Positions 1-64,000 of a DNA stretch of 64,000 bases are shown here, piece after piece. This DNA is from Sipunculus nudus (Eukaryota > Annelida > Sipuncula > Golfingiida > Sipunculidae). Where the stretch lies: NCBI GenBank assembly GCA_026874595.1, contig CM049306.1:19461019-19525018 (forward strand), given 5' to 3'. The position numbers and the translations under genes are program-made. Under the pieces are notes generated by a model. The model was given only the letters and a program-made list of their open reading frames with translations. It was not told where the DNA came from and searched no databases. Within the stretch, counting starts at the first letter, position 1. Every line of letters begins with the position of its first letter.

Positions 1-717
1 AAACAGACAGACACACTGACAAAGTGACTCAAGATTGAGTCCAGATGATTACTCCAGGTTATGGAGAAGACTCAAAGGAAGAAAAAAGCTACAGTTTATG
101 TAACTGAGGTTTATAGTTTTGAAGATATTGCCAAAGCATGATATGTTGGGAGAGGTTCGATATCAGCGCCCCCAAGCGGCCATATCCGGAAAATGAAAAA
201 TTGGTTTCGAGATATTAGTGTAAGACTTAAGATGTAATAGTTTCAAAATGCTTCTTTAAAAACTGTGGCCTGTAGAAGAGATGCAAGAGCAAGCAGGCGA
301 ATTTGAGGACAACTGACAAACAGACAGACACACTGACAAAGTGTCACAAAATTGTGACCAGATGACTACACTAGGTTATGGAGAAGACTCAGAGAAAGAA
401 AACAGACAGACAGACAAACAGACATACGCAACTGACCAATATGCTTGCGGAAATCGAAGATTTCCGGCAAGCAACAAACAGACAGACAGACAAACAGACA
501 TACGCAACTGACCAATATGCTTGCGGAAATCGAAGATTTCCGGCAAGCAACAAACAATCAAACAAACAAACAAACAAACAAACAAACAGACAAAGAGACA
601 AACAGACATACGCAACTGATGAACATGCTTGCCGAAATCGAAGATTTCCGGCAAGCAACAAACAGACATACGCAACTGAGCAATATGCTTGCCGAAATCT
701 TTGATTCCGGCAAGCAA
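1..717 (+). repeat. Family A repeat, 3' part, cut by window start
   Basis: Two approximately 318-bp units (from 1 and from 319) are the reverse complement of the 330-bp units at 23.9-25.0 kb. They share the cues TCACTTTGTCAGTGTGTCTG and CTTCTCCATAACCTGG, read on the minus strand here. The element runs 5' to 3' on the plus strand and ends with four copies of its terminal hairpin (423-717). Its 5' end lies before position 1. No coding sequence is present, and the open frames in the CAGA-rich part are repeat artefacts. Confidence 0.85.
408..717 (+). repeat. Four tandem copies of the family A 3' hairpin
   Basis: The block CATACGCAACTGA ... GCTTGC(C/G)GAAATC ... GATT(T)CCGGCAAGCAA occurs from 423, 499, 607 and 667, separated by CAGA/CAAA runs. 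Each copy can fold GCTTGCCG with CGGCAAGC around an AT-rich loop. The last copy (to 717) matches the single 3' ends at 20797 and 22855 on the other strand. Confidence 0.8.
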
Positions 718-756
718 AAAACATAAAACGAGCGTAACAGACTGCAGGTCATAGTC

Positions 757-916
757 TTCTAATTTTTGGTATGCAAGGAGGTTTACCAAAGACCTACCTG
801 GAATTTAAGTAAGAAGTTTCTAGAACGAACGGTTATTTTTTTGTAGTATGTTAACGAACGGATAACGGGCAAAGGGTGATCGCTTTAACAGAGACGCCAT
901 TGCTCAGCCGAGCTAA
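757..916 (+). repeat. Family C fragment, 3' end only
   Basis: The sequence TTAACGAACGGATAACGG ... TTGCTCAGCCGAGCTAAAAA matches the 3' end of family C elements (hairpin around CTCAG, then TAAAAA). Its left border is within the post-717 spacer. Degenerate and without a 5' end. Confidence 0.6.
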
Positions 917-1166
917 AAATACAGGTGCCACCACCAGTCTTCAGCAAAGGATGAATTATTTTCAATAAGCACACAAGTTCCGGGGACACTATAAATGAAA
1001 CCACCGTTAGAGGTTAAAGACTGAATTTGGTGTATAGTATAGCATGTGAAAGTTTAGTATAGAAGTGGTAATAGTCTGTATCTAGTGTATGTTGTTGTTT
1101 TTCTCTCTCTCACAAATCAGATGCACAAACCAATACACATCTTAAAAAGTTGATGTCGCTTGTTCT

Positions 1167-1514
1167 TAGGCCAAAATAAAAAAAAGGTATGGTTCTCAGG
1201 CACTTTTTTCAGAAATCAATGCGGGCGGGCGATTTTTTTATTTTTATTTTTTTGTATGTTTCGACAAAAATGTCAAATGATAAGGGAAAAACATGATAAT
1301 AACAGATTTGTTTTGCTAAACAGGCTAAAGCACTACATAACAAAGGAAATTGTATGATTTTATCTACTTGAAAGAAATATCCGAGCGGCTGCAGCTCAAA
1401 ATCGGAAAGTTTCTGTTGAAAATCAAAATAAAAATGTTTGATGCGGGGGGGGGGGGGGGGTTAAAATTGATGCGGGCGGTGCCTGAGAACCATACCTTTA
1501 ATTTTTTGGCCTTA
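1167..1514. mobile_element. MITE-like element with about 36-bp terminal inverted repeats
   Basis: The left end TAGGCCAAAATAAA ... GGTATGGTTCTCAGGCAC (1167-1203) is inverted at the right end as GTGCCTGAGAACCATACC ... TTTTTTGGCCTTA (1479-1514). The total is 348 bp and it has no transposase. The inner arms also carry GATGCGGGCGG-type sequence and a run of 16 G (1445-1460). TA or TTA may be the target duplication. This is a non-autonomous DNA transposon; the superfamily is not clear. Confidence 0.75.
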
Positions 1515-1739
1515 TACGTGCTGACTGCATTTCAGATGGAGATATCTAATCTTCTCTATAACCGGAATGGGACTACAAGAATCATGGCGAAAATACTATT
1601 TTACCTGCTTCATCTGGCATCATAGTTATTCACAAAAATATACAGACAGTTATACTGAGGTTATTAACAGCAATTTTAAACGTAGATTATATATCTTCTT
1701 TTGAAAATATGTTAAAGTGTATTCTTTTTTATCTTAAAT

Positions 1740-1862
1740 AATCACAAGATAATACAAGCCCGGTCATTTCTTGAAATATGTCCTAAAACGGGCGTCCAGT
1801 AGGACAACCGACAAACGGTCGCTGCCACAGCTAGGCAGAGTTTCAGTTAGCTGAGCTGAAAA
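1740..1862 (+). repeat. Family C fragment, degenerate 3' end
   Basis: GGGCGTCCAGTAGGACAACC ... CAGTTAGCTGAGCTGAAAAT resembles the diverged terminal hairpin of family C. Only the last about 120 bp are recognisable. Confidence 0.45.
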
Positions 1863-2524
1863 TGACCAGACTTTACATGCAGGGCCGTGGACATGATCCC
1901 TTTTAAAAATCCCCCCCCCCCCCCACACACACACACACACTGACACATCTGCATATGGACATGATTGTATCCATACTATATACACCGATTGAATGAGTAT
2001 TTTAATCATCCTGACCGCACTGCAGTGTTTCATGTGGCAGCAGTCGAAGTTGCCTTGGTGCAAGGCTGAGAATTACACACCAGGTGACCCGGGCTCCATA
2101 CTCATTTCAGTTATGAACCCATAACAACAGTCGAAGAGACCAACTGCACAAAATTAAAAGGGTGTGTCGGGTGGGGGGTAATGGCGTGCGCGCAAATGAC
2201 AAAAATAAGAGGCGCGTAAAAGGCGCCAGGTGTCTGGTTGGTCTCGTTTTGTGCGGACTGGCATCGCTTCTGTATTGATACCACAGTATGTCTGACCTTT
2301 GGGTCTGGGGATACAGATGGACTGATTAGGCGACAAATTTGATCATGGACCAAGAAATTTATATCTGGACCTAAATGCAGATTCGCCCCCCAGAAACTGC
2401 CAATAAGAACGGAATATGTACCGTGCCATTACACCCGACCCCCGGTGGCCGCTGATCAATGGTTTTAGCGTGACATGAATTTTGTGTGTGTGTGTGGGGG
2501 GGGGGGGGGGGGGTCCTTGCCATT
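1863..2524. other. Spacer with homopolymer and CA runs
   Basis: Non-coding. It holds a run of 14 C followed by (CA)n (1911-1942), a (GT)n run followed by 18 G (2496-2513), and otherwise unique sequence. No gene seen. Confidence 0.5.
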
Positions 2525-3403
2525 ACAAGTGGCCCATGGGCCATGACGCTCAGCTGAATTCAAGGAATGTTGAACAATGAGCAGAATGACTGTCAGTGTG
2601 CAAAAAATCATGAATTTTGTGAATTAGTCCTTAGAAATGGGTTACAGTGCGCTTTTGGATAGATGAACACTTAATCTGAAGGTGTCATAAATAGAAAAAT
2701 TCGTAAAAATTTGAAAAAAATACAGGTAGTACCAGTCTGCATGAACTGATGAAACACTCCATGATCAATATATATCCAAAGAACATGGCTATTTAGGCAT
2801 TAGTTATACAAATGCTGGAGCTTTTGCATCAAATTTTTAATTATTCTTTGGGGTACTTCCGAGCCCTATAGCTCGGAGAATATGGGTAACAGGGACCTAA
2901 TTTCAAGTTTCCAAGGAGATTTCTTATAAGTATCCCAGGATGTCAAGTAAGTAGATTCCAAGTCTAGTGGTTAGGATTTGGGCCCTGTTAACAAATAACA
3001 GCTTCTTTGAAGGTCTCAAAATAGAGAGAAAAAAATCGTACAAATTAGAAAAAAATACAGGAGGCACCACCAGTTTGCAGGAACTGATGGAACAATCCAT
3101 GGTCAATATTCATGCAAAGAATCATGGTGATCAATGCAGTAGTTATTCAGATACTTGAGCTTTTGTATCAACTTTTTTTTATTATTCTGGGGGGTACCTA
3201 CGAGACCCATAGCACGGAGAATATGGGTAACAGAGACCTAATTTCAGGTTTCCAAGGAGATTTTTCATGGACCTCTCAGGATGTCAAGTTAGAGGATTCC
3301 AGGTCCAGTAGTTACGATTTGTGCCCTGTTAACGGACGGCCGGACAGACGACGGACAAAGAGTGATCGCTATAGCTCAGATGACTTTCATTCAGCTTAGC
3401 TAA
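2525..3403 (+). mobile_element. Family C element, short complete copy (pearl/HINE-like)
   Basis: The 5' end is ACAAGTGGCCCATGGGCC, a perfect palindrome followed by ACGCTCAGCTGA. The 3' end is CTATAGCTCAGATGAC ... TCAGCTTAGCTAA, so the motif GCTCAGCTGA is inverted between the ends. The body has two tandem units of about 330 bp (around 2660-3000 and 3000-3340, each with ATAGC(T/A)CGGAGAATATGGG and CCTGTTAAC). Then comes a GGACGGCCGGACAG tract. The order of palindrome, short inverted motif, tandem core, ACGG tract and 3' hairpin matches published pearl elements of bivalves. No coding capacity. Confidence 0.8.
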
Positions 3404-4467
3404 ACAAGGGACCCATGGGTCACGGCGCTCAGCTGATCATGATTGGACTCTAAATGTATCACCATTGTTATACTATATTGAGTAGAAAAAGCTTATGAAT
3501 ATCATGGTCATGTTGGGCTTTTATAAAGGAATATAATGTAACATGTGAGTAAATGATATATGAAATAATCTGACTGATGGATTAATATGGAGTAAAATAT
3601 AGTGGTTTATTTTTTTATTTATTTGAGAGGGGTCGAAAAAACAATTTATTTGAGCAAATATGAATGCAATGACAGTATACTAAGCAGTGGTATAATGATG
3701 ATAAGGCTATTTGTTTAAGGATCTATAGTGTATGGAAAACTGCAAGCTTTCAATTTGACAGATACAAGGTTATGATTAACTATGCTGATGAGGGGATTAA
3801 TGAATTTGTGACTGTATGACATGATATCTTGACAAGATTGTTCTTGACAAGGTACATTATTTTGATGACCCTCACGTCTACATATTACACAATATTGACA
3901 TAATTTCTGGCATGTACATAGGTACCTATAGACAAATGGTCAACATTACTGTACCACCTAGAAGGTTAAAATATTAAAAATATGATGAAATGTAGATAAA
4001 GTTTGAGAGGAAGAGGTAATTTGGGCCATGGTTGGTTTATATGATTGAAGAAAATGTTGCAAATAATATTTGAGATCTGACCATGCCTTTCCATTGGTTA
4101 CATTTTTGATAAGCTGTTGACAGTTCAACAGTTTACACATTTGTCTGATGAGGTCTAATTTATTTGTTAAACCTTTTTTTTATCAATTTTATGATATGTA
4201 TACAGTTGCCATAACGTCCCCACTCCACAGGTGCAATGACTTGATGGGGGGGGGGGGTTGTGTTGTGTTATGATCAGAGTTACAACGCCTCTGTCTCTCT
4301 GCAGATATTTTCTTTAATTATTAAATTTTATGCTATAGCCATAAAACTATTTTTCACAGTGCCAAGGAGCAAAGCCTCAGTGGGATGAAGAAGGGGATGG
4401 TGAGAGTTACAACACCCTTGCATATACATACAAGATATGAAATTTAATTCAACAGTGCTTATAAAAA

Positions 4468-5509
4468 CTAGAATATCAGCAGAAGCCGACAAAAGCCCTC
4501 AGCCAAAAGAACAGTGTTTAGAGGTGCTAACAGTAACAAGTACTAAATATCTGTTCTCACATGGATGTATATCTGTACATGTCTCAGTTATAAATTTAAA
4601 ATGGAGAGGTATGTACCATGATTCATAACAATCCACCAAATGCTTCCTGAAAAATAAGCTTCTAATTTTTATTCTATTATAAGCTCTGTGACCTTGAAAA
4701 GTAGGTCAAGGTCACCCATCTTCGAACATGAACGAGATTTTTGGCGATATACATCTTCACCAAAGAAATAAAATTCCTATTGTAAATCCTTTTAGAGATA
4801 TCCTGCTCACAAGGCCAAAGTTGAAAAATCCAAGAAAAATTCAATAAAAAATAAAAAATTGCAGGTGGTGCCCCCAAACTTGTGCAGCAGTTACAGACCA
4901 TCAGTCCCTATGATCATAGTAAGTATTGTGAAAATCCATCCAATGGTTCCTGAGAAATAAGCTTCTAAATGTTTTTTCTATAATCAGCTCTAAAACGTAG
5001 AAAAATAGGTCAAGGTCACCCATCTTCGAACTTGACCGAGATTTTGTCAATATACATCTTCACCGAAAAAATAAAATTCTCACTGTGAATCCTTTTCGAG
5101 ATATCCCGCTCACAAGCCCAAAGTTGAAAAATCCGATAAAAATTCATAAAAAATCAGAAATTGTAGGTGGCGCCACCAAACTTGTATAGCAGGTACAGAC
5201 TATCAGTCCCAATAATCATAGTAAGTTTTGTGAAAATCCACCAAATGGTTCCTGAGTAATAAGCATCTAAGTGTTTTTCTATAATCAGCTCTAAAATGTT
5301 GAAAAATAGGTCAAGGTCACCCATCTTCGAACTTGACCGAGATTTTGTCGATATACATCTTTACCGAGGAAATAAAATTCTGACGGTGAATCCTTTTCAA
5401 GATATCCCGCTCACAAGGTAAAAGTTACGGACGCCGGACGGACGGACGGACGGACGGACGGACAGCTTGGGTGATGACAATAGCCCATCAGCCTAAGGGC
5501 TGAGGGCTA
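4468..5509 (+). mobile_element. Family B element, nested in family C
   Basis: The 5' end is ACTAGAATATCAGC followed by AGCCCTCAGCC. The 3' end is AGCCCATCAGCC-TAA-GGGCTGAGGGCTAA, a hairpin containing the inverse of the 5' motif. The core has three tandem units of about 305 bp, each with GGTCAAGGTCACCCATCTTC, TGGTTCCTGA and GATATCCCGCTCACAAG. A run of ACGG repeats (5438-5463) precedes the hairpin. The homologous stretch at 15.8 kb lacks the element and gives the empty site. Confidence 0.8.
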
Positions 5510-5818
5510 AAAAGTTTATTCATGAACATTAAATATTTAAAACAGACAGAAAGATGGAGAAACAAAGCAAATCATTTTTTCCCCATTCTACTGAGCCAAT
5601 AAAAATTTAACTATATTTGCATTTATTCCTTTTTTTCATTACATAATTTTTATCCAGGTTAACGAATGTTACTATTAATTTACAGTATAACATTCATGTG
5701 ATTGTTAATATTTCAATTGATTCACATTTCTAAATTGCATCAACATTTATAGCTAATGTATCTAGTTTATAGTACCTGTCAACAGAATGGGATGGAGGGA
5801 GGAAGGGAGGCAATAAGG

Positions 5819-5820
<2 letters not shown>

Positions 5821-5853
<33 letters not shown>
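5821..5853. repeat. (AG)n microsatellite
   Basis: Pure dinucleotide run of about 33 bp. A similar run is at 9692-9736 and a TC run at 7496-7517. Confidence 0.95.
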
Positions 5854-5861
<8 letters not shown>

Positions 5862-7410
5862 GCTCTCTGGTAATTACTGCCTGACCCAGACACTCACAGT
5901 GGCAGAAGGTCAGACCTGAAGGTGTTATGTAACTGCCCAGTACACTGCATTTATACTGACCTGATGTAACCAATGAAGACTTGGTACCTGGGAACTTGAA
6001 TAAAATCTACAGTTTTTGATCAATTAGTTTCAAATTTCAGATTTTAACAGATGAAATGCTAATGTGTACATGCTGTGGAAATTAAATCCACAGCACTAAC
6101 AGGAAAAATTTAAATATTTTTATTTTTTTTTTAAATGGTATCAGGAAAAAAGAAAAGTATTCTCAACTATGAAACTAATACATGTGTTAAAATTAATCCA
6201 AGGATCAAAACACCCAATATATTATACCAGGAGCAAACTGGAGTTGGGAATGTTTAATTTTATGAAATAAAGAATCAGCAATATAAATTTTGATTATTTA
6301 GCCAGTATCATGTAACAACTGATACAACCATGAGTTATAAGTCAAACAAATTAAAATCTTTAATGAGCACTCTGATGAACATCCACACTTTCATAGCAAT
6401 ACATCACTTTGTGGACACAATTAAATGTGCACTTTAATCATTGTAACCCTGGTGGTACAATACAAAATCTAAAATGTAGCATAGCCAAAAATAAAATAAA
6501 ATACAGAAAATTATAACATTCATCTAGTTTATGCACCAGCTGGGGGGGGGGGGGGGTGGGAGTGCAGGGCAGAGGGGGAAGCCTGCTAGTAGTGGCCAAG
6601 CTTAACCAAGGCAAGCTGCCTGGGGTGGGTTACATAATGCAAGTGAAGACTGTATTACTAGGTGGGCCAGATGTAAACAACACTTGACATGGTGTATGAA
6701 AACTTGAATAAAAGCTACTCTTTTCAAACAATTCCTTTGAAATTTCAGATTTTAAAAGATTAAATCCTTTTGTATATATGCTGTGAAAATTAAATCAACA
6801 GTGCTTACAGGGAAAAAACGTGCCATTGCCAAAGTTGGACAAAATTTAAGGTACTGATTTTTTATTTATGCTAATAACTTGAAAAATTTGCAAAATTCAG
6901 ATCTAATTTTGGGTAAACAATTGAATCTTGATTAAATAAAGTTATATTCCTGAAAAAAAGTCTCCAGCCTCAGCAATTCTCATGTTAAGTGAGCAAATAT
7001 ATTTCCTGATCTTTAAGAAACTGCATTATATTTGGGCCCATAACTTCAAAATAATATCCAATACTAACCTAATTTTTGGTATGTGCACAGAAAATGTATG
7101 GAAAAATATGAATACTAAATATGATCAAAAACAGATCAGTGGTTTTGATATTAGGCAGCTTTGAAGTGTAACAATGGCTTTTTTTATGGAAAACGGAGGT
7201 TTTTCCTTAATATCTCGAAGGAACGAAGTCCTAATGACCCAATTTTTGGTATGGTAGGAGATTTTGGGGACATCTATTGGTATGCAGAGTTTTGGATTCG
7301 TAGGTCCAACGGTTTTAAAACGTGCCCTGTTAACGGACGGACGGACGGACGGCCGGACGGACAAAGGACTACGACTATAGCTCAGATGACTTATAGTCAG
7401 CTGAGCTAAA

Positions 7411-9691
7411 AATGGTCAGAAATCCTTAAAGATATGCTTGCGACGGCTGAGAAAAAAAGGGGCAGGGGGTAAATTGCATCAAGTATCACACAAACGTCTC
7501 TCTCTCTCTCTCTCTCTTTAATTCGTAAAAATACCGTAAACACTAACAATATATCATTTATTACCACTTATCAAGTCAACAGATACATGATTTCAGATAC
7601 AAATGCCCAAGGTGCCAGTATTCCCAATAATGCACATATTATGACCTGTCACAGACTTCATCAGAGAGTATTTTCTTATCCGCCCATACCAATACACAGA
7701 CAGAACGTAAACAGGGACACGCACTGATAAGTATTTTGGCATTTTTCTGTCGAGAAGTTTGTATCAATCATCCTTTCGGCGTCAGCTTGAAAATAGACCG
7801 TAAAACATGCAGTAAGTTCTCCCCATTATGGCTGCATCAGTACCTAGAACATTTCATCTGACTCTTGCCGAGAATGACTTTATTAAAACACTCCAAAGAT
7901 TTTTTTTTATTTACAGCTTCATAAGTGAAATATTGTCGATATCTTTGAAATATCTTTGATGCTTGAATCTAGAAATGAAATTTCACTTAAATGCTTTATA
8001 AGCATTGGCAGGAATAAGAGCACAGCACATGAAAGCATAAAGTGACAACGTTAACAAATGATTGTCAATATTTTGTGGAGTGTGTGAACATTTGAAGAAT
8101 GCTATAAAGGTTGCTCTTTTGCTGAAGAGTGAGTAGGCCTAATACAATCAATCATAAAAACAAAAGTGTATATTGTAGAACAAAAGTAGGTTTCTCTACG
8201 AAACCTGAAAGTACAAATGTTTCGTTCAGCTTAATAATAGCTCTCAAAGTAGGCCTACAAGCATATCATATAAGAAAGAGTCCATAATTCTTACCATCCC
8301 TCAGAATTGTTTCGAAAAGTCTTTATATATGGGAAATACTTTGGTATAAAGAGCATTACTAGTTCAGTTTATGTTCAGGTGTCACAGGATATATCTCAAT
8401 GCGACATTATAAGATATGTACATTCTCTACTTGCATGCGCACGGAGTGAAATGATCGTCTGATCTGACCGGGTCCCCCACGCAAGTTTTATCAGGTGAAA
8501 TGAGACGCAAGACAGAAGCTTCAAACGGAACCTCGACGTGTAAAATAATTTAGTCTCTATATTTTAATCATTTTCGAACGGCAAAATATGGCTTCTTTTG
8601 TCAATAATATAATGAACCAGAACGCCCAAGAACGTCAGTCATTTGAAATGATTCTCTATATAGTGTAATAGGAAGGTCTGTTGCATGATGTTGGTTTATA
8701 TTAGTAGGCCAACTTCATGAAATAAGCGTTCTGAAAAACTCCATATTTTTATTCAAGGAGTCTATATAAACTCCTTGGTTTCCTTAACAATGAATGAACT
8801 TGGTAAACTGCGAGACTGAAAGTCCTGTTAACATTAGCTAGAACAATCTTGACTTTCTTTAGTAGCTTAATATCTTTTTCTAAACTAGTGTCCTAAAGTG
8901 AATGTGTATATAAACTGTTTTACTCTCGTCTGTTAAATGTACATCTTTACTATGTACTTTGAAGCCTTACATATTAAAAAGGCAGGGATTTCCTTTCAAG
9001 GTATAAATTATATGAAGTAGGTATATATCCCATTTGCCAATTACCACAGCCAAAATTATCATTCAGAATTACCTTATTTCGAAGCGAAACCAACATCTAA
9101 TACATGAGAACTCCATTTACCCCATTGCCATAATCATAAATTTGCCAGTCAGCCATAGTAAACTCCTTTTAATGAGCAAAACTAACTTGACATATTACAG
9201 AGACCAAAAGGTAATTTCAGTGGAATCATAAAGATCTCATACATACCCACTTTGTAAGATGTAATGAGTTTAGTTTTGTCTCATTAGTGGTCCAGTATAA
9301 ATATCTGTAGGTTTTATCCCAATTAAACAGCCATGATTAGCTTCTTAATGTTTAATTACGTGAAAATTTATTACAAACTTGTGACAGAAGACTCATACAT
9401 TTGGTGGCTCATAAATTGGGACATTTCATTCTGTATGAACCATCTGCAGTTTTGATATATTTAACAAAATATTGTGCAGAATTTAGAGAAACAGAAAATA
9501 CATGCAGACAAGTTTTACAAATAGTAAGGTCGGCTGCCTCTTAAACATAATATGCATTTTGTGCTCAGTGAATCACAAAGTTCTTATAAACTGTATGAAA
9601 TTTATCTGATATTGGGACCAAAAAATATTTCAGGGTCTTTCAATTAATGGTATATTATTTTAAGCTTTTTCTATAAAACAGAGCCATTCTC

Positions 9692-9736
<45 letters not shown>

Positions 9737-12125
9737 TGCTTTAACCTCCATATAAATGTATTTACATGTTAATTATTATTCACTACAACAGATTCTACAA
9801 GAAACTTCATTCTATCATTCATCTTAGATGGCACATGTAATATTTAAAATTAAATATTAAATCCTATTATTATCAATGTTTCTCGGTGTGTGCATTCTTC
9901 TTTTGTGTGTACTTGTGTTTTACCTGATTCGCTTTTATAGCATAAAAGACCTTCTGGTCAGAGATTCTTTGTATACAGAAGAAATGCACTTTTTCTTACA
10001 CAAAGGTCAGAGATTCTTTGTATACAGAAGAAATGCACTTTTTTTACACAAAGTACAACATGATGTTAACTAATACACCTAACATATCCAACACTGAACC
10101 ACATGTTTAAAATCTTCTCATATAAAAGTGATAACCATATGTTAAAATATGTATGATTTGATATCTGTTATCCCTACATCAGAGCCTGATGTGATGTATG
10201 TACAGACAGACTGCTGGTCAGAGGTGGACAATATCTAATATCTAATCTGTACAAAATACATTTCCTAAGTCCATACGTTTATACAAACTGTATTTAGTAC
10301 CAATCTCTGCCAGCAGAGGTCAGTGCACCTTGCTCCCTGCCTTTGCAAATGAAATCCGTTCCCTGCCCCATTGTATAAAGGTGATTCATTCTCTGTCACC
10401 AGAAAACCCATAATCTGCCTAAAAGCAGCTGATATTTCACTTTTTTATAGTCATGTTTAGTCATATTTTGGCTGCTTTATACTAATTCATGCTTGGTTAA
10501 TATAGAAACATGTACAAAAGCCCCCACTGCATATCAACTATGATGCCATGGTTTTACTGCTACAACCAGCAAATACATGTAATATCCGAGATATTTTCTG
10601 CACAACACAATTGGTTCAGTATGTACATTAATCTTAATGAGATTCTTGAGACTTTGAGTTGTTCAAATAAAGTGACTGACGTTACATCAGGGCAGGTTTA
10701 TAAGGATTAAAGTCATACAACTAACCTAACAGCTGAGACAACATCATGGTTACTGTGGTATATTGGCCCATTTTTGTGGGCTTATAGCCCAGAAAAAAAA
10801 CAACAACTCAAGTATACCCATGGGATTATACAGGAAATGCTATTCACAGAAAGGTTTATCTAACAGTCTTCCAAACATTGCTATACAGCAAACCACACAA
10901 TGGTATACTTAATATTACCATAGGCGATGTATATAAATATATCTTTGTAGTGCTGAAGGCAAAAACAAACAAATATATATGCTTGGTTGATTACATCAAA
11001 GAGGCATTCAGATCTCTGTCTGTTGCAACATATTTATAACAATTTCATGAAGACTGCAGGATAATTAGCATCATATCGATAATTAACACCCACTGAAGCA
11101 ACAATTAATTGCCTAGTCCAAATATATTCAGTGTGTCTTGCATAGGAGCACAGTTATAATAAAATGTCATACTGACTCTATTACCATCACTACCAACATT
11201 TTTGCAAAGATAATAAACAACACTTCTTGCTAATTAACCCTGGTCCCATTGATAATATACCAGGGCTGTTTAGTCCATTTTGATGATTGAGAGCAAAATC
11301 CTGCAGTAATGAGAACTAGTATCAACCCAATATCTGACGTATGCTGCTGTTACTGTGCAATATCCTTGTTTTTAAAATAACATCTTTAAAATGGCCTGTT
11401 TAATAAGGCAGCTCTCTGTGACAAATCATTTTATTATCCTGAATGAAACTCTCCCAGTAGTCTTTATTGGAATCATAATAATTAATTCACACAAAGAATC
11501 AGCTGAAGTGGCATGACACAGATTTCTTTCACAGATAATTTTCTAGGATGGGAAACCTTATCTATATCTGAATTAATAATAAATAACTATCACTGAATTC
11601 ACATAATATAATATATATATATATAAATTCTTACTTTTATCTGATGAAACAACTGAGTATCAATGGTGGACTGTGTCCCGTACTGTAACATGTACTGATA
11701 AAATCGTTTTTTAATAAAAAAAAAATCTGCAGATACTGAGTCAACATACAAACTGTCACACTTACCTATTAAAATAAGTGAGATAAAAAATGATGCCTCA
11801 TGTTTTATCACATTCCAGTGAACTGCATGACACAGAGTTTCTGTCTATTCTCACAGATAAGGTCATATGTGATCTCCTAAACAAAACATTAGGTAACAGT
11901 TACCAAGTAACAAATTCCTGAATGGAACCTTAACAACTTGGCCCAGTAAATCAACCATAGGAGGTTAGGAAATGAGGTCACTCTCTTTATCGATATTTGC
12001 AGAAAACTAGGTAAAATATCTTTAGGAGTCAAAATGATAGCAATGAAAGGATAACATTAGATATATGGTTGCAGAAAGGCTTTATATTTCCACTAACCAC
12101 CACATTCTGAGCTACTGAATTGTAG
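7411..12125. other. Mostly unique AT-rich non-coding sequence
   Basis: No exon with convincing borders is seen on either strand. It contains a TC run (7496-7517), a GA run (9692-9736), a 49-bp duplication (9956-10053) and short hairpins. With the terminal exon at 14578 it probably lies downstream of the minus-strand gene. Confidence 0.5.
9956..10053. repeat. 49-bp direct tandem duplication
   Basis: GGTCAGAGATTCTTTGTATA and what follows is repeated from 10005 with one base lost in the T run. Nearly identical copies, so probably recent. Confidence 0.85.
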
Positions 12126-13000
12126 ATTCCAGTTGCCATGCATCAGTCTCAGGAAATGAAACATGAGATCATTCCCACCACAACTTGAATGCAGGAGTCA
12201 CCACACCATTCTTACTGAAACATGAGATCAGTCCCTGCATATCCTCACTGTAGGAGTCACCACATCACTCTAACTGAAACATGAGATCAGTCTAAGCACA
12301 GCCTGACTGTAGGAGTCACCACATCACTTTAACTGAAACATGAGCTCAGTCCCAGCACAACCTGACTGCAGGAGTCACCACATCACTTTAACAGAAACAT
12401 GAGATCAGTCCAAGCACAACCTGACTGTAGGAGTCACCACATCACTCTAACTGAAACATGAGATCAGAGCCAGCACAACCTGACTGTAGGAGTCACCACA
12501 TCACTTTAACTGAAACATGAGATCAGTTCCTGCATATCCTCACTGTAAGAGTCACCACATCACTCTAACTGTAACATGAGATCAGTCCCAGCACAACCTG
12601 ACTGTAGGAGTCACCACATCACTCTAACTGAAGCATGAGATCAGAGCCAGCACAACCTGACTGTAGGAGTCACCAAGTCACTCTAACTGAAACATGAGAT
12701 CAGTTCCTGCATATCCTCACTGTAAGAGTCACCACATCACTCTAACTGTAACATGAGCTCAGTCCCAGCACAACCTGACTGCAGGAGTGACCACATCACT
12801 TTAACTGAAACATGAGAAAGTCCCTGCACAACCTGACTGCAGGAGTGACCACATCACTTTAACTGAAACATGAGATCAGTCCCTGCATATCCTCACTGTA
12901 AGAGTCACCACATCACTCTAACTGAAACATGAGATCAGTCCCAGCACAACCTGACTGTAGGAGCCACCACATCACTCTAACTGACACATGTGATCAGTCC
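12126..13000. repeat. 59-bp minisatellite, about 14 units
   Basis: The unit is typified by GGAGTCACCACATCACT, AACTGAAACATGAGATCAGT and CC(A/T)GCACAACCTGACTGTA. GAGTCACC (or a variant) recurs at 12194, 12253, 12312, 12371, 12430, 12489, 12548, 12607, 12666, 12725, 12784 and 12842-12960, that is every 59 bp with one 58-bp unit. A variant with TGCATATCCTCACTG occurs at 12236, 12531, 12708 and 12884, so the last part has a three-unit (177-bp) higher order. 59 is not a multiple of three and all frames are broken. Confidence 0.95.
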
Positions 13001-14577
13001 CACTAGAGCAAAATGCAATATTCATTTCTATATGTATGTTAACACACATGCCAAACACTGTTACAAAGTCACTGTATGAACAGTGGTGTGTTCCAAGCTA
13101 CATATATCTGTCACAGGTTTATACGGGATCTACATTATTAAGATACATTATTATGGAATGTTTTAGGAATGTTTTATAATGACTCTGATAGGATCTGCCT
13201 ACATTTAACATACTTCTCTGCCACATTTTTACAGTCTATGATAACTATTTGGGATTATTATATGTTTGTCAACTACACGAGTCACAGGTACATCAACTAT
13301 TGTTAACAATTGCATCTTCGTCAGTGTGATGGATAATGTGTACCTGTGGATTTGAATGATTATATTTTTATGACTTCCACAAAGTGATGTAAAGTACAGT
13401 TGAAAATCTCAATTATAGACACTAACAGGACTTAGACTTTCACAATTATATAGAGATGTCTTTATTAGAAAGGTTACAGACATCTAAAGCTACTTCTCAC
13501 ACCATGACAAATGCTGCAAGTATCAATAACGGACTGATGGACAGAATACAGAGATACAATGAAAGGGTGGTTTAACTGTATTATGCATTCAGGGGCATAA
13601 GAGGGTGCTCAGGGTATGTTGGATTCTTATATACATATACTTTTACATATATAATCAGCCTACTTTAATATCCTTGTACCATTTTAAGACTGAAAGCAAG
13701 GAAAATTTACTTTCATGCTTTCATTTTCTCAGTAGATATTTCTGTCTGGAATGTTTTCCCTCAATATAACATTCAAAGTAAGATGAAGGTGGGGGGGGGG
13801 CATGGCCCCTTGCAGCAACCCCCTGGATACGCCACTGATGCATTTATTACATGCCTGGTTCAGATACAATATCTTCAATGGAGAAAGCAACATTAAAAAA
13901 AGACATCCCTGTGCTACAATCCAAATAATTCAGCTTTCCCACTAACCATTTTGATATTTTTCTTTAAGAGGAGGAGGCCGATAAAGTCTAATTTACCAGC
14001 CTGGATTTTCAAAAATAAATGAAAAATGAAAATTAATCAAAATTATTTGAAAATTTGCTGCAAGACTGAAAGTCAATACATAATTTTTAAATTCTATCAC
14101 AATCCTTTTTGATAACAACTGTATCATTGTAAAGTGCACCAAATTTGTGCATTAATTCTCACATGCATTTACTTACTAAATAATAAATTATACTGGAATA
14201 CCATTCATATGTTGAAGCCACCTGAGACACAGAAATGTAAATGCCTCATCATTCATATCACTTGTAACTCCATTATGGTCAGGCTTGTTATTATGACAGA
14301 AGAAACATCCTGACAAAATACCAAACATTTACCATTTCCCACTGACAAATTGAGCTTTGCACAGTTTTCAAAGGTTCTGGAACTGCTGTCCACACTTCCT
14401 GCATGAGTAGGAACCCATCAATTTTGCACCGAGGTCAGCCTAGTGTTTCCAACTCCTGCTTTACACTGCGACACGTTCTCAGTGGTAGCCTGTGACCCCT
14501 GTCAAGGTCAGCAGATTTGTTTGCATGCACCATAGTTTTCTAGTTTCACCATTTAAACAGAAAATAATTCAGCAATG
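13001..14577. other. Non-coding flank, probable 3' side of the minus-strand gene
   Basis: Unique sequence. It includes 10 G at 13791-13800 followed by CCCCTGGATACGCCACTGA, which resembles the end of a widespread invertebrate repeat (compare 42097-42280). No further coding exon is seen. The 3' UTR of the gene, if the TGA at 14578 is used, would lie here. Confidence 0.4.
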
Positions 14578-14806
14578 TCAATGCAGCAATCCTTGTATAC
14601 TTTTATCCAAAGCAAGTCTCTCTTGGCTGCGGTCGACCTGTAGGTTTGATATTGATGGGTCGGTTTGGCCTGCCGGTGGTCTGTGTTCCAGCGATGATGG
14701 GGCTGTCTTCTCACAGCTGAAGCTGTGGGATGTTGTGTGTGTGCTTGGGGGATGAGATTTCCGCCGTTTTTTTTTACCTGCCACCTTGGATGATGGGCTC
14801 TCCTGA
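14578..14806 (-). CDS. Terminal exon of the same gene, basic and Ser-rich C-terminus
   Basis: The exon follows a strong pyrimidine tract and TTCAG acceptor; the first base T completes a Ser codon from the previous exon. It reads QESPSSKVAGKKKRRKSH, then PPSTHTTSHSFSCEKTAP, and runs to a TGA at 14578-14580 after SIQGLLH. GKKKRRKSH is a polybasic cluster that could be a nuclear-localisation or phospholipid-binding segment (inference). A possible donor CTACAG|GTCGAC inside the exon would end coding at NLQ and splice onward, so the exact C-terminus is open. A TCAGTCAG acceptor gives a possible 4-nt shifted choice, but only the first keeps frame. An AATAAA (minus strand) occurs near 13851, about 0.7 kb downstream; a nearer signal was not seen. 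Confidence 0.82.
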
Positions 14807-15274
14807 CTGAAGGAGAAAAAAGCAAGGTCACCGTAACCTAGCAGTCTCAGTAAAAAATATTATTACTATGGTTACTGTTGCTAGGTGTTATGGAAAAAAT
14901 TTAAACTTTGTTACTATCCCGTGCAAAAGGTAATTAATGATTTGTAAAATGACTTACATATAGGTTAATGGTATTTTTTGCAAGTATTTACATTATTAAA
15001 ACTTAACTACTTATTTAGTGCTCACAAAATATTGGTATCATTTCCGGACAGTTGGGAAAGTCAAAATATGTCTTCACTATTAATTACAGTGATACTTCTT
15101 CTGCCTTTCACTGCCATATTTTGTTTTCATTCATTGAAACATATAATGTGTCATTTCAATGTCCATTCTGAATAATTCCATTTTTACATCCTTAAACAAT
15201 AGAATGTTTGGCACATATGAGTACAAGTGTATTCACTGCAGTGGGCAAAAATATGATGCCAGCTTATGTTTAAC

Positions 15275-17242
15275 AACAAGGGACCCACGGGTCAATGTGC
15301 TCAGCTGAAGTTGACTTTGAAGGTAAAAATCTAAAATAATATCAAATGGAAATAGAGTCTGAGAAGTAGAGGTAAAATAAGCCATGGTTGGTTGATATGA
15401 TTGAAGAACTTTTTGCAAATAATATATTGTGATCTGACCATGTGTTTTCTAATGTTGAAATAGAAGCATGTAAGCAGTTTGTGAATATAAGATCTATACT
15501 TCTAACAAGATCATTGGTTGGCTTTTTGATAAGCTGGTGAAAGTTCAGCAGTTTTCACATTTGTCCAATTAGATCCTATTTTATTTATTAAACCAATTAT
15601 TTTTAATGATGAAGTGTTACAACACCTCTGTAACTTTTTTTTATATTTTCTTTATTTAATAAATGTTATGCAGTTGCAATAAAACAGGTACTATACGACT
15701 CAATGGCAGGGTTGGGGGGGGGGGGGTGAGGCGAATGGTTGGATTTGCAAAACCATCGCATATACATACAGGATATGAAATTTAATTCAACAGTGCTTAC
15801 AGAAAAGAAAGTTTATTCAAAATTATTAAATATTTAAAAACAGGCAGAGAGATGGAAAAACAAAATCACTTTAATTCCCATTTCACTAAGGCAGGAAAAT
15901 AATGAACATATGTTTGCATTAGATCCTCATTTTTTATTACATCAAATTTTTATAAATTTTATATAAGTTCATTAATTTTACATCTAGACCCTGTGTCTAG
16001 ACATCTAGGCACACTGTCTAAACACCACACAGAGCCAAGTAAGTTGCCATGGTGATGTCTGGACCCCACCTGGTTGTACTGAGTGACCTCTTGACTTGGC
16101 TGCTTTCAATTGGCCTTTTTCAATTGGCTACACTGCTTTTTAAAAGCTGCATTTACCCAATCTATTCTTATAAAACTGGCAGAACCCTACCATAGAACAA
16201 TTCTTGTAAAGTTTAAATCAATCAGCTTAACAGTTTCATCATTAAACAGTGTATAAGCTAAAAGAGTCTAAAATTTAATTTTCGCTTGTAAAAAACAGAT
16301 CAATGTAGGTGGCGCCACCAATAACTCAATTTCAGATATGACATATGTGACATGTGACAAACATTGGCATAACATTTGGTGATGTTAGCTCTAGCCGTTT
16401 CTGAGATTTTAATTTTAGTGTGCTTTTTTGGACAGATGACTAAGTTCAAACTCCTGTAACTCGACCAAAATTTTCCAAACTGGAACCATTCGAACAAACT
16501 TGAAAAAGATTGTTCCAGGAATCATTTTTGTGAAATACTGGACAGTTTGGCTGGACTGTTACGGAGAAGAAGAATTTTCAAGCTTTTTTAGCTTTTTCCC
16601 TATAAAATATCAGAAAATGCAGTTAGAAAAAAATAAGCAAAATCTGATAGAGTTTTACAGATGACTGTTTATTTGCAAAAAATTTGGTGATGCTAGTTTA
16701 TGCCGTTTTTGAGATAGCTATGGTTAATGTACAGATGACGCACGACATACACCACATGACGCACAACGCTGCACAATGGCATAAGCTCACAGGTAAGCAA
16801 AAAATTTACAAAATTCAGATCTAATTTTGGGAAAAAATTAAATCTTGATTAAATAAAGTGATATCCCTAAAAAAAAATCTTTAGCTTCAACAATAATCAT
16901 ATTAAGTGAGTAAATATCTTTCCTGATTTTTTACAAAGTGCATTATGTTAGGGCCAATAACTTTTATAAATTACAGAATTCTGACCTAATTTCTGGCATG
17001 TACATAGGAACTATATAGCCAGATATTTATGGTAAATATGAAGAAAAACAAATCAGTGGTTTTCATAATAGGCTGTCCTTGAGTGTGAGGACATCTAATA
17101 GGATAATAGGTTCATCTAACAGCCAGTATGCTGAATTTTGGATTCCTAGGTCTAAAGGTTTCAAAATATGCCAGTCTAACGGACGGACGACTGACAATGG
17201 ACCATGACTTTAGCTAAGGTGACTATAAGTCACCTCAGCTAA
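15275..17242 (+). mobile_element. Family C element, mosaic copy with an E fragment
   Basis: It starts ACAAGGGACCCACGGGTC ... GTGCTCAGCTGA and ends ACGGACGACTGACAATGG ... CACCTCAGCTAA. The left body matches 3.95-4.46 and 5.51-5.65 kb. The middle (about 15.99-16.80 kb) matches family E, including GGTGGCGCCACC and the E end GCATAAGCTCACAGGT. The right part (16.80-17.24 kb) returns to family C sequence seen at 6.9-7.4 and 50.3-51.5 kb. It lies in the intron between the 17.8 and 14.8 kb exons. Confidence 0.7.
15990..16795 (+). repeat. Family E fragment inside family C
   Basis: It shares with 34.2-34.7 kb the order: GGTGGCGCCACCAATA, GGTGATG(T/A)TAGCTC(T/C)AGCC, a Phe-like T-rich tract, then CGCACGACAT and GCATAAGCTCACAGGT. 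The 3' join to family C is sharp at about 16795; the 5' border is blurred. Confidence 0.6.
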
Positions 17243-17781
17243 TATGATAAATATTAAGATAATTTAACCTAAATTGTTCAATGTTAAAACAGCATAAATA
17301 ACAATAATCATGTTCGAAGGAATTACAATAATCATGTCACCAAGAATTAACATATACACTGAAACCTCTCCTTGCAGGCACCTCTGAGGTAAGGGCGCTT
17401 TTCCACTATAGACACTTTAGGCTGTCCTGTGTAGAATGGGAACAGAGCAAAGTAACCTCTCAGATGTGGGCAAATCTATACACTGGGGTAAAATACTTTG
17501 TGTGTCAGTGTCTGTAATTATGAGGTTTCATGGTATATGTTGTGCTTTGCCCATAATAGAAAGGTTTAATAATGCAGAGTTTACATTTCACAGAACTGCA
17601 TCAATTGGCCCTAATACAGAGGTGTCCTTAACCAGAGACCATAATAAGGAGAAGAGACCTTGTCTGTAATACAATATAATAACAAATAAAAATCTGCGTA
17701 CCTGGCATACATGAAGAAAAACTTAAACATTAAATAATTGGATAAGTAATTATATATTTACAGTTCATCTAATTTTCTTAC
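17243..17781. other. Intron sequence, low repeat content
   Basis: Non-coding spacer in the 3.0-kb intron. A TGCAGGCACCTCTGAGGT ... GAGGTGTCC(T)TAA stretch (17360-17640) looks like an old dispersed repeat but no second copy is present in the window. Confidence 0.35.
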
Positions 17782-17911
17782 CTAAGTTGTGAAGTGAGTG
17801 GTTCTCTGTGAGTGAGGGGATGGTCCCAGTTTGGAGGGGTGGGGGATCTGTTGGGACCCCACGGCTCTCTCTTGACAGCCTCCAAATGTTTATTCACCAT
17901 TGGATATGTCC
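17782..17911 (-). CDS. Internal exon of the same gene, Pro/Trp-containing
   Basis: This 130-nt exon follows a CACTTCTCCAG acceptor in phase 1 and ends AACTTAG|GTAAGA, a near-consensus donor, in phase 2. It encodes 42 full codons: TYPMVNKHLEAVKREPWG, then PNRSPTPPNWDHPLTHREP, then LTSQL. The mix of Trp, His and Pro, and the codon use, look coding. The other two frames have stops. RSPTPP is a typical proline-directed kinase site. It fits between its neighbours without phase conflict. No domain is recognised. Confidence 0.9.
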
Positions 17912-19103
17912 CTGGAGAAGTGTATAAGTAAAATATTAACTGTTTGTTCACTTGCAGTTAGTGTCTTCAAGAATGAAGTAACCATACTACAGTGAAGTAT
18001 CTGTTCACCGCGCTTTGATAACATTTGAGTAACTTGGCAGACTGGTTGTGGTTCTCAGTGTTGGCTGAGGTATGAGGTACTCTGGATGTGTTTAATGCCT
18101 TGTTCATCACAGAGTTGACTCTGTGTTATAATCTTAATTATATCTTAACTATCTGACTTATTTGTTAACAATGAGCCTTTTATACTTGTATGTACTTGCA
18201 AGAAGCTCTGGATGTATCTGATTGTATTCGAAAATACCAACAATTCTATGTTAACTGACCAGATAACTTTTGATCAAGCAGACACACAAACATGCATGCT
18301 CACTAGCATACAAAAGATTATTATCTTTAGTCATACATATGTTAGATTTGAGGTTCCAGGAGCACAGCTGTTTGGCTCATCTTTATCTACACCTGTTCAT
18401 CTATAAGAGATAATTCCTTGCAGGACTTACAATATATGAGAACCTTCAAGGTCAGAGAAGAAAGTAAATATGAATAATCTCAGATAATTATGAGCTGAGA
18501 GACAGAGCTTTGAAGAACTGTTCTGGTTATCAATGATAAATGGTAACAATGCTGAGATGTCTTTGCGACTTGCCTGTACACATATTTATTGATAGAAATG
18601 TTGATCTCTGTGACTACAACATGAAAAATATATTAGTGCAAGAGAGGTTTAGGTTTTTTGTGGACATTTTGCTTTGACATACATGAGAACAATAAGATGA
18701 TAAATGAAATATCGCTGCTGATTGAGACTCTTGAAGAAAGCAGCTCTCATCCGTCAAAATAACAATGACATTTCTTAGGAATACATGGAGAAGAAGCATT
18801 TATCTTGGGAAACTGCCCTAGTGTCACTGATCAATAAAGTATATAAAACTTAGGTATGAGTTGAATTTCCCCACCAGCATCTCAAAAAGGTACAACAAAA
18901 TGGGAAAATCTTGATAGAACATAAGAGATACCCTCAACTAAACCCCATGACTACTGGTTATGAAATCTGGATTCATTTTAGCACTTTTAATATTAAATTT
19001 AAAATCCAGCTTAATAAAAGCATATAATTCTTATTGAATTCTGACCAGCTTTCATCAATCAATATTCATTAGAACCTGTGTGTGTATTTGTATATTATTA
19101 TAC

Positions 19104-19321
19104 CTGGTTTTTAATTATGTAAACAGCCCCTTTGTTTTCATGTGAGTTCATTTTATCTGTTTTTGGTAGTGGCCTCATCATATTTCTGTGTGTGACATTA
19201 CCTGTTTTTGGTAGTGTGCCCTGATATTTCTGTCTGTGTGTGTGTGTTTTACCTGTTTTTAGTAATGGCCCCTTGAACTGTGTGTATGTATATGTGGGTA
19301 CATGTGGGTCTGTGTTGTTAC
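19104..19321 (-). other. In-frame tandem repeats of exon 3' end with alternative splice donors
   Basis: Past the donor at 19322|19321 the sequence repeats the motif CACTACCAAAAACAG|GTAA. Further donors read AAACAG|GTAAAA (last exon base 19253) and AAACAG|GTAATG (19202). A fourth copy has CAG|ATAAAA (19157) and so lacks GT. A looser CAG|GTATAA lies at 19104. Spacings of 69, 51 and 45 nt are all multiples of three and the frame stays open to a stop at 19098. The extra peptide would be a series of KGPLPKTG-like repeats (KGPLLKTG, QGTLPKTG, RPLPKTD). All GT copies before 19157 would keep phase 1 and join the next exon correctly. Whether they are used cannot be seen from sequence alone. Confidence 0.6.
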
Positions 19322-19490
19322 CTGTTTTTGGTAGTGGCCCCTTGATTGGAGCGAGTTTGCTTGGGGAGCTCGGCCGCCTCTGGTGACCTTTCCTCGACGT
19401 AGTGTCCTCACAATCTGTGGTCGATAAACTACGATGACGCTCAAACCCACCTCTCACCATGGGGAGCTGGTTGTCTCCTCCCTGAGAGCC
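19322..19490 (-). CDS. Internal exon of the same gene, Ser/Arg-rich
   Basis: This 169-nt exon starts after TTGTTTTCAG in phase 0 (GSQGGDNQLPMVRGGFERHR...) and ends AAAACAG|GTAACA in phase 1 after GPLPKT. It contains a basic, Ser-rich segment (HRSLSTTDCEDTTSRKGHQR, then RPSSPSK) with likely phosphorylation sites: RSLS resembles a basophilic-kinase site and SSPSK a proline-directed one. GC content is clearly above the surrounding intron. The unusual point is downstream: the last 15-20 nt plus donor are repeated three or four times in the same frame (see next entry), so the 3' border may vary. Phase agreement with the exons on either side supports its use. Confidence 0.9.
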
Positions 19491-20796
19491 CTGAAAACAA
19501 GAATTCTGAATTCAGATATATGCACTAGCATTTCAGGATTTCAGAAATTGTTACTTAAATTATACCATGATTTTGAGTATTTCTGAAAATCTGGGTAACT
19601 TACAATGTAAAATTGTCATTAACTGGCAATTCATACAAGTACATGCAATGTAGTTGGTACCTATACCATTGTCCACATCAACATATGCTATTATGATAAG
19701 TTTGCATTTCTTATTCTTGTACGTATATTGTGAGAGGAACCCTATGTGTCACCTTGTGCCATATTCTTCATATTTGTGTCTGTACAAGAAAACATACACA
19801 AGAGTCATTTTAACCCCACCCTGTTTTTTCAAATGTACTCAACAATAGGTGGTACATCCCCATGGGTGAAAAGTATGTCACATCAGCTGATTCGGTATGC
19901 CTTTACATGAATAACATACACACATAGACATATTTATGATGATTATGAGGTAAATATTGATTACATTTTACGACTGTAATCTACACCTCAGCATAAGAGG
20001 TAGGTAAATACAGGTAATCAAAACAAACAAAGGCTTCATCTGCATTACCCAAATTTACCAGCGTGGGTTTGAAAACTATTTACAATTACAGCAGAAAATA
20101 ATAACCCTCAAAAACTCTTAAATACCGGATATAAATTAAGCTATGATAAGGAATCCCATCTTGAGATATCCAGACAAACCATGCTCATAAGCATGGCCTG
20201 ATTTTATAGTGTACAGTGAATTTATACTCAGTCCTGCTGCTAATACCTCAACCTAAACCCTGCCGCTGAGACCTAATCTAAATCAGCTCACATTCATGAC
20301 TAATATTTTTGTCTTACCTGCATTGTTAAAGTGTAACAATCCTTTGGATTTTGTGTGCACGTCTTGGTAGATTTCTGCTCACTAAAGTATGTACACATAC
20401 TAAATATATGTACATGTATTCCCAGCAGATCCTTGTAGGTGCATGCTCTAATAGAAATCAATAAATGTTAACTCTAGTTGGTCCTTCTGTGTAATGTAAT
20501 TATGCTGGTTAACACGCGTGGTCTGAGGGTTCTGTATACAGTTCTCATACACAAAGGCTTGTGCTGACCAAACACATGCTGACATGTATGTACTGCACAC
20601 CTGTGACACATGCACAATCACATGTGTAATAACACAGACTGTTGTATATAGCACTCTGCATGCTTGTTACACTCTTTACATTATTATCATGAATACTGTC
20701 ACTGTTGCTATCAGTCAGGAGGGTTTATTTTTAGATTTCATAGATAGTGTCTACAAAATAATGCCCCTTTTGTATACAGGTAAATCAAGCTTGTTC

Positions 20797-22854
20797 ATTG
20801 CTTGCCGGAATCAAAGATTTCGGCAAGCATATTGCTCAGTTGCGTATGTCTGTTTGTCTGTTTGTCTGTTTGTTTGTCTGCACTCTCCTGGCCACAATTT
20901 TGCCACAATCACCTTGAAACTTACAGGGATGATAAAAAACATAATTTCTAGGTGCCCTATTGTTTTTGGTTAAAATAGGTCAAAGGTCAAGGTCAAGGTC
21001 ACGACAGGTATGGTTAACGGTTTTTGCACTATAACTTCGCCATAAATAGGCTTATCCACTTCTGCAATAGCTCATTTTTTTCGTCATCACCTGGCCTTTC
21101 TTTTGACATGTAGCTTACTTAAATTTGCTGTTACCATGGTTACGCAATTTTGGGGAGAAATCATGGAATTTCCTGATATTTTTCAAATTTGCAGCAATCG
21201 TACTGATTCTGAGATATTTTATGTAACACAAGAATATCTCGAAATTGTTTTTTCAGATTTTGGAAATGGCCGCCAGGGGGCGTTGCAGATGAAAAAACAT
21301 GAAAATTTGTTTTGGTGCTATACCTCCAGAACTATTAAACATTGGGCCATTTCCATCCCAGCACCTTCAACTGGGGTCCATGGGCTTATTTTTGCGCATA
21401 GGTGCCAAAGTGCGCTATTGCCAGATTTCTCTATTTTTGGGGTAAAACTTTTGAATTTTGAAAATATGCAGTTTTCAGCTTCTAACTCTGTCAGTTTTTA
21501 TGCTGGAGAGGTCAATTTTTTTGCATCTTGTAGCCCTTGGTGAGCTCTCGGTGATCCAATCAAAAATCTTGCAAAATCTCGCACCGTTTCTCGTCAAACG
21601 AGAGTCTTCGAGATTTCATTAAATATGACCTACAGGTTGCATTTTTTTAACAATGGCTTTGAAATTGATATATTTTGTGTTATTTATAAATATCTCGAAA
21701 TCAGTTTTTCATTTTTTGGAAATAGCCACCAGGGGGCGTGGTACCTGAAACACTGTAACATATCATTTTTCTGCAATATCTAAAATAATTTTAAACATGG
21801 CACAATTTTTATCGTTGTATCTTAAACAAGGAACAATGGCTTATTCCTCCGCACATGTAGCTTTGTGCTGCCGTTACCATGGTTACCAAATGTGTGGGTT
21901 AAACTTGACGATCTGAAAATATGCAGTTTTTTGCTTCTATCTCGGTTAATATTTATGTTTCAAGGGTCTAGTTTTTTGCATAAGGCTGTTCCCCTTGGTT
22001 TTAAGTCATTCAATTGCAAGTCTCGTCAAATTTCGCTCGGTTTATCGTCAAACGAGAAAAAACGAGATTTCACGGAAATGCTTATAACTCGGCGACTTTT
22101 ACAGCTACACAGGTCTAGTTTTCGGCATTTCATAACATATGACCAGCTTGACACGCCAGAAAAAAAATCAGGCCAAATCTCGCACCATATCTCGTCAAGC
22201 GAGAAAAAAACGAGATATCATGGAAATGCTTATAACTAGGCGACTTTTACAGCTACTCAGGTCTAGTTTATGGCATTTGGTAACATTTGGCCAACTTGAC
22301 ATAGTAAAACTGCGATACTTGGCGAAATCTCGCACTATATCTGGTCAAATGTGGAAAAACGAGATTTCACAGAAATGCATATAAGTCGGCGACTTTCACG
22401 GCTAGACAGGTCTAGTTTTTGGCATTCATTAACATTTGGACGGCTTGACATGACAAACCTGCAAGACTGGCCAAATCTCGCACCATATCTCGTGAAACGA
22501 TAAAAAAGGAGATTTCACAGAAATGCTAATAACTCGGCAACTTTTACAGCTAGACATATGTAGTTTTCGCCATTTCATAACATTTAGAGAGTTTGATATG
22601 ACAAATCTACAAGACTGGCCAAATCCTGCACCATATCTCGTCAAACGAGAAAACACGAGAGTACACGGAAATGCTTATAACTCGGCGACTTTTACAGCTA
22701 GACGGATCTAGTTTTCGCCATTTTGTAACGTTTGGCCGTCTTGACATAATAAAACTGCTCGTCTTGCCAAATCTCGTACTATATCTCGTCAAGCGAGAAA
22801 AAAACATGATTTCACGTAAATGCTGATAACACGGCGACTTTTGCAGCTAGTTTG
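20797..22854 (-). mobile_element. Family A element, 3' end and 148-bp array
   Basis: Read on the minus strand, the 3' end is the hairpin GCTTGCCGAAATC-TTT-GATTCCGGCAAGC at 20797-20830. Inside are AGGTCA-rich sequence (20980-21003), two GG(C/G)GG-type units with CCAGGGGGCG (21268 and 21725), and six tandem 148-bp units (21990-22850). No 5' terminus is seen, since a second family A element abuts at 22855. The 146-codon frame at 21103-21543 is repeat sequence and not a gene. Confidence 0.7.
21990..22850. repeat. 148-bp tandem array with hairpin in each unit
   Basis: The marker TATAACTCGGCGACTTTTAC recurs at 22083, 22231, 22380, 22528, 22676 and 22825: spacing 148, 149, 148, 148, 149. Each unit has TCTCGTCAAACGAGA, able to pair CTCGT with ACGAG around CAA, and TCTAGTTTT. 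Units differ by about 10-20 percent by eye. Confidence 0.9.
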
Positions 22855-22903
22855 TTGCTTGCCGGAATCAAAGATTTCGGCAAGCATGTTGGTCAGTTGC
22901 GTA

Positions 22904-22934
<31 letters not shown>

Positions 22935-25165
22935 ATGTTTGTTGGTTTGTTTGTCTGCACTGTCCTGGCCACAATTTTGCCACAATCACCTTGAAACTTT
23001 CAGAGATGATGGAGAATCTAGGGCCCTATTGTTTTTGGTTAAAATAGGTTAAAGGTCAAGGTCAAGGCCATCGAAAAACCTCGAAACTTTATTTTCCTCA
23101 TAACTTGGTCAAAAATTGTCGTATCAACCTCATTCTAACCCCATTTTGTTCGTCTTTCCATTGCCCATATCCTGGTATGATCAACCTTGTCAGTATGTCT
23201 GTCTGTTTCAGGGTTGTTGTCAATTTTGTCAACGGCCTTGTTGTTCTTTCTGACATTTAGCACTCTCCATGCCACAATTTTGCCACAATCACCTTGAAAC
23301 TTTCAGATATGATGGGCAACGAAAATTTAGGTGCCCTATTATTTTTGGCCCAAATAGGTCAAAGGTCAAGGTCGAGGTCATCAAAAGTATACAAAACGGG
23401 TTTTTCTTCATATCTTTGTAACTGTTAGTCGTATCTACTTGAACTATAGCTCATTTTAATCGTCATCCAATGGACTTTCTTCTGTTGGGTACTTGACTCA
23501 AATTTGCCGTTTCAATGGTAACACATTTTCGGGGAAAAATTATCATATTTGAAAATCAATGGACTAATTTGTCAGTTTTAATCCTAGAGAGGTCTAGTTT
23601 TTTCCATTAGGTTGCATTCGTTTAATACTACATGATTTTATTAAAAGTCTGGCAATATCTCGTAAGATAGCTCATCAAACGAGATATTTCGAGATTTCAT
23701 TAATCTTGCCCTGGAGGCCATAGTTTTGCAGGAATTTTTTTAAAACTGATATATTTCAAGTCTTACCCTAGTATCTCAAATTTGTTTTTTTTTTCATTTT
23801 TTTGGATAGGGCCGCTAGGGGGCGCTGGATGCGAACCTCCCCAACATATCATATTTTGGCCATATCTCCAACATTATAAGCCTCAATTACATAAACTATA
23901 GCTTATTTTCTTCCTCTGAGTCTTCTCCATAACCTGGTGTAGTCATCTGGTCACAATTTTGTGTCACTTTGTCAGTGTGTCTGTCTGTTTGATAGTTGTC
24001 CTCAAATTCGCCTGCTTGCTCTTGCGTCTCACATATAGCATTCTACAGCCCACAGTTTTGAAAGAATCCTTTTGAAACTATTACATCTTAAGTCTTACAC
24101 TAATATCTCGAAACCAATTTTACATTTTCCGGATATGGCCGCTAGGGGGCGCTGAACTCGAACCTCTCCCAACATATCATGCTTTGGCAATATCTCCAAA
24201 ACTATAAACCTCAGTTGCATAAACTGTAGCTTTTTTCTTTCTTTGAGTCGTCTCCATAACCTGGAGTAGTCATCTGGACTCAATCTTGATTCACTTTGTC
24301 AGTGTGCCTGTCTGTTTGTCAGTTGTCCTCAAATTCACCTGCTTGCTGGTTCTTGCGTCTCACATATAGCATTCTATAGGCCACAGTTTTGACGGAATCC
24401 TTTTGAAACTATTACACCTTATGTCTTACACTAATATCTCGAAGCAGATTTTTCATTTTCCGGATATGGCCACTAGTGTGCGCTGCACACGACCCTCTCA
24501 CACATACCCTTGTATTGGCCATATCTCTACACCCAAAGCCTCAGATACATAAACTATAGCTTATTTTCTTCCTTTGAGTCTTCTCCATAACCTGATTAAG
24601 GCATCTGGTTTCAATCTTCTGTCACTTTGTCAGTGTGTCCATCTGTTTGTCCGTTATCCTCAAAGTCGCCTGCTTGCTGGTTCTTACGCCTTACATATAA
24701 CATTCTACAGGCCACAGCTTTGACGGAATCCTTTTGAAACTGGGACATCTCTTGTCATACACTAATAATACGAAACGCGTTTGTCGTTTTTTGGAATACG
24801 TCCGCTAGAGGGCGCTACAGTCGAACCTCCCAAGTATATCATTAATTCGCCATACCTCCAAAACTATTAATCTAAATTACATAAATTATAACTCATTTTC
24901 TTCCTTTGAATCTTCTCCATAACTAGGTTAAGTCATCTGGTGTCAATCTTGTCTCACAAAGTCACTATGTCTGTCTGTTCGTCTTTTGTTGTCAGTTTTG
25001 TCTGCTTGCCTGTTCTTTTGTCTCATATGTCATTCTACGGGCCACATATTCTCAGCAATGTCCCTGAGAGTCATTCCATTAATAGAAAACCGACACTATG
25101 TTCTTTCTGTCCGTCTGTGTTTCACTTCCGATTTCCGGCAAGCGTTCGACCTATGGTCGTCTAGT
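22855..25165 (-). mobile_element. Family A element, both ends present
   Basis: On the minus strand it begins ACTAGACGACCATAGGTCG (hairpin CGACC/GGTCG) then GCTTGCCGG at 25165-25134. It ends with the hairpin GCTTGCCGAAATC-TTT-GATTCCGGCAAGC at 22855. The core is four tandem units of about 330 bp (starts of the CTTCTCCAT cue at 23921, 24248, 24579, 24911). No coding capacity. It fits the 5'-hairpin, inverted motif, tandem core, 3'-hairpin plan of families B, F and G. Confidence 0.75.
23811..24950. repeat. 330-bp tandem array of family A
   Basis: Spacing is 327, 331 and 332 bp. Each unit contains CTTCTCCATAACCTGG, TCACTTTGTCAGTGTG, a C/T-rich GTCTCACATATA(G)CATTCTA and CCGCTAGGGGGCGCT. The same unit in inverted orientation fills 1-400. 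Confidence 0.9.
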
Positions 25166-25295
25166 TTTTGTAACTTTGTTCTTTACATCTTCTAGGCCCA
25201 AGAATTGTAATGGTGCCTAGAATTGATTCAAAATAATCTATTCTTTAACTTCGAGTCAATTCTCGATTCAATTATTACTTATGAGGTAAATTAAA

Positions 25296-28234
25296 AACAA
25301 GGCCTACAGGCCTAATGCAAACCTGTGAAATGAGATTACACCAGGTATAATGCTTCAATGCTGGACCATTACTTTTCAAGAACATGTGTAACATGTATAT
25401 GTACAATGCAAATACTAAACACTTAGAACAAGAAACAATTAAACAAACGTCACTGCTGCAATTCTGGCATGGGTGCACACAACACAAAAACTAGAATATG
25501 GGTATTCAATAACAAGCGACTACGTGTATCTGTCAAAATCAGAGTGGGAAAGGTGAAGTGAGGCATAGATTGAGTGGCAAGGGGAAATAGAGTGAGGTGT
25601 GTTGCATAATAGCCTGGATGTCTGCAGCCGAAATGTGTATGTAGGTGGCGCCACCTGTCATAAAATCGAGAAAGCTGTCCAGGATGTATACACATGCAAA
25701 ATTTCAGGTGGATAAGTCCAACCAATGCAGAGATATGTGTGTTTTTATCCCAAGGCAGATAAACAGACGGACGCTGTGCAAAAATGGTAGCAGTTGGCGC
25801 CACCAATTTTGTGTATGAATAAGAGATATATGAGATCTATACACATGCAAAATTTCAGGGGAATAAGTCAAACCAGTCCTGAGATTTAAGCCTGAATGTC
25901 TGCAGCATATACATAAATGTAGGTGGCGCCACCTGCCAAAAAAATCCAGAAAGCTATCCAAGCTGTATAAACATGCAAAATTTCAGGTGGATAAGTCAAA
26001 CCACTACTGAGATATGAGTGATTTTAGCCCACGGCAGACAAACAGACGGAAGCTGTGCAAAAATGGTGGCAGGTGGCACCACCAATTTTGTGTATGAATA
26101 AGAGCTATGTGAGATCTATACACATGCAAAATTTCAGGGGGATATGTCAAACCACTGCCGAGATATGAGTAATTTTGTCCCAAGGCAGATGAACAGATGG
26201 ACGCTGTGCAAAAATGGTGGCAGGTGGCATGCGCACCACCAGTTTTGCATATGATAAAGAGCTATGGGAGATCTATAAACATGCAAAATTTTGGCCCAAC
26301 TGGTCAAACGGTTCCCGAGATATGAGCTTGGATGTCTGCAGCTTAAACGTGAACGTAGGTGGCGCCACCTGTCATAAAATCAAGAAAGCTGTCAAGGATG
26401 TATAAACCTGCAAAATATCAGGTGGATAAGTCAAACCACTGCCGGGATATGAGTGATTTATTCCCAAGGCAGATTAACAGATGGACGCTGTGCAAAAATG
26501 GTGGCAGGTGGCACCACCAGTTTTGCATATAATAAAGAGATTTAGGAGATCTATACACATGCAAAATTTTGGCCCAACTGGTCAAACAGTTCCCGAGATA
26601 TGAGCTTGGATGTCTGCATCTTAAATGTGAATGTAGGTGGCGCCACCTGTCATAAAATCAAGAAAGCTGTCCAGAATTTATACACATGCAAAATTTCAGG
26701 TGGATAAGTCCAACCAATGCAGAGATATGAGTGTTTTTATATTCCAAGGCTGATGAACAGATGGACGCTGTACAAAAATGGTTGCAGGTGGCGCCACCAT
26801 TTTTAGTGTATGTTAAAAAGCTTTCCAATGGCTACATTTGTGCAAAATCTTAAGCCTTATCCGTCAAACGGTTCCCAAGATAAGTGGGTTTATGTGTGGA
26901 AACAGACACACAAATGGATGCTGGGCAGAGAGGAAAGGTCAGAGGTCAACTAAAAATGAGGGCGCAGCAGTTCATATGTGACCAATCATAATTCCGAATT
27001 TTAAAAAATTCTGCCCAGTGGTTATGGAGGAGTTCTCCGGAAACCTATGCGGCAATCGCAGCAGCGTCGGTGTCTGACTGAAAACATAGTATCCGCAAAA
27101 CTTTGGCGGATACAAAGATTGTAGCTGGCACCACCAGTATGTCAAACAAACCCCTCCTATGAAATAAGCAGGGACATACACTGTGCAAAAATTATTGTAG
27201 GTGGCGCCACCAGTTTTGTACACTATCAAGCTACCCGATATGTATAAACATGCCCCATTTTAGGCTGATGTATCAAATTCCTCTGTAGAAGGCGCATACA
27301 CTGCAAAAGTCAATGTAGGTGGCACCACCTGTCTTGTAAATGAAAAATACCATCAAAGACGCATAGACAGGTCAAAATATCAGTCCAATACATCAAAATT
27401 CCCCAGAGTTTGATGCACTGAGCTGACAAGGCTTAGGTGAGTAAGGCAGTTGCCTCCCGAGTGACCTGTGACAAATTGCTGCCTCAAGCTACTGCACTGA
27501 GTGATCCCTTGACCTGCACCTGGCTAGACTGAGTAAACTTTTGACTTGTACCTAGCTGCACTGAGTGAACTCTTGACCTGTTGCATAATCTGACACAGTT
27601 GGCAGTCTGCCAAAGCTATAAATAGATTCAGGCTGCACTTTGATGCCAAATATGATGCAGTGAGCAGTCTGCCAAAGCTATAAATAGAATGCAGCTACTT
27701 CACTGAGTGTACTCTTGACCTATACCTGGCTTTTCTTCTTCCAATCCTGGCACTGTGCCAAAACTATTTATAGAGCTGACATCATCTTGGCTAATGGCCA
27801 ACATCAAGGCACTGGCAATCTGCCAATGGTAAACCAAGTGCTGCCATCTGTACACAAAAGTGGTCCCTACTTGAAATAACTTTGAAATTTATTTTCCCAA
27901 TACAAAATGCTTTCAGCTGACTTTTTATAAGAAAGAAATCAGGAATATATGTAAAACTATTATGGATACATACTGAATGCAAAATTAAAATACAGATATA
28001 TCTCATTGATGGAAAATTCTTGAATTAAGTTGAGTAGGGATACCAATAATTTATAATCCACGTACAGTTGTCTTTATATGGCCAACGAGAGCTGAATATC
28101 CATGATTGTAACATTGCCTGGTATGATTAATAACTTAAATCATAAATCTAGATTTTTTAAAAGCTTTAAAAAAAAACTTTCTTTTCAATATTAACCAAAG
28201 ATAACCTGAAATCTAAATGTCTAGTTGCATGATG
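25296..28234 (+). mobile_element. Family E element, 3' truncated, carrying family G
   Basis: The 5' end is ACAAGGCCTACAGGCCTAA (hairpin AGGCCT/AGGCCT) followed by TGCAAACCTGTG. Family G is inserted at about 25490-27113. After it the E body runs through CACTGAGTGAACTCTTGACC units and TATAAATAGA motifs, and stops at about 28234 without the E 3' hairpin. The same body with the same G insertion is at 31.67-34.70 kb; a copy without G is at 52.9 kb. Confidence 0.75.
25490..27113 (+). mobile_element. Family G element nested in E
   Basis: The 5' end is ACTAGAATATGGGTA with a hairpin GTAGTC/GACTAC best kept at 45.7 kb, then GTATC(C)G(C)CAAAA. The 3' end is GTATCCGCAAAACTTTGGCGGATAC, given here as stem GTATCCGC and GCGGATAC. 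The core is a tandem array of about 279-bp units (GATGTCTGCA cues at 25616, 25894, 26330, 26609), each with AGGTGGCGCCACCT. There is no ACGG microsatellite, but CAGACGGACGCTGTGC recurs. Confidence 0.75.
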
Positions 28235-28239
28235 GGTTC

Positions 28240-30280
28240 TGACAAAGATGGATATCCACAATAGATTTAATATCCACACACTTACACAGCAAACAAGTTT
28301 CTAAGGATGATATTTCCTTTGGAAATTGATTCTTGTTGGAACCTTCAATTATCATACCTCTCATCTTGCATGATGCATCAACCAATAAACCTTTATACTG
28401 ATAGCAATAATTCAACAAATTATGTCTACATCTTTCGTTCAGTATCCATTTTAAAATCCTAAATCAATCAGAAGATGAACTAGATATTTCTTGGCACTGC
28501 AGGTGCCATAGTATCCCCAGACAATTAATCCCCCCCCTTTAAGAATAGGCCCCCCATCTTCAGCAACAATTAATATCAGACCACACTCATAGAAAAGGTC
28601 ACTCTCATAGAAAAGGTCATGACCCCATTTTCATTATACATCATCCCCTAACCCATGTCTATGTATATGCATAATATGAAAGAAATCTGTCCATTAGTTT
28701 TTGACTTATAATGCTCATAGTACTGTTAAGTGGCAATGATGCAGTATTAAACGGCACGAAAACAAGTAAAAGAATAACAGGTGGTGCTACCAGTTTCCAG
28801 TACATGACAACACTATCAAAGATTTTCGGTCAAGTTGATTTTTGGACCAATCAATGCATCCCTTATTGAGATATTAATGATTTTGTGTGATTTTCACCAT
28901 ATAGGTCAAGTTGATTTTTGGACCAATCAATGCATCCCTTATTGAGATATTAATGATTTTGTGTGATTTTCACCATATATGGCAATATTCAAGGTCAAGG
29001 CCACTCTCATAGAAAAGGTCATGACCCAAATTTAAATAAACATCATCCCATAACCAATATCTATGTATATGCATAATATGAAAGAAATCTGTCCATTAGT
29101 TTTTGACTTATAATGCTCACAGTACTGTTAAGTGGCAATGATGGGGGTATTAAACGGCACAAAAACAAGTAAAAGAATATAACAGGTGGCACCACCTGTT
29201 TCCGGTACATGACATTACTATCCAAGATCTTTGATCAAGTTAATTTTTGGACCAATCCATGCATCCCTTATTGAGATATTAATGATTTTGTGTGATTTTT
29301 CACCATATATGGCAATATTCAAGGTCAAGGTCACTTTCATAGGAAAGGTCATGACCCCAATTTAAATAAACATCATTCCACAATCCATATCTATGTATAT
29401 GCATAATATAAAAGAAATCTGTCCATTAGTTTTAGACTTATAATGCTCACAGTAGCAATTTTGGGGGTATTAAACAGCACGAAAACAAGTAAAGAATATT
29501 AGGTGGTGCCAACAGTTTCTGGAACATGACAACTCTATCCATGATCTTCAATCATCTTGATTTTGGGATCAATCTATGCAAGATTTCTTGAGATATTTAA
29601 GAATTTGTGTGATTTTCCTCAAAATTGGACCTATTCAAGGTCAAGGACACTCTCCTAGTCAAGGTAAGGACCTCATTTTAAATTGGCGTCGTCCTCTCAC
29701 CAATATCTATACATATACCAAGTTTGGTAAAGATCCATGAAATATTTTTTGAGTTATCGTGACAACAAGATTTATATGCGGCGGCGGCAGCGGGACCGGT
29801 ATGAAAACATAGTATCCCCCGACTTTGTCTGGGGATACAAATAGTTAGCCACATTCTCAAACTTTCAATCAATTTAAAGTTCTGCTGTTTTATTCATGCA
29901 AAATATCAAGATACAGGGGAAAATCTCCTTGAGGGCACCTTTATTTTATGGATACCTCTCTTATATGAAAGTTGTACCAGTCCCAAGACATGCAGTATAA
30001 GACTTTAACAACCTTTCTGATACAGTCACATCTCTTTCATGGACAAAACCTGTATGTCCTGTCAGTGTTCATCTTTGAAAGCTAGTTTCCATGGTATTTG
30101 GCAAGAAAAAAAATCCAATATGTAAAGTAATAATCTGTTGTGCTTTCTTGTTTCTTCAAGACAAAAGGAGGATATTGAACATGACAGACAGTCTGATCAA
30201 CTGCAAGTATGATGACATTTTATACCATTGAAACAATTTATTAGGTTCATGACAAATATCAGTGTGTATACAGGTAAGAC
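28240..30280 (+). repeat. Dispersed repeat interrupted by family F
   Basis: The two halves (28.32-28.48 and 29.84-30.28 kb) match 48.22-48.81 kb, for example TCAATTATCATACCTCTC, TTTCATGCAAAATATCAAG and GACAAAAGGAGGAT, ending GTATACAGGTAAG. Without F it is about 0.6 kb long. Class unknown, no coding frame. Confidence 0.7.
28479..29838 (+). mobile_element. Family F element
   Basis: The 5' end is ACTAGATATTTCTTGGCAC-TGCA-GGTGCC (hairpin), then GTATCCCCAGAC. The 3' end is GTATCCCCC ... GTCTGGGGATAC, so the 12-bp motif is inverted between the ends. The core is three units of 340-400 bp with TCATAG(A/G)AAAGGTCATGACCC. One 77-bp segment is doubled at 28.83-28.98 kb. A GGCGGCGGCAGCGGGACCGG tract takes the place of ACGG. 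Flanks match an uninterrupted copy at 48.38 kb. Confidence 0.8.
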
Positions 30281-31265
30281 CTGTGCATATCCAGTGTAGA
30301 ACCCTGGATGTAATTATGTCCTGGTAGTTGGTTATGTTTTCCAGGTCAATGTCTGATCTTAAGCAGAGTCATATTCCAGGTAATGACAATGAGATTCTGC
30401 AGCATACATATGACCCACTTTAAAGCCTGATCTACCAGCAATTTTAAGAACATTATACACTTGAATTCTAGCTGCTTTCTTTATAAATTGAACAAAAAAA
30501 TTGTTTTTGTGCAAAATATCATTGACTCTTTACTGCCAAAAGTACTGCGAAGGACCTGTCGTCACCAAGATTTTTCTTGCTTTTCTTGGGTAAAAAAGTT
30601 GCATATTTACAACAAATATTCCACATGGCAACTGTTGAGAGTGTGATACAGATACATGTCATGAAATATTTGTGAGATATAACAGGATACTGTAGGGAAA
30701 TAATGTATGTATTATATATTAATATTAACTTTAAATGATTCAATTATCATTTAATGATGTTATATGATTTATATTCAGGTAGGGATGGTATCCTTTACTT
30801 TTATGTTGCCATATCTTTTCAACAGATAAATATAAGTGCTAGATGCAAATGATTTTTGTATGGACACAACAGAACTGGTAGGTTTTGGAGATTAAGTCAC
30901 TGCCATGGTCTGGCATGAATTTTGTTCCTTGAATACGTATCTCACGAGACATCACAATATATAAAATGGAGTAGGTATTTAAGGTCGGGACAAGGTCAGC
31001 CAGCTCCCGATGTTTCCATGGTTAATGTCTCTCGTGGGGCTGGGTAATATCTACGGATGCCATTTTGAAGGTCATAAATAAGTTCAGGCAGCTCGTTTTG
31101 CTATCAGTCAATATGGTCTCATGTGGCTCCATACTGATGCAGTCAACATGCAATACAAATGCGTACTGTAAAATGTATTCCCTTAATTGAAAGGCCTTTG
31201 GGACATTATTAACTGAGAATGAAAGACAAGTGTCATTTGAACAAATAATCCAACCACACAAAAGG
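30281..31265. other. Unique intron sequence
   Basis: AT-rich, without recognisable repeats or exons on either strand. Confidence 0.4.
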
Positions 31266-31269
31266 AGCG

Positions 31270-31670
31270 GTCCTAGTGGCACAAAAAAAAAGAAGAGCAG
31301 AGTGGAGCAAAGAGGAGGTGACAAGAGGGAAAGAAAGAATAGCAGATAAGGGAAGAGAATTTAGGAGAAGAACAGAAGAAAAGAATAGAGAAAGGAAGTA
31401 AAGAAAGAACAATGAAGAGCAGAGAAGAGAAGAAACTAAAAGAGCAAAGAAGAACAGAAAAGACAAGATACTGAAAAAAAAGAAGATAATAACAGAGAAA
31501 AGCAGAAAAGAAAAGGGAAGAGAGGAAATAAAAAATAAGCGGACTGCCAAAGAGCAGGGGGGATTGGAAGAGAACAGCAGAGCAGATGAGAGAAGAACAG
31601 GGAAGAGTTTAGAAGAGCAGAACAAAGAAAAGAAAGAGATAAAATAGAACAGAACAAAATACTAAACAAG
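31270..31670 (+). repeat. 400-bp polypurine tract
   Basis: Almost only A and G on the plus strand (AAGAGCAGAG, AGAAAAGAAT and similar), with few pyrimidines. The minus strand therefore has a long Ser/Leu/Phe-rich open frame, which I regard as an artefact. It ends where the next E element begins. Confidence 0.9.
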
Positions 31671-34600
31671 GCCTACAGGCCTAATGCGAACCTGTGCAAA
31701 GATTGGGGAGTATGAATGGAGGTTTATTTTTTAAATTTAATATTGATCCTCTTAAGTCCTGCATATCTACCTTAGTCATTATGATTTCAGCAAAATGGAT
31801 GTTTCAGACCTGCCAGTTTCAGACTAGGACATTTTAAAACTAGAATATGGGTAGTCAACAAGCGACTGTGTATCCGCAGAAATCAGAGTGGGACAGGTGA
31901 AGTGAGGCAAAGATTAAGTGGCAAGGGGAAAAGATTGAGGTGTGTTGCATATTAGCATGGATGTCTTCAGCGTAAACCTGAATGTAGGTGGTGCCACCTG
32001 TCATAAAATTGAGAAAATTGTCCAGGATGTATAAACCTGCAAAATTTCAGGTGGATAAGTCAAACCACAGATGGATGCTGTGCAAAAATGGTTGCAGGTG
32101 GCGCCACCAGTTTTGCCTATGATGAAGAGCTATATGAGATCTATACACATGCAAAATTTTGGCTCAATCGGTCAAACGGTTCCTGAGGTATGAGCTTGGA
32201 TGTCTGCAGAGTAAACGTGAATGTAGGTGGCGCCACCTGTCATAAAATCCAGAAAGCTGTCCAGGATGTATAAACCTGCAAAATTTCAGGCGGAAAAGTC
32301 AAACCACTTCTGAGATATGAGTGATTATATCCCAAAGCAGATGAACAGAAGGACCCTGTGCAAAAATGGTTGCAGGTGGCGCCACCATTTTTAGTGTATG
32401 TTATAAAGCTTTCCAAGGGCTACATTTGTGCAAAAGTTTTAGCCTGATCGGTCAAACAGTTCCTGAGATATGTGGGTTTATGTGTGGAAACAGACGCACA
32501 AATGGACACTGGGCAGAGAGGAAAGGTCAGAGGTCAACCAAAAATTAGGGCGCAATGGTTCACATGTTACCGATCATAATTCCGAATTTTAAAAAATTCT
32601 GCCCAGTGGTTATGGAGGAGTTCTCCGGAAACCTATGCAGCAATGGCGGCAGCGTCAGCGTCTGACTGAAAACATAGTATCCGCAAAACTCTGTTTTGGC
32701 GGATACAATGATTGTAGCTGGCACCACCATAAGAATACCATCAAAGACGCATAGACAGGTCATAGACAACTTCCCCAGAGTTTGATGCACTGGGCTGGCA
32801 AGGCTTAGGTGAGTAAGGCAGTTGCCCCCCGAGTGACCTGTGACAAATTGCTGCCTCAAGCTACTGCACTGAGTGAACTCTTGACCAGCACCTGGCTAAA
32901 CTGAGTGAACTTTTGACCTGTACCTGGCTGCACTGAGTGAACTCTTGACCTATTGCATAATCTGACACAGTTGGCGGTCTGCCAAGGCTATAAATAGATT
33001 CAGGCTGAACTTTGGTGCCAATTATGATGCAGTGAGCAGTCTGCCAAAGCTATAAATAGAGTGCAGCTACTGCACTGAGTGAACTCTTGACCTCTACCTG
33101 GCTGCACTTCTTCCAATCCTGGCACTGTGCCAAAACTATTTATAGAGCTGACATCATCTTGGCTATTGACCAACATCAAGGCACTGGCAATCTGCCAATG
33201 GTAAACCCCAGTGCTGCCATCTGTACACAAAAGTGGTCCCTACTTGAAATAACTTTGAAATTTATTTTCCCAATACAAAATGCTTTTCAGCTGACTTTTC
33301 ATAAAAAAGAAATCAGGAATATATGTAAAATTATTACAGATGCATACTGAATGCAAAATTAAAATAAAGATATATCTCATTGATGGCAAATTCTTGAATT
33401 AAGTTGAGTAGGGATACCAATAATTTATAATCCACGTACAGTTGTCTTTATATACCCACAGACAGCTGAATATTCATGATTGTAACATTGCCTGGTATGA
33501 TGAATAACTTAAATCATAAATCTAAAAAGCTTTTAAAAAACTTTCTTGTCAATATTAACCAAAGATAACCTGAAATCTAAATGTCAAGTGGCATGATGTA
33601 ATAGATGCTGATTAAATGGTGCCAGGCTATATATAATAGCATAACACAGCTAACATATATGGTAAAATGACTCAATTCAATTTCCATAATTCAGCCAAAA
33701 ATCATTCATGTGGAACCATTAATGACAATTATTATAAGAATTATTGTAGGGATTATTCTTGTAAAATATTTTACAAACTGGCGTCAGTGGCATCAGTCGA
33801 AAAACGTTTCGCAGGTTTATAACTCAAATAGGAAGATACAGCAAACTGGCTAAATTCAGCTTCCCATAACTCAGCCAAAAATCACTGAACCAATACCATT
33901 TGAACAAACTTGAATTATCAACATCTGAGGATAATTAATGTGTGAGATTTAAGAATTTGGCCCAGTGTTTTTTGAGGAGAAGATCTTTGAAGCCACTTAG
34001 CTAAAATGGGCTGTTACAGCATATGACTAAATTCAGCTTCCCATAACTCAGCCAAAAGTCACTGAACTTAGACCATTTGAACAAACTTCAGAAAGCATCA
34101 TTTCTGTGCGATATTAAACATTTTGGCCATATAGTTTCAGAGAAGAAGTTTTTTGTAGCCCTCAGTGTGTTACAGGCACTGATGACCCTGTACAAGAAAG
34201 GCTGATGCAGGTGGCGCCACCAATACCTCAATTTCAGATATGACCTATGTGACCAACATTGGCATAAAATTTGGTGATGATAGCTCCAGCCGCTCCTGAG
34301 ATTTGAATTTTAATATGCTTTTTTGCACGGTTAACAAAGTTCAACCATCTGTAACTCTGCCAAAAATCATCGAACTGGAACCATTCGAACAAACTTGAGA
34401 AAGATTGTTCCATGGATCATTTCTGTGAAATATTGGACAATTTGGCTGGACAGTTTCGGAGAAGAAGATTTTTAAACCTTTTTTAGCTTTTTTCCTATAA
34501 AATCTAAGAAAATGCAGTTAGAAAAAAATAAACAAAATCAGATATAGTTTTTTGGATGACTGATCATTTGCAAAAAATTTGGTGATGCTAGCTCCTGCCG

Positions 34601-34698
34601 TTTTTTGAGATAGCTATGGTTAACGTACAGACGACGCAAGACGCACGACACACGACGGAAGACGCCGCACCATCGCATAAGCTCACAGGTTGCTAAAA
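31666..34698 (+). mobile_element. Family E element, both ends present, carrying family G
   Basis: It starts ACAAGGCCTACAGGCCTAA, TGCGAACCTGTGC. It ends with GACG-rich sequence (CAGACGACGCAAGACGCACG), GCATAAGCTCACAGGTTGCTAAAAA. GCGAACCTGTG at the 5' side and CACAGGTTGC at the 3' side are inverted. G occupies 31839-32706. The body repeats CAGCTTCCCATAACTCAGCC with ACCATTTGAACAAACTT several times and carries GGTGGCGCCACC. About 3.0 kb, no protein. Confidence 0.8.
31839..32706 (+). mobile_element. Family G element nested in E, shorter copy
   Basis: It starts AACTAGAATATGGGTAGTCA with GTGTATCCGCAGAAA and ends TTTTGGCGGATAC. The tandem core has fewer units than the 25.5-kb copy, so it is 0.87 rather than 1.62 kb. 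The same right-hand join to GATTGTAGCTGGCACCACCA is seen. Confidence 0.75.
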
Positions 34699-37600
34699 AG
34701 AGACAAAAAGACACTGGCATCTAGTTGCATCACTTCTTCATGAATATTATTTATTTGCATTGACTTTGTAATAAAATTTATTAATTTATTTTATTTTGTT
34801 TTCAATATGTGCTCCAAAATCTCTAGACTACATATATATATACTGCATACTGTTTGGGTGGAAGGAAAGAAAACCCCAATCAAGGGCCTTAACCATCAAT
34901 ATCATGAATGTGAAACCCTCAAGCACATGAAACAAACCACAGTACTTTTAAATCCAGCAGATATTCCTAACATTAACCATTAGACTGCCTCTTCCCAGAA
35001 CTCTGGGTCCTCCCTTGAGTCCCATGCTGGGAGCATGGCTTACAGTAATACAGTCAAACAGCTTTGGGACTCGTAATTCAGCAGGTCTGACACAGGGCTA
35101 ATGATGTTGGTGGGCAGTTCATGTCACAGCAAACAAGTCTGTGTCCACCAGATCTTGTCTGCTGGAGGCACCAGCCTAAACTCCCGCAGCTTTACTTCTC
35201 CTTAGTCTTAATGTATCAGCTTCACTGGGAAAGGCACTGTGCTGCTTCAATCCCTGACCTCAAAGCATCGATTCTATCTGGCTTACATACACCATAAGGT
35301 CGAATTGGTCAACTTCGGGTGAAATGCTGCATATTCTATAGGACACTTTTTCAATGTGACTACAGCTGGAGTCTGTTTTAATTACAAGAAAATAGCACAG
35401 ACTAAAGACAATTTAGATACCAAAACAATCCTAAAATAATGTGGTCAGAAACTAATTATAAATTAGAGAATTCTTTAATAGTTACATTGGATGATTTCTG
35501 TAAAGTCTTTGGTAATACTGGCATTACAACCAATTTTGCCAATGTATCAGATTTAAAGCAAGAAATGTATGTTACTGAAATGTCTGTGTTTTCTCTTATT
35601 CTCAATAGCATTACCATTTTTGTCTGCAGTTATGTGATTGGTTATTTGATAAATTTCTACAAATTTTCCAGTTTATTCTTTTATATTTTTGTTTGTACTT
35701 AACTAGTGGTTGTCACTTGTGTCTTGACACTTTTTGTCAGTGACACCAAAGCCAGTAGCAATTGTGTTGGTTACATTCATTATGACAACAGTGTTCTCAT
35801 GTGTACCACCATTAACTTAATTAAACTGGAAAACATTTATTCATACTTTGCAATTGACCATACTGCTGATTCTAACATTATTTTGGGATTCAAAATTTTT
35901 GGTTATGTATTCAAAACAGAAATTTGAAATCTAAACACTGGGAACCTTTAATATAATGATGCATACTCTGAGGAGCAATTTCTGGTATAGTAAATATTTC
36001 TGGTTTTTAAGCTTTTTAGCTAAGTTTTAAAATATGTAGAAAACCCACATTTCCATAAGACTTTTGTGCAGTAATTAAGAACTGTAGTACAAATAACCAG
36101 CCGGGGCAAATTAAGGGGGAACAGAGTGTGCACTACCCCTTTTTTATACCTTAAACAAACTGGGAAAAAAGTATAGGTGCTTAAAATGCTTAATACCAAA
36201 TAAAATAGTCAGATATCTTATCACTGCAAGCCAATTTTTCATAATATTTCTACATTATGTGAGGGGGAAATGTCCTCCCTTTTCCTCCCACTCTGTCCCC
36301 CTGATTCTCAAATCCTGTGTCCACCCCTGACTAGTTCCTTTGAGATTGGACAGATTCCATTCAGGAAAAGAATTCTTCAGGGACCATCTGGTGATGACGA
36401 GCATAACAGATAACAGATAAAAAAGGTTTCATGGAACAAGGTCATTATTTTATTGGCTAAACAGGATTGGCGACCATTCAGATATTAAATAGTTGGATTC
36501 CGGATTGGTTAGATTAGCTTGGGGATGAGGCACATGTTGGTAGCAAAGAGGATTTGAGGTGATTTACTAGTTCTTCAGAGAGGCTGACAATGTGTATACT
36601 GGTACGTCTTTGATGGCGTGGGTGCCTGGTTTTGAGTACTTTGTAACAAATTACTATTTTTCACACCTCAAAGAAATTCTATTGTATCAGTTATCACTGC
36701 GTACGTCTTTATGCTACTTTGTCCCTCTTAGGTACTTCAAACACACTCCTGCAGAAAGTATGATCAAAAGGTATCTTATTTTTACAAATTCTTAAAATCT
36801 TTGAGAAAAATATCTGAATGTAAAAAAAAATAAATTTTTCTTCACAGGGAATGCAGTGTCTAATTAGATTTATCAGTTGCTAAAGTCAAACAACCTGGTT
36901 TTTTTTACCATTAATAATTAAATCAAAAGTTAAATAAGCAATGGGTTTGAGCTGAGTCAGATAACAGATTATGAATGGTGTAAAATAAGTACTAGGTTTT
37001 CTTAAGGCAAAAAACATTATCTTCTAACAAAAAGATTTTCTTTATCAGCATAAGTAAAATTTTCTTGCCTCTTTCCCAAGAAAATATTTCTTGCCAAAAG
37101 TTATTTTTTTCTGGTGGAAAGAACATGATCTCATCAGAAGATAACAATTCTTATCACAAAAAAAATTTCTTATCATAAAAACAAATATTTTGCTGCCCCA
37201 CTCCCTACAAAATTTTCTTGCTACAATGTCTTTTTCCTGATAGTAAGAAATTAATCTAGTTTTGGGTAAAACTGGATAGGCTCACTGCGGTCTTTTAAAA
37301 TGAGAGTGAAGACAAAGGGACATCATACAATATTACATTATACCTATTCTACTTTTGATATTCTACTTCAGCTATACTGTTAATTTTCCTTCAACACAAA
37401 GATTAATATTATTTACACACTGTTTCATTATGTTGTAACATATACCAATACTGAAACAACTTTGGTAAAACAGAATCCCTTCATGACATTACAGAATGAA
37501 TGGCCATCTTTTCGTAAACATTTTTCAAGGGAGCAACATGTCATGGAAATATTCACAATTTATTCATATTCTGATTTATATCCATCACTGAATATTATCC

Positions 37601-38740
37601 ATGCCAGGTATGTAGTAGTGTTCCTCTAAGACAAAAAGGTTGTGCTATCTTTCACTACTATATATTTGTTCTGATTTATAATGGAGTCACAATATCACAA
37701 CCAATAGTTACATTTATAGGTTGTGAAATATACTATCACCCTTTTCAAATATGTGGGTTTGGCAAAAAGCCATGCTATTTTCACCCCAAAAAAAATTGTT
37801 GTAGATCAAAGTTCCCCTGTTATTCCCCTGTCTCTGTAAGCGTCCATCCCATGCAACTTGGTAGAAAAATAATATTTAATTAATAATACAGACAATTCAT
37901 AAACAACATTGTCTCTAATGACCCAGGATATCCAACTCTTCTAGGACAAACATGTTATTAATTTCATATTATAATATAAGCCTCAGTTATAAAACCTATG
38001 AAACTGGTATCCCATCTAAATAGCATCCATCTATGCAGGGCCTGACCATTTAACAGCATGTGTCTGCATAGAATAACACCAGATAACCCTCTGGCACTTA
38101 TAATGGCTGCCTGGGTTATATGTGACTCATCAAGAGGTCAGCTTGAAGCATGAAAAGCTCAAAGGATCATAGAGCTATAGGGGCAATACTGGGCGAGACT
38201 ACAGGAGGCTACTGAGAGAAATGTTAGTGTTGATTATCAGCATGGCATCAACAACTGATGATTGGTTATCAATCAGCATGGGAATGGTGATTGGCTATCA
38301 AATTTAGGGCACAGTATCAGGAAAAATGTCAATATTGAATATCATATTGCAGGAGATCATCTCTAAGTACATAATTGTTTTAATTACAAGAGAGCATGTA
38401 GCAGTATATATTAATAAACTTTAATGACTGCACTAAGCTTGAACAGAATGCAGCTATAAGGTTAAGAAACATTTCTTGCCTTGAAATACCAAGACGCTCT
38501 AAAAATCTTTGCTGTATCTTTTTTTTAAATAATAGGTCCATGCCCTGTTGGTTGCTCTAACTATTGAATGAGGATGAAGGTTATCATATGATAAGAATGA
38601 TGATTTATCATTAAGCATTCTAGATTTCAGTTTTTTTATGCACAGGATTAGGTATAATCTAGAAAGTAACAACCTGTTGTGAATACATAAGAACTAATCT
38701 CTCTGAAGTTCTAGCCATTGAAACACCATGCACTGCATTC
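34699..38740. other. Intron sequence, mostly unique
   Basis: No exon supported. 34980-35100 has a TCTAATGGTTAATG on the minus strand with a GGGTTTCACATTC further on, faintly like a tRNA-derived head but too degenerate to call. 36095-36335 is a C/G-run repeat remnant (CCGGGGCAAATTAAGGGGGA ... CTGTGTCCACCCCTGAC). Confidence 0.4.
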
Positions 38741-38918
38741 AATACAGAACAGCCCCGGAAGACCCCCCAGGAGGTGTGAGTGAGGCCTTTTGTTTTGACT
38801 TTGCCAAACTGATTTCAAAAGGCCGAAGCGTAGTGAATGCATGCACTGAGGTTTGAATTCCAACTTTGAACCAGTGACCTTCAGCTTCAAAATCCATCAC
38901 ATTAACCACTAGGCTATG
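38740..38918 (-). mobile_element. tRNA-derived SINE-like unit
   Basis: On the minus strand CATAGCCTAGTGGTTAATG resembles an A box and ACTGGTTCAAAGTTGG a B box of RNA polymerase III promoters, about 40 bp apart as in tRNA-headed SINEs. The following body extends to about 38740 (AAAGTCAAAACAAAAGGCC). Only one copy is in the window, so the right border is uncertain. Confidence 0.55.
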
Positions 38919-39930
38919 TTTGCTGTTCTTTTCCTCTATGATACAATTCAGATTAAACTTAGAAGTTGATCATTTTGCAGTACCAGTCTATGAATACTGA
39001 ACAACTGATAATCATATCAGTTCTTGTCAGAACCACAGAAAATCTTTAAAATCTGATTCATTCCTAATTTAAATTTCAATTTTATTATAGCTATTCATCA
39101 AATGATATATCAATATAATTTTTATCATGCTAGCATAAGCTGGAACTGAACATTGTAAGTGATATCAACTGGAATATGATGCCCAGAAATTTTACATTTC
39201 CAGTAAGGAATTCAGGTCTACTAAATAACACAGCTAAGAAAATTCATGATTTCTGACAAATCTCGGTAGGTTCCAATCTGAATATAATCATGTACTCAAA
39301 AATAATATAGAAGCAAAGAGATCAAAGCAGGCCTGGTTGACAGACAAACTATTCATCAGAATTATTTTTAGTCCTACAATGTATGATGTTGATTAAAGGC
39401 AGAAAATACCTGAGTTAGCCATGCTACATGATCCCAGGAGATAAAATGTATACTTTTTGCTTCATAAGTTTTCCTGGAATACACATATGCAAATGATTTG
39501 TTCATTCAAACTAATCGACCCTCCATCTTGAACTCAAATTGATAACTCTTGGCATGCCCAGTGCTGTGATCTTAAATCCTGTAAATCAGCTGTATCTGAG
39601 GAATGTAACCTGACACCATATAATAAGTTGTATGAAAATAGAACATGTTCCTTATAATGAAACATGTTGCAAAACATAATAATATGCAACATGTCATGCA
39701 ACAAACATGTTTTGCAATATGTTGCACTACAGATTCCCTTGAGTGTGGCCAGCTTTATAATATGTCTGGTAACCATCATTAATGTGACAACCAAGTCCAG
39801 TCAATTAAAGAAGATTTAACTGATCTGCAATGACTTTGTTTAACTAACTCTTATCCTTGCAGTCACTAAACTTAGATACCTTAAAGTGTCCTACAATAAC
39901 TCTAAAGTAATATACAGAGCGTGTGTATCA
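38919..39930. other. Intron sequence, no feature
   Basis: AT-rich. Repeated ACATGTTGCAAAACAT-like words at 39650-39725 are the only local structure seen. Confidence 0.35.
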
Positions 39931-41500
39931 ATCAAGGCCAACCGGCAAAATGTGAACCTGTGCAATGGGATAAACATCAGGTATAATTCTTCTCTCAGTG
40001 ATAACATACTTATTTGAAAAGTACTTCATTACTTTTCAAGTACATGTGTGAATTATAAATGCATAAAGCAAGTACTAAATATTTTGAACCTGAGTTTAAG
40101 CACCAGTTACACAAACATCACTCCTGAAATACTGCATGGGTGTACACCACCCAAAAATGATTGTACTTGGTGCCACCATTCTTGTGTACAAAAAAAACCA
40201 TCAATAATATATGCATGGACATATAAAATTTCATGCAGATGCATTTAACCACTCTTGAGTTATTAGCACAGATGCATGCAATGGAAAAGCAATTGTAGGT
40301 GGCCCGCCAAGTCTTGTACCATAAAAGGTATCCAAGATGTAGGGACATGCACCATTTCCGGCTGATATATCCAATCCCTTCTCACAAACAAGCAGGGTGA
40401 TACACTGAAAAAAATCACTGTAGATCAACAGCATCAAAGATGCATAGACAGACCAACATTTCAGGCCATATTACATCAAACTAAGGTGTACTTGGCTGAC
40501 CAAGCCCAGCTGACCAAGCTAAGCCCCCCCCCCCCCCCCCCCCCCCCCCCCAGTCAACTGTAGGTAACAGATACGGCGCAACTGCACCGACTGAACTCTT
40601 GGCCTGTTGCCAAATTTGATGCAGTTGAAATAGTTGGCAGTCTGCCAAAGCTATAAATAGATCCCAACAGAAACTTAGCCTGTCACCAAATCAGAAATAG
40701 TTGGCAATCTGCGAAGCTATTAATAGATACAGACAAAATCTGGGCCTTTTACCAAATCTGTTTAAACTTATTGAAAGACTTGCTACAAAACTTTTTCAAG
40801 CTGACATATTCATAATATTTGTTTAATCAAATTGTTTAGAATAATAACATATGTCTACTGCAGCCTTATGATTAATATAGACAGAACAATATCGGAGGAA
40901 AAGATTTTCATAGGTTTTCTAGCTTTCCCCCGATAAAATGTGAGTCAATGCATATGGCACCACAAAAAGCTCAATTTCAAAATATTTGACAGGTGACTGA
41001 TATTGGCATAACATTTGGTAATGCTAGCTCCAGCTGTTAGTGAGATATTATGGGGAAAAAATACAGAAGATGGATGACTCCATAAAGAAAAGGGTCAATG
41101 CAGGTGGTGCCACCAGAACCTTAATTTCAAATATGAGTCATGTGACAAACATCTACATCTGGTGATGATAGCTCCAGCCATTTCTGAGATTGTAATTTAA
41201 TGTGGTAAATGACTAACTTCAGCTTCCTGTAACCTGGCAAAAAATCAATGAACTGGAACTATTTGAACAAACCTGAAAGACCTTAGGAACCATTTCTGTT
41301 AAATATTAACACTTTGGCTGCACAGTTTCAGAGATGAGGATTTTTAAAGGTTTTCTAGCTTTTCCCTGTAAATTTACATTTAAACCCAGATGGCTGCAAA
41401 ATAAGCTCAACCCAATAAAGTTTAACATGTGACTGATTCTTCCAATAAAATCTGGCGCCGCTAGCTCTGATGGTTTTTCAGATGGGTTAACGTATGATGA
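39931..41500 (+). mobile_element. Family E element, degraded, without G
   Basis: The 5' end is diverged (CAAGGCCAACCGGC ... TGTGAACCTGTGCAATGG). The body has GGTGCCACC-type words, TATAAATAGA motifs and ACCTTAATTTCAAATATGA. The 3' hairpin is lost near GGGTTAACGTATGATGATG. It contains a run of 28 C (40524-40551). Older than the copies at 31.7 and 52.9 kb judging by divergence. Confidence 0.6.
40524..40551. repeat. Run of 28 C
   Basis: Uninterrupted poly(C) of 28 bases. Length is likely to vary and may be an assembly estimate. Confidence 0.9.
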
Positions 41501-41607
41501 TGTCTTTCAAGTTATTTAAGCCTGAATCTGTTTTAAGGAGAGGTTTAAAGAGGTTGATGCATTTATTTCTGTATTGATTATTAGGATTCAAATATATATC
41601 TTTCTTT

Positions 41608-41629
41608 GGGGGGGGGGGGGGGGGGGGGG
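41608..41629. repeat. Run of 22 G followed by GGA repeats
   Basis: Poly(G) of 22 bases then AGGAGGAGGGA. Potential quadruplex. Confidence 0.9.
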
Positions 41630-42096
41630 AGGAGGAGGGATTTTCTTTCTGTGAATGCCTGATCCTCTGTCACAGGTATGTATTACCAGGGATTTTGAGT
41701 CCTGCTTTATCAGATACACCTGTGATACAGAGTATCATAACATGGATGATAGATAATATTTCTTTTGATGACTGACCATTTAACATTAGTGTTGTTCAGT
41801 GTTATGTTAGGACCAAGGTCTATAACTGCCACAGATTCAGTTAGATTATAACCAATATTAACTCCCTGACAAGACTGGTACTACAATGCTGAATATGTGG
41901 AATATAGTTAATCTCAATCCATAAGCTTGTGCAGCAGCAAAACAGTGCTGTACAAATGCAAATATGCAAATGCATTTTTGCCTTCATCTCCCTTTTTGAC
42001 AGAGGAAATTACCATAAAATATGACAAAACTTAAGACCTTTATTTGTGCTCATCACTTTTTTATGCCTGAGCAAAACTTTGCAAGTTAAGCAATAA

Positions 42097-42280
42097 TCAG
42101 TAGTGGATCCAGAAGGGGGGGGGGGTCCCCTTTTGGACCCTTCCTTTTTTAAAGGGTTTCAAACCACATTTTGCGACCCTAAACCCCTCCTTCCTGGACC
42201 AGAGGACCTTTTATTAGGGGTTTCTTTCAGTCTTCCTGGGCATGACCCTCTCCTTTCCAAAATCCTGCATCCACCCTTTA
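42097..42280. repeat. Short repeat with GTGGATCCAG-type ends
   Basis: CAGTAGTGGATCCAGAAGG with 11 G at one end and CCTGCATCCACCC at the other are partly inverted. The inside is CCCCT-rich. Similar ends occur at 13791-13830 and 36095-36335. Looks like an old MITE; the frame inside (42103-42288) is not a gene. Confidence 0.45.
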
Positions 42281-42448
42281 TGATGTAAACATGAAAATAG
42301 TTTCATTCTTCATGAGAAAATGATCATGTTAAACTGAAATAATGAAAAGATATATGATCACAACAATGTAAGTGTCAGTATAATTTGTAAATTTTTTTTA
42401 TCACTGTCTGTATTGTCAAAAAAAAGCAGCATCACTAAGATCTCTTAC

Positions 42449-43227
42449 CTTGTTCTCTATTGGAGACAGAGGGGTGGCTCGTAAACCCTGCCTGAGAGCC
42501 GAGACACTGTGACTGGTGACAAGAGGGCTTTTGCTGCCTCGGTGTATTGCTAGTATTTCTGCTGCATCTTCTGCCACCTGGTGGGGTGACACTTCACAAC
42601 GAGCGGAGAGAAATGAAGCATGAGCGGGACTGCCTGGCTCCCTCCTTAGTGACGGAGGGGGACTGCGAATAAGGAAACTGTGATTTGGGACAGAGTCTGC
42701 CGATGCCCTTCTGACATCACAGTGTTGTAAGACGACATGTTTTGGGGATTCTTGTAGCACTGGTTCCATCATTGCCTCATCCACTTGTTGACACTTAACA
42801 ATTGCGGGATTGTCAGTACGTGATAAATGTATTTTTTCTAATGATTCGATCACCTCCGCTTCAGTCTTTTTCCTGGGTGTAACCTGTATGTTATCTGTAT
42901 TTATAGCACCACTGATAGAACCTTCTTTTGAGCTTGTTTCTCCACTTAACAACAACTCACTTCCCTGGTCTGAGTCCAGCTCTGCACCAACTGTCGAAGA
43001 ATGAGGCAACATATTACTGATGGCCTCATTTTGAAATGCTCCGCTGGACAGGTCATGCGAACTTTTAGCCTTTTTTGTTTTAAACAAGTCTGCTATGAAC
43101 CCAAAGGGGTTCCGCCTGGTTTTAGGGTTTGGGTTGGTGAGGCTTGGTGTGTCATCACCACTAGGGGGATCTGAGGACATGCTGGTGTGGTTAATACCAA
43201 GATGGTGCTCCAGAACCTGTACACATT
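42449..43227 (-). CDS. Large internal exon, Ser/Pro-rich protein with NPF motif, unknown family
   Basis: This 779-nt exon is open throughout. It starts after a TATATTTCAG acceptor in phase 1 and ends AACAAG|GTAAGA in phase 0, giving 259 full codons. The first residues (CVQVLEHHLG) may be the end of a folded region. Next comes a basic stretch, KTRRNPFGFIADLF followed by KTKKAK, and then long Ser/Thr/Pro-rich sequence with SPPPS, EPGSP and PLSP sites of the kind proline-directed kinases use. NPF tripeptides are known ligands of EH domains (Eps15, EHD, intersectin), so an endocytic or membrane-trafficking role is possible, but one motif is weak evidence. No signal peptide, transmembrane segment or catalytic motif is visible. 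It is the longest coding exon in the window and free of repeats. The reading frame is sure; the function is unknown. Confidence 0.9.
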
Positions 43228-43322
43228 CTGAAATATACAATTTAAGTTCACATTATTATTTCAATTTTGATTGACATACAAGGAAAAACTCCTATGAAAG
43301 GGTGTAAATGAAACAGGGCTAC

Positions 43323-43803
43323 AGAACAATTGACCCATGAGTGATGACGCTCAGCTGACAAGCAAGACATTATGACCAAGCTAATGTGTGCCTAAAGGGA
43401 GGGGTTTAGGCTACAATTGCTGTCATCTGACAGTCTAAAAAATGAAGGAAAAGGGAGTGCAATCAGTCTTTAGGAACTGATAAGACTATTCTTGATCATT
43501 ATGCAAAGCAGATTCATGGCGGTCCATGCATTTATTACTGGTGGACATTTTTAATATATACAATAGAATTATTCTGCAGTGTTAAAAAAATTTACCCCAT
43601 AATTTAAAGTTGTACCTGTGGTGACCAAATTTCAGGTTTCTTATGATATTTTCAGAGAGCTCCCTTGATGTTAGGTTAAAAGTTTCCAGATCTAATGATT
43701 ACAATTTGTGCCCTGTTAACAGCCAGATAGCCAGATGGACAGAAGATGGACAAAGGCCCATCTGTGTGGGTCAGATGACTTAGGTACATGCAGCTGATCT
43801 AAT
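43323..43803 (+). mobile_element. Family C element, short copy
   Basis: The 5' end is TTGACCCATGAGTGATGACG, CTCAGCTGAC. The 3' end is CTGTTAACAGCCAGATAGCC ... GTCAGATGACTTAGGTACAT, GCAGCTGATCTAA. One core unit only, about 480 bp. It lies just upstream of the large exon of the minus-strand gene, within 100 bp of its acceptor. Confidence 0.65.
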
Positions 43804-44741
43804 AAAATTGGAGGAACATCCACCTTTGTGCAGACAGAAGTCAGCCGGTTCGTTTGGACAGACAATATTAATAAATGTTACTTTCCTTTGAACTGTTTGA
43901 TGCTAAATAAATTAGGTATATACCATGATCCCCTGGTCTCCTAGATACCATTCACAAGAGGGTCTCTGTCTCAAGTTCTTGTTCTTTGATCATGTCTCCC
44001 CTTTGTAATAATTCTATTGTGACTTAAAAATAGGATGCCTGATATGAAACAGAGAAACCACAATGGTGTAATGCTGTTGGAATAATGCCTATGAAAGCAG
44101 TTTTCATGTCATACAAAGAGAAGCAATGTAAATATCTGCTCAGACCAGCATATGTCAGATCACTGACATTTTTACCTTCCTCTTTAGTGAAAATTGCATG
44201 ATGTTATATTCCCTAATGGAAGTTATGGCCCCTCATGTCTCCTTATGACAGCTGGACATGACAGCCAAGACTGTAAGGGATGTTGTCTCAGCTCAAGAAT
44301 AACTCTATATAACTCAACTGTGGTCATTTTATCATAAGGTTTTTATCTTTATATCAGTATTAGTACTGTTAAGATTAGGCCTAGCTGTGAATTGTCAGGA
44401 GCCCTAAAATTTATTCTAATATTTTATTCATTACCTTTGATTTATTTCTCAATTCAATTTATAATTTTATATTAGTAGTAAATTACAGACTTTCTTTTAA
44501 ATAAAATCAATATTTTTTCCATGACAGATACTGGTTCATTTTAGCAAGAAAAGGAACAATGAAGCTCTTCCTATGTTTATGGCCACAATTTTTTCTAAGT
44601 GAGTGGGTTGGACTGACAGGGAGTGTTGAAACTGGATAAACTAGATACACAGTAAATAACCTTGACATCACAATTTGCTCTGTAAAACTCAAATTTTACA
44701 ATTTTCAGAGGGCTTCAGCATTGTACATAAAAAAAGAATAA

Positions 44742-45256
44742 CTAAAGACCAATGGGTCTGATGCTCAGCTGAATTTGTCTATAAGGATAAGTTTCCATTG
44801 TTTTCAAAATATAGGTCCTGTGATCAGTTTAAAGCCAACCTGTACACCAAAACTTAGAGTTATCATCCATAAACTAATATCTGAATGGACCGGCACTGTG
44901 ACCTTGACCTTTGACCTAGTAACCCCAAATCAAAAGAAACCTTCCCCTATTGGCAGGTACACCATGTGGAAGATGGAAGGTTTATGATGAAAGTTTGGCT
45001 TAAAATATATCCACAATCTTTTTAAGGAAATGGGTCCTGTGACCTTGACCTTTGACCTCATGACCCCATTATCTATAGTTCTTGTGTTACAGGTGAGCCA
45101 TATATAAGTCAAGTTTGAAAACCACATGTCAATCCAAACTGAAGTTATCATCAGGAAACAAATTTGACAGACATACAGAAAAACTAACAGAAAAACAGAC
45201 AGGGTTATTAATAAAGGGCATCCACTTATTCAAGCGGGGCCCTAATAAACAAAACA
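44742..45256 (+). repeat. Family C-like element with GACCTTTGACC tandem units
   Basis: It starts ACTAAAGACCAATGGGTCTG, GCTCAGCTGA. Two units carry TGTGACCTTGACCTTTGACC (44900 and 45040). It ends in a CAGACA-rich tract and a GGGCATCC ... GGGGCCC stretch, unlike the usual C end. Confidence 0.55.
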
Positions 45257-45517
45257 AGGTGTCAGGATACAGATGAAACCATAGTTACAAATCTGATGGT
45301 ATCAATATAATTTGGCAATCTAAAAATAAAGGAAAAATTGCACCAAAAATAGAAAAAATACAGGAGGCGCCACCAGTCTTCAGGAAATGACTGAAGAAAC
45401 CAATCATAATTAACATACAAACAGGGCTTCAGGACACTGGATGAAACCACAGCTGAGAAACTGACATAATTACTGTCATTTGATGGTCTCAAAAACAGAA
45501 ACATTGTTAAAATTTTA

Positions 45518-45988
45518 AACAAGGCCTACAGGCCTAATGCGAACCTGTGCAATGAGATTAGACCAGGTATAATGCTTCAATGCTGGACCGTTACTTTTCA
45601 AGAACATGTGTAACATCTATATAAACAATGCAAGTACTAAACACTTAGAACAAGAAACAATTAAAAAAACATCACTGCTGCAATTCTGGCATGGGTGCAC
45701 ACAACACAAAAACTAGAATACGGGTAGTCAACAAGCGACTACTTGTATCCGCCAAAATCAGAGTGGGAAAGGTGAAGTGAGGCATGGATTAAGTGGCAAG
45801 GGGAAATAGAGTGAGGTGTGTTGCATAATAGCTTGGATGTCTGCACCCAAAATGTGTATGTAGGTTGCGCCACCTACCACAAAATCCAGAAAGCAGGTGG
45901 TGCCACCAGTTTAGCGTATGATAAAGAGCTATGTGAGATCTATAAACACGCAAAATTTTTGCCCAATCGTTCAAATGGTTCCTGAGAT
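45518..45988 (+). mobile_element. Family E fragment with truncated G
   Basis: E 5' end AACAAGGCCTACAGGCCTAA, TGCGAACCTGTGCAATG. G begins at 45712 (ACTAGAATACGGGTAGTCAA, hairpin GTAGTC/GACTAC, TTGTATCCGCCAAAA) and breaks off near 45988. From there to 46118 the sequence is a family C 3' end (CCTGCTAACTGACACC ... CAGTCAGCTGCGCTAAAAA). Confidence 0.65.
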
Positions 45989-46118
45989 TCCTCTACTTAG
46001 AAGTTTCTAGATCCACAGTTACAATTTGTGCCCTGCTAACTGACACCTGGACGCACCCATGGACGACAGACAAAGCACCATACCTATACTTCAGTTGAAT
46101 TACAGTCAGCTGCGCTAA

Positions 46119-48200
46119 AAATGAATCAATTTTAAGGTTTAGCTAGGTTTCGAGTGATCATAACATGTAAAGATGTAAAATATTAACCAAACTCTATACT
46201 TAGTTCTTGAATTCTTGAGCTTTCTGAAAGAAAGATCTACATTATTTAGGGACTATTCCTGTACCCAAGGCAATCCTTAAGAAATATCAATATGTAGTGC
46301 CACAAACAACACTATATTTTGCCATATATAGTGCTTTGTAACAGTGGTCATATCAGTGGAAACACTATTTCATCTCATTTTTTTTTTCTCATCTTATCCT
46401 TCCCCATACCAATATCTGTGTCCTGACAAGTGGAAATGCAGATTTAGACTTGTTGTTAATAAAACTTAGAGGTAATTTGCATGAACTGGGTGTATCTGTG
46501 TGTATCCACCTGCAGGTTCTGTTATAAATTTAATGAAGTATGCTTGTGCACAGGTTTTTTTGCAGTTTCCACATTTTACTAATTCAAACATTTTTTTTTT
46601 GGATAACTGCTATTTAAGTAAAACTGATCTGTTTCAGGTGCAGAACATAAAGTCTTTCTTACCTTTTATAACTAAAACCTTGCTAAAACTTTGAAATAAA
46701 TTGTGAACAGGTAGCTGAAAGACAACATATATCACTCACCAGTATGAAAATGTGCTAACCTTGGTCATCAATAGGTAAGGATATGGTGAATGATTACCAG
46801 AAATAAGTAGTTTGTTTAATATTCCTCTTTTTCTTCAGAATTAATATATATGATTAATCCTTGTTAAATTTAAACAGTATGAACATATTTGGTTCCTGGA
46901 TATTTTCCTTAACAGTTGCAGTATCTAAAACACCTGCGCTGGGCAAATTCCCTGCCTTTTCCTGCATCAAAATAGTACATTATAGTCCTGCTTCAAAACA
47001 ATACATCAAGTTTTTGTATTGATCTGTCAGCCAGACAAGCGCCACTGCCTAGCTAGATCAGTTAGTGCCAGTTTATCCCTGAATCTTTGTTACTGAACAC
47101 AGGAGTATTATGTGCCAATGTAATATATACTATGTTTTATCTTACCAAGGTCTTCTCCAGACATATATTTATGGCTGCTAATCCAAGTAATTGACACATT
47201 CTACTGTGGCTGGATGATTTATTATCAGCATCTTAATGAATACAGCTTTTTTGGTTTTTCAAATTAATTATCATGAGAGAAATTAAAACAATTTTATAAT
47301 TGTTTTCTTTTTTGAACTGAAGTGTAGGTCTTCCCCTGCTATGTTTGCCATGTTTTTTGTTTCTGTAATTTATGGATAGACTCACACTAGAAATGAGCCA
47401 AATTGTGCTGAAATAATCCAATTAACCCACCATTACCTAAAGATATGCATCTCGCAGGTTAATATATACTATCACAGGTTTGTAAAATTAAATGTCATAA
47501 TCAGGAAATTTGGTTTCATGTGATTAATATGAATAAATATTAAACCATCTCAGAAAAATCATATGAATAAATCTTACATGCATATTTCAAGATTTTTACA
47601 TGTATTGAATAAGAGTGCAGAGAAGATCAAAACCCAAAACTTTATTATATTTGGACTGTGTCTTTTGTCATATCAATTATATCTGTGCTTTTTTTTGTTG
47701 ATATATATTACTAATAATGCCCACAAATATTTCTTTAATCCTGTCTTGAATATTTCTGACTGTTATCGAAATAATTAAATTCCCCTTGTCCTGATGTGAC
47801 AAAAGGACCAAAGAGCAACTCCATTAATATTTTTATTTACAAAGAAGTTGCTCAGAAGACAAATGCTAAAGTAAAAATAAAGGCAGTTACAAAGAAGAAT
47901 TAGAAGTCCCTGTTACATTTCTGGCACCAGTGGTTTAATGGTCTGTATTCAAACATTTAAATTTAAAAGGAAAACATTTCCTTTCTTTATTTGAAATAAA
48001 ATGTAAATTTTCTTTAACATACATGTGGGCAGATAAAGAAGACAACTTCTTCATCTTAAATTTTAATGCTAAAGGGATGAAAGATTACAATTACATCAAG
48101 ATGTCAGTCCATTTCAAACATTGGAAGCTTAAGCTTGAATGCTTAAATCCATATCTGTGCATTCATTACACATGCAGCAAACCATTCGAGATCAGTCTGC
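46119..48200. other. Unique AT-rich sequence
   Basis: No exon or repeat family member found. Confidence 0.4.
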
Positions 48201-48219
48201 AACACAACTGAAGGAAATA

Positions 48220-48810
48220 CACGCTTGATTGAGTCTTGTCAATTTCATCAATTATCATACCTCTCCTCTTGTACCTTTCTAAATATTGATAAACTGATAT
48301 TAATACATCAATAGATCATGTCAGCATCTTTTGTTCATTATGATTTATCAATCATAAGATCTTAAATTAATCAGATGATGAAATAGTTAACCACATTCCC
48401 AAACTCTCTGTCAATTTAAAGTTAAGCTGTTTATTTTCATGCAAAATATCAAGATACAGGAAAAAAACTCCTTAAGGGTACCTTTATACCACAGATCATC
48501 ATCTCTCTTACATCAACATTGTACCTGTCTCAAAACATGCAGTATAAGGCTTTCACAACCCTTCTGATACAGGCACATCTCTATCATGGACAAACCCTGC
48601 ATGTCCTGTCCAGTGTCCATGGTATTTGGGAAGAAAAACAAAAAATCCAATATGTAAAGTAACAATCTGTTGTGCTTTCCTGTTATATCAAGACAAAAGG
48701 AGGATTTTGAACATGACAGACAGTCTTATCAACTGAGAGCATGATGACATTTCATATCAGTGAAACAATATGTCAGGTTCATGACAAATATTAATGAGTA
48801 TACAGGTAAG
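48220..48810 (+). repeat. Dispersed repeat, uninterrupted copy
   Basis: Matches 28.32-28.48 plus 29.84-30.28 kb and so serves as the empty site for family F. It ends AGTATACAGGTAAGGCCTGT. Confidence 0.7.
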
Positions 48811-48861
48811 GCCTGTATGGGTGAGATTTAATGAGGAAATGGATGAAACGGTGCACTAAAT

Positions 48862-51494
48862 AACAAGGGACCTATGGGTCACGACGCTCAGCTGTTATAT
48901 ATGATAAAAAAATATTATTTAGAAATGAGGCACATGCTGGTTTTGTGTGGTAATAAATATAAGCTGTATTATGAGTTGTTGTTGTTTAGCTTATGTATGA
49001 TTTTGATAGTACCTTTGGAGACAGGGAAGAGGATTGATTTCATTTATTTTATTAACAAATGGAGTACTACTGTCACACAGATTTTGACTTGGCCATATAA
49101 CTTATAAGCAGAACATATAATACAAGAGTTTAACTATTTATTAAAAAAATTACAAATATTGTCCCAAATATAATTTTTATTAAAAACAATAAGAGAATCA
49201 TAAGATTTTTTAAAATGAAATATAATTGATATGATTATTAAAATAATATTAAAGAATATATTCATGAATGCATTCATGAATACATTTTGAAAGTATTTGC
49301 ACGAGTATTCATATACTTTCATTTTTACCTGAATTCCCATTCTTTATGCAAGAAATTTTATAATGGAGTACATAATCATATTCGTATTTAAATACAATTA
49401 CAAAGTATTCGCACCATGTCTGGTATTTATTCAGTTTTCACCAAACAATGATGTTGAGAATCCAGAATATACAAAATTCACACATTTAAATAATGATCAT
49501 AAGTACCTGGTTTTATGGCTATTATTTATATTAAAAAATAACTGTAAAAAATTCATTTTGGACTAATTTCTCATCAATGTACACACTAGACACAGTAGGA
49601 ATCTAGATTAATATTATCAACTGCATCTTTGTCTATCATTAATTTCCTTCATATAATCCTTAATGATTAGTAATGAATAATATGATTTACTTCTTTATCA
49701 TTAAAAATGAACTGAAAAATGCCATAGGTGACTGCATGGTGTTATTTGGAATATGTGACATTCTACCCATCGATACAAGATTCTTATATCATCAGTAACT
49801 GCAAGTTAATTTCCTGTTATTATAAACTAACAAATTCCTTTTCTATTTTTCTTTAATTTGTTATTAAAAACCAATAAAAATTTATTAATTTATTGTTTAT
49901 TGTTATGTTGTTGGTTAAAACTACTAGATGAGTTGGGTTGAACACCTGGATCAACTGTGGCTGGCCATCAGCTGCCTGGATTCTCCCCTCAAGCGTGCAT
50001 AATTTGATGAAAGGTCAACAAGGTCAACATACAGGTGACTCAAGAGGGGCTGGAGAGAGCCAAAGTCTGACAGGGTCTCATAAAAAACATTAATAAAAGC
50101 TACAATATTTGGCAAATTTTTTTCAGCTTTCTAAACTAAAAAGCTGAAATCCTTATGTGTGCATGATATGAAAATTATATCAACAGTGCTCACGGGAAAC
50201 AAACGTGCCATGGTCACAGTTGGGCAAAATTTAAGGTACTAATTTTATATTTATACTAATAACTTATAAAATTTGAAAAATTCAGAACTAATTTTGGGTA
50301 TTCAATTGAATCTTGATTAAATAATGTTACATCCCTGACAAAAAAGATCTCTAGCTTCAGCAATGCCCTTGTTAAGGGAGTAAATATATTTCTTGATTTT
50401 TTACAAAGTGCATTATGTTTGGGCCCATAACCTAAAAAAAATACACAATACTGACATCATTTCTGGCATGTGCATAGTGAATGTATAGAAAAATATGTAT
50501 ATTATATATGATCAAAGTCAGATCAGTGGTTTTGATATTAGGCAGTCTTAAAGTGTAACATTGGGTTTTTAATGGAAAAATGAAGTTTTTCATTGATATC
50601 TCGAAGGAATTAAGTCCTAGTGACCAAATTCTTGGCATGGTAGGGGATTTTGGAGAAATCTAACTGTATGCCAAATTTAAGGAACTTAGAGCTGAAGCTT
50701 GGGAGCTGAGCTCTAGCAAACTGCATAACACTAGCAATATGTGACATGGTGCTTGAAAACTTGAATAAAATCTACAGTTTTTGATCAACTGGTTTCAAAT
50801 TATTGGTGTTAACAGTTGAAATGCTAACAAAAACATGCTGTGAAAATTAAATCCACAGCAGTTACAGCAAAAAAACGTGCCATGGTCAAAGTTGGGCAAA
50901 ATTTAAGGTACCAATTTTTTATTTTTGCTAATATTTTTAAAAATTTAGAAGATTTTGATCTAATTTTGGGTATACAATTTAATTTTGATTAATAAAAGTA
51001 ATATTACTGGAAAAAAAGTGCTTAGCTTTAACAAGTTTTGTGTTAAGTGATAAAATTTCTTTCCTGATTATTTAAAAAATGCATTATGTTTGGGCCCATA
51101 ACTTTTTTAAATTAACTAATACAGACCTAATTTCTGGCATGTACATAGGAATTATATAGAGGAATATTTATAGGAAATATGAGGAAAAACAGATGAGTGG
51201 TTTTGATATCAGGCAGTCCTAAAGTGTGAAAATAGGTTTTTAATAAAAAATTGAGGTTTTTCCTTAATTTCTCAAAGGAATGAAGTCGCAAAGACCCAGT
51301 TTTCGGCTTGGTAGGAGATCTTGGGGACATCTAACATTATGCTGAATTTTGGATTCCTAGGTCTTACGGTTTCAAAACGTGCCACATCTACGGACGGACG
51401 GACGGACGGACGGACGGACGGACGGACAGACGGACGGACGACGGACAATGGACCACGACTATAGCTCAGATGACTTATAGTCAGCTGAGCTAAA
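48862..51494 (+). mobile_element. Family C element with two body copies
   Basis: The 5' end is ACAAGGGACCTATGGGTC, ACGCTCAGCTG. The 3' end has (ACGG)n (51394-51441), CTATAGCTCAGATGAC and TCAGCTGAGCTAA. 50.10-50.69 and 50.75-51.49 kb are two related copies of the body also seen at 6.7-7.4 kb. 48.9-50.0 kb is AT-rich filler of unknown origin. It may be a composite; the 5' end could belong to a separate piece. Confidence 0.6.
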
Positions 51495-52562
51495 TATATG
51501 GTTGTGCCTTACATAGTATAGAAATGGCATGTTTCACAAATAGCATGTATCAAAAGGTGGTGCCCAAAACACTGATTTCTTCAACTCTCTATTTGTTTCT
51601 TCCCGATAATTCCCCTAAAATAAGAATTCAAATGACTTTGCTTGTAGCCCAAACCATTTTCTGCTTAGTGTACACTATTGATCTAGTTAAGGAGAACATA
51701 ACTTCAGAGGAAATGGGTCACAGCATCTAATAAATTTAGGAAAAAAATAGACGAGCCAGAATGGAAAATGACACTGACAGCTTAATGACATGTTTTCTAG
51801 CCATATGCATTGATTTTTCTGATGGAATCTGAAGCTTCATAATTGTCATGGCCAAACATGATTAAAAGAAAGTTCTGGTGGGGCACGTAAGCTACTCAAC
51901 AATCAAACCCATCATAATTAGCCTGAATTGAATGGTGACAAATGAACAGCAAAGCAATAATTGAAAATAATCCATAGCTACAACCATGATATCAAACAGT
52001 CTTGCAAATGGGATGATTGTTATAAATGGTCAATTGAGCAAGACCAAAGTTATTATGAACTCCTATAAAAGAATAAAAATTTAAGGCTAACCTTTGAAAT
52101 AAGTGTGAGAGGGTCAAATTTATTTTATCTTTTTATTATAAATCCTTAATAAAAATTTCACATGTACAGGGGACAATATGAGGATGATGGAGTTGTTCTG
52201 CAATACAGTTAAAAGTACAACATAACAAAACATAATTGTATAGACATTTTATAATTTGTATTTTATTTTACTGAAGGAAGTACCCCAAGTTTAATGGAGT
52301 TCAAGCTATGATCAGTAAAATTCTGCTGAAAATAAAAAAAAATTTTTATGTCTCCCCTTCATTTGTGAAAGGATAATGTTTATCTCAGCTTATTGCAGTT
52401 GTAAATTGCCATGCATGCTGGTGAATTTCTGACTTTTTACAAAAATTTCTCCTCTGAGTACATTAAGTGATTGACAGGAAAGTCATGCATGGTGCAGGAA
52501 ATGAGTCACCAATAAGATGGGTTGTAATTATACTCTCTTGTTTCTTTGTGTTGATACCCCAC

Positions 52563-52750
52563 TCATATCCTAATATTAAGATTAAAGGTCCTAGCTTGTA
52601 TCAGTGTGAACAGCTTTTCCAGTGCAGTCTCTGGAATTACTAAGTCATTACTCCGACTGAAAGTAGGCCCTATTTGAATGCCTACTGTATCAGGTTTCAC
52701 AACTTCATGATGAGTGAATATAGGTACACTGGACCTCATCACAACTTCTG
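52563..52750 (-). CDS. Candidate exon (possible terminal or internal), unknown
   Basis: On the minus strand a good acceptor (TTCATTTCTTTCAG) precedes an open frame in phase 1: EVVMRSSVPIFTHHEVVKPD, then TVGIQIGPTFSRSNDLVIPE, then TALEKLFTLIQ, ending in TGA at 52563-52565. The composition is protein-like and the block is GC-richer than its flanks. No good GT donor follows the whole frame, so it would be a last exon. An internal donor CGGA|GTAATG would end it in phase 1, which matches the phase-1 start of the 43227 exon. It could be an alternative end of the same gene, an upstream exon, or part of another gene. It lies directly beside a repeat (52776 onward). Confidence 0.4.
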
Positions 52751-52775
52751 AAAGAAATGAATACATTTGTAATAA

Positions 52776-52884
52776 GATAGGAAATATAAAGGAGAATATT
52801 TATGATTAATTTGAAGAAAAACAGATAAGTGGTTTTGATATTAGGCAGTCCTGAAAAGTGATAATAGGTTTTTAATTTTCATGG
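52776..52884 (+). repeat. Family C body, left of E insertion
   Basis: GAAGAAAAACAGATAAGTGG to TAGGTTTTTAATTTTC matches 51180-51245 and continues at 56600 on the other side of the E element. Confidence 0.75.
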
Positions 52885-55800
52885 ACAAGGCCAACAGGCC
52901 TAATGCAAACCTGTGCATTGGGAAATACACCAGGTATAATGCTTCAATGCTGGACCATTACTTTTCATGTATATGAACGATGCAAGTACTAAACATTTTG
53001 AATAAGAAACAATTACACAAACATCACTGCTTAAATTCTGGCATGGGTGCACACAACACTAAATGATTGCAGCTGGCACCACCAGTCTTGTATACAACTA
53101 AGCTATCAGAGATATATACATATGCCCAATTTCAGACTGATATATCAAACCCCTCCTGAGAAAAATGCAGGGACACACACTGTACAAAAGTCATTGTAGG
53201 TGGCGACACCTGTCTTGTGAGCGAGAAAGCCAACAAAGACACATAGACAGGTCAAAATATTAGGCCAATACATCAAACTTACCCTTGAGTCTGATGCATG
53301 GGGCTGACCAGGCTGAGGTGAGAAAGGCTGTTGCCCGAAGTGAACTGTGACAAATTGCTTGCTCAGGCTACTGCACTGAGTGAACTCATGACCTGCACCT
53401 GGCTAGACTGAGTGAACTTTTGACCTGTACCTGGCTGCACTGAGTGAACTCTTGACCTGTTGCATAATCTGACATAGTTGGCAGTCTGCCAAAGCTATAA
53501 ATAGAATGCAGCTACTGCACTGAGTAAACTCCTGACCCATACCTGGCTCCACTGAGTGAACTCTTGACCTGTTGCCTAATCTGATACAGTTGGCAGTCAG
53601 CCAAAGCTATAAATAGATCCAGACTGACCTCTAGCCTGTTGCCAAATCTGAAATAGTAGCCACAACATTGCATAAGCTCATGCAGGGGCCCTGCCCTGAG
53701 GGGCTTGACACCCATGAAATAGTCACATGGTGCCCATGAGGTGTTCACATGTCACCTATGAGGTGATCACATGCCTTGTGCTTGGCTGCACTGATTGAAC
53801 TCCTGACCTATATCTGGCTGCACTGAATGAACTCTTGATCTGTTGCCAAATCTGAAACAGTTGGCAGTTTCTCAACTCATTTAAAGATACGGATTCAATC
53901 TTGGCCTGTTGGTATATCTGTTTACACATACTGAAAGACTTTAGCTAAAATGTTTTTTTTTCAAGCCTACATATGCATAAACTTTTTATCAAAATATCTA
54001 GAATAATAAAAGATGCAGTACTTTCATTGTTAAAGGTCCAATAGTTCTGCCAAAAATCATTCTAGTTAACTTGAACAAAGGCCACCTAAGAATAATTTTT
54101 GTGCAATGTTACAGAAGATATAATTGAAACAATAATTTTGTAGAAGAACACTATTGTAGTCCTCAGTTTGAAAAAGACATAATAATGGCCATAAGACCAA
54201 CTTAAGCTTTTCACAACTCGACCTAAAATCAACAAACTCAATATATTCTGATATGATTGAAAGAACCATGTCCTAGGATAATTCTTTTGAAAAATTGAAA
54301 AATTCAACTTAACAGTTTCACCATTAAGCTGAGGCTAAAGAGGCTAAAATTATGAGTTTTTTTGCCCATAAAAAACAGGTCAATTTAGGTGGCACCACAA
54401 AATCTGCATCTTCAACATTTCCACAATTCCTGGTAATGCTAGCTTCTGACATTTCTGAGAGTACTATGTCAGTATGCTTACTTGGCCAAATGACTGTTCA
54501 AAAATATGTGAAATTCCACTAAAATTCATCAAATGCAAACCATTTGAACAAACTTGAGAGGGCTCGCCTCTGGGATCATTTAATAAAATATTGAACAAAT
54601 TGGCTGGACCATTTACAAGAAGAAGACTTTTAAATGTTTTTCAGCTTTTTCCTATAAAATCTAAGTAAATGCAGATAGCAAAAAAATAAGCTGAATCCCA
54701 CATTTGATATGACAGATTATTGCATAAAATCTGGGAATGGTAGCTCCTGCTATTCCTGAGAAATTATGGATTAATGTACAGATGACCAATGACCCCGTAC
54801 AAAAAAGGTCAATGCAGGTGGCGCCACCAATACCTGAATTTCATATATGACTCATGTGACCAACACTGGCAAAAAAAATTGGTGATGATACTGATTCATC
54901 TTGCCGTTTCTGAGACTGTCATTTTAGTATGCTTTTTTGGACAGATGACAAAGTTCAATTTCCTGTAACTCAGCCGAAATTCACCGAACTTGAACCATTG
55001 GAACAAAATTGAGGGAGATGGTATAAAAGATTATTTCTGTGAAATATTGAACAATTTGGCTTGAGTGTTTCAGAGGAGAAGATTTTGAAAGTTTTTTTTT
55101 TAGCTTTTTCTCTGTAAAATCTAAGAAAATGCATAGTTTTTCAGATGGCTAATTTTTGGCATTAAATTTCATTATGCTAGCTCCAATCATTTTCAAAATA
55201 GTATGGGTTAACGTACAGAAGACAAACGCCGCCACACCATTGCATTAGCTCACAGGTTCACAAAAAATTATAACATGCATACTGAATGCAAAATTGTAAT
55301 ACATATACATCTCACTGATGGCAAAATCTTGAATTAAGTTGACTATGGATACCAATTATTTATAATCCATGTACAGCCATCTTTATATACCCACAGAGAG
55401 CTGTATACCTGTGATTGAAAACATTGCCTGGCATGAGGAATATCTAAAAATCATAAGCTACACTTTTTAAAAGCTTTTAAAAAACATTCTTGTCAATATT
55501 TACCATAGGTAACCTGAAATCTAAATGTCTAGAGGCATGATGTAATAAATGCTGATAAACTGGGGCCAGGCTAGATGTATCTGCTTCACATAGCTAACAT
55601 ATATGGTAAAATGACTCAATTCAATCTTTATAATTCAGCCAAAATTCATTCTTTGGAACCATAAAAGACAATTATTATAAGAATTATTCTTGTAAAATAT
55701 TAAACAAATTGGCCTCAGTGGCTTCAGTCAAAAAAACATTTTACAGGTTTATAACTCGTATGGGAAAATACAGCAAAATGGCTAAGTTAAGCTACCCATA

Positions 55801-56600
55801 ACTCAGCCAAAAATCACTGAACCAAAACCATTTGAACAACTTGAATTATTAACATCTAAGGATATTTAATGTGTGAGATTTAAGAATTTGGCCCAGTTGT
55901 TTTTGAGAAGAAGATCTTTGTAGCCACTGAGCTAAAATGGGCTGTTACAGCATATGACTAAATTCAGCTTCCAATAACTCAGCAAAAAGTCACTGAACCA
56001 AAACCATTTGAACAAACTTCAGAAAGCAATACCCTAGGATCATTTCTGTGCGATATAAAACTATTTGGCCATATGGTTTCAGAGAAGAAGTTTTTTGTAG
56101 CCTTCAGTATGATACGGGCACTGATGACCCCCGTACAAAGAGGCTGATGCAGGTGGTGCCACCAATACCTCAATTTAAGATATTTCTCATGTGAACAACA
56201 TTGGCATAAAATTTGGTGATGATAGCTCCAGCCGTTTCTGAGATTTTAATTTTTGTATGCTTTTTTAGACTGATGACTAAATTCAACTTCCTGTAACTCG
56301 GCCAAAAATCACCTAACTTAAACCATTTGAACAAACTTAAGAAAGATTGTTCCAGGAATCATTTCTGTGAAATATTGGACAATTTGGCTGAACAGTTTCG
56401 GAGAAAAAAAATCAAAGAAAATGCAGTTTGCCAAAAAATAAGCAAAATCGGATACAGTTTTTTTGATGACTAATTTTTTGCATAACATTTCGTGATGCTA
56501 ACTCTTGCCATTTTCAAGATAGTATTGGTTAACATACAGACGCCGGATGCCGGATGTCGGACGACCCAACACCATCTGATAAGCTCACAGGTTCGCTAAA
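52885..56600 (+). mobile_element. Family E element without G, both ends present
   Basis: It starts GACAAGGCCAACAGGCCTAA, TGCAAACCTGTGC. It ends CAGACGCCGGATGCCGG, GATAAGCTCACAGGTTCGCTAAAAA. About 3.7 kb. Inside are TATAAATAGA words, CACTGAGTGAACTCTTGACC tandem units, an additional internal E end (GCTCACAGGTTCACAAAAAA at 55248-55267), and GGTGGCGCCACC. The site where other copies have G is uninterrupted (CACAACACTAAATGATTGCA near 53055). Confidence 0.8.
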
Positions 56601-56814
56601 AATTGAGGTTTTTCCTTAATATCTCAAAGGAACAAAGTTGAAGTGACCTGGTTATGGTTTGGGAGATCTTAGGGACATCTAACAGTTTGCCGTATTTCAG
56701 ATGTGTAGGTCCAATGGTTTCACAATATCAGTTAAACGAATAGATGGACAGACGGACAGCTGACGTTCAAGGGGCAATTGCTATTACTCAGCTGACTTAT
56801 ACTCAGCTGAGCTA
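56601..56814 (+). repeat. Family C 3' end, right of E insertion
   Basis: AAAATTGAGGTTTTTCCTTA to TACTCAGCTGAGCTAA. It continues the sequence that broke off at 52884. Confidence 0.75.
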
Positions 56815-57640
56815 ATAACATTATGGCCATAAAACAGGTGGCAAATAAAGTCTGGCAAGCAGATCCCCACATGTAATATGTCCAAACCACAATTTTGTAA
56901 CCTCCAAAGACTTTGTATTGAATTGGAGGCGATGGGTGGATATTGAGCTTGTAATGTGGAGCTTTTGAAACAGGTCTAAGGTGAGCGAGTAGACTACTAA
57001 ATAGGAAAAGACAAAACCGGGACTCATCCATAATGGATGCCAGTAGCCACACTGGTGGGGCTACAATACTGTCTTCATTAACACTGACATTGTCAAATGC
57101 CTGCCCACCTAATCAAGTCAAACCCAGCATTGTTACTGCCCCCTTCATACCAATCAACACTGATATGAGACAATTTCTTCACGGGCCGGTGGGGCCATGT
57201 GTGCCACAGTCAAGTGGTCTTTAGTGATGGTGGAAGCTTTCATGGCTGTCACTACTGGTCTTTATTGGAAGCTCAGGGCATTTACCATCTAAACAGTCTG
57301 TCCATTGATTTTTTCTTCAGCAGTAAGACATACCTACTCAGGGAGACACTGGCATCCTGAACAATCACTTCAAGTGACTGGACATGCACTGTGAATTCAG
57401 AAATGTTTTCAGGATTTTCATAATGTGTTCAGTCTTGGTTGTCAGAGTTTATGGGGTTTTTTTTTATTTTCTTGTTGGAGGTACCTTCTTCCATTTTTTT
57501 AATGCATGCTTTAACTAGGTATGCACATCTGTAGAATTTATTTCTGGTTTCCGACTGCATGAAATGACTGTAGCACACACTGCCTCTCATTTTAAATCCT
57601 CATCTTAACCATGTCCACTGAACAACTGTACCTGCAGGTC
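56815..57640. other. Sequence without supported gene
   Basis: A 63-codon plus-strand frame (57033-57224, MDASSHTGGATILSSL...) has a varied composition but no splice borders, and I cannot support it. No copy of this stretch elsewhere in the window. Confidence 0.35.
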
Positions 57641-57689
57641 CTGGGTGTGTAATCATCCAAAATGTTTGGTCATTCCATTGAGGAAGCCC

Positions 57690-57850
57690 TGAAAGGCACA
57701 CTGGTTTGAGAGCAATGCCCACAGCCTTCCCATAGAGCTTGCAGAGGGCTGGCTATGGGTAACAGCCAACTGTGAAAAATTTTACCGCCTCAGCTGAGAT
57801 TCAAACTCATGATCTCCCCATTTTGATTCCAGTACTCTACCAATATTTCA
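57690..57850 (-). mobile_element. tRNA-derived SINE-like unit
   Basis: On the minus strand TTGGTAGAGTACTGGAATC resembles an A box and ATGAGTTTGAATCTCAG a B box. The spacing is tRNA-like. The body continues through a GTTGGCTGTTACCCATAGCC stretch. Borders uncertain. Confidence 0.55.
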
Positions 57851-58119
57851 CAGAAGCTGATTTGTTAATTATTCTGACAACAGCTCTGAGAGTTCTTAAT
57901 GAATAGTGCTGATCATTTTTGGAAAAGTGAGCCATATACCTATTAAGGCAGATTAATTATAACATACTGCCAGGGTGGAATTACCACATACTTGGATAAT
58001 TTGTGTTGACAAACAAACAGCTCCACAAGAGAAAAATGGATAAATTCAGAATAATAAGCATATAGATCAACCCTTAAATTCACCTGATACACCCAAAATG
58101 GTAGCAAATTCTTAAATTT

Positions 58120-58660
58120 TTGTGATTTTAAAAGGAAAACCAAGGAAAGAACATAACAAACAGAATGAATGAAGTCTTAGTCGAATGTCTACTATTTTGA
58201 GGAAGCAATTTGCATGGTCTCTGTGCTGTAACTCAAATGACACTCACTTCTCAAAATGGATGGGATGAATGCATGACAACATTTAATGTCTACTATATTG
58301 ATTTTCAAAGGAAAGCTTTGGAAAGAAGATAACAAAGAGATAAATGACATCATAGTCGAATGTCTACTATTTTGTGGAAGCAATTTGCATGGTCTCTGTG
58401 ATGAAACTCAAATGTTACTTCTCAAAATGGATGGGGTGAATGACCGCATATAATGTCTACAGTAGACACTATATTGATTTTCAAAGGAAGTCATGGAAAG
58501 TACATAAGAAAGAGAGTGAATACGTCATACTCATAGTCAAATGTCAACTATTTTAAGAAGCAATTTGCATGGTCTCTGTGCTGTCACTCAAATGCCACTT
58601 CACAATTGGATGGATCATGAATGACGGCATTCTCTGGGGTTGCCATGAGCCTGAACTGTA
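58120..58660. repeat. Three tandem units of about 175-181 bp
   Basis: TCGAATGTCTACTATTTT at 58181 and 58356 and a variant at 58537. Each unit has GGAAGCAATTTGCATGGTCT and TTGATTTTCAAAGGAA. Non-coding. Confidence 0.85.
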
Positions 58661-61440
58661 CAATCAAACATTATCAAGTCATTATGTAAATGCTCTGTGC
58701 ATTTTCCCTTCAGTAATTTAACACAAATTAACCATTATTCTCCCCTTCTGTCTGCTGAGTTTTTTTTTTAACTTAATGGATTTGAATAATTAATCCTGAA
58801 AAAAAAACTGGTAGAAAGAAGTGCTTAAATGGAGTATAATTAATATATCAACCCTGGTTAATGCCTAATTCATTACTAAAAGCCTAACAGTTGTGTCCAT
58901 GAAGTATCTATCTTCTTTATACTACTAAAATTGTCCTGTTTGTCTGTTTGTTTGTCCAGTTTTGTTCTCAGCATCAGTCCGATGCCCTAACATAAAAAAT
59001 TCACACCAATTTGGCCCTTCCACTTGCACACAATTGAATTCCCAGCAGCATCACTTGACAGGTTTGTCACACATCACACAGCTCTCTACCCTGACATTGC
59101 TGACCTTCACCTTTGCTGATTACCACAAAGACAAAAATAATTGATTCAGTATTGACCACCAGATGTTGCTTCCTTACGGGTCTTTTTGCTCCCTAAATAT
59201 AGGTTTGGGGACACACTATGCAGCAATATACCCCTCCTCTGCAGGAGGACCCAACAGGTCCCAATTTTCTATTGACTTCCAAAAATGACACCTGGACACA
59301 AGCCCACCTCTGACTAAAATACACAGCAGAACAAAATGCTACCTCTGGCCATATTATTTAATATTTGATATTAATATTTATTGCCCCAATTTCTTTATAA
59401 TTTAGTTTTTTAACTTTTGACTGTAATTAATTAAACAAAAATGTTATAATTGAATCCTGATTAGATATGAACAAATGTACAATTTTAGACATGTGGGGCA
59501 TAAGGTCATATTATACATAATTTGGAATAAAAGAGAGAATATATAATATATTAGAACAATGTATAAACATAAAAAAAATATTTGTGATTTAGAGCCAGTA
59601 ACAATAATTATTTTTTGCATCAGCTTTTGTGCTGCTCTGCACTTTTAGGGTTTTTTTTTGTCCCATGAGTTTTGTTAAATTGGTTTTCTTGTCAAACACC
59701 CCACTTGATCTGCATGTTTGCTTGTCTGACTCATGTGTAAAAAGAAGGAATATATTTTCTACAGAAAATGTGTATGCATATATGATGAATATTTAAAGGG
59801 ACATAATCAAGAGAAATATTATGCCTATTCTTTCACACTATCAGTTCAGATTTGCTTTATACGAAAGTATCCCAGCAAAACCATCCAAGCAACCAACCTC
59901 AGTACCTGGCACAAGGCTGTTTAACACCTTGTTATTATGGCTATGCATGTTGTTAAACACAGTCCATGTTTGTATGTTTACCAAAACAAGGCCACATGAC
60001 CAAAGGTCCAATTGTGAGCTGTAAAAGGCGGTGTTTCAGCCAACGGGAACATGTATTAGATTTTTTGGGCCAATTCAATCTGGGGCATCTCTTCATTGAC
60101 ACATGTTGAGGCTCCGAGATCCACATGGCCCAACATGCTGTATTTATGTTGACACCTGTGATCGTGCCTGGTCCACTGTTTTTAACACTCTTTTACAGGA
60201 GTAAGCATACAGTTTCAAGGCAATATTTTGCAGGTACAGATTTATTTTAAAGAGAAGCAGCTATTTTTTATGTTAATTCAACATGCTTTATATAGGTGAA
60301 TGAGCCACTTTAAGCCCACAAATATGTATGAAATCAACAAAATATTATTCAACACAGGGTGGTAGGTCATTTTAACTTTATTTGTAAGACAAGTATTAAT
60401 GACAGACTATTTTCTGCTGATTTCAGTCAAATCTTATTGGAGTTGTAATCTAGCATCAGGGAGAGTAAAGCTCAGGTGTAAGATTTAAATTTCAGTGATA
60501 AAAACTTTCAATAATCTCTATCTGGAAGGGAATCTTTTCTTTTCTTTAGCTTTTTGAAACATAAAAGAAACTGAAGAGAATTTTTATCTGAGACATTTTT
60601 GCCTGGGTCATTTTGGCTTCTACCTCCTGACCTGGGACTTATCAGACTAGCACATCCTCCCAAAGGATCTTTTCACCAGACAGACAATTCAAACGAGTCA
60701 ATAACAGCAGGTTACATCCACTGACTTCACAGTAACTTAAAATAGAACCATCCAAAAGATGACATTACGGGTCAAGGGGAAACCATCAAAGGTGAAGAAG
60801 CACAGTTCTGCTTAGGAGGATAATGTTCAACCTGTGCTATTTTGCTTTACTTAAAGCCAGCTATCCAACTACCTTTTTCTATAGAATTTATATGATTTTA
60901 TACTGGCTTACTCTTGGTGAATATTAATGTACTCTAGGTAAGTTCTTATAACACCTCTGTGACAAAGGTATGACCTAGTTCATCCATAATTTTTATATAA
61001 ACACAACAATGTGGACAAACGAAAAAACAGTGAAACTTAAGGTGGTTGGTTATATATGTGCAGATGCTGAAAGGTCACTCATATGCAAAACATCCTTGTG
61101 AATGTGTTTCGATTATTTTAGCGGGGGTTTCGATTATTTTAGCGGACCCCCAACATGTTATAAACATGTGGATATAAACAAAAAAGGAACAGCCTTTGTG
61201 CATTTGGAGAAGAATGTTCTGGCCTCTTTTTGATAAAAGGTTTAATGTATTGTCTTAAGTTAATAGACTTCAGATATCAGAATAGGCCCATTTAATAATA
61301 CAGGTGGGACCAGGCACATTCATGGTATGCTGGTGGGAGGATCAGATCTTGTATAAGGATGTAATAATCAAATTAATGTGCTGATCCAGATGCATATGAC
61401 ATTTGACATAAGAAGGCTGATAAGAAGGTGACAATGATAT
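58661..61440. other. AT-rich sequence, no supported gene
   Basis: No exon with borders. A 21-bp direct duplication (GGTTTCGATTATTTTAGCG) is at 61105-61146. Confidence 0.35.
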
Positions 61441-61469
61441 AAATAACAATGAAATATATGGTAGAATAT

Positions 61470-61575
61470 ATTATTTTATATACTGGAATAAAATATATGA
61501 CACAATATAATATTTCATATACTGGAATAAACATATATGACACAATATATTTTAATTTTATATACTGGAAAAAAA
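61470..61575. repeat. Three tandem units of about 41 bp, AT-rich
   Basis: TATACTGGAA at 61479, 61519 and 61561, with ATATGACACAATAT between. Confidence 0.8.
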
Positions 61576-63675
61576 TAAGGGTTTTAAAAGTCTGTCTGTC
61601 TCATCTGGTGGGTTAAGTGCTTGCAAAAGTAACAAGTGCTATCATTGATTTACTACCAGTCTGAAGGAATTCAGTAGAGTGAAACACAAACCACATGTTA
61701 CTTTTTTTCACTGAACAAAAGTGATACATTTTCTAAAATAATTGCAAATGCAGCAAATATTTTCACTCATGTGTAGTGCTATTTGACATGTAATGACAAC
61801 AAATAAGGTGGCTGCAGGGGGGGAGTTGGCAGAAAATTATCCTGCTCGCTTCCATTATGCACAAATTATTTGTTTGTGACACAATCCAGTGTGGTAAGTC
61901 CTGCTAGAAAGCTTATAGTGAACTGTCAGGTCACTTATGGGGCACACCGACTACCATTAAGGGAACATGAGGTCCCAGACCAATTTCTGCACCTGACAGA
62001 GAGAGATACATTGACGACTGATTCGCCACAGAATAACATGCTTTCCCACTGGTGTTTCAGCCTCTTGGGAGTCAACCTTGAACCTTAGGCATTATAAAAA
62101 TTTCTCACAGGTCAAAAAGCACCTTAGCATTTGTTTTATGACAGAAAAAACAACCCTTCCTCTTTATTAAGGTCACAGCACAAATTGTTCTTTGCCCATT
62201 TTGGCTTTGCCTAAAGGTAAAGGTCTTGGAACTAAATGGATCTTCGTAAAAACTGATAGAGTTTTCTTCTGTAATAACCTCAAGCAGCTTGAGGAATTTG
62301 ACCTGACTCTGTTAGAGTTATATTAGCCTAATCCCACCAGGACATCATTCAGCTCACGAACCTAACTGTGGAAAAAGATAAAACACTGAAATGCAAGATC
62401 GTCATCATGTCCTTTTCTTGGACCATTCTTTTGGAAATATTGGCCTCATCAAGACACAGGCTTAAGGTGGCAGGACTGGTCCCCCCACCTGACCTGACTT
62501 TGTTTCAGTTTTCCTTTGCATGGAACAATCTAATGCTTAAGTATACATTTTCTGAAGCTAAAAAAATTCTCTATAGTTTGGTGATAATAAACTTTGTTTC
62601 CGAGGAACAGGTTTCAATTTGTAAGAAATTTAATTTAATTTTAATTTTTAACAAAAAATCGTTTATTCCAGCACAACTAAAGCAGATACAGAAAACCTTC
62701 TTAAATAAATCGAGAATTTAGATAAAAATCCCCAGGCGTTTTTTTTTATTAGTGAGTTAAGTTAAAAAAATTACGATTTCACAGAGTATTTAATTTTGAA
62801 ATCTTCACAAATCATTGCATATTTTGATTTTACCTTAATGAAATCCTTCAAATTAAGTATAGGCGTAAAATAAAAAAAAGCTTTTTAGAAGACATATTAA
62901 CAATTATATATCACAAAGATGGTATGTTTCGGACAAGTGATTACTGAGAAATAACGCTCTAAAGATAAGGTGTTCAGGTGAAATGATGTTTCGAGAAAAT
63001 GGCCAAAAACTATATTCGTAGAGATCATTCGTTCTACACACGTAACTAACCACAACTACATGTTGACAGTCACATGAATTTGGTCAAAATGGTGATTCTT
63101 ATCAAACCATGCTATAATAACATGGATTAATTGACTATTTTGCTTTAAAAACGTATTAAAACGATAAAAGTTTGTCCTGTCACACCAGTGACTTGTCAAA
63201 CACCACGTGCATGGACTTCAGTAGGCAGAGCTTACAGTTTTGGCCGAGTGCCAAGGTGCGCTTGGCACTCTACAAACAGGACCCGCGGCTGAACAGGTGC
63301 ATAGCCGGGCCTAATAGGTAACCGCGTTTTTACACAGGAACAAGGGAACGAGATCTATGGCCATTCAAGGAGAACGAAGATTGATTTACTTATCACGGTT
63401 TACATACATTATAGGTATTTGAGAGATGACAATTGAGACGAGTTTATAACAATCATACAAATCTGGTATAAAATAAATTATATATTTACCAACTACCAAG
63501 CGCCAACATCCATGTCATGGAGAGTGCCTCGTATTAGTTATCATAAATAGTTGTACAATCCATGTAAAATAAATAAAGTTTATATTTGAATCTCGCATAC
63601 ACATACAAGTCATATGTGAAACCTGGACTTATTGTTTATTGGAGGGAAGTACAACAGCGGCTGACAATAGCCCCT
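61576..63675. other. Sequence without supported gene
   Basis: Two plus-strand frames (61870-62088 and 62368-62721) lack splice or homology support. A perfect 10-bp-stem hairpin lies at 63246-63270 (GAGTGCCAAG / CTTGGCACTC). Confidence 0.35.
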
Positions 63676-63858
63676 TTAGTTGATAACACTGCCAAAGTCG
63701 ATAGGTGTCGGCCTTCGGTTTTCCTTCATGCGTAAACGTAGAGATGCCGTCATCTGACGATTCATCGACACTGCCATCATTTTTATCACGGAAGTAGGTT
63801 CGGCCCGCTGAGACTTCTTGATATCATCCAACTGCTGCAGTTTTTTTTTAAGTGGCAT
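63676..63858 (-). CDS. Possible first exon or small ORF, basic, unknown
   Basis: A minus-strand frame begins MPLKKKLQQLDDIKKSQRAE and continues with Met- and Arg-rich sequence (RLRMKENRRPTPIDF) to a TAA. A second frame over the same bases (GRTYFRDKNDGSVDESSDDG, then ISTFTHEGKPKADT) is also open and reads equally like protein. The block is GC-richer than most of the window and free of known repeats. No convincing splice donor is seen in either frame. It may be a 5' exon of the minus-strand gene or of an adjoining gene, or chance. Confidence 0.25.
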   Translation of the reverse strand: MPLKKKLQQLDDIKKSQRAEPTSVIKMMAVSMNRQMTASLRLRMKENRRPTPIDFGSVIN

Positions 63859-64000
63859 TCGGGTTTTGCGTTGTCAGCCCCTCGTAGTTTCATTTGGTAT
63901 TAGCGTAATATTTATTTGTTGACAGTATGAATATCATAGACGTTATGGTTGGGATATGAAGCAGCTTATTATAAAGTAATTTTACGTATCTGTAGATAGG

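Follow-up and report, generated by a model that had tools for sequence, protein, structure and literature searches.

Duplications of intron-exon boundaries that resemble minisatellites have been described in amphioxus as 'mirages', in Adh3 and in the globin genes BflGb6 and BflGb9 (PMC3087553). The Adh3 units measure 10-72 bp, a 3' exon boundary is duplicated in BflGb9, and BflGb6 is described in two haplotypes with 6 and 3 units; the same source reports that regular splicing is undisturbed, even though splice signals are present in many of the copies (PMC3087553). In a window of 64,000 nucleotides of Sipunculus nudus DNA (assembly GCA_026874595.1, contig CM049306.1), a tandem array at the 3' edge of a predicted coding exon has units of 45-69 nt, similar in size to those of the Adh3 mirage. 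It differs from the mirages as described in that all of its GT donors keep phase, and it is known here from the sequence of one assembly.

The minisatellite of the human gene IFI6 (G1P3, 6-16) has a short unit of 12 bp. Two of its downstream repeat units are described as acting as alternative donors, which gives rise to three mRNA species (PMC4526556, citing Turri et al. 1995). Donor use in IFI6 is reported for mRNA, whereas the present array has been read from sequence alone and its 45-69-nt units include CA-rich linkers. Structurally, the array fits both the mirage and the IFI6 precedents.

Internal tandem repeats at exon-intron boundaries are also described as able to change splicing in human paralogs (PMC2812944); those repeats sit in segmental duplications, whereas the present array is single-copy. 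Tandem duplication carrying splice or proto-splice signals, as in the present array, is further described for intron gain in potato RdRp (PMC4974935) and in Drosophila (PMC2891723), although these events made new introns or intron positions, whereas the present array would offer only extra donors for one intron. Among the matches listed in the open-licence literature, no such array was found outside the amphioxus, human and intron-gain cases; further papers with a possible bearing on the question are PMC3902484, where mirages are mentioned, PMC12783039 on genes of earthworms and PMC5954066 on splicing and an intronic VNTR. A preliminary description of this locus had called repeats that duplicate a donor while preserving frame and phase uncommon; since edge copies of exons are on record for genes of lancelets and humans (mirages, PMC3087553; IFI6, PMC4526556), that word needs a qualifier.

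Array structure and genomic distribution

The array occupies 19345-19136 on the minus strand and comprises three units, 69, 51 and 45 nt long, followed by a fourth copy (taken here as 45 nt). Each unit combines approximately 24 nt from the end of the exon with the donor position and a CA-rich intron start, so that the units span the exon-intron boundary of the predicted exon, as in mirages. Read on the minus strand (with a slash at the exon edge), copy 1 is ACCAAAAACAG/GTAA with its last exon base at 19322, copy 2 is ACTAAAAACAG/GTAA (last exon base 19253), copy 3 is ACCAAAAACAG/GTAA (last exon base 19202), and copy 4 is ACCAAAAACAG/ATAA at 19157, where the donor GT is lost. The sequence confirms the recurrence of the donor motif that had been proposed for these positions, including the GT-less copy, as well as the spacing between successive copies (69, 51 and 45 nt), each divisible by three. 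The stretch leading to the fourth copy (19201-19157, minus strand) ends in CAG/ATAA, which has a predicted U1 pairing of -1.6 kcal/mol. A doubtful and degenerate fifth copy (19135-19072, minus strand), with CAG/GTATAA at 19104 and a U1 pairing of -7.2 kcal/mol, needs a 7-nt insertion in a MAFFT alignment and is absent from the genome-wide 24-mer matches with up to three mismatches. The preliminary description had listed 19104 among the junctions to be counted; this site is 218 nt from 19322 and out of phase, and joining from it would shift the frame.

Comparison of the exon end with the next 221 nt gave a best local score of 44; the highest score among 2000 single-base shuffles was 28. With up to three mismatches allowed, the 24-mer GGGGCCACTACCAAAAACAGGTAA has four matches in the 1.43-Gb assembly (with 0, 2, 2 and 2 mismatches), all of them inside the array; as in mirages, the copies are confined to one gene. 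The reversed 24-mer pattern, used as a control, has no match across the 1.43-Gb assembly. A 341-base DNA query of the array region matched only itself in the assembly, simple repeats and very common words being skipped, and the DNA search of this one assembly revealed no other copy of the locus. The array and both of the exons searched are single-copy in the assembly. We take the array to be a local duplication rather than a dispersed element. Tandem Repeats Finder did not list it at a score of 40, we think because of its variable linker lengths.

Predicted gene, donors and reading frame

The array-bearing gene was modelled on the minus strand as a chain of exons from a custom scorer, which used assumed splice-site and amino-acid frequencies together with the codon usage of 30 kinase loci, three of which have a stop inside the match. 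An upstream coding exon at 43216-42449 (5' edge approximate), with a long open frame and the top exon-scan score, ends in phase 0 at AAG/GTAAGA and thereby fits the exon at 19490-19322, which has the acceptor TTCTTGTTTTCAG and its canonical 3' edge at 19322 in phase 1. At the start of the latter exon (19490-19481, minus strand) there are two in-frame acceptors 9 nt apart, TTTTCAG/GGCTCTCAG/GGAGG, either of which could serve. The next coding exon, at 17911-17782, lies at coding percentile 95.2; its score of 16.9 is no higher than that of many candidates in the lax scan, and it ranks third in the strict list. The terminal coding exon, at 14806-14578, contains the stop codon, has the strong acceptor CTTTTTTCTCCTTCAG and lies at coding percentile 96.1; the scan gave its acceptor as 14802, and the AG 4 nt upstream (14806) was chosen instead because it fits the phase.

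No Pfam family exceeded its curated cut-off when the 19490 exon, the large upstream exon, and the 19490 and 17911 exons joined together were scanned, and a PDB search with the large upstream exon had no match at E values up to 10; the gene is therefore left unnamed. Below the Pfam cut-off there were weak matches to Gram_pos_anchor (E 0.22), MutS_II (0.12) and Fimbrial (0.23), of which the first, an LPXTG-like resemblance to LPKTG, was taken as chance. The tail of the predicted protein is rich in Ser, Pro and Lys. Upstream of the window on the minus strand, an ankyrin-repeat exon-like stretch (PF00023, E 1.2e-8; window coordinate 91475-91339, approximately 7475-7339 of L015) has compatible phases and may be part of the same gene.

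The donors at 19322 (D1), 19253 (D2) and 19202 (D3) all read CAG/GTAA in phase 1 and fit the 17911 exon; as in IFI6, several copies have an intact donor, here three of the four. Extension of the exon to D2 (CAG/GTAAAA; 19321-19253, minus strand) would add 69 nt or 23 amino acids, and further extension to D3 (CAG/GTAATG; 19252-19202, minus strand) another 51 nt, for a total of 40 amino acids. Joined in silico to the 17911 exon, D1, D2 and D3 give 431, 454 and 471 residues, respectively, counted from the start of the 43216 exon, and all three reach the same stop at 14578, consistent with in-frame alternative donors of the IFI6 kind; the correct joining in phase that had been predicted for every GT donor is borne out by the model. 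The additional peptides come to 23 and 40 residues because the CA-rich linker is translated together with each KGPLPKTG-like repeat. The frame runs from stop to stop over 19511-19098 (137 codons), as the preliminary description had indicated in calling it open, and 74 of these codons lie beyond the first donor. Past that point, stops interrupt the two remaining frames after 1 and 21 codons.

Predicted pairing with the 5' end of U1 is -8.0 kcal/mol for D1 and -8.3 kcal/mol for both D2 and D3, and -9.4 and -9.5 kcal/mol for the donors at 17782 and 42449; D1 and its copies are without G at +5. Small predicted hairpins (UACC-AAAAACA-GGUA, with the 7-nt loop AAAAACA) hold each intact donor in the 3' arm, at 19333-19319, 19265-19249 and 19220-19194 on the minus strand (-2.8, -1.3 and -6.1 kcal/mol, respectively, in 32-nt pieces). 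In pieces of this length the unpaired value of the first intron base is 0.15, 0.10 and 0.00 for D1 to D3 and 0.22 for the donor at 17782; when 120-nt pieces are folded, the donors at 17782 and 42449 likewise turn out largely paired. The hairpins, which show no clear difference from the gene's other donors, were dropped as a special feature. The RNA fold of the array is also unremarkable (z -1.6; 7 of 100 shuffles equally good).

By chance, all three spacings would be multiples of three with a probability of 1/27, and the two between GT donors with a probability of 1/9. The probability of an open frame, estimated from dinucleotide shuffles, is 0.20 to 19202, 0.085 to 19157 and 0.017 to 19098. 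Multiplying the two gives a P value of approximately 0.02 when the three GT donors are considered and 0.003 when all four copies are, with spacing and openness taken as independent and the values uncorrected for a place picked from 64 kb. Elsewhere on the strand, once the gene's exons and the array are set aside, the open stretches number 835 of 8824 at 120 nt (9.5%) and 111 of 8750 at 224 nt (1.3%); for A-rich, T-poor stretches with the same exclusions, the counts are 13 of 119 at 120 nt, 3 of 65 at 165 nt and 0 of 16 at 224 nt. An open frame as far as 19202 is therefore unremarkable; one that reaches 19098 is unusual, on the basis of few comparisons. Taken together, the open frame and the in-frame spacing are suggestive, short of decisive.

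The coding signal is concentrated in the exon proper. The exon to 19322 scores 0.35 bits per codon (99.6th percentile), and its last 40 codons alone stand at the 98.9th percentile, whereas the extension to 19202 scores 0.02 bits per codon (68th percentile) and is not coding-like. These percentiles refer to 544 open stretches of 120 nt, overlapping one another, that lie on the same strand and exclude the gene's exons and the array; without that exclusion (594 stretches), the exon stands at the 99.7th and the extension at the 63rd percentile. The linkers between copies resemble CA-rich intron. A hand count of copies 2-4 against copy 1 in the 25-nt cores found eight differences, six of them amino-acid-changing (including the lost GT) and two silent; these differences, small in number, give no sign of protein constraint. 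Because the coding score drops past 19322, this position is most likely the original edge, from which the array would have grown into the intron, and the linker character and core differences, together with the coding scores, point to the same direction of growth. The earlier proposal of a minisatellite expanding over the exon edge is well supported. Its further characterisation as young is not: no more than 19 to 23 of 25 nt match between cores, which does not point to a very recent origin, and the GT of one copy is gone.

Competing readings of the array

We favour, with a probability of roughly 0.52, a mirage-type minisatellite in which 19322 is both the original and the main donor. Roughly the last 24 nt of the exon, with the donor and the CA-rich intron start, would have been duplicated in tandem into the intron, probably via slippage or unequal exchange, with the CA tracts helping. 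Most transcripts would be expected to keep using 19322; given the near-equal pairing strength, U1 should be able to bind any of the three donors, and those at 19253 and 19202 may be used at a low or tissue-dependent level. Such use would lengthen the Ser/Pro/Lys-rich tail by 23 or 40 residues with the frame unshifted, and would therefore be tolerated rather than required. If the copies are unused, the array would be another mirage, probably outside the cephalochordates, which would suggest that edge-spanning minisatellites arise more widely. Against the minisatellite reading, the spacings in multiples of three and the length of the open frame exceed the usual free drift of an intron, and the extension could be read. 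In addition, where donors compete, SRSF1 is described as activating the intron-proximal and hnRNP A1 the distal donor (PMC5585400); the SRSF1 preference would favour 19202 or 19253, if the counterparts of SRSF1 and the hnRNPs in this animal act likewise. The same preference, together with the open in-frame sequence to 19202, would be in keeping with a lengthened exon, in which 19202 would have become the main donor and the copies would be translated as internal repeats, but the coding percentile of the extension (68th, versus 99.6th for the exon proper) makes this unlikely.

It is possible, and we hold it only tentatively, that the array is instead a working multi-donor device like that of human IFI6, in line with the graded splicing device offered as the other reading in the preliminary description, with D1, D2 and D3 used substantially, possibly under regulation, and with a role for tails carrying 0, 23 or 40 additional amino acids. 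The IFI6 repeat units that act as donors for three mRNAs (PMC4526556) provide the precedent, and the near-equal U1 pairing of three sites that all lack G at +5, the frame kept from each of them to the stop, the spacing in multiples of three and the open frame are all consistent with such a device. CA-rich sequence follows each donor of the array, and these linkers could bind hnRNP L-like proteins, since hnRNP L and LL are described as binding CA repeats (PMC3823766). If the copies are used, the locus would be a compact natural test of near-identical donors competing in one intron, with three in-frame outcomes. However, the extension to D3 lacks coding character, the copy differences are mostly amino-acid-changing, and an open frame as far as the last GT donor is not rare, both in shuffles (0.20) and among A-rich, T-poor stretches of 120 nt (13/119). 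An improbable elaboration is a frame-locked ladder of donors, in which selection would hold the spacing in multiples of three, each donor would have a hairpin and a CA-rich site, and the length of the CA tracts would tune how many repeats enter the tail between individuals. From one unit to the next, the length changes by 18 and then by 6 nt; each is a multiple of six, and only steps of that kind allow CA slippage without a loss of frame. The matched boundaries AAAAACAG/GTAA also correspond to what is assumed in the tandem-array model for the gain of introns (Rogers; Zhuo et al. 2007, cited in PMC3087553; Zhuo also in PMC2812944), under which the inter-copy segments would be spliced out, from the GT of one copy to the AG of the next, as a starting point for short new introns or for cassette exons; with segments of 51-69 nt that have no pyrimidine tract before the AG, and a 25-nt cassette (AG 19278 to 19253) that would break phase, we consider this very improbable.

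Edge copies and other repeats in the region

Among the 12 ends of six predicted exons, a copy within 1000 nt was found at the array-bearing end only; the 12 ends include one stop, and two of the six exons belong only possibly to the array-bearing gene. As a duplication control, the 30 kinase loci had a copy in 0 of 60 flanks, a weak comparison in that match ends are mostly not exon edges. The 757 AGGTR sites in 204 kb yielded 34 site-and-copy pairs (at least 19 of 24 nt alike, 20-320 nt onward), which indicates that local copies of AGGTR sites are not rare in this genome; three of the pairs come from the array, and many of the others belong to a small number of shared sequences or have a spacing of close to 278 nt.

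Larger tandem arrays are present at 22017-22850, 23790-25046 and 25611-26804 (units of 148, 331 and approximately 278 nt, respectively), within the predicted intron between 42449 and 19490, and sequences of the 278-nt type recur elsewhere in the 204 kb. Another array, in which a 59-nt unit is repeated 14.4 times in tandem, lies at 12157-13002, approximately 1.6 kb past the predicted stop. The window also contains uninterrupted runs of 28 C (40524-40551) and 22 G (41608-41629). To the left of the window, on the plus strand, there is a PAN-domain exon-like stretch (PF00024, E 4.5e-9; window coordinate -55032 to -54754, approximately 4968-5246 of L020).
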